Shown: piece after piece, positions 1 to 43,608 of the stretch
How the letters are laid out: the number at the start of each line of letters is the position of its first letter
Position numbering within the stretch: the first letter of the stretch is position 1
Assembly: GCA_038043445.1 (NCBI GenBank)
Contig: JBBTBY010000107.1
Coordinates: 1-43,608 of the forward strand
Length of the DNA stretch: 43,608 nucleotides
From: Spirochaetota bacterium
GTDB taxonomy: Bacteria > Spirochaetota > Brachyspiria > Brachyspirales > JACRPF01
Reading direction: 5' to 3'
The notes under the pieces: generated by a model
Told to the model about the DNA's origin: nothing
Database searches by the model: none
What the model saw: only the letters and a program-made list of their open reading frames with translations
Made by a program: the position numbers and the translations under genes

Positions 1-324
1 TATCTTTACGATGACATATCCTTCCTTGCCGTCCGACTTCTCGGTGTTCGCGCGGAGAAAGAACGTGAGGACAAGGCTTTTCTGCTTGAGCGCAACCGGC
101 ACGAACGCTTCGATGGACACATCCCAGGGCTGCTTCGTGGCCGCCGGCACGCTCGCGCGGAACGCCTTCGTGAACGGCTGCCCCGTCACTTCGACAATGC
201 TTATACCGTCGCCTGCGGTGATGAATGTCTCCGTGAACGACTTATCGAACAGCGATGTCCCTATGAATGACGGCTCGGCAGCAAGCATGCCCGCGAGTAT
301 CAGGACGATGATGGGTCGTATCAT
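1..324 (-). CDS. Partial secreted protein with carbohydrate-binding-like beta-sandwich start
   Basis: The reading frame begins at ATG 324 and runs off the left edge of the window after 108 codons, so only the N-terminus is visible. A good Shine-Dalgarno (GGAGG, six bases before the ATG) fixes the start. The first ~16 residues (MIRPIIVLILAGMLAA) are a short signal peptide, so the product is exported. The following residues, including a PWDVSI stretch and a VLTFFLRAN stretch, look like the beta-sandwich found at the front of secreted glycoside hydrolases such as xylanases and other CBM-like modules. That family link is inferred from pattern only. The gene is divergent from an AraC regulator at 439, which may control it. 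The catalytic part, if any, lies outside the window. Confidence 0.6.
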   Translation of the reverse strand, partial: MIRPIIVLILAGMLAAEPSFIGTSLFDKSFTETFITAGDGISIVEVTGQPFTKAFRASVPAATKQPWDVSIEAFVPVALKQKSLVLTFFLRANTEKSDGKEGYVIVKI

Positions 325-345
325 ACAGCACCTCCGCGTATCGAG

Positions 346-374
346 AGTGTAGCACAGGAACGTCCCGGTGTAAA
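346..374 (-). promoter_or_regulatory. Promoter of the partial secreted-protein gene
   Basis: Reading leftward there is TTTACA (369-374), a 17-bp spacer and TACACT (346-351). The predicted start of transcription is near 339, giving a leader of about 15 nt that carries the GGAGG site. It is back to back with the AraC promoter at 405-432. Confidence 0.55.
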
Positions 375-404
375 TGAGGAAATATGCTGTATTGATGATG
401 AAAA

Positions 405-432
405 TTGACACATCACCCCACGCGGATATAAT
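405..432 (+). promoter_or_regulatory. Consensus promoter giving a leaderless AraC mRNA
   Basis: TTGACA (405-410), a 16-bp spacer and TATAAT (427-432) match the sigma-70 consensus exactly. Only six bases separate the -10 box from ATG 439, so transcription should start at or within a base or two of the start codon. No Shine-Dalgarno is present. Confidence 0.7.
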
Positions 433-438
433 AACGTC

Positions 439-1152
439 ATGTCGAACCTCATCGCCATCGGGCGGATACTCCCCCGCATGCACACGCCCATGCATCAGCA
501 TGATGAATGGGAGATCGTCGTGTATCTCGAAGGCAGCGGCACCTCCGTCATCGAGGGTGTATCGCATCCTTTTTCCGCCGGGACGGTGGTATGCATCCCT
601 CCCGGCCATGAGCACAACGACAACGGCGAAAAATACCGGAGCATATGGATACAATTCCAGAGGATGGACGCTCCGCGCACGCCGATCATCATGCAGGAGC
701 CTGCGCACGCCCCCCTTTCGAGGATAGCGGATATCCTCTGCTCGGAGTTCAGCCGCGGCGTAGAACATCGGGAATTCTGCGACAGCATGCTCGATGCGCT
801 CATCATGGGGATCGTGGCGGACGAGCATCTCCCGCGCCATCACCCGTCGGTAGAAACGCTTAAGCGCGAGCTCACCGCGCATGTGCACGATGCCGACTTC
901 AAGGTACGCGATGCGCTCCGCGATCACGCACTTTCATCGTTCCATCTCTCCCGGCTCTTCACGAAAGCGGTCGGCAAATCACCGCGGCAATATCTTATCA
1001 CGCTTCGCATCAGGGAAACGGCTGCGCTTATCCGTATGGGCGCCGGTACGATACGGGCCATCGCCCGTGAATTCGGGTTCAAGGACCCGTATCATTTTTC
1101 ACGGCTTTTTAAGCAGCGCATGGGCGTCAGCCCGGCACGTTATCGCCGCTGA
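439..1152 (+). CDS. AraC-family transcriptional regulator with cupin sensor
   Basis: This 237-residue protein has a cupin-type ligand-binding half (about residues 1-110). It includes a histidine-rich start (HTPMHQHDEWE) and a second cupin motif, GTVVCIPPGHEH. The C-terminal ~100 residues are a two-helix-turn-helix AraC DNA-binding domain ending in the usual FGFKDPYHFSRLFKQ and GVSPARYRR signatures. Such proteins usually activate neighbouring sugar-use genes when a saccharide binds the cupin. The divergent partial secreted protein (start at 324) is the likely target. The start sits six bases after a perfect -10 box, so the message is predicted leaderless. Family assignment is firm; ligand and target are inferred. 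Confidence 0.9.
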   Translation: MSNLIAIGRILPRMHTPMHQHDEWEIVVYLEGSGTSVIEGVSHPFSAGTVVCIPPGHEHNDNGEKYRSIWIQFQRMDAPRTPIIMQEPAHAPLSRIADILCSEFSRGVEHREFCDSMLDALIMGIVADEHLPRHHPSVETLKRELTAHVHDADFKVRDALRDHALSSFHLSRLFTKAVGKSPRQYLITLRIRETAALIRMGAGTIRAIAREFGFKDPYHFSRLFKQRMGVSPARYRR

Positions 1153-1181
1153 AACGGTCATTGCACAAAAAGCGGCGCAGC

Positions 1182-1868
1182 TTAACGTTCGTGCAATTCC
1201 TTTATGAACGGGGCCGCACCTCTATTCGTTACTATCGACCACGCACGCACATAGTCGGTGCCGTAGCTCTCATCCATTTTTCGCACCGTCCGCAGCGTTT
1301 TCCCCGACGGGTCGAGCGTCATGAACACTTCATGCTCAATGGCGAACGAGTGCAGATGCGCACGGACGAGGGCCGATTCTTTTGCATTTTCATCAAGCAG
1401 CGGCGTGCTTCTCTTTTCAAGGATCTCATTCACGTACAGATGCAGCACCTCATGGAATACGATAGGCCCGATCATCGTTCTGTCGAGAGCAGCGTTCCCT
1501 CGCACCGTTTTGAGGAACGGATGCCCCCAGATAAGGAGCGGTGTCGCCATAGCAGGGATGTCACGGCAGAGATAGAGCACCGCCGTCTCTTCCTTCCTGC
1601 GGAACGGCTTCCCGACAATGCGGGCCGTCGCATCGAACAAGGCGGTCTGCTGTCTGTCCCAGGAGGCCTGAAGCACGGGCAGCATTTCGACAAGCTCGGT
1701 CACTTCGGCGCTCTTGATCGCATCCTTGCACACAACGCTGTCGAACGCATAGCTGTACTTGAAGAATATTTTTGGATGCTCCGCTGCGGAAAGAGCGGAG
1801 ATGACACCGAAGGTACAGAACACCGCCAGCGCTCGCATGGTCCTGCCGATGAAAAAACGGCCGCTCAT
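1182..1868 (-). CDS. Secreted protein with HExxH zinc-peptidase-like motif
   Basis: This 228-residue protein starts with a signal peptide after a short basic region (hydrophobic part MRALAVFCTFGVISALSA). In mid-protein it has HEVLHLYVNE, the HExxH pattern of zincin metallopeptidases, with a downstream glutamate (NE) that could be a further ligand. I do not recognise the family beyond that. The start codon overlaps the stop of the upstream metallo-beta-lactamase-fold gene (ATGA at 1865-1868), so the two are co-transcribed and translationally coupled. It ends 30 bp from the convergent AraC gene. Peptidase activity is an inference from one motif; a binding or inactive role is possible. Confidence 0.6.
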   Translation of the reverse strand: MSGRFFIGRTMRALAVFCTFGVISALSAAEHPKIFFKYSYAFDSVVCKDAIKSAEVTELVEMLPVLQASWDRQQTALFDATARIVGKPFRRKEETAVLYLCRDIPAMATPLLIWGHPFLKTVRGNAALDRTMIGPIVFHEVLHLYVNEILEKRSTPLLDENAKESALVRAHLHSFAIEHEVFMTLDPSGKTLRTVRKMDESYGTDYVRAWSIVTNRGAAPFIKELHER

Positions 1869-2596
1869 CGCCGTGCAGAATCCCAGTTGGTCGTATAACC
1901 CGTATGTGCGGTCCCGAGCACGGCGACATCAGTAAGCGTTTTCAACGCGGCGACTGTCCGTTCATTGAGCGCTGCATCCTCAGTGAACGGTTTCCCCATG
2001 GCCTTCATATGCCCGCCGATGAGTATGACCGAATCCCCGGTGAAAAGATATTTCCCATCGATGAGATAGGAATACGAACCGGGCGTATGCCCCGGCGTGC
2101 TCATTGCGCGGACGGATGTCCCGCCGACCACTGCCACCTCGCCGTCGCTGACAAGCGAATACACCGGCGCGGGAATATGATTGGTCCGTGAGAAAAAAAA
2201 CAGGTGACGGAGCTTCTTTCCCGTGACAAGATCGTTCTCCTCGTGTGAAAGGTACACGCGTGCGTTTGGGAAAAGCGGTAATCCCGCGGTATGATCGCCG
2301 TCGGAATGTGTAAGAAATACCGATGCTACCCGTGACGGGTCTATCTGCAATGCGGTGAGCGATGCTTTCATCGCATCGAGGCTGTCGCCCGCGTCCACAA
2401 GGATAAAGCCCGTCTTCGCCGAAACGGCATAACAGTTCACCCGCGCACCCTTGATGCAGTACACGCCGTCAGTTATCGCGGCCGATGCCCCGGCGCGCAT
2501 ATCCTTCATCATGAACGCAAGCGCGCCGACAGCCAGGATCAGCACTGCGGCGATACACGCAATCGCGATCCCGATCATTTTGAATACACGTTCCAT
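1865..2596 (-). CDS. Membrane-anchored metallo-beta-lactamase-fold hydrolase
   Basis: The 243-residue product has an N-terminal hydrophobic segment (about residues 8-30), likely a membrane anchor or uncleaved signal. A complete metallo-beta-lactamase fold follows. The metal motif is THSDGDH (residues 96-102), then STPGHTPGS, FTGDS and a C-terminal GTAHTGY. The usual HxHxDH has Asp in place of its second His, a variant also seen in other family members. Substrates in this superfamily range from lactams and thioesters to phosphodiesters and cannot be told from this sequence. The start is supported by GGAG upstream. It heads a two-gene operon with the HExxH protein. Its promoter shares a -35 region with the divergent glycosidase gene. 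Confidence 0.8.
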   Translation of the reverse strand: MERVFKMIGIAIACIAAVLILAVGALAFMMKDMRAGASAAITDGVYCIKGARVNCYAVSAKTGFILVDAGDSLDAMKASLTALQIDPSRVASVFLTHSDGDHTAGLPLFPNARVYLSHEENDLVTGKKLRHLFFFSRTNHIPAPVYSLVSDGEVAVVGGTSVRAMSTPGHTPGSYSYLIDGKYLFTGDSVILIGGHMKAMGKPFTEDAALNERTVAALKTLTDVAVLGTAHTGYTTNWDSARR

Positions 2597-2648
2597 CGCA
2601 CACTCCGTACATCGATCATTATCTTCAATGGATCCCGGCAGGATTTAC

Positions 2649-2676
2649 AGTATAATGCGAACGAGTTGCCAGTCAA
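2649..2676 (-). promoter_or_regulatory. Promoter of the metallo-beta-lactamase-fold operon
   Basis: Leftward TTGACT (671-676), 16-bp spacer, TATACT (649-654), all +2000. The -35 overlaps by one base the -35 of the rightward promoter (2666-2694), so polymerase cannot occupy both at once. The leader is about 45 nt. Confidence 0.55.
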
Positions 2677-2694
2677 GCACTTGTATGATACTAT
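2666..2694 (+). promoter_or_regulatory. Promoter of the glycosidase gene at 2739
   Basis: TTGCCA (2666-2671), 17-bp spacer, TACTAT (2689-2694). Predicted leader is about 37 nt, with GGGAG ahead of the start codon. It is face to face with the leftward promoter at 2649-2676. Confidence 0.5.
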
Positions 2695-2738
2695 CCCATG
2701 GGTCCCAACCTCGCACATGAGCCGATGCCCGGGAGCTG

Positions 2739-4019
2739 TTGATGAAGCCGCAAAAAGAGATCGTACGAGGAACAACAAAAATACGTGCATCGTCGGCGTG
2801 CTGTATCTGCAGGATGATCCTGTGCGCCGCTCTTGTGCTCAGTACGCCGCTCACAGCACGGACAACCAATACCATTTTCGGCACGCTCATAAGCGATACG
2901 AAACACATCGACGAGGATCATCGCGCCGGCGTTCGATTGGCGACGATATCCCTGTCATGGGGACGTTTTTTTCCCGAGCAAGAACGTGTCAATGAAGCGT
3001 ATGTCGCGGAGGTACGCTCCCGTATCGAAATGTTTCGCACCGCTGGCATGCATGTCGTACTCGACCCCGGCATGCACTTTCCGCCCGTGTGGATATTCGA
3101 TGTCCCGCACAGCCGCTATGTGAACCAATACGGTGATGCGTTCACTATCACGAATAAACCGGGATTGAACGCGGTGAACGGTGTGTTCAATCAAGCGGTT
3201 CGCGAGGCTCAGTTATCGTATATCGCGCGTATCTTCACCGACCTCGGCACGAATTTCTTCGGCATACGCATCGGCTGGGGACATTATTCCGAGCTCCATT
3301 ACGCGTGGAAAGGCTACAATGGAAAGAAGAACTGCTATTGGGGGTTCGATCCCATCGCGCAGGGCAGAACCGGCGGGCTGGCAGCCGGGATAAAACCATG
3401 CCCCGTGCCGGGATGGCTGCCGGGAACACCGAGCGACGGACATTCGAATGCAACGCTCTTCCTTGAATGGTATCTCGATTCGCTTGCGCAGTATCAGAAT
3501 TTTCAGATCGCAGCGGTGCGCCGTTCCTTCAGCGGCTACTGCATCGCGCTCTATGCGAACTGGGGCATACGTCCCGGGCAGTTGGCGGATGCGGCAGCGT
3601 GCGATCTCGACGGAACGAGCTTCGCAGAACAATATGAACAGACCCACAAGGGATACGATTTCTCGCGATTCATTACAGCAATCACCGACGAGAAGGTCAT
3701 CGTATGCGGCACCTGCGTGAACGCCGCTTCTCCGTGGCCGATGACGAACGATATTGTACGCGACGACGGCGACGATCCTGTCGCCTGGAGCCCTATCCAT
3801 TATCTTGCATCATGCGCGGCAGCGCACAACCCGCCCCTCCTTGTCGGCGGCGAGAACGAAGGCAACGATGATGTCCGCGGCATGCAGCTCTCATTCGCGC
3901 GTGTCCGCCGGTTCGGCCTCGCCTTCTTCATGTGGGCGTTCGACTTTCAGTTGTATGATAAGGACAAGCGATACGCGACGATTGACGATTATCGTAACGC
4001 GATCGAACGATCTCGATAA
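2739..4019 (+). CDS. Secreted TIM-barrel glycoside hydrolase, beta-galactosidase-like
   Basis: The 426-residue protein has a long N-terminal region with a signal-peptide-like hydrophobic stretch (MILCAALVLSTPLTA, residues 26-40). The true start could therefore be the ATG at 2814, although GGGAG favours 2739. The body looks like an (alpha/beta)8 glycosidase. Early strands read TISLSWGRFFPEQ and HVVLDPGMHFPP, a mid strand reads GIRIGWGHYSELHYAW, and a late strand reads LLVGGENEGND. The glutamates in SELHY and GGENEG are candidates for acid/base and nucleophile. The pattern resembles the beta-galactosidase clan GH-A, but I cannot name the family. The next gene is a shortened paralogue of this one. 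Confidence 0.65.
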   Translation: MMKPQKEIVRGTTKIRASSACCICRMILCAALVLSTPLTARTTNTIFGTLISDTKHIDEDHRAGVRLATISLSWGRFFPEQERVNEAYVAEVRSRIEMFRTAGMHVVLDPGMHFPPVWIFDVPHSRYVNQYGDAFTITNKPGLNAVNGVFNQAVREAQLSYIARIFTDLGTNFFGIRIGWGHYSELHYAWKGYNGKKNCYWGFDPIAQGRTGGLAAGIKPCPVPGWLPGTPSDGHSNATLFLEWYLDSLAQYQNFQIAAVRRSFSGYCIALYANWGIRPGQLADAAACDLDGTSFAEQYEQTHKGYDFSRFITAITDEKVIVCGTCVNAASPWPMTNDIVRDDGDDPVAWSPIHYLASCAAAHNPPLLVGGENEGNDDVRGMQLSFARVRRFGLAFFMWAFDFQLYDKDKRYATIDDYRNAIERSR

Positions 4020-4040
4020 TATATACCACGGAGCGACCGC

Positions 4041-4469
4041 ATGAAGAACATTTTCATTGCCGCAGGAATGGTGCTCGCCGCGTATGCATCGAACGGAGAG
4101 CAAAGGAAATATCTCTACGGCGCCTGCCAAATGGACATAACGAATGCAGCGAGAACATCCGCCGCCGGCCTCAGTGTCGCCGTCATCAATGTCGGATGGA
4201 ATCGCGGCGAACCGAAACGCGGAGAGATCGACCGTGCCTATCTTGCTTCGGTGCGGGCGAAAATAGCCGCATTCAGGGGACAAGGCATCGAACCGATGCT
4301 CGATCTCGGTTTTCAGTACGCGCCGAAATGGCTCGAGACTATACCCAACGCCCGCTATGTGAACCAGTTCGGCGGACCGTATGTCATCTGGGCATTCGAA
4401 CCCGAGCTTTTCAGCGGCAAGTATGCGACACTGGACGAGTATGCAAAGCTTATAGAGGGATATCGATAA
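4041..4469 (+). pseudogene. Internally deleted in-frame paralogue of the upstream glycosidase
   Basis: The 142-residue frame is open from an ATG with a GGAG site. Residues 1-~115 parallel residues ~30-135 of the gene at 2739: both have a VGW/LSWGR strand, an xLDxG strand and an RYVNQ stretch. The final 28 residues (starting VIWAFEPELF) parallel that protein's last ~30 residues (FFMWAFDFQLY and on). The roughly 260 residues in between, which include both candidate catalytic glutamates, are absent. The junction lies near 4380 and keeps the reading frame. A signal peptide is retained. It cannot be an active glycosidase by homology. It may be a decay product, a small secreted binding protein, or a collapse in the assembly. 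Confidence 0.75.
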
Positions 4470-4505
4470 TTTCCGCCGCAGATATCGGCAATAAGGATAC
4501 AGCAT

Positions 4506-5363
4506 ATGTTTTTTATAAAAACAATACGATCATGCATGATAGTCTCGCTCACGGTGCAGTGTCTATGCGTATTCGGCGCACCCGCCGCAATAAAAAAGAT
4601 CCCTATCTCCTACATGAGCGGAGATCTCAGGATCACCGGATTGATGAGCAAGCCGGAAGGAAGCGGCCCGTTCCCCGTGGTCATCATCAATCACGGCGGA
4701 TTTGATCCGGCATCGAGCGTCGGCGGGTTCATGGATATTTTTACCGCTTTCGGTCTCGTGGCGATCGCTTCCGATTATCGCGGCGTTGCCGGCTCGGCGG
4801 GAAAACACGAACTTGCCGCGGGCGAAGTGGACGATGTACTGAACGCGATCGTGTACGCAAAGACACTCCCCTCTATCGACAGCGAACGCATCGTCATGTG
4901 GGGATACAGTCACGGCGGCGCCATCGCTTTTCTTGCCGCCGCGCGCAGCCCGGAGATAAAAGCGATCGCAACGTTCGGCGCGCCTATTGAATTCGCCGAC
5001 TGCTATAAATACTGGAAAGAGAACGTCGGCACAACGCCGTCGCTCGAAAAACTCATCGCCTGTTCGATCTATGTCGGCGGTACGCCCGAAGAGAACCCCG
5101 ACGCTTGGAAGATACGCTCTCCGCTCTATGTCGCCGGCCGCATCGCTTGCCCTACGCTCATCGCGCAGGGCGGGAAAGACGAGGCCGTACCGGCTCGGCA
5201 GGCGGTCCTTATGGCGGAGACGATGAAACGATCGGGCAATACGAACGTGATACTGCTCCTCGACCCCGAGTCCCATCACGTATTCGATGCCGGAACATTC
5301 GAGCGTATCGTCAAGCCGATGGCCGCTTTTCTCCTCGTGCGGGCTGGTGTCGGGCGAAAGTGA
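4506..5363 (+). CDS. Secreted alpha/beta hydrolase (dienelactone hydrolase / S9-like esterase)
   Basis: 285 residues with a signal peptide (about 1-24) and the alpha/beta-hydrolase fold. The oxyanion region is INHGG (61-65). The nucleophile elbow is GYSHGG with Ser135. The acid lies in GGKDEAVP with Asp225, and the base is at SHHVF (His257 or 258). All triad members are in order, so the enzyme should be active. Homologues are esterases or peptidases; next to glycosidase genes, a carbohydrate esterase role (removing acyl groups from glycans) is plausible but not shown. AAGGA lies eight bases before the start. It probably forms an operon with the two preceding glycosidase-type genes. It is convergent with the isomerase-like gene, only 10 bp away. 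Confidence 0.82.
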   Translation: MFFIKTIRSCMIVSLTVQCLCVFGAPAAIKKIPISYMSGDLRITGLMSKPEGSGPFPVVIINHGGFDPASSVGGFMDIFTAFGLVAIASDYRGVAGSAGKHELAAGEVDDVLNAIVYAKTLPSIDSERIVMWGYSHGGAIAFLAAARSPEIKAIATFGAPIEFADCYKYWKENVGTTPSLEKLIACSIYVGGTPEENPDAWKIRSPLYVAGRIACPTLIAQGGKDEAVPARQAVLMAETMKRSGNTNVILLLDPESHHVFDAGTFERIVKPMAAFLLVRAGVGRK

Positions 5364-5373
5364 ATGACATCCG

Positions 5374-6144
5374 CTACTTCACGCCCATCTTCCGAAGATT
5401 CTCAAGCGATATCTTCGAGGACTCAAGCGGATCGCGTTCGCATTTATCCTGCTCGATGATATACCAGCGCGCATCGATCTCTTCGCATGCCTTGATGATC
5501 TCTTTCCAGTTGAGATTGCCTTCGCCGATCTCGGCCATGATGACCTGGTCCTTGCGAATGGTCATGTCCTTGAAATGGACCTCTTTCATCCGGCCTTTGA
5601 GCTTGCGTATCCAGAGCGCGGGGTCGGAACCGCCATGCTGTACCCAGAACGTATCTATTTCGCCCATGAGATATTTCGGATCAGTCTGCGCGTAGATCTC
5701 TTCCAGGAATACCTTGTCGGTGAATTTCTCGAACTCGACCTTGTGATTGTGATAGCCGAAGCGTATGCCGTTGTCGAGGAGCCGTTTGCCGATGTCGTTG
5801 AGCACTTTTGCAAGTTGCTTTATGCCGTCGGCGCTCCAATAGGCCCCGCCGGGATGTCCGATAGCGGTGAACGGGCATTCCAGCGTTTTGAGCTTCTTCA
5901 CCGTCTCATCGAATTTCTCCGTGAGCGCCGGTATGCCGTCGTGCGATGCGCAGCAATAGAGCCCGTTCTTATCGAGCATATCTTTCAGACGCCGGGGCTC
6001 TATCTCCCCCAGACCGGAAAGCTGTACAGCTTCGTAACCGATCTCCTTCACTTTCTTGAACGTCTTCTCCATATCCTCAGGTGTTTTGAGATAGTCACGT
6101 ATCGAGTAGCATTGCAATGCGATCTTTGTTGACGGGATCTTCAT
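5374..6144 (-). CDS. Sugar-phosphate isomerase/epimerase-family TIM-barrel protein
   Basis: This 256-residue cytoplasmic protein fits the xylose-isomerase-like / AP-endonuclease-2 barrel. It starts with a KIALQCYSIRD strand. Metal-site motifs are spread along the barrel: an AIGHPGG strand, GYHNHKVEF, GEIDTFWVQHGG, EVHFKDM and, near the end, WYIIEQD. The His, Glu and Asp residues there match the usual divalent-metal site of this superfamily. Reactions in the family include ketose epimerisation and inositol or 3-keto-sugar processing. It lies 23 bp downstream of a Gfo/Idh/MocA oxidoreductase in the same direction. That pairing is typical of pathways that oxidise a sugar and then isomerise or hydrolyse the keto-sugar. 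GGAG precedes the start. Exact substrate unknown. Confidence 0.85.
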   Translation of the reverse strand: MKIPSTKIALQCYSIRDYLKTPEDMEKTFKKVKEIGYEAVQLSGLGEIEPRRLKDMLDKNGLYCCASHDGIPALTEKFDETVKKLKTLECPFTAIGHPGGAYWSADGIKQLAKVLNDIGKRLLDNGIRFGYHNHKVEFEKFTDKVFLEEIYAQTDPKYLMGEIDTFWVQHGGSDPALWIRKLKGRMKEVHFKDMTIRKDQVIMAEIGEGNLNWKEIIKACEEIDARWYIIEQDKCERDPLESSKISLENLRKMGVK

Positions 6145-6167
6145 GTTCTTCTCCAGTGTATTTTATT

Positions 6168-7337
6168 TTAGAACGAATTCGCCATGTTCGCGACGGTGCC
6201 GGTCGCCTTCACTTCCTTCTTGAACTTCGAGCCTTTGATAAGGTCTTTCAGCTTCGATTCGAACGCATCCCCCGACATGGGGAGATCGATGGTCCGTTTC
6301 TCGAACGACGAGAGCATTATCGCATTGTTCATCATGACCGAATTGATGCCCTGCTCCGCCGGCGCAAGGAGCTTTTCACCCTTGAGTATCGCATTGGCGA
6401 AATTATCCATAATGATACGATGCCCCGGCTGCCCGTGATGCTTATACGGAATATCTATCGTCCACGACTCCGGCCGGTCGAACCCGCTCTGGCATTCCTT
6501 CAGGTGCTTGAACACCGGCGTACGGTTCTGCACGAACGTCATCTTGCCGTTCTCATAGACGAGCTTGCCGTTCTCGCCGGCTATCTCAAGACGGTTCGTT
6601 CCCGGCGCCTCCGCCGTCGTCGTGACGAAATGGCCGACCATGCCGTTCTTGTACTCGAAATATGCGGTCACTTCATCTTCCACTTCGATAGTGTGATACT
6701 TCCCCAGTGCCACAAAACCGGTGATCCGGTCGGGAACGCCGAAGAACCACTGATAGAGGTCGAGATTGTGCGGACACTGGTTCATGAGAACGCCGCCGCC
6801 CTCCCCCGCCCATGTCGCGCGCCATCCGCCCGAATCGTAGTACTGCTGCGTGCGGTACCAGTCGGTGATTATCCACGATGCGCGCTGGAGTTTGCCGAGA
6901 TCGCCGCCGTCGATGAGCGACTTGATCTTCTGCCAGAAACCGTACGTGCGCTGCATGAACATGGCAGAGAAGACGATCTTCGGGTCTTTCTTTTTAGCCT
7001 CTTCCCATGCGGCGATCATTTTCTTCGCATCGTTGACATGCACGGCGATGGGCTTTTCCACCAGTACGTGCACGCCGCGGGCGAACGCATCGATCGTTAT
7101 CGTCGTATGATCGTAGTGCGGCGTGGCGATAACGATCGCTTCGGCGCCGCTTTTTTCAAGGAGCGTCCTGTGATCATAATACGCCGTCGTCTTATACTCC
7201 GCGGCGACCTTATCCGCCTTCGCCTTGTCGATATCACAGACGCCGACAAGCGAGAGATCATCCATGGTGGAGATATCCCGCACATGCGGTCCGCCCATGT
7301 TCCCGATACCGATGACCGCAACTTTCACTCGACCCAT
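6168..7337 (-). CDS. Gfo/Idh/MocA-family NAD(P)-dependent oxidoreductase
   Basis: 389 residues. The N-terminal Rossmann domain opens with VAVIGIGNMG and continues through VCDIDKAKAD. The catalytic lysine sits in VLVEKPIAVH, and the C-terminal alpha/beta domain has GGGVLMNQCPHNLDLYQWF with the conserved His. Length and motif order are normal for the family, which oxidises or reduces sugars, inositols and related polyols in the cytoplasm. An AAGGAG site fixes the start. It is the first gene of a two-gene operon with the isomerase-like gene at 5374-6144, so the pair probably handles one sugar. Substrate is not predictable from sequence alone. Confidence 0.92.
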   Translation of the reverse strand: MGRVKVAVIGIGNMGGPHVRDISTMDDLSLVGVCDIDKAKADKVAAEYKTTAYYDHRTLLEKSGAEAIVIATPHYDHTTITIDAFARGVHVLVEKPIAVHVNDAKKMIAAWEEAKKKDPKIVFSAMFMQRTYGFWQKIKSLIDGGDLGKLQRASWIITDWYRTQQYYDSGGWRATWAGEGGGVLMNQCPHNLDLYQWFFGVPDRITGFVALGKYHTIEVEDEVTAYFEYKNGMVGHFVTTTAEAPGTNRLEIAGENGKLVYENGKMTFVQNRTPVFKHLKECQSGFDRPESWTIDIPYKHHGQPGHRIIMDNFANAILKGEKLLAPAEQGINSVMMNNAIMLSSFEKRTIDLPMSGDAFESKLKDLIKGSKFKKEVKATGTVANMANSF

Positions 7338-7504
7338 ATCATTGACTCCTTGGAGATCTTACTGATGAACGAGAACAAATATAGGGACGGCCGTATCGAT
7401 TTTACATAGACAAAAGCGCGAAATACATGGACATTCACCGGCCCTGTCGAAAAAAAAGCGATGCTCCATGTCACGGGGTTCGAATCGTATGTGAAAATCC
7501 CTTA

Positions 7505-8941
7505 TCACACTTTCAGCTCGCCGTCCGCGCGCCCCTGCATACCCGTGAAGCGTTCCAGGAACGGAGCGACCACATCGCGATGAAAATCGTCCACCTGCGC
7601 CGCCGCGCGTCCGGTGAAATTCGGGAGGTCCATCACCGCATCGATATCCTTCTGCGAAAGACCTATCTCCCTGTCCGCCGCGATATACTCTATAAGACGG
7701 TTCTCCTTCCCTTCCTGCTTCACTTCATTCCCCGCCCGCTGTGAAAGCTCGCGTATGCGCTCATGCACCTTCTGCCTGTCGGCGCCCTTCGCCACCGCAG
7801 CCATGAGGATGTTCTCCGTGGCCATGAACGGCAGTTCGCGCATGAGATTGCGCTCTATCACTTTCTTATTGATGACAAGCCCGCGCGCGATGTTCTCAAG
7901 GATGATGACGATGGCGTCCGCAGCGAGGAACATCTGCGGGACGGCAAGACGTTTGTTGGCAGAGTCGTCGAGCGTACGCTCGAACCACTGTGTTGCGGCG
8001 GTCATCTCCAGCGAGTGCGAACAGCCGATAATGAAACGCGCAAGCGAACAGATGCGTTCGCTCCGCATGGGATTGCGTTTATAGGCCATGGCGGATGAGC
8101 CCACCTGCGTCGATTCGAAAGGCTCTTCCACTTCCTTCATGCTCTGCAGAAGCCGTATATCAGTGGCTATCTTATGCGCGTCCTCGGCGAGGAGCGAAAG
8201 GGCTTTTCCCGCCTTGCTGTCGAAGCGACGCGGATAGGTCTGTCCGGTGACGGCGTAGCTCGAGGGAAAACCGAAACGCGATGTCACCGCCCGGTCGAGC
8301 GCCTTCACCTTCTCATGATCACCGTTAAAGAGCGCGAGAAAGCTCGCCTGCGTGCCGGTCGTGCCCTTCACGCCGCGGAAGCGCATCGATGAAACGCATT
8401 CCTGCATCTCCAGAAAATCATCGACAAGGTCCTGCACCCAGAGCGTTATGCGCTTGCCCACCGTCGTCGGCTGCGCCGGCTGAAAATGAGTGAACGCAAG
8501 CGTAGATATATCCTTCGCCGCACGCGCCGCCTCCATGAGCGACCGGATGACATGGTACAGTTTCCCGAGTACGATGGTGAACGCCTCACGCATCTGTATG
8601 AGATCGGTATTATCGCCGACGTACGCGCTCGTAGCGCCGAGATGGATGATCGGTGCCGCTTCCGGGGCGGCCTTGCCGTAGGTATGGATATGCGCCATCA
8701 CATCGTGACGGAGTTCCTTTTCCTTCGCGGCGGCATACTCATAATCGATATCCGTGATATGCGCCTTCATTGCCGCTATCTGCGCATCGGTTATCGGAAG
8801 CCCGAGCGTTTTCTCCTCTTCAGCGAGCGCAATCCAGAGCCTGCGCCACGTCGTGAATTTGAAATCATCGGAAAAGACGGAGAGCATCGCCTTTGACGCA
8901 TAGCGTTCCGAGAGCGGCGTGGAATACGTATCGTGCGGCAT
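7505..8941 (-). CDS. purB: Adenylosuccinate lyase, eukaryote-like subfamily
   Basis: This 478-residue enzyme splits adenylosuccinate to AMP and SAICAR to AICAR in purine synthesis, releasing fumarate. The fumarase/aspartase superfamily signature is clear at GSSAMAYKRNPMRSER. Other expected motifs are RHDVMAHIH, HLGATSAYVGDN, FTHFQPAQPTTVGKR and FRGVKGTTGTQASF. These match, from memory, human ADSL almost word for word across the protein. Human ADSL is about 480 residues, longer than the ~430-residue common bacterial enzymes. AAGGA lies upstream of the ATG. It appears to stand alone, with no other purine gene in view. Confidence 0.93.
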   Translation of the reverse strand: MPHDTYSTPLSERYASKAMLSVFSDDFKFTTWRRLWIALAEEEKTLGLPITDAQIAAMKAHITDIDYEYAAAKEKELRHDVMAHIHTYGKAAPEAAPIIHLGATSAYVGDNTDLIQMREAFTIVLGKLYHVIRSLMEAARAAKDISTLAFTHFQPAQPTTVGKRITLWVQDLVDDFLEMQECVSSMRFRGVKGTTGTQASFLALFNGDHEKVKALDRAVTSRFGFPSSYAVTGQTYPRRFDSKAGKALSLLAEDAHKIATDIRLLQSMKEVEEPFESTQVGSSAMAYKRNPMRSERICSLARFIIGCSHSLEMTAATQWFERTLDDSANKRLAVPQMFLAADAIVIILENIARGLVINKKVIERNLMRELPFMATENILMAAVAKGADRQKVHERIRELSQRAGNEVKQEGKENRLIEYIAADREIGLSQKDIDAVMDLPNFTGRAAAQVDDFHRDVVAPFLERFTGMQGRADGELKV

Positions 8942-8982
8942 GTATCGGTTCCTTGCAGAGAGTAGTACGCGGGGCCGTAGCG

Positions 8983-9630
8983 TTATTCGATGACGGAGAG
9001 TTTCCCGAGCTCGTCGCGGAGCAGTGCCGCGTCCTCGTAGCGCTCCTCGCGCACCGCGTCCTCAAGCATGGCGGTCAACTGCTCTTTCTTCGTCTTCGTG
9101 CTCACCGGGTCGGCAGCGCGTTTCACCGCATCGACCGCGGGCACGGGGCCCTCTCCGGCAGCGACACCGCTTTCACCGAACGGCGGCGCATCGTCCTTTC
9201 TGGCCACCGGCGATATAGCGTCCTTGAGCATCTTGTCGTCAAGGAAAATACCTGCCGCTTCTATGACCTTTTCCTCGACGAATATCGGCGATTTTGTCCG
9301 AAGCGCCATGGCAATGGCATCCGACGGCCGCGCATCGATACGCAGCGTTTCATTGCCCTGCGTAAGCACCATTTTCGCATAGAAGGTATCATTGCGCAGA
9401 TCATCGACGATGACCTGTTCGATACGGACATTGAAGCTCTCCAGCACGTTCCTGAAGAGATCATGTGAGAGCGGACGCGGCTGCGTAAGCCCGAGGAGCA
9501 CTATCGATATCGACTGCGATTCGAGCGCACCGACAAAAATGGGTATGACCTTTTCGTGGCCCTTGGGCTTGAGTATGATGACAAAGCCCTTATCGGTAAT
9601 GGCCAGATTGACTATTTTTGCTTCGATCAC
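8983..9630 (-). CDS. Bifunctional nuclease (BFN/DUF151) domain protein with UVR motif
   Basis: 215 residues. Residues ~1-135 are a BFN/DUF151 domain. Its hallmarks are the IPIFVGALESQSISI strand-helix, the GLTQPRPLSHDL segment and the DARPSDAIAMALR motif. A linker rich in Ala, Pro and Gly follows. The last ~35 residues (EQLTAMLEDAVREERYEDAA) form a UVR helical hairpin like that linking UvrB and UvrC. Family members with this layout occur widely in bacteria; nuclease activity has been reported for plant and Thermotoga relatives. The start is GTG at 9630 with GGAG upstream. It lies 41 bp upstream of purB in the same direction. Confidence 0.85.
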   Translation of the reverse strand: MIEAKIVNLAITDKGFVIILKPKGHEKVIPIFVGALESQSISIVLLGLTQPRPLSHDLFRNVLESFNVRIEQVIVDDLRNDTFYAKMVLTQGNETLRIDARPSDAIAMALRTKSPIFVEEKVIEAAGIFLDDKMLKDAISPVARKDDAPPFGESGVAAGEGPVPAVDAVKRAADPVSTKTKKEQLTAMLEDAVREERYEDAALLRDELGKLSVIE

Positions 9631-9741
9631 AGGATGCTCCGCCCGAACGCATGCCCCCAGTATAAATGGTCGGGTATATTATGTCAAATTGCGGGTTTCT
9701 GTCCCCTGCCGTGACAATGCCTTGCCGGAGCGTCCCGGCGC

Positions 9742-9770
9742 TTGACATTTTCCGTACCATCGTATAAAAT
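9742..9770 (+). promoter_or_regulatory. Promoter of the rplM-rpsI-rplI-dnaB cluster
   Basis: TTGACA (9742-9747), 17-bp spacer, TAAAAT (9765-9770). This gives a leader of about 60 nt before rplM. No obvious L13-binding hairpin was recognised in the leader. Confidence 0.6.
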
Positions 9771-9836
9771 CCTCACCTCATTACCCCAGAGAACACCGTC
9801 GTATAAGACGTTGTACATAAGGTTAAGGTCACTGCA

Positions 9837-10268
9837 ATGAAAGACACATTCGTACCCGCCGCGGAGCATATGGCCCATCGCTGGTATCTCGTTGACGCCG
9901 ACGGGAAGACGCTCGGAAGGCTTGCCAGCCGCATCGCCCATGTGCTCAAGGGCAAGAACAAACCCACGTATATCTGGAACGCAGACGGCGGCGATTATGT
10001 CGTCGTCATCAATGCCGGCAAGGTGAAGATGACCGGCAAGAAGCTTACCGATAAATTCTATCACAAGCACAGCGGGTTCGCCGGCGGCATGAAAGAGACA
10101 TCGTATGGCGATCTCATGCGCAAGAAACCCGCCTTCGTCATCGAACGTGCGGTCTGGGGCATGATCTCGCATAATGCGCTCGGACGCAAGATAATAAAGA
10201 AACTGAAAGTATACGCGGGCGATTCACATCCGCATACCGCGCACAAGCCCGAGCGGCTTGAAGTGTAA
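9837..10268 (+). CDS. rplM: 50S ribosomal protein L13
   Basis: 143 residues, the usual length for L13, an early-assembly protein of the large subunit. Typical sequence runs are WYLVDADGKTLGRLAS near the N-terminus, GDYVVVINAGKVKMTGKK in the middle, and the tail LKVYAGDSHPHTAHKPE. It is 10 bp upstream of rpsI, the near-universal L13-S9 pair. An AAGG-like site precedes the ATG. Confidence 0.97.
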   Translation: MKDTFVPAAEHMAHRWYLVDADGKTLGRLASRIAHVLKGKNKPTYIWNADGGDYVVVINAGKVKMTGKKLTDKFYHKHSGFAGGMKETSYGDLMRKKPAFVIERAVWGMISHNALGRKIIKKLKVYAGDSHPHTAHKPERLEV

Positions 10269-10278
10269 GGAGAACGCA

Positions 10279-10674
10279 ATGAGCAAGCAGATCGCCATCC
10301 ATGTGGGAAAACGCAAATCGGCCATAGCGCGTGTACGGATGAAAAGCGGCGCCGGCAAGATAATCGTCAACGACCGCGAGGTCGAGGATTATTTCAACGG
10401 GCGCGAGACCATCATCAACGCGCTTCGCATGCCCCTCATCGTGACGAGCACGGTCGGCAAGGTCGACGTGACCGCGAACATCTCTGGCGGCGGCCTTCAT
10501 GCCCAGGCGGAAGCGCTCAGGCACGGCATATCCCGCGCGCTCCTCACGCTCGACGCCGAGAACCGCACGGCGCTCAAGAAAAACGGCTTTCTCACCCGCG
10601 ATCCGCGCGAGGTCGAGCGCAAGAAATACGGACATAAAAGCGCCCGCAAAAGCTTTCAGTTCTCGAAACGCTGA
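10279..10674 (+). CDS. rpsI: 30S ribosomal protein S9
   Basis: 131 residues with the S9 hallmarks: VGKRKSAIARVR near the start, GGGLHAQAEALRHGISRAL in the centre, and the basic C-terminal tail ending KSFQFSKR, which reaches the P-site tRNA. The start is set by TAAGGAG just upstream; an earlier in-frame start at 10258 would overlap rplM and lacks a site. Next in line is rplI, 20 bp away. Confidence 0.97.
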   Translation: MSKQIAIHVGKRKSAIARVRMKSGAGKIIVNDREVEDYFNGRETIINALRMPLIVTSTVGKVDVTANISGGGLHAQAEALRHGISRALLTLDAENRTALKKNGFLTRDPREVERKKYGHKSARKSFQFSKR

Positions 10675-10694
10675 GCGGATACAGGAGATCACCG

Positions 10695-11138
10695 ATGGAA
10701 GTCATACTCAGACAGGATTATCCGCTGCTCGGATACGAAGGCGATATCTGCAAGGTCAAGAACGGCTATGCGCGTAACTATCTCTTCCCGAGAAGCATCG
10801 CCATGCCGGCCACCGATGCGAACCTCAGGTCGCTCAAGGCGCTCCAGAAGAACATCGAGAAGAAAAAGGCTACGCGGACCATCGACGCGTCCGGCACGAA
10901 GGAAAAACTCGAGGCAACGACGATAAACATCCCGGTCAAGGTCGGCGAGAATGAAAAGATGTACGGCTCGGTCTCATCGCAGACGGTAGCCGATGCGCTC
11001 GTAAAAGCGGGCTTTCCCGTTCAGAAGCGCGATGTCGAACTTTCCGATCATATCAAATCGCTCGGTGCGTTCACGGTGCGCGTGAAGGTGTACACCGGAG
11101 TATACGCCGACGTCAAGATCTGGGTAGCGAAAGAGTAA
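10695..11138 (+). CDS. rplI: 50S ribosomal protein L9
   Basis: 147 residues, typical L9. The N-terminal domain carries the signature GDICKVKNGYARNYLFP with the usual GYARN core. A long basic/acidic helix spans about residues 40-75. The C-terminal domain ends in VKVYTGVYADVKIWV. AGGAG lies before the ATG. In many bacteria rplI follows rpsF-ssb-rpsR and precedes dnaB; here it follows rplM-rpsI instead, with dnaB still next. Confidence 0.96.
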   Translation: MEVILRQDYPLLGYEGDICKVKNGYARNYLFPRSIAMPATDANLRSLKALQKNIEKKKATRTIDASGTKEKLEATTINIPVKVGENEKMYGSVSSQTVADALVKAGFPVQKRDVELSDHIKSLGAFTVRVKVYTGVYADVKIWVAKE

Positions 11139-11176
11139 TTTCGCGCAGTAGTACGCGCCGCAGTATGGGGGACTCA

Positions 11177-12589
11177 ATGTCTGAGGGAACGCTCCTGACG
11201 AAAGTCCCGCCGCATTCCGTCGAGGCGGAGGAATCCGTTCTCGGTGCGATGATACAGAACCCCGAAGCATTCTACGCCGTCATTTCCAAGCTCCACGAAG
11301 GTTCATTCTACATCGAACGTCATCGTCTTCTCTTCCGAACGCTCACCGCCATGCACGAGAAGAACATTCAGGTGCATATCGAAACGGTGCTGCGCTACCT
11401 CGCGGAGAACAATATCGCCGATATGGTCGTGGGCAACGACATGGGTTTCCTCCAGCGCCTCGTCGATGTATCCCCGATAACGCGCAACGCCGAATACTAT
11501 GCCGACATCATATCCGGGAAAGCGCTCCTGCGCGAGCTTATCACCGCCTCATACAATATCCAGAACCTCTGCTTTGAGGCGCCCGAAGAGAATGTAAAAC
11601 AGATAGCCGATGAGGCGGAACGCCTCGTTTTCAATGTGACCAAAGAGCGCTTGACCAATGATTTCTCAAGCGTGAAGGACCTGCTCGTCTCCACGCTCAA
11701 AGCCATCGAGGACCGCTCGAAACTGAAGGCGCATGTGACCGGCGTGCCGTCGGGCTACCGCGAACTTGACAGACTGCTCGGCGGTTTCCAGCCGTCCGAT
11801 CTCATCATACTCGCCGCGCGCCCGTCCATGGGAAAAACATCGTTCGCGCTCAATATCGCAGAGAACGTCGCCACCGTACCGGAAACATCGAACTTCGGCA
11901 TCGGGATATTCTCGCTCGAAATGAACAAAAGCCAGATAGCAGAACGTCTCATCAGCTCGAAATCGCTCGTATCGCTCTCGAAGATCCGCCGCGGGGAAAT
12001 GGCCCATCACGACTGGGCGAAGATCGGCACCGCGCTCAATACGCTCCACGAAAGCAATATCTTCATCGACGATTCCAATCCGCTGTCCATCATGGAGATA
12101 CGCGGCAAGGCGCGTCAGATGGAGGCGAAATTCCGCGACATAGCCCGCACCACCGGCAAGCCCGTGGCGCTCAAGCTCATCATCGTCGATTATCTGCAGC
12201 TCATTTCGCCGCCGCCGTCCAAACGCGGGGAAAGCCGCGAACAGGCGGTGGCCGACATGTCGCGGGGGCTCAAATCGCTTGCCAAGGAACTCTCCGTCCC
12301 CGTCATCGCGCTCTCACAGTTGAACCGCGACGTTGAAAAACGCACCGAGGATAAACGCCCGAAGCTCTCCGACCTCCGCGAATCGGGAGCCATCGAACAG
12401 GACGCCGACGTGGTCATGTTCCTCCACAGCGACCGCTACTACGACAGGAATAATACCGAAGAGGCCGCCGCACCGGATGACAACAGTGTCGAGGTCGTCG
12501 TCGCAAAGCACCGTAACGGCGCGCTCGGCGATGTGAAGCTCATGTTCCTGAAGGAATTGACGCGTTTCCGCGATCCGGTGACGATGTAG
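11177..12589 (+). CDS. dnaB: Replicative DNA helicase DnaB
   Basis: 470 residues from ATG 11177, chosen over ATG 11165 because GGGGGA then sits at correct spacing. The N-terminal domain begins with the family pattern PPHSVEAEESVLGAMI. The RecA-like motor has Walker A AARPSMGKTSFAL and Walker B LIIVDYLQLI. Then come SQLNRDVEKR and the DLRESGAIEQDADVVMFLHR-type block (here FLHSDR). It unwinds DNA as a ring hexamer at the replication fork. No intein is present. It is the last gene of the ribosomal-protein cluster and is convergent with the zinc-ribbon gene 9 bp away. Confidence 0.96.
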   Translation: MSEGTLLTKVPPHSVEAEESVLGAMIQNPEAFYAVISKLHEGSFYIERHRLLFRTLTAMHEKNIQVHIETVLRYLAENNIADMVVGNDMGFLQRLVDVSPITRNAEYYADIISGKALLRELITASYNIQNLCFEAPEENVKQIADEAERLVFNVTKERLTNDFSSVKDLLVSTLKAIEDRSKLKAHVTGVPSGYRELDRLLGGFQPSDLIILAARPSMGKTSFALNIAENVATVPETSNFGIGIFSLEMNKSQIAERLISSKSLVSLSKIRRGEMAHHDWAKIGTALNTLHESNIFIDDSNPLSIMEIRGKARQMEAKFRDIARTTGKPVALKLIIVDYLQLISPPPSKRGESREQAVADMSRGLKSLAKELSVPVIALSQLNRDVEKRTEDKRPKLSDLRESGAIEQDADVVMFLHSDRYYDRNNTEEAAAPDDNSVEVVVAKHRNGALGDVKLMFLKELTRFRDPVTM

Positions 12590-12597
12590 GCGAAGCC

Positions 12598-12882
12598 CTA
12601 GAGATCCTTAACGAACTTACTGTCCTTGAACTCTTTCGTCGGCTCTCCCGCGAACATGTGCACGGCGCTGATGAGCGAATAGCTCACCCATGCGGATTTT
12701 TTCCGCTCAGCAGGGCTCTTCGGGCTTGCAGCCTCATTGTCATCGAGAAGCTTATTGAGCGTATCCGTTATATCGTCGGTATGCTCTTCGAAAAAGTCCT
12801 CGCATTCCTCGCAGGTATCGGTGGTCGCGGCATCGGTCTCTTCCGGCACGGGTTTTCCGCACCACGCACAGGTATAGCTCAT
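12598..12882 (-). CDS. Small zinc-ribbon-like protein
   Basis: 94 residues. The N-terminal third has two CxxC knuckles (CAWCGKP and CEECED, about 17 residues apart) that should bind one zinc ion. The rest is acidic then helical, with no known domain. AAGGA precedes the ATG. It follows the STAS-like gene by 11 bp in the same direction, suggesting a two-gene unit. Function unknown; a regulatory or adaptor role would fit the size. Confidence 0.65.
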   Translation of the reverse strand: MSYTCAWCGKPVPEETDAATTDTCEECEDFFEEHTDDITDTLNKLLDDNEAASPKSPAERKKSAWVSYSLISAVHMFAGEPTKEFKDSKFVKDL

Positions 12883-12893
12883 ACCATTCCTTT

Positions 12894-13148
12894 TTATACG
12901 GCGGGCGCTCCCGCCTTTTTCGGGAAATATCGCTTATAGCGCTCGGGCAATCCCTCAACGGAAAAACCGACCTTATTTCGCTCGGCCTGCTTGCGCATCG
13001 TCATAAGCACCTGCAGCCCAAGGAGGTCCACATCCCCGGAAAGCCTGACCACCACGTCCTTATCGTATGTAACGCGGCTGATACGCTCCTCCATGATGTC
13101 CGGGAGCGTTGCCATTGTCAGTGGCATTTTTATATCGACGATCTCCAT
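12894..13148 (-). CDS. Short STAS-like (anti-anti-sigma-type) protein
   Basis: 84 residues from ATG 13148, where GGAGG sits five bases upstream; a GTG 12 bases earlier would bury that site. The pattern VVVRLSGDVDLLGLQVLMTMRKQAER followed by VEGLPERYKRYF resembles the core strand-helix unit of STAS/MlaB domains. At the position of the phosphorylated Ser in SpoIIAA-type proteins (DSSG) this protein has DLLG, so phospho-switching by an anti-sigma kinase is unlikely. It may be a structural STAS module. It is transcribed with the zinc-ribbon gene. Confidence 0.5.
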   Translation of the reverse strand: MEIVDIKMPLTMATLPDIMEERISRVTYDKDVVVRLSGDVDLLGLQVLMTMRKQAERNKVGFSVEGLPERYKRYFPKKAGAPAV

Positions 13149-13275
13149 GCATACCTCCACCGGCGGTGGTGAGAACTGAACAAGAGCCGCCTCAAAAGCA
13201 TGCCGAATAGGACAAACAGTATTTATAATTTACGTACCCGCTCGCTGAAAGTCAAGCACTGCGGGATGGAAAAGA

Positions 13276-14193
13276 TCATCCCTGAGAAGCCACCGCCTCT
13301 ATTTCCGCCGCCGTCCCGGCGTTCTGCACCGCCACATCCGCTGCGCATTTTTTCATGAGCCCGGCGAGCACTTTATTTGGCCCCGCTTCGATACACATGG
13401 CAGGTTTCATCGCGGCAAGGGCTGCCATTGATTCGACCCATCGCACGGATGAGTACATCTGCTCGGCCATTCTCGTACGGATCTCGGCGAACACATGCAC
13501 TTTCGCGGTGACATTGGAGAATACCGGTGCCTTCCCTTCCGTAAAGGTCATCTTTTCGAGCACGGAGGCGAAATCCTTCGATGCCTCGGTCATGAGCGGC
13601 GAATGGAAAGCCCCGCTTACGGCAAGGGGAACGACGCGCTTTGCGCCTCTGTCCTTCGCCTTCGCACCGGCGGCTTCCACCGCGGCGCGTTCACCGGAAA
13701 TGACGGTCTGGCCCGGATCATTATAGTTCGCGACCACGACACCGGGGGTCTCGTCGCATATCGCAGCGACATCAGCTGACGACAGTCCAAGCACGGCGGC
13801 CATCGCGCCCTTCCCCTCTTTATCCGCGCCTGCCATGATAAGCCCGCGCTCGCGCACCGCTTTCACGGCATCCGCGAACGAAAGATATCCGCCGGCAACG
13901 AGTGCGGCGAATTCGCCGAGGCTGTGCCCGGCTGCTGCGGAAACGGTAAACCCTTTCTCTATGAGCACGCGCCACGCGGCAACGCTCACGGTGACTATGC
14001 ACGGCTGTGTATTCTCGGTCTTCTTAAGATCGTCCTCGCTGCCTTCGAAGCAGAGCGACTTCACGTCAATGCCCGCAGCTTTTCCCGCGGCATCGAATAT
14101 CTCCCGCGCATCGGGATATGCCTCATAGATGTCCTTCCCCATGCCCGGCTTCTGCGCTCCCTGCCCGGGAAAAATAAATGCTGCTGCTTTCAT
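13276..14193 (-). CDS. fabD: Malonyl-CoA:ACP transacylase
   Basis: 305 residues, normal for FabD, which loads malonyl groups on acyl carrier protein for fatty-acid synthesis in the cytoplasm. It begins FIFPGQGAQKPGMG. The nucleophile motif is GHSLGE with Ser91, and the partner His lies in SGAFHSPLM. The expected Gln of the GQG motif and the Arg of VRERG are also in place. AAGGAG precedes the ATG. Other fab genes are not adjacent; it lies 28 bp downstream of an unknown helical protein gene in the same direction. Confidence 0.94.
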   Translation of the reverse strand: MKAAAFIFPGQGAQKPGMGKDIYEAYPDAREIFDAAGKAAGIDVKSLCFEGSEDDLKKTENTQPCIVTVSVAAWRVLIEKGFTVSAAAGHSLGEFAALVAGGYLSFADAVKAVRERGLIMAGADKEGKGAMAAVLGLSSADVAAICDETPGVVVANYNDPGQTVISGERAAVEAAGAKAKDRGAKRVVPLAVSGAFHSPLMTEASKDFASVLEKMTFTEGKAPVFSNVTAKVHVFAEIRTRMAEQMYSSVRWVESMAALAAMKPAMCIEAGPNKVLAGLMKKCAADVAVQNAGTAAEIEAVASQG

Positions 14194-14221
14194 CGGAACT
14201 CCTTCGTATGTTGTACGTACG

Positions 14222-14632
14222 TTATCGCTTCTGTCCGCTGACTTCCTTCGCTATCATCGCATCGTAATCGGTCACATCGCCCCAATCGATGGAGAAACGG
14301 CCTCGCATGAAGTCAAGGAGCGCTTCCTCATCGTGATTCACGCCCTTGTATGCAAGCGCCGCCCGTTTCATCCACGCTATCGCCCGGCATTTCCTGCCGT
14401 AGCGCTCCGTCGTAAGGAGTTCGGCAACATGGTCCCTCAACGCATTCTTCCCCGTCATCATCAATGACTCAGCGGCTTTCATCGCCTCATCTTTCATGCC
14501 TGCGGGTATATTCTCCACCGAACCGAGCCTGTCGAGTACTTCAAGCTCGATCTTATTGGTACCGCCGGCGCTGTCATCGATGTGTATCATGAGCCAGACG
14601 GCTTTGACGAGCGTCTCTTCGTAACCCGGCAT
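14222..14632 (-). CDS. Conserved helical protein, possibly TerB-like
   Basis: 136 residues, predicted all alpha-helical and soluble. The opening AVWLMIHIDDSAGGTNKIELEVLDRLG faintly resembles the TerB/tellurite-resistance-like helical repeat with its acidic loop. That is a guess from one segment. An excellent AAGGAGG site supports translation. It lies directly upstream of fabD and may be co-transcribed with it. Confidence 0.5.
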   Translation of the reverse strand: MPGYEETLVKAVWLMIHIDDSAGGTNKIELEVLDRLGSVENIPAGMKDEAMKAAESLMMTGKNALRDHVAELLTTERYGRKCRAIAWMKRAALAYKGVNHDEEALLDFMRGRFSIDWGDVTDYDAMIAKEVSGQKR

Positions 14633-14815
14633 ATCGGCCTCCTTGGAAAGGTGGACCGATTATACAGGCATCGAAAAAACAATTCAATCGCCGGACGCAG
14701 GCTGTCGCGAAAATATTGTTAACCGATCACCATACCGTCTTGAAAAAAACAACGTCATCAGGATCGCTGAGAAGGGTCATACCCACCTTGTTCTCTCTTT
14801 ACGCGACGGCCTCGA

Positions 14816-15844
14816 TCACCCATTCGATAACGACGCCATGCGCGCCAATTCCAGCGCCGCGATATCGCCGATCGCTTCCCCCAGCTGCGCCGGGACAATG
14901 CGGCATACCGCGCGCGAACGCGCGAGCGATTCGAGTGCAAGCGACTTCATCATCGACGGACGGATGAAGCGCTCACCGCGGGCGTACACACTGCCGATGA
15001 CTATCGTATCGGGATTGAGAACATCGATGAGGATGGATAACCCGCGCCCGAGGAGCTCGCCTGATATCTCGAGCACCTTTTTCGCAAGAACATCCCCGCG
15101 GACGGCGGCCGCTGCGACATCCCTGGCCGTTATATCCGAAACGGGAACAGTGCCGAGTATCCCCGGATCGGCACCCCGCTGCGTGCGTTCAAGCACCCTG
15201 TCGCGCGCGAGCTGTGCTATCCCGCCGCCGCTGCAAAACCCTTCGAATGAACCGGCCTTGCCGTAACCGACGGGGCCGTGCTCTGCGAGCCGAATATGAC
15301 CCGCCTCGCCAGCCATGCCGTTGGTACCGCCGTAGAGTGTTCCGTCGAGTATCAGCCCCGCCCCGAGACCGGTGCCGAAGGTGAGAAATATCATGTTCTT
15401 CGATCCGACACCCGCGCCATAACGATGCTCGGCGAGCGCACAGGCGTTCGCATCGTTCTCAAGGCGTACGGGCACGGCGAATTCTTTTTTCATGATATCG
15501 ACGATGCGCACATTGTCCCATCCGGGGAGATTCGGCGGCGAGAGTATCACACCGCGGTCACTGTCGAGCGGACCGCCGGAACTGATGCCGATGCCTCTGC
15601 ATGCAGCGCGGTCAACGCTGTGTTTCACGAGCATGGCCTGTACGGCGGATATGATACGGGCGATGGCCTTCTTCGGCCCCTTTGCGGCCTCGGTCGGGAA
15701 CGCTGTTCTGTCAATGACGGTGATCTGAGCGGACGAACGCGTGCGTCCGCGAGAGGCTGTGAGCGGGGGATCCGCCGTACCGATGACGACGGCGCATTTC
15801 GTACCGCCGATATCGATGCCGATAAGTATTTTTTCACTGCTCAT
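14816..15844 (-). CDS. ROK-family sugar kinase (glucokinase-like)
   Basis: 342 residues, with no N-terminal helix-turn-helix, so a kinase rather than a NagC-type repressor. The phosphate-binding start is IGIDIGGTKCAVVIG, the catalytic region is VRLENDANACALAEHRYG, and GTGLGAGLILDG follows. GEAGHIRL supplies the zinc-ligand His. The usual CxCGxxGC zinc cluster is replaced by VGYGKAGS, so the structural zinc is probably absent. It should phosphorylate a hexose such as glucose, N-acetylglucosamine or N-acetylmannosamine. GGGAG lies before the ATG. Confidence 0.88.
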   Translation of the reverse strand: MSSEKILIGIDIGGTKCAVVIGTADPPLTASRGRTRSSAQITVIDRTAFPTEAAKGPKKAIARIISAVQAMLVKHSVDRAACRGIGISSGGPLDSDRGVILSPPNLPGWDNVRIVDIMKKEFAVPVRLENDANACALAEHRYGAGVGSKNMIFLTFGTGLGAGLILDGTLYGGTNGMAGEAGHIRLAEHGPVGYGKAGSFEGFCSGGGIAQLARDRVLERTQRGADPGILGTVPVSDITARDVAAAAVRGDVLAKKVLEISGELLGRGLSILIDVLNPDTIVIGSVYARGERFIRPSMMKSLALESLARSRAVCRIVPAQLGEAIGDIAALELARMASLSNG

Positions 15845-15930
15845 GGAACGCTCCCGCTATGATGCTTATAGTATCATCGATACGGGAAAATGTCTTTGCG
15901 CTATTTCCATGAATATTTACGTGAAATTGT

Positions 15931-16122
15931 CTATCGATGGATGATGATGAGCGCGTCGGCATTATAGGCGGGCATGCCGAACACGGTCTTTCCGTCGACG
16001 AACGATACCGGCATCGGCGCTTTGGTGAAGGCGCTCCATACGGTGTCGGCGAGGTAGAAATACGGTTTGCCGTTCCTGAGAATTCTATCCTTCGTCGGCG
16101 CTGCTGCATACGATGATGTCAT
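15931..16122 (-). pseudogene. In-frame remnant of a DUF4038-type glycoside hydrolase
   Basis: The 63-residue frame from ATG 16122 opens with PTKDRILRNGKPYFYLADTV and WSAFTKA. This is the characteristic start of DUF4038/apiosidase-like (GH140-type) glycosidases, normally 400-550 residues long. It then jumps to a short beta-rich tail (MPVSFVDGKTVFGMP and ALIIIHR) that looks like a C-terminal strand. The whole catalytic barrel is missing and the frame is kept. This mirrors the deleted gene at 4041-4469. It probably has no enzymatic role. Confidence 0.6.
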
Positions 16123-16158
16123 CGGCGGCCCCCTGCTTTCTTTTTTATGCACAATACA

Positions 16159-16197
16159 TATACTGAATGCATGTACGATAGTCCTGCGGAAATATGA
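16159..16197 (+). promoter_or_regulatory. -10 box and possible leaderless 8-codon coupling peptide
   Basis: TATACT (16159-16164) is followed six bases later by ATG 16171, which opens an eight-codon frame (MYDSPAEI). Its TGA overlaps the next start as ATGA (16194-16197). The spacing copies the leaderless genes elsewhere in the window, so the nuclease gene may be translated by coupling to a leaderless mini-ORF. The -35 is poor (CTTTCT or TTTCTT). Speculative. Confidence 0.35.
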
Positions 16198-17084
16198 ATA
16201 AAAGCAACGGAAATCCGGCACGCCGTTCGGCAGCAGCTATCGAGACTTGTCGCATGCACCCCTCGATGCAGAGCTTCGTCATATCGTTCCTCTCAGCGGC
16301 GATGCTTGTTGCGGGAAGCAATGAGATGACCATCGGCGCTTTCAACATACAGATATTCGGCGATGCGAAATCGAAGAAAGCGGATGTCCTTGAGGTGCTC
16401 GCGGACATCGTAACGAATTTCGATGTCATCGCGGTGCAGGAAATACGCGACAGCTCCGGTGAGGCGATGCCGCGGCTCATGGAACGCGTGCATACGCGCG
16501 ACACGCGCTACCGATACGTTATAAGCGACAGGCTCGGACGCTCGGTGAGCAAGGAGCAATATGCGTTCGTCTATCGCACGAACATCGTGCAATGCTCCGG
16601 CGCATCGGTATACCGCGATACGAACGATGTCTATGAACGCCCGCCGTATATCGGGCATTTTGCCGCTGGGATTTTCACCTTCACGCTCATCATCGTTCAC
16701 ACGAAGCCCACCGACGCGGAGCGCGAGATCGACGGGCTCATCCGTGTCATTGCCGGAACGACGCGTCACGCAACGAATAAGGACATCATCGTTCTCGGTG
16801 ACCTGAACGCTGACGGGACGTATTTCAGCGAGAAGACGACAACCGGCATCCGGGATGAGCGCTTCTGCTGGTCAATAACCGACGACATGGATACGACCAT
16901 AGCCGAAAGCGAACGCACGTATGACAGGATCATCTTCCTTAAAAAATATACCGTCGAGGACTGGAGCGGGAAGGCCGGCGTGTTCCGTTTTGATATTATC
17001 TATCGCCTCGCCATGCCGGCGAAGGAAGTGTCCGATCATTTTCCCGTATGGGCGAGATTCTTTACCGACAAAGATACGGATTAA
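16194..17084 (+). CDS. Secreted DNase I-like endonuclease/exonuclease/phosphatase
   Basis: 296 residues if started at 16194; a start at 16254 gives a neater signal peptide (MHPSMQSFVISFLSAAMLVA). The body has every key element of the DNase I fold in order: IGAFNIQIFGD (Asn), VIAVQEIRD (Glu), EQYAFVYRT, IIVHTKPTD (His), VLGDLNADG (Asp and Asn), TYDRIIF (Asp) and the final VSDHFPVWA (catalytic His). FNIQIFG, VQEIRDS and LGDLNADGTY closely recall animal DNase I. It is therefore likely an exported metal-dependent DNase for scavenging DNA or loosening biofilm. Sphingomyelinase-type substrates cannot be excluded. Confidence 0.85.
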   Translation: MNKSNGNPARRSAAAIETCRMHPSMQSFVISFLSAAMLVAGSNEMTIGAFNIQIFGDAKSKKADVLEVLADIVTNFDVIAVQEIRDSSGEAMPRLMERVHTRDTRYRYVISDRLGRSVSKEQYAFVYRTNIVQCSGASVYRDTNDVYERPPYIGHFAAGIFTFTLIIVHTKPTDAEREIDGLIRVIAGTTRHATNKDIIVLGDLNADGTYFSEKTTTGIRDERFCWSITDDMDTTIAESERTYDRIIFLKKYTVEDWSGKAGVFRFDIIYRLAMPAKEVSDHFPVWARFFTDKDTD

Positions 17085-17093
17085 GATCGCCTG

Positions 17094-17684
17094 TCAGAGG
17101 CCGAGATATCCTTTCACGCCGCCGAGGATGAATTGCGCTGCGAGCGCCGCGATGACAAGGCCGGTGAGCTTTGAGAGCACGGCAAGCCCGTTGACGCCGA
17201 GCACTTTCCGTATCGCCTCGGAAAGGAGACAGAATAAACCCGTAAGAAGCGCTGCCGCGAGTATTGCCGTGAGCGCAAGGAATTTATCCTGGAATGTCTC
17301 TAGTTCGGTGCTGTAGACCATGACGGCGCCGATGGTGCCGGGACCGACCGCTATCGGTATCGCAAGCGGCACTACCGATATTTCACCTTTGTTATCCTTT
17401 TTCGCGTCAGCGCCGCCGCGCACGAGCGATATCGCCGACAGTATGAGCAATACACCGGTGCCGACGCGGAACGAATCGAGCGTAATGCCGAACACATTGA
17501 AGATGACACCGCCGAACCAGAAGAGCACAAAACATATTGCAGCAATGGCGACGCCCATCTTTATCGCGGTGATACGACGGCGCGATGGTGTGAAACCATC
17601 GGTCATGGATATGAACGACGAGAGCACGAAGAACGGAGTGAGAAGGAAGAACATTTTGAGGAAGATATTGAACCACCACGGCAT
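17094..17684 (-). CDS. MarC-family integral membrane protein
   Basis: 196 residues with six hydrophobic segments. It opens with the family-typical FLLTPFFVLSSFISMTDGF and RRRITAIKMGVAIAAI, has FRVGTGVLLILSAISLVRGG in the middle, and later VVPLAIPIAVGPGTIGAVM. The length and the PLAIPxxxGPGT motif are diagnostic of MarC (UPF0056). Members were once linked to multiple antibiotic resistance, a link later withdrawn, and the transport substrate is still unknown. AAGGAG precedes the ATG. Confidence 0.92.
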   Translation of the reverse strand: MPWWFNIFLKMFFLLTPFFVLSSFISMTDGFTPSRRRITAIKMGVAIAAICFVLFWFGGVIFNVFGITLDSFRVGTGVLLILSAISLVRGGADAKKDNKGEISVVPLAIPIAVGPGTIGAVMVYSTELETFQDKFLALTAILAAALLTGLFCLLSEAIRKVLGVNGLAVLSKLTGLVIAALAAQFILGGVKGYLGL

Positions 17685-17779
17685 AGCAGGCTCCTTGTCG
17701 GAGCAGTATAGAACGATGCGCCCGCGCTGTCAATAAGCACTTGGGCGCACGTATGCATTCTGTATTTCACGCGCTGCGT

Positions 17780-17808
17780 TTGCATGAACGGCGCATGAGC
17801 GATATACT
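17780..17808 (+). promoter_or_regulatory. Leaderless promoter of an AraC gene
   Basis: TTGCAT (17780-17785), 17-bp spacer, TATACT (17803-17808), then six bases to ATG 17815. No Shine-Dalgarno. A second ATG follows immediately at 17818. Confidence 0.65.
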
Positions 17809-17814
17809 GAACGC

Positions 17815-18648
17815 ATGATGCACGCCGACATCGACCGCCGCCTCACCGAAGAGGTGAAACGCATGTCATTTAAGCTTTCATCGGCCGGCAATGCAGTGCT
17901 CGATGCATCCTGGAACTGGAATGATTATTACCGTGAACGCACCGATGTCGCCCGCATCTGGGCGATACGCTCGGGCTCCATATCCGTAAAGGCCGCGACC
18001 GCGACGTATCAGCTCTCTGCCGGCAGGACCTATTTCATACCGGCCGGCATGCCCTTCACCGCCAGCGCGAAGCAGGTGAGCAAATTCTGGATCGACTTCA
18101 ATGTTTTCGTGTTCGCCGCGGAAGAGGTAACGCTCTTCGTCCGCGAAAAGAGGATCATCCCCGTCTCCGCGCTTCCCCGATACGGGTCAGCAAAGGACGC
18201 ATCTGTCACCGCTGTCGACGCGCTGTCGCTCTGGAGCGCCTCGGTCAATGCGGTCACATCGTATCTTGACCGCTGCCGCGCCAGCATCGATACCGACCGG
18301 CTTGCCGTGTTCGGGAAATACCGCGAACTTATCAGCTATATCCGTGAGCATCTCTCGATCAAGCTCTCGATACGGGAACTCTCTCGACGCGCGGGGGCAT
18401 CGGACTACTATCTTTCGACACAGTTCAAGACGGATATGGGCATACGCCTCAAGCAGTATGTGGAAAAACTGGTGCTGGAAAAAAGCGTATCGCTCCTCCT
18501 CGGCTCGAACGAGTCGGTCAGATCTATCGCGCGCGCGCTCGGCTTCTCCAACGAGTACTACTTCTCGAATTTCTTCAAGAAACACGCACGCTTTTCTCCG
18601 ATGCATTACCGCGAGCGGCATCTTCAGGAACGACGAACATCGGCTTGA
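17815..18648 (+). CDS. AraC-family transcriptional regulator
   Basis: 277 residues. The N-terminal ~150 residues hold a cupin-like sensor, with AGRTYFIPAGMPF as the second cupin motif. The C-terminal AraC domain starts near residue 175 with SYIREHLSIKLSIRELSRRA. It ends with the signature ALGFSNEYYFSNFFKKHARF and SPMHYRERH. No obvious target lies next to it: marC is divergent and a tRNA gene follows. The mRNA is predicted leaderless. Ligand unknown. Confidence 0.9.
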   Translation: MMHADIDRRLTEEVKRMSFKLSSAGNAVLDASWNWNDYYRERTDVARIWAIRSGSISVKAATATYQLSAGRTYFIPAGMPFTASAKQVSKFWIDFNVFVFAAEEVTLFVREKRIIPVSALPRYGSAKDASVTAVDALSLWSASVNAVTSYLDRCRASIDTDRLAVFGKYRELISYIREHLSIKLSIRELSRRAGASDYYLSTQFKTDMGIRLKQYVEKLVLEKSVSLLLGSNESVRSIARALGFSNEYYFSNFFKKHARFSPMHYRERHLQERRTSA

Positions 18649-18672
18649 TATTAATTTTTTGCATGATATACT
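18645..18672 (+). promoter_or_regulatory. Promoter of tRNA-Thr
   Basis: TTGATA (18645-18650), 16-bp spacer, TATACT (18667-18672). The -35 overlaps the stop of the AraC gene. The predicted precursor has a ~13-nt 5' leader. It shows that TATACT is the preferred -10 form here, in a gene with no start-codon constraint. Confidence 0.6.
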
Positions 18673-18691
18673 GCCTGCCGCTTCGGTTTTC

Positions 18692-18764
<73 letters not shown>

Positions 18765-18778
18765 AAGTACTGCATTGT

Positions 18779-18901
18779 TCATAGCGCGGCGAGCGCTACT
18801 TCTTTTTCCTGATAATACCGCGCTTTCGCCTCGTCCTCCGTGCGCAACGGCAGCGTGACAGCTGCTTTCTGCCAGGTATCAGCAATAGGTACGGGCGATA
18901 A
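18779..18901 (-). pseudogene. C-terminal fragment of an unidentified gene
   Basis: A 40-codon stretch on the minus strand, opened by an in-frame TAA and closed by TGA 18779-18781, reads like real protein (ADTWQKAAVTLPLRTEDEAK then YYQEKEVALAAL). It has no start codon or ribosome site. It lies just downstream of the sulfatase gene in the same direction. It is most simply the tail of a deleted gene. I do not recognise the family. Confidence 0.35.
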
Positions 18902-18922
18902 TTACTTTTTGCGGGCAAGAAA

Positions 18923-20284
18923 TTAAGATTCCTTCATCCAAGGGGTATCCTTATGCCATTGACGCAGCGCCCTGTCGAGCACATGCACCGCCTGCGGCTG
19001 TTCATCCGTGCCGCATAAGTTCCGTATCTGATACGGGTCGCTCCGCATATCGTAGAACGACCGCGGCGAATCAGACAGCACACGCGTGTCCGCATACGGA
19101 AGATAATACATATGCGTCATCGACCGTATTTCCAGCCCGCCGCCGGTCTCCACTATCGCATAATCCCTCTGCGGCGAGAAGATGTCCTCTCCGTGAAAAT
19201 GTCCGGGGATGGGGCATCCCGTTCGCGCGAGCAATGTCGGCGCAATATCGACAAGACTTGCGACATCCGACCGCACATCGCCGCCGCGCATGCAGCTGTC
19301 GGGACCGCGCATGATGAGCGGTATGCGTATCGATTCCTCGTTGGGGCCGCCTTTCTGTACAAGACCGTGGCTCCCGAGATTATCCCCGTGATCCGATGTG
19401 AACACCACGATAGTGTCCTCCGCAAGTCCGGTATCATCGAGCGCTGCAAGCACGCGCCCGAGGCAGTCGTCCACCCAGGATGTCAGACCGTAATAATCGG
19501 CGATAAGACGTCGCAGATCGTACTCCGGCGGAAGCGCTTCGGTGTACGGCAGATGCATGCTGTAATAGCGATAATCCCATCGATATACCTTGAACCAATG
19601 TTCCTGATCCTTGAGCGGTATCGATAGATTCACGTTCGGACGCAGCGGGATGTCCTTCGGATCATACATCGATAGATATTTCTCCGGGGCGTCGTTGAGC
19701 GGACAATGCGGCGGGGATATGCTGTAGTAAAGGAAGAACGGCTTTTCATGCTCCTCTCGCAGGAATGCCTCGACGCGCGATGCTTCATAGTCAACGCTGT
19801 ACCCGGGCGGCGAAAATTCCGTTCCGCCATTCTCGGTAAAAAGCTGCCCCGAATGCGCATGATGTACACGCGGAATGAGCCAGTTGTCAAAACCGATATC
19901 ATGCGGCCAGGAATGGATATGCCATTTACCGATAACGGAGGTCTGATATCCTACCCCGCGCAGCAATTCGGCGATTGTCGGCGACGGGAGATGGGGACGC
20001 CCGTTCACCGGATACTCGGGCATATTGTGATCGCCCTTCTGCCAGCTTGGATGGCTCACGTTCGCAACGCCGCCGGTACAGGTGCGATTATACTGACCGG
20101 AGAGCATTACCGAACGCGCGGCCATGCATACCGGATAATTCGTGACAGCCGTTTCAAAACGCACTCCCTCGGAGGCCAGTCTGTCCATATTGGGGGTGCG
20201 TATAACGGCGTTGCCGTAGCAGCCGACCTCGAACGCGCGGAGCTGATCGCACATGATAAGGACGATGTTTGGATGTTCAGCCAT
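18923..20284 (-). CDS. Type I sulfatase (formylglycine-dependent)
   Basis: 453 residues. The metal-binding start is PNIVLIMCDQLR. The formylglycine motif is VCMAARSVMLSGQYN, with Cys53 in CxAxR context, the Cys type that an FGE or anSME enzyme must convert. Further sites are VIGKWHIHSW, VFTSDHGDNLGSHG and, near the end, SDPYQIRNL, typical of choline-sulfatase and polysaccharide-sulfatase relatives. No signal peptide is visible, so it acts in the cytoplasm or on imported sulfated sugars. No maturase gene is in the window. AGGAG supports the start. Its promoter touches that of the divergent AraC gene, the likely regulator. Confidence 0.92.
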   Translation of the reverse strand: MAEHPNIVLIMCDQLRAFEVGCYGNAVIRTPNMDRLASEGVRFETAVTNYPVCMAARSVMLSGQYNRTCTGGVANVSHPSWQKGDHNMPEYPVNGRPHLPSPTIAELLRGVGYQTSVIGKWHIHSWPHDIGFDNWLIPRVHHAHSGQLFTENGGTEFSPPGYSVDYEASRVEAFLREEHEKPFFLYYSISPPHCPLNDAPEKYLSMYDPKDIPLRPNVNLSIPLKDQEHWFKVYRWDYRYYSMHLPYTEALPPEYDLRRLIADYYGLTSWVDDCLGRVLAALDDTGLAEDTIVVFTSDHGDNLGSHGLVQKGGPNEESIRIPLIMRGPDSCMRGGDVRSDVASLVDIAPTLLARTGCPIPGHFHGEDIFSPQRDYAIVETGGGLEIRSMTHMYYLPYADTRVLSDSPRSFYDMRSDPYQIRNLCGTDEQPQAVHVLDRALRQWHKDTPWMKES

Positions 20285-20356
20285 AGCGCTCCTGCCTTGC
20301 CGCGTATCGTAACGATAGCGCAGCGCTGCTCGCGGATGTGATACGTACTCACATCT

Positions 20357-20385
20357 ACTATACCATGGATATCACTACCGGTGAA
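20357..20385 (-). promoter_or_regulatory. Sulfatase promoter
   Basis: Leftward TTCACC (20380-20385), 17-bp spacer, TATAGT (20357-20362). The leader is about 65 nt. The -35 directly abuts the -35 of the rightward AraC promoter. Confidence 0.45.
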
Positions 20386-20413
20386 TTGAAAATATGGAAA
20401 AAACATGTACTAT
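20386..20413 (+). promoter_or_regulatory. Promoter of the AraC gene at 20422
   Basis: TTGAAA (20386-20391), 16-bp spacer, TACTAT (20408-20413), eight bases before ATG 20422. This favours 20422 over the upstream in-frame GTG (20338) and ATG (20365), which would lie outside the transcript. Confidence 0.5.
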
Positions 20414-20421
20414 CAGCTCAT

Positions 20422-21216
20422 ATGAAGTCCGTATCACTTACCGCCCCGTTCGATCGTAAGATCATATCAGCGCATCGCTTCGTCCGAAGCGATTTTTCCG
20501 ACTGGCATATACCGCATATACCGCCGCAGCATATCCTCTATTTGCAGGTATCCGGTGAAAGACGGGTGTGCTGGGGAGACGAGATCATCCCTGTTGAGCC
20601 GGGGGACATCGTTCTCTTTGCGGCGAAGAACGAATTCGATAACCCCCTGCCATCGGCACCGTATGAAGCGGTCAGGATAACGTTCGCTGCGCTCCATGCC
20701 GACGGGACATCCCTCTCATCGAACGGTCTTATTCTCAACTGGCATACCCGGTCAAAGAATGTACGCCTTGCATCGTATTTCGAAGAGATAATGCTCGGTG
20801 CGGATGCTGCGGCTGACTCCGCCCGCAGGCGGCTGTCGCATCTCCTTGCCGTATTGCTTATCGATCTCTCGAGGGAATACACGTCCCCTGAGCGCCACTC
20901 CCGCATCGCATCCCTTCGGGAGAGCATCGATAGGGACCCCGGCGAACCAAGGACGGAGAGCTCGTGCGCAGAAGAGGCCAATATCAGCGTGAGCACGTTC
21001 AAGCGGCTCTTTCTCCGCGAATGCGGCATGTCGCTCAAGGAATATCAGCTGCGCCGCCGGATCAGCAATGCATCCGCCATGATAGCATCCTCGCCGAAGA
21101 AGACCTTCCACGAGATAGCGCTCTCGCTCGGGTTCTATGATGAATTCCATTTCTCGCGGATGTTCAAGAAGATCACCGGCATGCAGCCCAAGACCTATCG
21201 CAACACCGTACTGTGA
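20422..21216 (+). CDS. AraC-family regulator, probable sulfatase regulator
   Basis: 264 residues from ATG 20422, a start chosen because the promoter overlaps any longer version. The cupin half has PQHILYLQVSGERRV and then PVEPGDIVLFAAKNEF. The AraC domain covers about the last 90 residues, with NISVSTFKRLFLRECGMSLK and LGFYDEFHFSRMFKKITGM. It is divergently transcribed from the sulfatase gene with touching -35 boxes, so it likely controls that gene and itself. It lies 65 bp upstream of the LacI gene. Confidence 0.88.
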   Translation: MKSVSLTAPFDRKIISAHRFVRSDFSDWHIPHIPPQHILYLQVSGERRVCWGDEIIPVEPGDIVLFAAKNEFDNPLPSAPYEAVRITFAALHADGTSLSSNGLILNWHTRSKNVRLASYFEEIMLGADAAADSARRRLSHLLAVLLIDLSREYTSPERHSRIASLRESIDRDPGEPRTESSCAEEANISVSTFKRLFLRECGMSLKEYQLRRRISNASAMIASSPKKTFHEIALSLGFYDEFHFSRMFKKITGMQPKTYRNTVL

Positions 21217-21242
21217 CCGATCGATCAGTCATCATCTGAGAC

Positions 21243-21271
21243 TTGTCTCATACCTTTCATCATGCTATACT
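21243..21271 (+). promoter_or_regulatory. Promoter of the LacI-family gene
   Basis: TTGTCT (21243-21248), 17-bp spacer, TATACT (21266-21271). ATG 21282 is 10 bases further on, giving a leader of about three bases and no Shine-Dalgarno. Confidence 0.6.
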
Positions 21272-21281
21272 TAAAGTCATA

Positions 21282-22283
21282 ATGATCACCATGGATGAGA
21301 TCGCGCAAGAAGCGGGGCTTTCCCGCTACACCGTATCGAAGATATTGAACGGCGATACGACGGTAAAGGCAGCGAGCCGCGATGCGGTAATGGCCATATG
21401 CAAGCGCCACGGCTATATGCCCAACAATAATGCCGTCGGCCTCGTGAAAGGCAGAACGAACATAGTCGCGATGATAGTGCCGTATATAACCGATGACTTT
21501 TACAATGAGATGATAGAATTGACCGAAACGCTCATCGAAAGCAAAGGGTATCGTCTCATCTACAAATCATCCTATAACGATGCCACAAAAGAAGCGGAGA
21601 TCATTCAGAGTTTTCTTGCATTGAAAGTATCGGCGCTCATCATCGTCCCGGTCGTTGATGGACCCAATGTACGCATACACACGCTTGCTGCGAAACACGT
21701 CCCTGTCATCTACATTGACCGCACCCTCAACAAACGCGGATACAGCGTACTCAATGACAATGAGGCAAGCGCTGCGGCAATGACCGAGCATCTCCTTGGA
21801 ACGACGGAACGGGTAGCCTATCTCGGCAGCTTCTACGGCGATTCGAATCCAACATCACTCGCCCGAAAGAACGGCTATATCAGTACTATGGAAGAACATG
21901 CGCTGAGACCTGATATCATTGCATGCGATGCCAGCACGGAAAAACAGGATAATGAACGGTTCGGTTATGAGAACATGGCGCATTATCTCAGGAACGGCGG
22001 GCGCGCGGACGCGGTGTTCTGCGTGACGGATGCTGTCGCACTGGGCGCGATCAAAGCCGTTCGCGACAGCGGAAAGGTCCCCGGCAGGGACATACGCATC
22101 GCCGGGCATGACAATCTCAGGTTCACCGAATTCGTCTATCCCTCGATAACCACCATGAAACAGCCCATCGACCTCATGTGCCGTGCATCGGTAGCCATGG
22201 CCGATGATCTTATCCATGACCGTTTCCACGGCAAAAAGCAGCAGATCTTCACTTCTGAGCTGATAATCAGGGAATCTGCATAA
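21282..22283 (+). CDS. LacI-family transcriptional regulator
   Basis: 333 residues from ATG 21282. The helix-turn-helix is at the very N-terminus (MITMDEIAQEAGLSRYTVSK, then ILNG), the classic LacI layout. A hinge region follows, then a periplasmic-binding-protein-like sensor of about 275 residues with IVAMIVPYITDDFY near its start. DAVALGAIKAVRDSG and RIAGHDNLRFTEFVYPSITT come near its end. It sits upstream of the isomerase/aldolase/alpha-galactosidase operon in the same direction. The paired operators at 22440-22486 are likely its sites. The inducer is probably a sugar from that pathway. Confidence 0.93.
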   Translation: MITMDEIAQEAGLSRYTVSKILNGDTTVKAASRDAVMAICKRHGYMPNNNAVGLVKGRTNIVAMIVPYITDDFYNEMIELTETLIESKGYRLIYKSSYNDATKEAEIIQSFLALKVSALIIVPVVDGPNVRIHTLAAKHVPVIYIDRTLNKRGYSVLNDNEASAAAMTEHLLGTTERVAYLGSFYGDSNPTSLARKNGYISTMEEHALRPDIIACDASTEKQDNERFGYENMAHYLRNGGRADAVFCVTDAVALGAIKAVRDSGKVPGRDIRIAGHDNLRFTEFVYPSITTMKQPIDLMCRASVAMADDLIHDRFHGKKQQIFTSELIIRESA

Positions 22284-22299
22284 TAATTGCCGCGAAAAT

Positions 22300-22331
22300 A
22301 TAGAACAAGGGGTCATGACCCCTTGTTCTAT
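22300..22331. repeat. Perfect 32-bp palindrome, copy A of a covarying pair
   Basis: A loop-less perfect palindrome centred on TCATGA, with arms reading ATAGAACAAGGGG inward. It lies 17 bp after the LacI stop. A near-identical element occurs at 37856-37889 with the innermost G:C pair flipped. There is no U-run after it, so it is not a standard terminator, though it could protect the 3' end of the LacI message. Confidence 0.8.
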
Positions 22332-22439
22332 TCGATCCTATCGCTTCTACACCGCAAACATACAGACGCCGTTGGGATTTGCCGTTTTCGCGGCGGTTTC
22401 CGTATACAATGCCATCGCCGAATTATTGTTATATTGCAG

Positions 22440-22486
22440 TTGACACGAGGCAACATCGTTAGTATATTATTATTGACACGTGACAA
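22440..22486 (+). promoter_or_regulatory. Promoter with two operator-like repeats ahead of the isomerase operon
   Basis: TTGACA (22440-22445), 17-bp spacer, TATATT (22463-22468). Two copies of TTGACACGNGRCAA lie at 22440-22453 (covering the -35) and 22473-22486 (covering the start of transcription). They are spaced 33 bp, about three helical turns. Each fits TTGNCACGNGNCAA; the second has a central CACGTG and a CG centre as in LacI-family operators. The adjacent LacI protein is the obvious candidate repressor. Confidence 0.55.
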
Positions 22487-22503
22487 TATAAAGAGGTGCC
22501 GAT

Positions 22504-23949
22504 ATGCATACCCCATTACGCCTCGGCTTCATGCCCACACGGAGACGCTTCTTTTCGCGCGAAGACTCCATGAAATACAAGACCATGATACTCAACAAAA
22601 TCAGGGAATTATCCCCCTCGCTTGAGATAGTCGACCTGGAATGGCTCAACGAGGACGGCCTTATCCGCGATGCCGATGAATCCGCCAAGGTGGCACGCCA
22701 TTTCATCGAGAAAGAAGTGGATGCCGTATTCTGCCCGCACTGCAATTTCGGCACGGAAGATGCCGTCACGCTCGCCGCGAAAAAGATCGGAAAGCCGGTA
22801 CTCCTCTGGGGGCCGCGGGACGAAGCACCGAACGCTGCCGGTGAGCGCCTGCGAGATTCACAGTGCGGGCTCTTCGCGACATCGAAGGTGATGCAGCGAT
22901 TCGGTGTACGCTTCACCTACATCGTCAATTCGCGTCTCGATACCCCTGTCTTTGAGAATGGTTTTCTCAATTTTCTCCGTGCGGCCAATGCGGTCAAACA
23001 TTTCAAGGGAGCGCGCATCGGGCAGGTGTCGACACGGCCGCGCGATTTCTATTCCGTCATCGTCAACGAAGGCGAATTGATGGAGAAGTTCGGCGTACAG
23101 ATAGTACCGGTGGACCTCAGTAAAATAATCGCCGAGGTCCGCTCCTCGCTCGCATCGAACGCAAAGGACATCGATACCGTTGCCGAAGCAATGCGCACCA
23201 CAGCGGATTTCTCACGCATGGACAAAGAGCTCCCGAGGAAGCTCGCCGCGCTCAAGCTTGCCATACGTAAATGGAGCGATGCAGAAGGTCTCGGAGCGGT
23301 CGCCTTCCAATGCTGGGATGCGCTCCAGGAAGAGCTCAAGATATGCTCATGCTTCGCTCATGCCGAGCTCACCGACGAAGGCCTTCCCATAGCATGCGAG
23401 ACGGATATTCACGGCGCATTGAGCTCACTCATGCTCCAGGCCTGCGATCATTTCGAACACCCGACATTCTTCGCCGACCTTACGATACGCCATCCTGAGA
23501 ACGATAATGCCGAACTCCTCTGGCATTGCGGACCGTTCCCGGCAACGCTTGCGGAAGGCAAGCGGACGATCAACAGCCATTTCGTCCTGCCGAGCCATGC
23601 GGAAGGCGTATGCAACTGGAAGCTCAAGGATGGTCCTGTCACCGTCAGCCGTTTTGACGGCGTGAACGGAAAGTATTCGCTCTTCTGCGGCGAAGGGAAG
23701 ACCGTGCCCGGCCCGTTCAATCAAGGAACATATACCTATCTCGAAGTGAATGACTGGCCGCTCTGGGAAGAAAAGCTCATCTACGGACCGTACATACATC
23801 ACGTCTCCTGCGCATTCGGGAAATTCGCTCCCGCGCTCTCTGAAGCAGCGCGCCATATCGAGCATCTGGAATTCGATCCGGTAAGCCCCTCTCTCGGCGA
23901 GATACAGAAGGCACTTCGCGAGGGAACGGAGACCGTCACATGCCGATAG
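22504..23949 (+). CDS. Fucose/arabinose-isomerase-like protein
   Basis: 481 residues. It matches the general pattern of the L-fucose/L-arabinose isomerase superfamily. The two Rossmann-like N-terminal domains contain VDAVFCPHCNFGTEDAV and PVLLWGPRDEAP, then IGQVSTRPRDFYSVIVNEG. The C-terminal part has AVAFQCWDALQEEL and PIACETDIHGALSSLMLQA, where the Glu and Asp resemble the metal-binding pair. The exact substrate is unknown. It heads an operon with an aldolase-like and an alpha-galactosidase-like gene and overlaps the next gene by 10 bp. AGAGGTG lies before the ATG. Together these suggest conversion of a released sugar to a ketose followed by aldol cleavage. Confidence 0.78.
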   Translation: MHTPLRLGFMPTRRRFFSREDSMKYKTMILNKIRELSPSLEIVDLEWLNEDGLIRDADESAKVARHFIEKEVDAVFCPHCNFGTEDAVTLAAKKIGKPVLLWGPRDEAPNAAGERLRDSQCGLFATSKVMQRFGVRFTYIVNSRLDTPVFENGFLNFLRAANAVKHFKGARIGQVSTRPRDFYSVIVNEGELMEKFGVQIVPVDLSKIIAEVRSSLASNAKDIDTVAEAMRTTADFSRMDKELPRKLAALKLAIRKWSDAEGLGAVAFQCWDALQEELKICSCFAHAELTDEGLPIACETDIHGALSSLMLQACDHFEHPTFFADLTIRHPENDNAELLWHCGPFPATLAEGKRTINSHFVLPSHAEGVCNWKLKDGPVTVSRFDGVNGKYSLFCGEGKTVPGPFNQGTYTYLEVNDWPLWEEKLIYGPYIHHVSCAFGKFAPALSEAARHIEHLEFDPVSPSLGEIQKALREGTETVTCR

Positions 23950-24911
23950 TCACCGAAAAAAAAACCGCGCAGAAGGTCATCGACAGCGTCATAGAAAAGA
24001 ACGCATCGATGGCGATATTCTGCACCGCAAGCCATTGGAACACCGAGGCGATACTCCTTGCCGCGAAGAAGTTCTGCGACAAGTATCAGATCGAAAGCGT
24101 ACCGCTCGCTGTCGCGATGACGTTCAACTATCCGCATATGCCGCAGGCGCAGCGCGTCACGCACAGTAAAAACGCCAAGCTCGGCTTTCAGAGCATCATG
24201 GACCATCTCCATCTCCTCTGCGAGAGCCCCGACTCCCCGTATCGGAACATCACGGTGCTCCCGCATCTCGATCATGCCGACCCCGAGCGCGACGAATGGG
24301 CGCTCACCGATGGCACGAAATACCTCGCGTCAGCCATGTTCGATGCGCAGCGGTATCCTTCGGGAAAGAACATCGATATGACACGCGAGTATGTACGGTC
24401 TTTCGGCAAGAAGATACTTGTCGAAGGCATCATGGAAGAGCTTGTCGTCGCCGATAAGCACGAAAAGAGCACCGGCTCATCCGACAATTATCTCGAACGG
24501 GCACGCGAGTATGTGAGATCGACCGGCATCGATTTCCTCGTCGCCGATCTGGGCACCGAACAGCAGTCATCGAAAAGCGATGCGCACTACATGAACGCGC
24601 GTGCAAAGGGACTTACCGCAGCGCTCGGCAGAAAAATGCTCGTACTTCACGGCACATCATCGCTCAACACGGAACAGATGCACGGACTCTCGGATGACGG
24701 CGTTGTGCGCGTGAACATGTGGACGAAGATCGCGCGCGAAGCAGGAAAATTCGCCGCCGCCGGTCTCTTTCAACGGGCAGAGTCTATCTCCAACAATGAT
24801 TTCGAATCGATAGAGTCGAACCGATATATCATGGACTCCATCGACAAGGCTTCCGACATGATGCTCGATGTGCTTGAAGCGCTCAATTACGCGAACTTCG
24901 CCCGCTTGTAG
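23940..24911 (+). CDS. Class II aldolase-like protein with an altered metal site
   Basis: 323 residues resembling class II fructose/tagatose-bisphosphate aldolases. PHLDHAD stands for the HLDHG catalytic Asp/zinc His, ILVEGIMEEL for SVEAELG, and KMLVLHGTSSL for LVLHGGSG with its zinc His. GVVRVNMWTKIARE stands for the phosphate-binding GVxKINVxT block. At the third zinc position, where aldolases have GTxHG, this protein reads ADLGTEQQ, so that His is missing. It may use a different metal arrangement, act on an unphosphorylated sugar, or be a non-catalytic partner like KbaZ/GatZ. It is coupled to the isomerase-like gene. Confidence 0.7.
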   Translation: MPIVTEKKTAQKVIDSVIEKNASMAIFCTASHWNTEAILLAAKKFCDKYQIESVPLAVAMTFNYPHMPQAQRVTHSKNAKLGFQSIMDHLHLLCESPDSPYRNITVLPHLDHADPERDEWALTDGTKYLASAMFDAQRYPSGKNIDMTREYVRSFGKKILVEGIMEELVVADKHEKSTGSSDNYLERAREYVRSTGIDFLVADLGTEQQSSKSDAHYMNARAKGLTAALGRKMLVLHGTSSLNTEQMHGLSDDGVVRVNMWTKIAREAGKFAAAGLFQRAESISNNDFESIESNRYIMDSIDKASDMMLDVLEALNYANFARL

Positions 24912-24962
24912 ATAGATCGAACAGCATGTAAAATAACAATGCACGGAGCAAAGGAGACATCG

Positions 24963-27119
24963 ATGTACATCAATTACAAGGGTTATTCCGCCGAATACGA
25001 CGAGGCATCGAACACGTTCTCCTGCTCATTCACACCCTCGGGCACATCACAGGAAATACGATTCATTACCAATGGAAAAGCATCGATACGAAGCTATACG
25101 GGCGAACGATTTTCCGTGTCTGATTATAAAAAGGTAGAATGCAAACAGAGCGTCGCCTTGAGCGGACGGACATTAAGCGTGATCTACGCCGACGGTCCCG
25201 CGTCCGTGCCGCGCGTTGAACTGCACTTCGCCCTCGAGGCATGCTCGCTGCAGATACGAACATTCACCCGCGCCATCGTCTGTGTCGAAGGCGATATTCT
25301 CTGGGGAGATGAACCTGAAACATCCACGTTCGGTGTGCGTCTGAACGCCGAGGATCACATCCTGCGCGCAGCGTGCGGCCCCGCGTTCTCGGTGCACGAC
25401 AACGCCCTCTTCGACCGCACCGCCGACCGCGCCCTTGAGTTCAAAGCGACCGATCTGTTCCATGTCCGCTACGACTGGGGCTCGTCGCATTATCGCTTCG
25501 ATTTTGAAAGCGGTCTCGATTTCGGACGCTCCTTCTCGTTCAAGATACATGAGAATTTCTGCAAGCGGAAATTCGCCATCCCCTACTCTCCGATCGATAA
25601 GCGCCACGGCTTTTCCACACCGCCCGTCGGCTGGATGACGTGGTATGCCGTTCAATTCAAAGCGAACGAAGAGATAGTCCTGAAGAACGCGCGTTCGCTC
25701 GCTTCGATATTCGGGAAGTATTCAGACAAGCTCTGCCTCTGGGTCGACTGGGAGTGGAATCACAGCGGATTTACCGGGCTCGGCGATGACGGCGTCGATA
25801 CGTTCACGCCGCGAAAGGAGGCCTACCCGAACGGACTTGCGCCGGTGGCGAAAGAGATAGAAAAGCTCGGGCTCATCCCCGCGCTGTGGATAGGCGCAAC
25901 GAATGACGGACGCGAGAACGATCTCCTCAGGAAAAACCCCGAATGGATACTGGCGCAGAAGCAGGTCTGGTGCGGACAATGGTGGATAGACCCGAGCCAT
26001 CCCGATGTCGTTGAGAAATATATACCGGCAGTGTTCCGTCAGGTACTCGACTGGGGATACAAAGCGATAAAGTGGGATTGCCTCCCGGCGACATTGAGCG
26101 TCTGCGACGAGTTCCATTCGAAGTTCAAGGACCGAACGCTTTCCACCGACGCGGCAATGCGGAACGTGGTCAGGTCCGCAAGGAAAACGATAGGCCCTGA
26201 CGTGTATATGCTCTCCTGTTCGGCAGAATCCGAACGCGATATCACCTTCGCCATGGATGAGTTCAGCGCATCGCGCATCGGCGGCGATATTTTCAGCTGG
26301 AGCGAATTCCTCTCGCACTCCATCGATCGTGTGCTGCACTTCTTCCCCCTGCATAACACCGCGTTCTACACCGACGGTGACAATGTCGTCCTTCGCGACG
26401 AGTTCAATACGCTTGCGCAGGCGCGTTCGCGCGTATCGTTCTACGGCCTCGCCGGACTTCCGGTGACCATAGGAGATGAATTTTCCGCGCTCGATGACGC
26501 GCGTATCGATATGCTCAAACGGATAATCCCTGTCGCAGATATTCATCCATCGGATATCCAGCAGAAAAAGCGTGCGGCAGGATATGTAACCGTTGATCTT
26601 GCCGTGTGCAGGGAATTCGGGAACTGGAATGTCGTAAGCATCATGAACACGAAGGATGAAACGCTTGAACTGAATCTGAGCCTCTTATCTGACTTTCACA
26701 TCGATACCGGCAGCGGCCGGCGATTTGCCGTCTACGATTTCTGGAAAAAGGAACATATCGGCATCGTGGGGGACACACTCACTGTCGCGATAGCCCCGAT
26801 GGATACCGCCGTGCTCCGCATAACTCCGATAGCCGATAATCCGGAGCTGATATCGACTTCTCGCCATATCACGCAGGGCGGCATCGATCTTACCGCGCTC
26901 GCATGGGATGCAAAGAAGAACATCCTGTCAGGGACATCGCGCTGCGTGGAGGGAGATGCGTATACGATCACCTGTCATGTACCGGAGGGATATGTGCTTT
27001 CCGGCGTCGACTGCAGCGAGAAGATAGCGCACCGGACCGACGGCGCCATTGCGGCGATCGATATCCATCCATCGAAAAGCGGCGGCGTGGATTGGAAGAT
27101 TCAGTTTACGAAGCAGTAA
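24963..27119 (+). CDS. GH36/GH-D clan alpha-galactosidase-like glycosidase
   Basis: 718 residues from ATG 24963, where AAAGGAG is six bases upstream (an in-frame ATG at 24939 lacks a site). A beta-sandwich domain spans about residues 1-215. The TIM barrel begins at PVGWMTWYAVQFKANEE. The nucleophile motif AIKWDCLPA carries Asp372 and the acid/base motif RIGGDIFSW carries Asp442, both typical of clan GH-D melibiases. LCLWVDWEWNHSGF is the early substrate-binding strand. A C-terminal beta domain covers about 570-718. There is no signal peptide, so it hydrolyses imported alpha-galactosides or related oligosaccharides. It is the third gene of the LacI-linked operon. Confidence 0.87.
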   Translation: MYINYKGYSAEYDEASNTFSCSFTPSGTSQEIRFITNGKASIRSYTGERFSVSDYKKVECKQSVALSGRTLSVIYADGPASVPRVELHFALEACSLQIRTFTRAIVCVEGDILWGDEPETSTFGVRLNAEDHILRAACGPAFSVHDNALFDRTADRALEFKATDLFHVRYDWGSSHYRFDFESGLDFGRSFSFKIHENFCKRKFAIPYSPIDKRHGFSTPPVGWMTWYAVQFKANEEIVLKNARSLASIFGKYSDKLCLWVDWEWNHSGFTGLGDDGVDTFTPRKEAYPNGLAPVAKEIEKLGLIPALWIGATNDGRENDLLRKNPEWILAQKQVWCGQWWIDPSHPDVVEKYIPAVFRQVLDWGYKAIKWDCLPATLSVCDEFHSKFKDRTLSTDAAMRNVVRSARKTIGPDVYMLSCSAESERDITFAMDEFSASRIGGDIFSWSEFLSHSIDRVLHFFPLHNTAFYTDGDNVVLRDEFNTLAQARSRVSFYGLAGLPVTIGDEFSALDDARIDMLKRIIPVADIHPSDIQQKKRAAGYVTVDLAVCREFGNWNVVSIMNTKDETLELNLSLLSDFHIDTGSGRRFAVYDFWKKEHIGIVGDTLTVAIAPMDTAVLRITPIADNPELISTSRHITQGGIDLTALAWDAKKNILSGTSRCVEGDAYTITCHVPEGYVLSGVDCSEKIAHRTDGAIAAIDIHPSKSGGVDWKIQFTKQ

Positions 27120-27121
27120 GC

Positions 27122-27139
27122 GGCTATTGGTGAATAGCC
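27122..27139. other. Small hairpin after the alpha-galactosidase gene
   Basis: GGCTATT and AATAGCC form a 7-bp stem with a GGTG loop three bases past the stop. The sequence that follows is A/T-rich but not a clean T run. It could be a weak terminator or an mRNA-stabilising element. Confidence 0.4.
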
Positions 27140-27260
27140 ATATTTCTGCATTGGTCGTTGTCAAATGTATATTCTTGTAATATACTACAGTCAATATGCA
27201 GCGAAAGCAGTTGATAGTAAAGGCGAATGTCTCTATTTGTGAAACATGAGGGTCGATGGG

Positions 27261-27312
27261 GCTCACCTTTCTGCAACCCGCGACTTAAGTCGCGGGTTGC
27301 AGAAAGGTGAGC
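27261..27312. repeat. Perfect 52-bp loop-less palindrome
   Basis: Every base of 27261-27286 pairs with 27287-27312. The arms begin GCTCACC, pass through TGCAACCCGCGACTT, and meet at CTTAAG. It lies between the alpha-galactosidase operon and ispD. No other copy is present in this window. Selection or recent insertion is the likely reason for its perfection. Confidence 0.9.
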
Positions 27313-27380
27313 GGCAGATCGATTGGAAAGAGTACGAATATAGAACGCACGAAAGAGTAATTTGACATGACGGTTTTCCC

Positions 27381-28085
27381 ATGACATCTTTAAACGACAA
27401 CGGCCTCATCCTTCTTATCGGCGGACGCTCGCGCCGCGCGAACCTCGATGTAAAAAAACAGTTCTACCCCGTGGACGGCGAGGCTCTTTTCATACATGCG
27501 ATACGCTCGCTCTTTATCCTGCCGTTCAAGCACAGTGTACTCGTCGCCCCGGCGGAAGACCGTGAAACGGCGCTGAAACATCTGCAGAAAGCGAACATCG
27601 ATATCCCTGTCGTGGACGGCGGGAATGAACGCGTCGATTCGGTGATGAACGGCATGCGCGCGCTGGCCTCCTCGGGGATAGGATATGTTTTCATTCACGA
27701 CGGCGTACGCCCGCTCGTACCGAAAAGCGATCTTGAGCAGCTTGAGAAAGCGGTGCACATGCACGACGCGGCCATACTCGCCGCACCGGTGACCGACACG
27801 ATAAAAGCCGTGAGAGAAGGGGTTATCACCGGTTCCCCCGAACGCTCGACGCTTTGGCGGGCGCTCACCCCGCAGGCATTCTCATACGAACGCTATATGA
27901 CCGCGCTGAACGCATATCGCGCCGACGCATCGCGCATTCCGGCGACCGACGATGCCGCCGTCTATGCAGCCTACGCGGGTGACGTGCATATCGTTCCCGG
28001 CGACCCGTGCAATATCAAGGTCACCCATGCCGAGGACATCGAGATATTCCGAACATTGAAAAAAAACGTAAACAGTATAGGATAG
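27381..28085 (+). CDS. ispD: 2-C-methyl-D-erythritol 4-phosphate cytidylyltransferase
   Basis: 234 residues, close to the usual length of IspD, which joins CTP to MEP in the non-mevalonate isoprenoid pathway. The nucleotide-binding start is ILLIGGRSRR with the KKQF lysine. It continues with VVDGGNERVDSVMNGM, IHDGVRPLV (VHDAARP in E. coli), TDTIKAV, RALTPQAF and the C-terminal CNIKVTHAEDI. The glycine loop is slightly degenerate (GGRSRRANLDVKKQ for AAGxGxRMxxxxPKQ). No Shine-Dalgarno is evident and no -10 box sits close by. It is the first gene of the cluster ending in flgM. Confidence 0.9.
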   Translation: MTSLNDNGLILLIGGRSRRANLDVKKQFYPVDGEALFIHAIRSLFILPFKHSVLVAPAEDRETALKHLQKANIDIPVVDGGNERVDSVMNGMRALASSGIGYVFIHDGVRPLVPKSDLEQLEKAVHMHDAAILAAPVTDTIKAVREGVITGSPERSTLWRALTPQAFSYERYMTALNAYRADASRIPATDDAAVYAAYAGDVHIVPGDPCNIKVTHAEDIEIFRTLKKNVNSIG

Positions 28086-28127
28086 CCACGCACCGTATCG
28101 CACGATTTTTTTCGCGAGGGTTCTATC

Positions 28128-28880
28128 ATGTTGCGCACCGTCTTCGTCGTTCTCATCATGCTGCCGGGGACGATCACCGTTATCGGTCTGGAAACCGTCG
28201 TGGTGCTGCTGCTCCTCCCGTTCCGACGCTTCCGCAACGATGTGCTCCATCGCATCAATTGCACCTGGGGAAAGTTATTCTTCCTTATTTCAGGGTCATC
28301 CATTACCGTGGACGGACTTGAGAATTTTGACAGAAAAAAAGCACACATCATAATGATGAATCATCAGGGGGCATTCGATATCTTCCTTCTGTTCGCCGTG
28401 CTTCCCGGTCAATTCCGTTGGCTGTCGAAGGACACCTATTTCAAGATCCCCGTTCTTGGATGGTTCATGACGCTCTCAGGTTATGTCTCCATCGTCCGCG
28501 AAAAAAAGAAAAGCGCCTACGAGAGCATGCTTGCCGCCGGGGTGCGGCTCAAAGAGAACCGGAGCATCGCGATATTCCCCGAGGGGACGCGAAGCCATGA
28601 CGGCGAGGTACAGCGTTTCAAGCCCGGCATTCTCATACTCACCGAGAATTATCCGGCAGTACCGATACTGCCGGTCGTCATACACGGGACAACACACATC
28701 ATGAAAAAGGGTTCGTTCGCGATAAAGCCCTCGCATGTGCACGTGGAGATACTCCCGCCGTTCGATATCAATGCGGTGCACGGCGACCGCAACGCGAAGA
28801 TATCAGCGCTCGAGCGCCTTATGCGCGACAAGCATGTGCATGTGAAATCAAAAGCGCATGCCCGGTCGAAACATCGATGA
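28128..28880 (+). CDS. plsC: 1-acyl-sn-glycerol-3-phosphate acyltransferase
   Basis: 250 residues. A hydrophobic N-terminus (about residues 1-35) anchors it to the inner membrane. Motif I is NHQGAFDIF (NHxxxxD), motif II is SIVREKKKSAYES, motif III is FPEGTRSHDG, and motif IV is VPILPVVIHGT. It adds the second acyl chain in phospholipid synthesis. GAGGG lies before the ATG. Its stop overlaps the rsmI start (ATGA at 28877-28880). Confidence 0.93.
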   Translation: MLRTVFVVLIMLPGTITVIGLETVVVLLLLPFRRFRNDVLHRINCTWGKLFFLISGSSITVDGLENFDRKKAHIIMMNHQGAFDIFLLFAVLPGQFRWLSKDTYFKIPVLGWFMTLSGYVSIVREKKKSAYESMLAAGVRLKENRSIAIFPEGTRSHDGEVQRFKPGILILTENYPAVPILPVVIHGTTHIMKKGSFAIKPSHVHVEILPPFDINAVHGDRNAKISALERLMRDKHVHVKSKAHARSKHR

Positions 28881-29617
28881 CTCCGGGCCTCTATGTCGTC
28901 GCCACGCCCATCGGCAATCTGAAGGATATCACCTATCGCGCGGTGGAAACGCTCCGCGATGTATCGTTCATCGCCGCCGAGGACACACGGCGCACGATGA
29001 TACTCCTCAATGCGTACGATATCAAAAAGGAGCTCATCTCCTATCACGGCCATTCGGACGAACGCCGCATGGAACGCATCATCGAACGCATGCAGGCGGG
29101 TGAATCCTGCGCGCTCGTGAGCGAGGCGGGCACGCCGGGCATAAGCGACCCCGGTGTGCGTCTCATCTCCAACGCGAGGGAAGCGAATATCCCCGTCATC
29201 CCGATACCCGGAGCGAGCGCTTTCGTCACCCTCCTTTCTGTCGCCGGCATACCGACGAACGGGGTTCTTTTCGTCGGCTTTCTCCCCCCGAAAAGCGGCT
29301 CCCGGAGGAATCGCCTGACCGAGCTCTGCACCGCTGAAAAAAAGGTCATCGTGCTCTACGAATCGGTGCACCGCATCACGGCGCTTGCCGCGGATATAGC
29401 CGCCGTATTCCCGCCGGAGACGCCGGTGGTCATCGGACGCGAGTTAACAAAACAATTCGAAACGATACGACGATTTTGTAGTAAAGATTTGCTTGATTAT
29501 TCCGAAAATGGTAGTATAATTAAAGGAGAATTTACGCTTATTATTGACAATCGGGGAAAAGCGTTAAAGTCCCTTTCAGAAGACGCCGACAATGAAGGTG
29601 AAGGAGCAGTCGTATGA
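28877..29617 (+). CDS. rsmI: 16S rRNA 2'-O-methyltransferase RsmI
   Basis: 246 residues. It is a tetrapyrrole-methylase-fold SAM enzyme that modifies C1402 of 16S rRNA. It has the family start GLYVVATPIGNLKDITYRA, the AAEDTRRTMILL segment, LVSEAGTPGISDPG, and IPIPGASAFVTLLSVAGIPT. The usual C-terminal KGEFTLIID strand is present. The last third has visibly lower GC around 29470-29560. It overlaps flgM by ATGA (29614-29617). Confidence 0.95.
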   Translation: MTPGLYVVATPIGNLKDITYRAVETLRDVSFIAAEDTRRTMILLNAYDIKKELISYHGHSDERRMERIIERMQAGESCALVSEAGTPGISDPGVRLISNAREANIPVIPIPGASAFVTLLSVAGIPTNGVLFVGFLPPKSGSRRNRLTELCTAEKKVIVLYESVHRITALAADIAAVFPPETPVVIGRELTKQFETIRRFCSKDLLDYSENGSIIKGEFTLIIDNRGKALKSLSEDADNEGEGAVV

Positions 29618-29886
29618 CTATTGACAAAATTGGCACCGGTAACAATATCCAGCCGACACATCACATCCGGAAGGTCGAGAAACCGACCACGGTGCAGCAA
29701 TCCGACCGTATCGATATATCCGCCGACAAGCGCGAGCGCGTCGAGCTTGAGAATATCGTCAAGGCAGCCCCGGATATCCGCGCCGACAAGGTGGCGGAGG
29801 CTAAGGCGAACCTCGAACGCTACATGAAGGACGACAAGGTGTTCGACGAGGTCGCACGGCGCGTCATACGCTCGCTTGTCGAATAG
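29614..29886 (+). CDS. flgM: Anti-sigma-28 factor FlgM
   Basis: 90 residues, the usual size. The N-terminal half is polar and probably disordered (DKIGTGNNIQPTHHIRK). The C-terminal half carries the FlgM pattern APDIRADKVAEAKANLERY, followed by FDEVARRVIRSLVE. FlgM holds sigma-28 inactive until the flagellar hook is complete and is then exported. It indicates a motile organism. It is translationally coupled to rsmI and followed by a strong terminator. Confidence 0.88.
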   Translation: MTIDKIGTGNNIQPTHHIRKVEKPTTVQQSDRIDISADKRERVELENIVKAAPDIRADKVAEAKANLERYMKDDKVFDEVARRVIRSLVE

Positions 29887-29911
29887 CTTCGACCGATACC
29901 ACAGTGAACAG

Positions 29912-29938
29912 AAAGCGGCGACAGCGCCGCTTTTTTAT
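29912..29938 (+). terminator. Rho-independent terminator after flgM
   Basis: AAAGCGGCG (29912-29920) and CGCCGCTTT (29925-29933) form a 9-bp stem around ACAG, followed by a T run. The A tract on the other side lets it serve the convergent AraC gene too, whose stop lies within it. Confidence 0.9.
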
Positions 29939-30792
29939 TTGTTGCCCATTGCGCCGGGGCGGCCGTAGAAATCACCGAATGAGGCGCGGTACTGCGCGGG
30001 AGAGACCCTCTCGAATTTCTTGAACCAGCGCGAAAAGTAGAACGGGTCGTCGAACCCGAGCGATGATGCTATCGATGCTATCGTGTCCGTACCGCCGGCC
30101 AGCCGCTTCCTCGCCGAATCCATTTTCAGCATCTTGAAATATGCCCCCGGAGCGCTGCCTGCGATGCGCGGGAAGATCTTGCGCACATATTCATAGCTCA
30201 ACGACGCGGACTCGCAGAAGAATGCGAGATCGAACGATGCATCAGCGACCTTGGACTTCATGCCCTGTATGACGCGGGAGACAGCTTCGTGCTCCCGTGT
30301 GAGTGCAGCCTCTGTCCTCCCCCGGAGAAGCATGCCGGCGAGCATGCCGGTCATTATCTCCGTGATACGGTCGATATACCGGGCAGGGTGTCTGTCCTTA
30401 AGCGCTATGCACGCATTCCAGCGCGTACGCACGGATCGATCATTCCCGAGATGTATGACAGGTCTCGCAGGGTCGAGCATGCCGTTGTCCCGCCATCGAT
30501 CGGCGATGTCACCCTCGAAAAGGAACCAGTAATGCGTCGACGGCGTCGATAATGAACCGTAGGTATGCCACACACCGGGGAACAAAAAATACGCTTCCCC
30601 CGCATTAATGGTACGCTGTGCCGTATAGTGCGATGCGAATTCGACCGAGCCCCTGGCTACATACACGACGGCGTATGTCGAAAGCGTTCTCCGCTCACGC
30701 GGCCATGTACCCGCGCTCAATCCCTGGCGCCCTACCCCGAGCGCCTCGATGCCGAGCGTATGCGCCCGAATGCTTCTCTCGCCGAACCACAT
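29935..30792 (-). CDS. AraC-family transcriptional regulator
   Basis: 285 residues. The sensor half contains RTLSTYAVVYVARGSVEF and the cupin motif NAGEAYFLFPGVWHTYG. The AraC domain includes ASLSYEYVRKIFPRIAGSAP and the signature LGFDDPFYFSRWFKKFERVS with PAQYRASF. It closely resembles the AraC protein at 35713-36549 in order and wording, so the two are paralogues. It lies downstream of the large glycosidase in the same direction and probably regulates it. The mRNA is predicted leaderless, from a promoter between the glycosidase stop and this ATG. Confidence 0.92.
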   Translation of the reverse strand: MWFGERSIRAHTLGIEALGVGRQGLSAGTWPRERRTLSTYAVVYVARGSVEFASHYTAQRTINAGEAYFLFPGVWHTYGSLSTPSTHYWFLFEGDIADRWRDNGMLDPARPVIHLGNDRSVRTRWNACIALKDRHPARYIDRITEIMTGMLAGMLLRGRTEAALTREHEAVSRVIQGMKSKVADASFDLAFFCESASLSYEYVRKIFPRIAGSAPGAYFKMLKMDSARKRLAGGTDTIASIASSLGFDDPFYFSRWFKKFERVSPAQYRASFGDFYGRPGAMGNK

Positions 30793-30798
30793 GAGCGC

Positions 30799-30827
30799 AG
30801 TATATCGGGAGACGAACGTTGATGCAA
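30799..30827 (-). promoter_or_regulatory. Leaderless promoter of the AraC gene at 30792
   Basis: Leftward TTGCAT (30822-30827), 17-bp spacer, TATACT (30799-30804), six bases to the ATG. It has the same -35, spacer, -10 and start distance as the promoter at 17780-17808. Confidence 0.7.
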
Positions 30828-30840
30828 TGCTGTATCTCGG

Positions 30841-33037
30841 TCAGCGTGCGGTCTTCCGTTTCAGTTTGATCGCCGCATCCCGTTCGATGCGTTTGACCAT
30901 GACGGACACCGTGCCCCCCCGCGGCAGTGGTTTCGCTCTCTCCGACAAGCGATCCGCTGACGGGGTCGATGATGCGTACGGCATAGACGCCGCCGACAAG
31001 CCCGCTGAATTCGACCTGCACATCGTTCACCGCAACGGCATCGCGCTTGAGTATGCTTTGATAGAGCTGGCCGTAGGTGATGTTCGGGAGATATGCGAAC
31101 GCCTCCTCCGCGGAGGAGAGACCCTTCGCCCCGATGAGGCCCTTCGCATCGTCGATGTCGATAACGACGAAGTATTTCCCGACGCGCAGCCAGTCGCCCT
31201 CGGCGAGCGCGAGCGTTACCGTGCGCGCGCCTGCTGCGAGCGGCACATCGAACCACTGCTCGTCGGGCTTAAGCTCGCGCCTCCCGCCGGCATAGACGGT
31301 ACTGCGCGCCTGTGCCCCGTCGACCGCGGCGGTGAGTGTCTGATTGCCGCTCCCGATCTCATCGACGCGTGCAATGAACCGCCCGTTCCCCGGCATGTCG
31401 ATCGTGAACGACGGCGTGACACGCCAGGCAATGCGGTCGCTTCGCTTGGCATAGAGCGTGCGGCTCATGCCCGTAAGCCATACCGCGTTCTCTCCGGCAT
31501 CGATGGTGAACGTATCCGTAAGCGACTTCGCGCCCCAATCGGGGATATCGCCGTACGCCGAAGCAACGATGACGCGCGAGAACGAACTTCCCGCGGCCGA
31601 TGCCTTCACGACGCGCACCGCCGCCGGCCGCCACGTTGCGGATGCAAGCGGCAGATCGGATGCAAAGTCAAGGACATGCTTGAAGAGCGGCCATGCATCG
31701 GTGCGGTCGACCTTGGTGTGCTCCCATACCATGACGGCGGCCACCCCTTTCGCGAAGTTATCCCAGAGCTCGGTATGGAGCGAGTCTTTGAACCAGCGTT
31801 CATCTTCGGTGAAATAGCACTCCTGCACCACGCCGGGCTTTGCGAGCGTCGTCGCGCCCTGCGCGTAATCCATGCGTTCGTTCGCGGTGCGCTTGTAATT
31901 GGCGCCGTATATCATCGGCCTCCAGCCCTCCGTGAGCCGGTGCGCACAGTCGCGCATCTCGGTAATGAACGACATGGCATGTTCGTTCGCATCGTCGTAA
32001 TCATTGAATCCATTGAGCGCCCAGAGCGATCGGCTGTAGCCCCAGCGTGCGATGATGTAGCGCAGCCGTTTCTTGTACCATGGCCGTACCGCGGGGCTGC
32101 TGATGAAATCGGCCCCCGTCCCCGCCACGCCGCCGTTCGCGGTATTGTACGGATTGAATTTCCAGGAATCGTACGTCGTTCCGTTCATATGCTCGTTGTT
32201 GTCCTCGAGCGTGAGCATCACGGCGAATTCGTTCGATTCCGCCAGCGCAAAAACGCGATCGAGCTGGCAGGCTATCATCTGATTGTAGTAGCCGAGCCCG
32301 CCGTATCCCCTGTCGCTCATGGACTTCGGCGAGGGCATCCATTCGAGCCATGCCCAATGGCAGAGCCATACCCGCGTCGAGGATATCATGCCGCTTGCAC
32401 GTGAAAAATAATGCTCATACGACGGAACGCCCTTCGCCTTTTCACCGATGCGCGTCCACGGTACGTTCGCCCCGCTTCCGAAGAACGCGCTCCCGTCAGT
32501 ACGTTCGAAATAGTTCGGGTTCTTTTCCGCTATGCGTACGAACCCTCGTGCTTTCGACGGAATCACCGAAAACGACCGCGGCTCGGAAGACACTTTCTGT
32601 CCCTTCGAATCCCGCACCGCGATGGCAACGGTATGCACTCCGACTGCGGCGGATGAGAATCGCACCTTCCATACGCCCGGACCGAGCTTTCGGTAAGGGA
32701 GACTTCCCGTCATCTGGGTAAGGCCGTTCTCCGGTTCGTATGGAACAGCGTAGAACGCCGGGACAACCACGGTTTCGCCGTTGGGCTTGGTGATGACGGC
32801 GTTGACGAGTATATCTTCCGGGTCGAACGGATTCGTGTACGATACCTTCAGCTCGATATCCATTTCTAACTTTTCATACTGCCCTGTCGTCTCCGGGACG
32901 GTCAGGGCGGTCACCGACGGCGGCTCGGATAACGCCGATACGAACTGTGTCCGTATCGTGCGCAGAAGATCGTCGTTCTCTGCGGCGAACAGGGCGATCG
33001 AGAGGCTGATGACGGTACAGATGCGTATGATCTTCAT
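30841..33037 (-). CDS. Large secreted DUF5060-type glycosidase, frameshifted near its end
   Basis: Start ATG 33037 has GGAGGG upstream and a signal peptide (MKIIRICTVISLSIALFA). About residues 35-165 form a DUF5060-like beta-sandwich and 170-480 a TIM-barrel glycosidase domain. The rest is beta-rich. As printed, the frame runs past 30841, through the AraC promoter and into the AraC gene, ending at 30695. Removing one base from the C7 run at 30914-30920 gives a tail (GGTVSVMVKRIERDAAIKL) that ends at TGA 30841 and looks like the normal family C-terminus. The intact product would be 731 residues. Where relatives usually read WNE for the acid/base, this protein reads SLWALNGFND, so catalysis is uncertain. 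Confidence 0.75.
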
Positions 33038-33065
33038 AACGCCCTCCATGACGGTTTCTCCCCCT

Positions 33066-33094
33066 AGTATACACCATGGGAGCCTTCCCGCGAA
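33066..33094 (-). promoter_or_regulatory. Weak promoter of the large glycosidase gene
   Basis: Leftward -10 TATACT (33066-33071) with only a poor -35 (TTCGCG at 33089-33094, 17-bp spacer). A good -10 with a bad -35 is typical of promoters that need an activator, and AraC genes lie on both sides. Confidence 0.4.
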
Positions 33095-33134
33095 TGGCAG
33101 AAAGCGATTTCGGGATGTGTAAAATGAACATCAC

Positions 33135-33162
33135 TTTACGGGCTGTATGTGCATGGTACAAT
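33135..33162 (+). promoter_or_regulatory. Leaderless promoter of the AraC gene at 33169
   Basis: TTTACG (33135-33140), 16-bp spacer, TACAAT (33157-33162), six bases to ATG 33169. It favours 33169 as the start over an upstream in-frame codon at 33076. Confidence 0.6.
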
Positions 33163-33168
33163 GCGTTC

Positions 33169-33975
33169 ATGCGCACTGAGACGATCTACACCATACCTGC
33201 TCCGGACGATGCACCGATCCATGTCATGTCCGTGGGCATACTGCACGGATCGCCGAAGTACGTGCGCCGCAATACGCACAACGGCGGCATCACGTTCGCC
33301 TATACGCTCGGCGGGAGCGGCACCCTTTTCCTGAACGATACCCGGTACACCTATACCGCGGGCGATGTCTATGTGCTTCCCAAAGGCGTGTCCTATCAAC
33401 TGCGCTCCGACACGAATGCACCGTGGCGGAAGATATGGTGCTGGACGGTCGGCCCCCTTGCGGATGCCGTTGTCAGCGCCTATCGGCTGCATACGATGAA
33501 GTGCATCCCCTACGGTCCGCGGGCGCTCTTTAAAGACATGCTGAAAGCCGCCGGCGATGCGGACGACCCCGATCGCCATATGCGTATGGCACTGTTGTTC
33601 CATCGTATCGTGCTCGCCCTGTCGGGATCTATACGCACCAAGGAACGATATTCGCCGGCCGTACACAAGCTGATGGAATATCTCGACACCTCGGTGCAGC
33701 GGAAATTCCGGCTCTCCGCGGCCGCATCCGTCATCGGCAAGGGGACGGCGCAGACGATACGCATCTTCCGAAAGGAGACCGGTTTCACGCCGTATGATTA
33801 TCTCATCGACCGGAAGATGGCGCACGCGAAGAACCTTCTGGCATACGGTGACATGTCCGTCAGGGCGATCGCCCGCGAGCTCTGTTTCTCGGACGAATAC
33901 CACTTCTCAAAACAGTTCAAGCGCCGATGCGGATGCGCCCCGCTCTACTTCCGGCGGGACGCCCGTGTACGGTGA
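33169..33975 (+). CDS. AraC-family transcriptional regulator
   Basis: 268 residues from ATG 33169. The cupin half has HNGGITFAYTLGGSGTLFL and then TAGDVYVLPKGVSYQL. The AraC domain reads RKFRLSAAASVIGKGTAQTI and ends with the signature LCFSDEYHFSKQFKRRCGCA. It is divergent from the large glycosidase and 90 bp upstream of a URO-D-like gene with its own promoter. Either or both could be targets. Confidence 0.9.
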   Translation: MRTETIYTIPAPDDAPIHVMSVGILHGSPKYVRRNTHNGGITFAYTLGGSGTLFLNDTRYTYTAGDVYVLPKGVSYQLRSDTNAPWRKIWCWTVGPLADAVVSAYRLHTMKCIPYGPRALFKDMLKAAGDADDPDRHMRMALLFHRIVLALSGSIRTKERYSPAVHKLMEYLDTSVQRKFRLSAAASVIGKGTAQTIRIFRKETGFTPYDYLIDRKMAHAKNLLAYGDMSVRAIARELCFSDEYHFSKQFKRRCGCAPLYFRRDARVR

Positions 33976-34011
33976 TGTCCCAATTCGTCCATCCTGTTCC
34001 CATGAAGTCCA

Positions 34012-34040
34012 TTCAATCGCCCCCGTTCGAACAGTATACT
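34012..34040 (+). promoter_or_regulatory. Promoter of the URO-D-like gene at 34066
   Basis: TTCAAT (34012-34017), 17-bp spacer, TATACT (34035-34040). The ~19-nt leader carries AGGAGG. This leadered layout contrasts with the leaderless AraC gene just upstream. Confidence 0.5.
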
Positions 34041-34065
34041 AGTGGTGACTGCACAGGAGGATGCC

Positions 34066-35145
34066 ATGAATTACCGCGAGAACCTCATACGGGCGATGAC
34101 GCGCAGGGACCCGGAATTCGTACCGATGGAATACAGCTTCACCTCGACGCTTATCGATAAGATCAAGAACGAGGTACATGTCGAGAACGCATACGATCAT
34201 TTTAAAAGCGTGCACTATCACGCAAATCAAGGCATACGGAATATCGGCGCGAAGGCGTCCGCGCACAGGAACGACTATTCGCGTTACTTCGCCGGGCGTT
34301 CATTCGCGCATGAAGTAACTATCGATGAATGGGGCATAGGCCATCAGGCGGGTGATTTCATGCACTTCACGCATATGGAATCGCCGCTTATCAAGGCGGC
34401 ATCGATAAAGGACATCGAATCCTATCCCATGCCGGATATCGGCGCGGACTATCGCTGGGCGCATGCGAAGAGCGATGTGGACGCATTTCATAGCGACGGT
34501 TATGCCGTCAGCGCGTTCACCGGGCATACATTCGAGACGGTGTGGCAGATACGCGGAATGGAGGAATTCCTCTCGGACATGTATCTCAACCCGTCATGGT
34601 GCGAAGCACTCGTAGCCAGAATATTCTCCGTGAACATTGAAGTGGTCACACAAGCCGCATCCGCCGGTGTCGATATACTTCGCGTAGGCGACGACGTGGG
34701 GACGCAGATGGGAATGATGTTCTCTCCGGAGATCTGGCGCACGATGTTCAAACCGCGCATCAAGGCGTACATTGCCGCAGCAAAGGCGATAAAGCCCGAC
34801 ATACTCATCTGGTATCACAGCGACGGCGATATATCGGCGATAATCCCCGAGCTCATCGATATCGGACTTGATATACTCAATCCGATACAGCCGGAATGCC
34901 TTTCGCCGGACATGGTCAAGCGCGAATACGGTTCATCGCTCTCGTTCTGGGGCGTTGTCGGCACGCAGCAGCTCATGCCCTTCGGCTCTCCGTCGGATGT
35001 TAAAAAGGAGATCAAGCGGCTCATCAGCGTCGTCGGGAAGGGCGGCGGGCTCTGCCTTGCGCCGACACATGTGCTCGAACCGGAAGTGCCCACCGCGAAC
35101 ATCAAGGCGATGGTGGAAGCGGTGGAAGAATACGGCCGATACTGA
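34066..35145 (+). CDS. Uroporphyrinogen-decarboxylase-superfamily protein
   Basis: 359 residues from ATG 34066, set by AGGAGG. The fold is that of URO-D and corrinoid-linked methyltransferases (MtaA/MtbA type). The start reads NYRENLIRAMTRRDPEFVPM. The C-terminal half contains ILIWYHSDGDISAIIPELID, ILNPIQPECL, SFWGVVGTQQLMPFGSP and GLCLAPTHVLEPEVPTANI. In methyltransferases the zinc ligand is HxC in a HSCG context; here it is HSDG, so the Cys is replaced by Asp. No other heme genes are in the window, so a role in heme synthesis is unlikely. Function is unknown; it is probably regulated by the AraC gene upstream. Confidence 0.8.
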   Translation: MNYRENLIRAMTRRDPEFVPMEYSFTSTLIDKIKNEVHVENAYDHFKSVHYHANQGIRNIGAKASAHRNDYSRYFAGRSFAHEVTIDEWGIGHQAGDFMHFTHMESPLIKAASIKDIESYPMPDIGADYRWAHAKSDVDAFHSDGYAVSAFTGHTFETVWQIRGMEEFLSDMYLNPSWCEALVARIFSVNIEVVTQAASAGVDILRVGDDVGTQMGMMFSPEIWRTMFKPRIKAYIAAAKAIKPDILIWYHSDGDISAIIPELIDIGLDILNPIQPECLSPDMVKREYGSSLSFWGVVGTQQLMPFGSPSDVKKEIKRLISVVGKGGGLCLAPTHVLEPEVPTANIKAMVEAVEEYGRY

Positions 35146-35240
35146 AATGCGTTCGCCTCGGTGCGACACGGCTGTACAGAACACGAATGGCGTTCGCATG
35201 CCGACGCGGGTGATATCATCGCGTTCATTCCGCTCGAATA
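35146..35240 (+). pseudogene. Cupin-like fragment after the URO-D gene
   Basis: Reading on in the same frame after the URO-D stop, about 32 codons look coding. They include RHGCTEHEWRSHADAGDII and AFIPLEYHIVYRYI. GDIIAFIPLEYH fits the second cupin motif seen in the AraC sensors of this window. There is no start codon. It is most likely a scrap of a deleted AraC sensor domain. Confidence 0.3.
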
Positions 35241-35711
35241 TCACATCGTATACAGGTACATAAAAAAACCGCTCTGTCCGGGCTTCGTAATGATAACGCC
35301 GTGCATGAGCGGGGAGCGATAGAATGCCCGCGCATCGAACGTCACTGATGATGCATCGAGGTGCATCCGCTCAAGCGCCGCACGCATCGGCGCATCGACG
35401 GCTTTCATGATCGAAACGTCAGGGGCATCGCCCGTTGTCCGAACGGCAGAAGCAAGCACTTTCTTCATGCCGGCAGCATCGCACACAAGATACGCAATGA
35501 GCGCCCAATCCCCGGGGCCGAGACCGTCACCGCGGGATAGTTCAATTATCTGCCATCGCGCGGAGATCGGGCGTACCGGGAGCGTGATCGTTGCAGAAAG
35601 CTTCTCGACATCGGTGCTCGACGCCCGCATCGTTCCATCGTCGCTTCGTCCGCATCCGAGCATCGCCCCGAGCATACATGCGGCGAATACTGACAGCCTG
35701 AGCCGCTCCAC
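35241..35711 (-). CDS. Putative lipoprotein of unknown function
   Basis: 156 residues. The N-terminus has charged residues, a hydrophobic core and the lipobox LGAMLGC at about residue 20, so the mature protein is probably lipid-anchored. The rest shows no recognised domain. The start is GTG 35711, one base after the stop of the upstream AraC gene; GGGGCG in the end of that gene may serve as the ribosome site. The tight spacing suggests co-transcription with the AraC gene. Confidence 0.55.
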   Translation of the reverse strand: MERLRLSVFAACMLGAMLGCGRSDDGTMRASSTDVEKLSATITLPVRPISARWQIIELSRGDGLGPGDWALIAYLVCDAAGMKKVLASAVRTTGDAPDVSIMKAVDAPMRAALERMHLDASSVTFDARAFYRSPLMHGVIITKPGQSGFFMYLYTM

Positions 35712-35712
35712 G

Positions 35713-36549
35713 TCAACGCCCCGTGTCCGCGCCGAACGACCTGAACGCCATACGATAATCCGTCGGCGAGAGCGAGGTGAGCTTCGTGAACCACCGCGAG
35801 AAATAATACTGGTCGTCGAACCCCAACGCGTTCGCTATCGACACTACCGTTCCATCGCTCGTGACAAGCCGTTCCTTCGCCGTTCCAAGCTTTATCTGCG
35901 CGAAGTACGCCCCGGGCGTATAACCGGTCTCCCGCTTAAAACGCCGCCGCGTGTACTGAACGCTCAACTTCCCGCGTGTACAATATCCCTCAAAGTCAAA
36001 ATCCATCTCACGGACATTCGATCTCATTGCATGGATTATCCGGGCGATATCGTTCCCTGCGGTGCTCTCATCCCGATGTTCACCGGCGGCTATCACTTCC
36101 TGCAATATCGCGGTGGCGCGGCGTGCAAGTGACACATGAAAGCCCTGCGTACGGGATTCATCCATTGTAAGACATTCGTCCCAGAGAGAGACGATATTAT
36201 CGCTCTTGCCGACAGGGAATACCGGCGCTGCCGGAGAAAGGATGCCGTTCTCGCGGTAGCGATCGAGAATATATCCCTCGAAGATGAACCAGTATTCGAG
36301 CGACGGCGGAGCACCGGGCGTATACGTGTGTGCTATGCCGGGAAAAAGGAAGAACGCATCGCCCGCCGACACACGCCCGCCATCATGCGCATCGGACCTG
36401 AATTCATACCAGCCGTCGGTCAGATATACCACCGCATACACGGGCAGCGTCCGCGGTGCCGCTACACCGGTGGTGGAACGCTGTTTCCCGACACCGGTCA
36501 CTTCGAGCCCGAGCTTTTTCGCGATCGGATCGCGGGTGTGTATATACAT
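35713..36549 (-). CDS. AraC-family transcriptional regulator
   Basis: 278 residues from ATG 36549, a start supported both by the promoter and by alignment of MYIHTRDP with the N-terminus of its paralogue at 29935-30792. The sensor half contains RTLPVYAVVYLTDGWYEF and SAGDAFFLFPGIAHTYTPG. The AraC domain has GKLSVQYTRRRFKRETGYTP and the signature LGFDDQYYFSRWFTKLTSLS. It is divergent from the second URO-D-like gene, its likely target. Confidence 0.92.
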   Translation of the reverse strand: MYIHTRDPIAKKLGLEVTGVGKQRSTTGVAAPRTLPVYAVVYLTDGWYEFRSDAHDGGRVSAGDAFFLFPGIAHTYTPGAPPSLEYWFIFEGYILDRYRENGILSPAAPVFPVGKSDNIVSLWDECLTMDESRTQGFHVSLARRATAILQEVIAAGEHRDESTAGNDIARIIHAMRSNVREMDFDFEGYCTRGKLSVQYTRRRFKRETGYTPGAYFAQIKLGTAKERLVTSDGTVVSIANALGFDDQYYFSRWFTKLTSLSPTDYRMAFRSFGADTGR

Positions 36550-36556
36550 GAATAGG

Positions 36557-36584
36557 AGTATATCCCGATGTACGATTTTGTCCA
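36557..36584 (-). promoter_or_regulatory. Leaderless promoter of the AraC gene at 36549
   Basis: Leftward TGGACA (36579-36584), 16-bp spacer, TATACT (36557-36562), seven bases to the ATG. No Shine-Dalgarno. Confidence 0.6.
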
Positions 36585-36663
36585 TCATGACGACCACGCC
36601 GTCCATTCACCGGGGCGGCCATTATGCGTATGGTATCCCTGTATTTGAGCACAGGAGAACACC

Positions 36664-37830
36664 ATGACCGCAACAATGGAACGCGAACGTACAGCAGACG
36701 GCATTCACGCGATGGTGCCGTATGAGAACATGACCATCGGCGCACGGAAGATGCGCGACTTCTATGCGCAGAAACCGGGGGCGGCGTTCTATCAGCGCGA
36801 ATTCGGCTTCTATTCCCTCGATGCGTGGAAGGCCCAGGGCATGCCCCAGGATGTGCCGCATCATGTGCTTTTCGGTTTCGATCCGGCGGGCAAGCACAGT
36901 CTCGGCCAGATAGGCTGGTGCGAAGCGGGCTTCAATCCCGTCTTCGAGGACAAAGTGATAGAGGACCGCGGCGAGCATGAGGTGTATCAGGATTTCGCCG
37001 GCCGCCATGTGCTCGTATTCAAGGGGCGACGCTCGGGATTCATGCCGGAATACATCGATCATCCGGTAAAGGACATGCGCACGTGGAAAGAGCTCTGCGA
37101 GTGGCGCATGGACCCGTCGACGCCTGAACGCTACGCGGATCTTGACGTGCGTATGGAGAAGGCGAAGAAAGCCGCGGGCGAAGGACAAGTGATATGCCAG
37201 AACCTTGTCGGCGGCTACATGTATCTGCGTTCGCTCATGGGGCCGGAAGGGATACTTTACAAGGTGTATGACGACCCCGAATTGATACATGCCTGCATGA
37301 GGACATGGCTCACGCTCGCCGATGCCGTCATCGCGCGCCATCAGGAGCAGGTGACCATCGACGAGATATATTTCGGCGAGGACATCTGCTACAATGCAGG
37401 GCCGCTCATCGGGCCGGATATGATACGCGAATTCCTTTTCCCGTATTACCAAGCGCTTATCACGAACACAAAGCGCCGTCAGATCGATACTTCACGGCAT
37501 CTGTACGTAAACCTCGACACCGACGGCAAAGCGGCGACGGTCATCGACGTGTATAAAGAGATCGGCATGGACTACATGAACCCGTTCGAAGTGGCATCAG
37601 GATGCGACGTAGTGGAAGTGCGGAAAAAATACCCCGATCTTCTCATGCACGGCGGTTTCGACAAGCGTATACTCGCCAAGGGCAAGGACGCTATCGACCG
37701 CGAAGTTGACAGGATATTCCCGTTCATGAAAGAACACGGCGGATACATCCCCACCTGCGATCACGGTGTTCCTGAAGAAGTGAAGTACGAAGATTATTTA
37801 CACTACCGGAAGCGCTGCTTGGAATTTTAG
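36664..37830 (+). CDS. Uroporphyrinogen-decarboxylase-superfamily protein
   Basis: 388 residues, a distant relative of the protein at 34066. Segments typical of this branch are VICQNLVGGYMYLRSLMGPE, EIYFGEDICYNAGPLIGP and MIREFLFPYYQ. These are followed by MDYMNPFEVASGCDVVEVRK, LMHGGFDKRILAKGK and the C-terminal GGYIPTCDHGVPEEVKYEDY. The methyltransferase HxC metal motif is not visible where expected (YVNLDTDGK). AGGAG lies before the ATG. It is divergent from an AraC gene, making a second AraC/URO-D pair 2.6 kb from the first. Biochemical role unknown. Confidence 0.78.
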   Translation: MTATMERERTADGIHAMVPYENMTIGARKMRDFYAQKPGAAFYQREFGFYSLDAWKAQGMPQDVPHHVLFGFDPAGKHSLGQIGWCEAGFNPVFEDKVIEDRGEHEVYQDFAGRHVLVFKGRRSGFMPEYIDHPVKDMRTWKELCEWRMDPSTPERYADLDVRMEKAKKAAGEGQVICQNLVGGYMYLRSLMGPEGILYKVYDDPELIHACMRTWLTLADAVIARHQEQVTIDEIYFGEDICYNAGPLIGPDMIREFLFPYYQALITNTKRRQIDTSRHLYVNLDTDGKAATVIDVYKEIGMDYMNPFEVASGCDVVEVRKKYPDLLMHGGFDKRILAKGKDAIDREVDRIFPFMKEHGGYIPTCDHGVPEEVKYEDYLHYRKRCLEF

Positions 37831-37855
37831 CCGAACGCAATGCCCGCCCGTATTG

Positions 37856-37889
37856 AATAGAACAAGGGCTCATGAGCCCTTGTTCTATT
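37856..37889. repeat. Perfect 34-bp palindrome, copy B of a covarying pair
   Basis: It has the same arms as the element at 22300-22331 (TAGAACAAGGG inward to TCATGA). The innermost pair is C:G here and G:C there, a compensatory change that keeps perfect pairing. It lies between the convergent ends of the URO-D-like gene and the envelope peptidase gene. Confidence 0.8.
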
Positions 37890-37917
37890 ACTGCGATAAG
37901 AAGTTAGATAAAGCTGT

Positions 37918-40629
37918 TTACAGAAAAAACAGCGGGATGGCAATACCGAACGTATATCCGAAGCGAGCGTCCCGTATCGCATAATTGCCCTCGGCGTAGA
38001 ACTCCACCGGCACGTAGGGGTGCACGGCGAGGTGTACACGCAGATAGCAGGACTGAAGGAATGTATCCGCGTAATACGCCGCGCGATACCCGCCGGTGCA
38101 ATAGAACCGCCGCACATAGAGCGAAAGGAACAATATACCCTGCTGTATCTCAATGTTGAAGAGAAGCGACTTCGCCTCGGCATGGATATAATACCATGAG
38201 CCCACCGTATCATCCCGATATTCGAGAAAAGAGGGATAATGTGATGCGAGCGAATAGGCAAGGGCGCCGGACGGGCGGAAAAGACGTCTATCGCTTGCGG
38301 CACCGTACGCAGCGAGGCGCAGGGGAAAGAACGGCACGGCCGCCTCGAACGATGTTTCATACTTCCACGCACCCGAAGGAAAGCTCACGTCATAGTAATG
38401 AGAGAACGCTATGCCCCGCCCCTGCAGAAGCCTCTCCTTGATGTTCGTATCGAGCTCGGTAATGCCGTTATAGCCGACAGACACCCCGCACAGCACGGCG
38501 TACCCCGCATACGGCCATTGATACGCGCTCACCGCATCCGTCAAAGCAGAAGCGATAATACCGCCTGCGGACGCGCGCATGAAAAAATGTTCGCCGTTCA
38601 GAGGGAGATCGATGCGCAGGAAAAGGTCCGCGTCAGCGCGTGTCAGCCGCCTGTCATAGAACGTATACGCGCTCGCAAGCGTATCGGAGATGGAAAGTCG
38701 CCACCATATCGGGAGCGTTGTGTTCTGCCACGTGAAATTCAGTCCGGCGAAATTACGCACATAATTGTACACCGCCGTGAAAAGAAAGGCATTCTCTTCT
38801 ATCGGGTCATCCCCGTAGACGAGGAAACCCGCCTCGACGAAGGCATTGCCGAACGTATTGAGATACGGCACCGCATACGGCATCCACATGCGCGGGAGAA
38901 GCCAGCCAAATCCGTTGTAGGCCATGACCGGATGCACTATCGACCTGCTCTCTGCTTCGGCATTCGTACACGGGCGCATCGGCGCATTCGTTCTGAGCAT
39001 CCGCGGCAGCGGCATTGCCATTATCGCATCGCGCTCGGAGCCGGTGGACACATAGTAGAGCGTGTTCGACAGCACGGCAGGGAACGCCACGCCGCCGAAC
39101 ACATTGTTCGTCATGAGCGACACGAACGCACCATCGATGACAGCGGCTTTATAGAACGTATCATCATTATTGCATGCAAGGACGATCTTCCCCTCGCATA
39201 CGGACAGATGCATACCGTATTTCACCGGGATATCGTATCGCTTCATAACGCCCGTTGTCGTGTCGAGTGAACGCACCGTTGTCACGCCGTCCTCGCTGGC
39301 GAGAAAGGCTATGTTCTTTTCATCGACGGCTTCGGGGCGGCCGAAATAGAGCGTCTCCCCTCCTTCTGCGAGAACACGCTCGCTTCCGTCGGGTGCGATG
39401 AGAACGATATCGGTGAGCGAACCGCGGCTTGACAGGGCAAGGATATGTTCGCCCCGGAACGAGCAATCGCTCACACGCTTTTCAATGACACGCGCCGTGA
39501 ACGAGCGGCTGCGTATATCGAAAAACCGGACACTGGACCTGACGACACCGCCCTGTATCGGCATGGTCTCAAGGAGCAAGAGCGACCCGTCGGGGGAAAC
39601 ATCGAATGAGCGGAGCGAGGAGATAGGAAGTACGGTACGGACATCGTTGGGGGAATGCACATCGATGCATTGTATCGCATCGTCGCGTGCATCATAGAAC
39701 CAGAGCCTTCCCGCTCGGAGACGCATGGCTGATACGAGAATATCGCCGGCGAGTGTAACCCCATTCGATACAAAACCGTTCGTGTATCGGAACGTTTCCT
39801 TGAATGCATCCCATACCGCGGAGAAATTCATTTTCAGTTCGCCGTCCATTGCACCGTCAATGCCCATGAGATTCCATGCCATGTTCGTCCACAGACGGGG
39901 TATCACCTTCTCCCCGTAACGCTCGGCAAGATACCGGTGGAAGAGCCCGCCGTAGTGATACGGGATAGCGCCGTTCGGAACGATATCGAACCCGCCGGCA
40001 GCCTGCCCCGGCGACTTGAACCTGTTCTCACGATGGTCCTGCAGGAGCATCTGCCGCACCGATGGATGATGCGCGCGCCCGAAGCCCTCGGCGCTTTCGG
40101 CATGTACGGCGACGCCCTCCACCATGGATCGCGGAAGAAGCGCCGTGATCGACACCCAGTTCCCGAACACGGCAGCGAGGGGCGAAGCGATGCCGTCACG
40201 CAGGGAGAGCGTTACGATATGCGTGAGTTCGTGCGTGAAGAGCGTATCGAGATAATTGCTGTAATGGAACGATATCGGCATGGGATAGTCATAGAGCGTG
40301 ATGCGGTTCTCAGGGAGTATCGTCGCATAGCCGTTGGCCGCATGCATATCGCGCGTGACCGTGACCGTGATGCGCGGACGCGGTGTGCACATGAAATACG
40401 CGCAGAGGCGTTCGTATCGGTCATCCGCGAACGCGGCGAGAGAGGATGCTGACGGGCGGCAATCCTCGGGGAAGATAATGTCAAAATACTTCGTCTGCGC
40501 AACAGAAAGCGGTTTGCCGCTGTCATAGAGCCGTGCGGAAAGCGGGATCGCCATGCAGACGGCAATAAGGATGAAGGGACGGAACGCTCGTTTCGGCATC
40601 CGCTGGCGCAGGTTTGTATCGTACGGCAT
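37918..40629 (-). CDS. Envelope-associated protein: zincin peptidase, beta-propeller, barrel-like C-terminus
   Basis: 903 residues from ATG 40629. A signal peptide covers roughly residues 12-32 (FRPFILIAVCMAIPLSA). The peptidase part has FTHELTHIV (His133, Glu134, His137) and then SMVEGVAVHAES with Glu171 or Glu178 as the third zinc ligand. About residues 290-590 read as repeated beta-propeller blades (FDVSPDGSLLLLE). The last ~300 residues alternate polar and aromatic residues as in an outer-membrane barrel and end in IPLFFL. This three-part layout resembles proteins I recall from Bacteroidota and spirochaetes. The message is predicted leaderless. Barrel membership is inferred. Confidence 0.72.
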   Translation of the reverse strand: MPYDTNLRQRMPKRAFRPFILIAVCMAIPLSARLYDSGKPLSVAQTKYFDIIFPEDCRPSASSLAAFADDRYERLCAYFMCTPRPRITVTVTRDMHAANGYATILPENRITLYDYPMPISFHYSNYLDTLFTHELTHIVTLSLRDGIASPLAAVFGNWVSITALLPRSMVEGVAVHAESAEGFGRAHHPSVRQMLLQDHRENRFKSPGQAAGGFDIVPNGAIPYHYGGLFHRYLAERYGEKVIPRLWTNMAWNLMGIDGAMDGELKMNFSAVWDAFKETFRYTNGFVSNGVTLAGDILVSAMRLRAGRLWFYDARDDAIQCIDVHSPNDVRTVLPISSLRSFDVSPDGSLLLLETMPIQGGVVRSSVRFFDIRSRSFTARVIEKRVSDCSFRGEHILALSSRGSLTDIVLIAPDGSERVLAEGGETLYFGRPEAVDEKNIAFLASEDGVTTVRSLDTTTGVMKRYDIPVKYGMHLSVCEGKIVLACNNDDTFYKAAVIDGAFVSLMTNNVFGGVAFPAVLSNTLYYVSTGSERDAIMAMPLPRMLRTNAPMRPCTNAEAESRSIVHPVMAYNGFGWLLPRMWMPYAVPYLNTFGNAFVEAGFLVYGDDPIEENAFLFTAVYNYVRNFAGLNFTWQNTTLPIWWRLSISDTLASAYTFYDRRLTRADADLFLRIDLPLNGEHFFMRASAGGIIASALTDAVSAYQWPYAGYAVLCGVSVGYNGITELDTNIKERLLQGRGIAFSHYYDVSFPSGAWKYETSFEAAVPFFPLRLAAYGAASDRRLFRPSGALAYSLASHYPSFLEYRDDTVGSWYYIHAEAKSLLFNIEIQQGILFLSLYVRRFYCTGGYRAAYYADTFLQSCYLRVHLAVHPYVPVEFYAEGNYAIRDARFGYTFGIAIPLFFL

Positions 40630-40636
40630 GGAACGC

Positions 40637-40665
40637 AGTATAAACGCGGCAGCGTGTGACGTCAA
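40637..40665 (-). promoter_or_regulatory. Leaderless promoter of the envelope peptidase gene
   Basis: Leftward TTGACG (40660-40665), 17-bp spacer, TATACT (40637-40642), seven bases to ATG 40629. Starts further upstream would lie inside the promoter. Confidence 0.65.
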
Positions 40666-40713
40666 CAGCGCAATGCGCCGTTCGCCGTCCGGGCATCTGC
40701 CGCTGAAAATGGA

Positions 40714-40902
40714 CTACCGCCGGTATGACCGCACCGCACTCATTATCATGACGGCAACGACCGGCAGCGTTACAGCGCCGAGCACGACAAGTTCCGCTCT
40801 GCCGCTGACGATCGCCGGAAGAAGTCCTCCGGCGAGCCAGAAAAGCATGAACGCCAGCGCGGGAAAGAGGGAAACAAGGCGTTGCACTATATACCCCCGC
40901 AT
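40714..40902 (-). CDS. Small two-helix membrane protein
   Basis: 62 residues from ATG 40902, overlapping the end of the carotenoid-like gene by 16 bp. Two hydrophobic segments (FPALAFMLFWLAGGLLPAIV and VVLGAVTLPVVAVMIMSAV) are separated by a short polar turn. The C-terminus is basic (RSYRR). The overlap and matching direction suggest co-transcription. No family recognised; it could help assemble the preceding membrane protein. Confidence 0.5.
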   Translation of the reverse strand: MRGYIVQRLVSLFPALAFMLFWLAGGLLPAIVSGRAELVVLGAVTLPVVAVMIMSAVRSYRR

Positions 40903-41720
40903 GTCAGATTCATGGTCGTGTCGATGAGGCGCATCGTAATGAGACCGTATGCTATCTGTACGAGGAATATCCCGAACGCAAGCCCCAGAAGCGAAAGATA
41001 GAAGAGGAACGCCGAGACCCCGGGGCTGAATCGCTCTCGGAAACGCGGCAGCCGCTCGAAGAACCAGGCGAATACAAAAACCATGAGGAACCATCCGATG
41101 AAATTGGAGAGCGGAATGGAGAATATCCGGATGTGATCATTGGAAAGCCACACCCATGACTTCCATGGTGCGCTCACCTGCACGGGGTCGAGCCAGAGAT
41201 CGAAGATGACCGCAAGGATGCCGCCGAGCGCAGCACGAAGCACGGCGGGGAGCTTCGGTGCAATGACGTGCACGGCGTACACGCATGAATAGGCAAGGAA
41301 GAACCATGCAAGACAGATCAATATCGGCGTCTCTATCCACCAGAAGAATCCGCGCGTGTAGTAATAGGTGCCGCTTGCCCCGTCCGCGACCAAGGAGACA
41401 GTGCCGATCATGAACCTTCCGAAGAGCACCCAGATATTCTCGACAAGGCCGGTAAAGAAAAACGATCCGCCGAGAAATACCGATGCCTGGTAAAAGCCCA
41501 TCGTGCGTCGTGCGTGTTCAAAACAGAGCCATGCGAGCACTATCGGTATGAGATCGAGAAGGAACATGACAGGATAGCGTGAGAATGCCACCGCCTCGGA
41601 ACGCACCTGCAGGAGCGAGGGAAAGCAGTGATGAATGACCGAAGACGCGATGACGGAAAACGCCATGAGCGCAAGGAGCATCCACGCAGTTCTGTTCTCG
41701 GGGGCTGAATTCGTTTTCAT
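40887..41720 (-). CDS. Carotenoid-biosynthesis-like (DUF422/CruF-type) membrane protein
   Basis: 277 residues with about seven transmembrane segments. The segment IFDLWLDPVQVSAPWKSW followed by IRIFSIPLSNFIGWFL fits the conserved block of the DUF422/carotenoid-hydratase family (CruF and bisanhydrobacterioruberin hydratase relatives). Those enzymes hydrate the ends of carotenoids. No other carotenoid gene is in view, so the substrate is uncertain. The Shine-Dalgarno is poor. Its promoter carries a symmetric operator-like repeat. Confidence 0.65.
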   Translation of the reverse strand: MKTNSAPENRTAWMLLALMAFSVIASSVIHHCFPSLLQVRSEAVAFSRYPVMFLLDLIPIVLAWLCFEHARRTMGFYQASVFLGGSFFFTGLVENIWVLFGRFMIGTVSLVADGASGTYYYTRGFFWWIETPILICLAWFFLAYSCVYAVHVIAPKLPAVLRAALGGILAVIFDLWLDPVQVSAPWKSWVWLSNDHIRIFSIPLSNFIGWFLMVFVFAWFFERLPRFRERFSPGVSAFLFYLSLLGLAFGIFLVQIAYGLITMRLIDTTMNLTCGGI

Positions 41721-41779
41721 TGCTCATCCCGCGGGGTTAGTGTTACAGCAGCACAGGGAAGCATCCCGCAGCGGCGTGC

Positions 41780-41808
41780 ACCATATCACCGCGCGTGTGA
41801 TATGTCAA
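41780..41808 (-). promoter_or_regulatory. Promoter with inverted repeat in the spacer, upstream of the CruF-like gene
   Basis: Leftward TTGACA (41803-41808), 17-bp spacer, TATGGT (41780-41785). CATATCAC (41782-41789) and GTGATATG (41797-41804) form an 8-bp inverted repeat separated by 7 bp, lying exactly between and partly over the two boxes. A repressor bound there would block polymerase. The -35 overlaps the trpE stop. Confidence 0.5.
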
Positions 41809-43292
41809 GCGGATATCTCTTTCGCAAGCGTCAACGCCTTGATAAGCGAGCGCACCTTATTGAGCGTCTCCTCATATTCCTTTTCCGGGCTCGAATCGTA
41901 GACGATGCCGGCGGCCGCCTGAAAATATATCGTGCCGCCTTTGATGAATATCGTACGTATGATGATGCCCGTATCCATATTCCCCGACGCGGAGAAATAA
42001 CCAACGGAACCGGCATACGGCCCGCGCCTCACGTTCTCAAGCTCGTCGATCACCTCCATCGCGCGGACTTTCGGCGCACCGGTGACCGTGCCCGCGGGGA
42101 ATGCGCTCCGTATCACATCGATATTGGACTTGCCCGGCGCCAGATGACCTTCGACATTCGAGACGATGTGCATGACATGGGCGTATCGCTCGATAACGTT
42201 CTTCTCGGTAACGCGCACGGTACCGTAAGAGGCGATGCGACCGACATCATTGCGCCCGAGGTCGATGAGCATGAGGTGTTCGGCTAATTCCTTCGTATCG
42301 GAGATGAGCTCCTCGGCAAGGGCCGCATCCTCAGCGGCATCCTTCCCGCGCCTTCGCGTACCGGCGATGGGGCGAAGCGCAACAACGCCGTTCGTCTGCT
42401 TCACAAGTATCTCCGGCGATGAACCGATAAGCGTGATATCGTCGAACGAGAGGCAGAACATGTACGGCGACGGATTGACGAGCCGGAGCGCACGGTATAT
42501 CGCGAGCGTATCGATCTTTTTCTGCGGGCAGGAGAATCGCTGCGAGAGCTGCACTTGAAAGATGTCCCCGCGGTAGATGTATTCCTTCGCACGGGCCACC
42601 TGCGCGCAGAATTCCTCTTTCGTGAAATTCGACGTGACGGCGATATCTTTCGTGCCGCGCGGGAGCATTCTCGGCATTGACTTCACCGGGGCGGCAAGGT
42701 CCTTTTCCATCGCATCGAGATCGCGTTCGGCGCGTGCGTAGAGTTCCTCGATCTTCGTCCCGTCAAGACGCATCGTCCGTATCAGAAGCACCTTGTTCTC
42801 AACGTGGTCGAACACGATGAGCTTATCGGCGAACACATAGAAGATATCCTCGCTGTCGAAATCCGAGCGGTTCTTGTCCGGTATCTTCTCGATATACCGT
42901 ATCGCATCGTAGGAGAAGAAACCGACCGCGCCTGCGTAGAACGGCGGGAGCGATGGATAGGCAGCGCCGTGGAACGCGGATGTCATTTCATGGAGAAGCG
43001 CCAATGGATCGGGATGATCGAACCCTTTTCGTGAGCCCTTCTCCTCGACGACGACATGGTTCGCCCGTATGCGGAGCACCGTCGTTGGATCGTAGCCGAT
43101 GAACGAATAGCGCGCGAGGTTCTCGCCGCCGGTAATGCTCTCAAGCAGGAACGAATAGCGATGCTGCCGCACGCGCGAGAATATCGCCGTGGGGGTGTCG
43201 AAATCGCCCATGAGCTCGCGGGCGACGGGGAATACGCTCGCCTGCCCGATAGACGATTTTATCTCATTTAATGATGGGAATGATGCTGACAT
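41805..43292 (-). CDS. trpE: Anthranilate synthase component I
   Basis: 495 residues, typical TrpE length. The N-terminal LLES motif (FLLESITGGENLARYSFIGY) is the tryptophan feedback site, favouring TrpE over PabB. The catalytic half has NPSPYMFCLSFDDITLIGSS, RPIAGTRRRG, MLIDLGRNDVGRIA, FPAGTVTGAPKVRAMEVIDE and YAGSVGYFS. It makes anthranilate from chorismate with a TrpG partner, which is not in the window. Start ATG 43292 is eight bases after a -10 box with no Shine-Dalgarno, so the message is predicted leaderless. No trp attenuator is therefore possible upstream of the start. Confidence 0.93.
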   Translation of the reverse strand: MSASFPSLNEIKSSIGQASVFPVARELMGDFDTPTAIFSRVRQHRYSFLLESITGGENLARYSFIGYDPTTVLRIRANHVVVEEKGSRKGFDHPDPLALLHEMTSAFHGAAYPSLPPFYAGAVGFFSYDAIRYIEKIPDKNRSDFDSEDIFYVFADKLIVFDHVENKVLLIRTMRLDGTKIEELYARAERDLDAMEKDLAAPVKSMPRMLPRGTKDIAVTSNFTKEEFCAQVARAKEYIYRGDIFQVQLSQRFSCPQKKIDTLAIYRALRLVNPSPYMFCLSFDDITLIGSSPEILVKQTNGVVALRPIAGTRRRGKDAAEDAALAEELISDTKELAEHLMLIDLGRNDVGRIASYGTVRVTEKNVIERYAHVMHIVSNVEGHLAPGKSNIDVIRSAFPAGTVTGAPKVRAMEVIDELENVRRGPYAGSVGYFSASGNMDTGIIIRTIFIKGGTIYFQAAAGIVYDSSPEKEYEETLNKVRSLIKALTLAKEISA

Positions 43293-43300
43293 GGAATGGG

Positions 43301-43329
43301 ATTGTACCGGGGAACATCAATATTTTCAA
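43301..43329 (-). promoter_or_regulatory. Near-leaderless promoter of trpE
   Basis: Leftward TTGAAA (43324-43329), 17-bp spacer, TACAAT (43301-43306), eight bases to ATG 43292. Confidence 0.6.
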
Positions 43330-43408
43330 GCGTTGGTTTGGCGGGGGGTGAAAAATAACCCCTATCCCCGGCATTGAATATTTATTTTTTCAATCTGTTT
43401 TTTCGCCT

Positions 43409-43436
43409 CCCCTTTCCCCTTTTGAAGGGGAAGGGG
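43409..43436. repeat. C/G-run hairpin in the terminal intergenic region
   Basis: CCCCTTTCCCCTT pairs with AAGGGGAAGGGG across a TTG loop, with one bulged T. It lies 117 bp upstream of trpE, in a 316-bp gene-free stretch that otherwise holds the trpE promoter and the inverted repeat at 43484-43557. Confidence 0.6.
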
Positions 43437-43483
43437 CCCAATGCTGTTAAGTTAAGAAAGAAAATCAGCCACCCGCTTCGCTA

Positions 43484-43557
43484 GAGGCACGGAGACACGG
43501 AGAACTGATTGGTTCTATTTGCTTTTTCCCTTGTTTTTCTCTGTGTCTTTGTGCCTC
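43484..43557. repeat. Long inverted repeat, 21-bp arms
   Basis: GAGGCACGGAGACACGGAGAA (43484-43504 without interruption) pairs with 43537-43557 along its whole length when three G:U pairs are allowed. The 32-nt loop is T-rich. From memory, similar GAGGCACxxAGACACxGAG palindromes recur between genes of many unrelated environmental bacteria. No transposase is nearby, so it could be a MITE- or REP-like unit. Confidence 0.6.
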
Positions 43558-43608
43558 CTATGTTATTTGTCAAGCGATCCATGACTCTCCCCAAGACTCC
43601 TGATATAT

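Follow-up and report, generated by a model that had tools for sequence, protein, structure and literature searches.

Seven-G tract near the end of a DUF5060 glycosidase gene: most likely an ordinary run-length error or allele

The locus and its two reading frames

The window analysed here, a stretch of 43,608 nt taken as a whole, encodes on its minus strand a glycosidase flanked by two AraC-family regulators, one downstream and one divergent and upstream (Table 1). Close to its 3′ end, the glycosidase gene contains exactly seven G, bounded by C on either side, as obtained by direct reading and recomputation; this is the sole G/C run of at least 7 in the window. Six or seven G at this position lead to different ends. 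With six G, the tract supplies two Gly codons, followed by 23 codons and a stop that lies 48 bases short of the start codon of the downstream AraC gene (ATG 30792). With seven G, the frame stays open for 72 codons beyond the two Gly codons and enters the AraC gene. The first-pass annotation had placed a seven-G run 24 codons before the expected end of the glycosidase, with a six-G frame closing at TGA 30841 and a seven-G frame running into AraC, and each of these points proved correct.

The presence of such a run in the window is expected by chance, since shuffled windows hold 3.1 G7 runs against the 1 observed, and at least one is present in 93 of 100 shuffles. The own genome contains 111 exact G7 runs.

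The sister locus (L022) contains nothing closely related to the downstream AraC gene. Adjoining the glycosidase on its other side, at 33076–37830, two URO-D-family (Pfam) genes are interleaved with AraC-family regulators, and a 915-aa ORF with neither a Pfam nor an NCBIfam match at E 0.001 occupies 37918–40665.

Table 1. Features of the glycosidase locus and gene breaks at other G-tracts of the same assembly.
Feature	Position	Strand	Evidence or remark
AraC-family regulator, downstream of glycosidase	29935..30792	-	overlapped by the glycosidase (98 bases) in the seven-G frame only
As-written seven-G ORF, 784 aa	30695..33049	-	stop TGA 30697-30695; last 72 residues unconserved, entering the AraC gene
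DUF5060 glycosidase, conserved six-G extent, 735 aa, interrupted at the tract	30841..33049	-	Pfam, 7 homologues, read-through translation, ManDH5 fold match
Conserved C-terminal tail, six-G frame, TVSVMVKRIERDAAIKLKRKTAR	30841..30913	-	ends at TGA 30843-30841; final pair of predicted beta-strands
G7 run (C7 on the + strand)	30914..30920	-	one base over what the family frame permits
AraC-family regulator, divergent, upstream of glycosidase	33076..33975	+	50% identical protein beside the sister glycosidase
Sialidase break, G7	C113		downstream piece BNR_2 1.6e-23; upstream piece without Pfam match
kdpA break, G8 (L137)	C100:275-282		profile positions 25-87 in one frame, 79-548 in another; only copy found
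FAD oxidoreductase break, G8	C45		both pieces match PF12831
Beta-helix protein break, G13 (L049/L111)	C25:11115-11127		downstream piece Beta_helix 2e-8; upstream piece none

Conservation of the reading frame and the predicted protein

Seven homologues with identities of 40–63% were found in 14 candidate stretches, their titles naming Spirochaetes, Paenibacillaceae, Victivallales, Zipacnadia, Planctomycetota, Phycisphaerae, and Kiritimatiellota. In all seven, the six-G frame continues beyond the tract site; a C-terminus in the seven-G frame was looked for and found in none. Six of the seven stop within 19–28 residues, the exception being the Phycisphaerae homologue (L027). There, the glycosidase reading continues in phase beyond the usual end for several hundred more residues.

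The six-G tail of the window protein, TVSVMVKRIERDAAIKLKRKTAR, matches that of the sister, KLAVTIKRLERDAAVKVKRK, and more loosely those of the other homologues. Its BLOSUM62 score summed over the seven homologues comes to 253 where shuffles average 107, a value that none of 2000 shuffles reached; the seven-G tail scores 91 against the same seven, and 706 of 2000 shuffles are equally high. Moreover, a similar end motif is seen by eye in 10 of 13 distant DUF5060 relatives read to their stop, among them a paralogue from the own genome that ends in GGSLTAAIPPVEKDIACKIYKQ, while L010, L012, and L018 display no clear end motif by eye. These distant relatives came partly from a looser search in which 6 of 61 genomes matched; with the family profile at E 1e-60, only the own and the sister genome matched among 392 genomes of the phylum (2/392). 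The first row of this profile is the read-through form of the window protein. Of its 691 model positions, the match to the window ends at 670 (base 30914), while that to the sister extends to 690. As judged by sequence comparison, the conserved reading of the glycosidase is thus the six-G frame, supported by the homologue frames, the matching tail, and the predicted last two strands, and the end expected by the first-pass annotation agrees with it.

The glycosidase matches Pfam DUF5060 (PF16586; 4.2e-7, 30.6 bits versus a gathering cut-off of 27.2), and hits no other entry of Pfam or NCBIfam at E 0.001. Its N-terminus resembles a signal peptide, and the enzyme is probably secreted. According to fold comparison, it probably adopts a GH5 beta-mannanase-like fold. 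Among solved structures, the nearest in fold is the GH5 beta-D-mannanase ManDH5 from Dictyoglomus thermophilum (PDB 9gmj, 9gpa, 9gpc, 9gpe, 9gpg), which shares the DUF5060 front domain and the catalytic barrel (profile match 3.8e-56 across profile positions 5–323; Foldseek match to 9gpe_A with E 1.3e-36, TMq 0.61, TMt 0.78) but differs in its length of about 565 aa against 735 and is only 17% identical in the fold alignment. Further, the family carries Asn349-Asp350 in 8 of 8 alignment rows where ManDH5 has Asn-Glu at the aligned position. The window codons for these two residues lie at 32000–32005 on the minus strand, and E410 is likewise invariant in the family alignment. The Glu of the ManDH5 pair, E303, is the residue mutated according to the PDB entry titles and presumably its acid/base residue. 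Hence the protein shares the fold of GH5 mannanases and has Asn-Asp in place of the catalytic Asn-Glu at the acid/base position, for which reason it is filed here as a DUF5060 relative and not as a mannanase; judging from these residues, the DUF5060 subfamily may have an altered acid/base residue or catalyse a different reaction. A literature search on DUF5060 combined with glycoside hydrolase returned no relevant paper.

The read-through form was modelled with AlphaFold2 at a mean pLDDT of 83, and its final strands, 713–721 and 724–731, lie in blocks of pLDDT 94. Going by strand order, they would close a C-terminal all-beta domain. A seven-G protein would lose these two outer-domain strands and, because the catalytic barrel precedes the break, would keep the active-site region.

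Two readings of the altered end can be weighed at this point. One takes the seven-G frame as real and functional, in which case the C-terminus has gained an extension that overlaps the AraC gene. The 72 open codons are in its favour; the two conserved strands are replaced, however, the tail resembles the seven homologues no better than shuffled sequence does, and its model confidence is mostly below 50. Blocks are mostly at 26–32, and the one stretch of 55–73 is where the aligner placed part of the foreign tail over the strands of the family. We give this reading virtually no credence. The other sees an older pseudogene, an enzyme decaying in this lineage. The gene is frameshifted, and the own genome has no second close copy, only a 31% relative; yet the 735-codon reading is otherwise free of frame breaks and stops, the protein is still 62% identical to that of the sister, and the family-invariant residues are retained, which makes long-standing decay extremely unlikely.

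G-tracts across the assembly and in the sister genome

To place the tract among others, a coding model asked at each run whether one base more or less raises the likelihood, and flagged cases were then read as translations. In the own genome, the census covered 65 G6, 100 of 111 G7, all 23 G8, 10 of 11 longer runs, and 346 A/T runs of at least 6; the one long G run left out adjoins a gap. Flags fell on one G6, three G7, three G8, one longer run, and four A/T runs, compared with 5 of 600 random sites. On reading, five of about 130 G-tracts of at least 7 break a gene, the window tract included, whereas no gene proved to be broken at a flagged A/T tract. The caution of the first-pass annotation that homopolymer indels can be assembly errors fits this outcome.

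The four other breaks affect a sialidase, kdpA, an FAD oxidoreductase, and a beta-helix protein (Table 1). We presume that a FRIP motif joins the upstream sialidase piece to its BNR_2 partner. In the FAD oxidoreductase, the upstream match spans residues 60–190 and the break lies near residue 412, in what by eye is a second nucleotide-binding motif. All four breaks at G7 or G8 (window, sialidase, kdpA, and FAD oxidoreductase) are one base too long, and since the frame after each still reads well, they appear to be recent or artefactual. At the G13 run, joining two long, out-of-register, beta-helix-like frames takes one base more or two bases less, and this run has a stronger claim to being a variable tract than the G7 of the window.

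The same test raised no flag in the sister genome at 47 of 47 G7, 6 of 6 G8, and 7 of 8 longer runs, the remaining one being a G20 at a contig end; three flags over the line at other runs of the sister are gene ends or overlaps. Breaks thus number 5/128 in the own genome and 0/60 in the sister (P 0.18), 5/128 at G/C and 0/106 at A/T runs (P 0.065), and they differ between G8-and-longer and G7 runs with P 0.084, none of which is significant. The excess of breaks at G-tracts is weak and these contrasts are suggestive.

Flagging depends on the model used. A simple codon-usage scan was dropped because it could not separate the frames close to tracts. An HMM without gene overlaps scored the window tract too high (+33) and also raised a flag in L030, at a junction between the end of one gene and the start of the next; once overlaps were permitted, the score of the window tract came down to +8.4, and in a retrained model the window (6.9) and the sialidase (6.0) both fall below the flag line of 7. 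The five breaks therefore rest on the translations, which were not read blind, on the Pfam pieces, and on the kdpA profile pieces. As a short tail like that of the window is near the limit of the test, other short-tail breaks may be missed.

Rejected as gene ends or overlapping starts were L030 G7, L050 G6, L133 G8, L065 A8, and L112 T8; L060 T6, L067 A6, L143 T6, L117 C5, L126 G5, and L136 T7; L081 G6, L043 G5, L080 A6, and a C5 run at 40894 in the window; and, in the sister, L190, L193, L200, and L181. Extra flags in L128 and L030 that adjoin named tracts are the same events.

Origin of the seventh G

Very probably, the seventh G is a sporadic, unprogrammed one-base gain in a G-run by a length slip, which may have occurred in the DNA of the cell, giving a recent strain allele, or in the reads, the strain mixture, or the consensus of the assembly. 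An error or strain mixture has close to an even chance of being the source, and a true recent mutation somewhat less than an even chance. Both the role of slippage as the cause and the absence of any regulation are our inference; no evidence for regulation was found. Homopolymer indel alleles and assembly frameshifts are a known kind of event with the same one-base gain in a mononucleotide run and an intact later frame, and no tested feature distinguishes the window tract from them.

Several observations bear on where the slip took place. In mutS-deficient Vibrio lines, the rate of single-base indels rises with homopolymer length, and wild-type lines show more deletions than insertions (PMC5854121); the latter makes repeated +1 slips in cells a less favoured account. 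In both the own and the sister genome, the frames that match MutS (domain V) and MutL are open, so that the idea of a mutator was rejected and a real excess of breaks would lack this explanation. On the technical side, a ten-N gap in C38 hints at scaffolding of short reads by the assembler, which makes long-read homopolymer error less likely. The gap adjoins a G14 run at C38:2115-2128 (L113/L123), between two long repetitive reading frames. Contig ends carry a G15 (C62:11-25, L115), a G16 (C80:46347-46362, L119), and, in sister G001, the G20 (C21:283562-283581), all of which resemble assembly break points or two-colour poly-G artefacts. The no-signal poly-G described for two-colour Illumina chemistry (PMC13218037) belongs to the ends of reads and does not fit an inner G7.

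The first-pass annotation had also pointed to G-tracts as classic sites of phase variation and slippage. As a contingency tract, the run would toggle the C-terminus of the enzyme between intact and altered forms, a fair idea given that poly-G tracts with phase variation are discussed for Treponema pallidum (PMC7864442, among others). The window tract shares with the poly-G contingency tracts of spirochaetes and other bacteria that it is a G-run within a gene, in a genome whose nearest relative places it with Spirochaetes, and the own genome also has runs of 9–16 G, including the G13 within the beta-helix gene. It differs in being short, at the 3′ end, and unconserved. While contingency tracts sit where they switch a gene on or off and are kept in relatives, this one lies 24 codons before the end, outside the promoter and the 5′ part, and leaves the remaining protein unchanged; the longest G run at the matching codons is 2–3 in all seven close homologues, so that no tract is conserved. 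The family search yielded, besides the own genome, only a single one from a different genus. Moreover, a G7 is expected by chance, and the single-copy kdpA is broken in the same manner. Phase variation is consequently improbable here, and a function of the tract in switching or slippage found no support.

Rescue by slippage, in which sufficiently frequent slips of RNA polymerase or the ribosome along the G-run would yield the six-G protein from seven-G DNA, requires an intact, conserved frame past the tract, and such a frame exists. Programmed slippage or frameshifting goes with both products or the tract being conserved; the seven close homologues show neither. Furthermore, homopolymer transcription insertions in E. 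coli and Buchnera all occurred in A/T runs, G/C runs being described as not slippage-prone, and of the transcription deletions in E. coli less than 1% started within a homopolymer (PMC5574713). The restriction of insertions to A/T runs speaks against rescue by RNA polymerase, and together with the unconserved tract it renders rescue very improbable. Most likely, then, an ordinary length error or allele in a G-run shifts the conserved last two strands of the enzyme out of frame.

The significance is mostly one of annotation hygiene: the proper record is a frameshifted DUF5060 glycosidase with its conserved stop at 30843–30841, and not a 784-aa protein overlapping AraC. Since several G-tract breaks are present, calls of broken or missing genes from this assembly, such as kdpA, need care. 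Should reads reveal genuine mixtures of tract length, the broken tracts would be a ready list of candidate variable loci. It is a long shot that the G7–G13 tracts across secreted enzymes, transporters, and surface proteins act as a diffuse, low-frequency switch instead of a few contingency loci; if they did, changes in tract length would give this lineage of the spirochaete phylum standing, reversible loss-of-function variants genome-wide.
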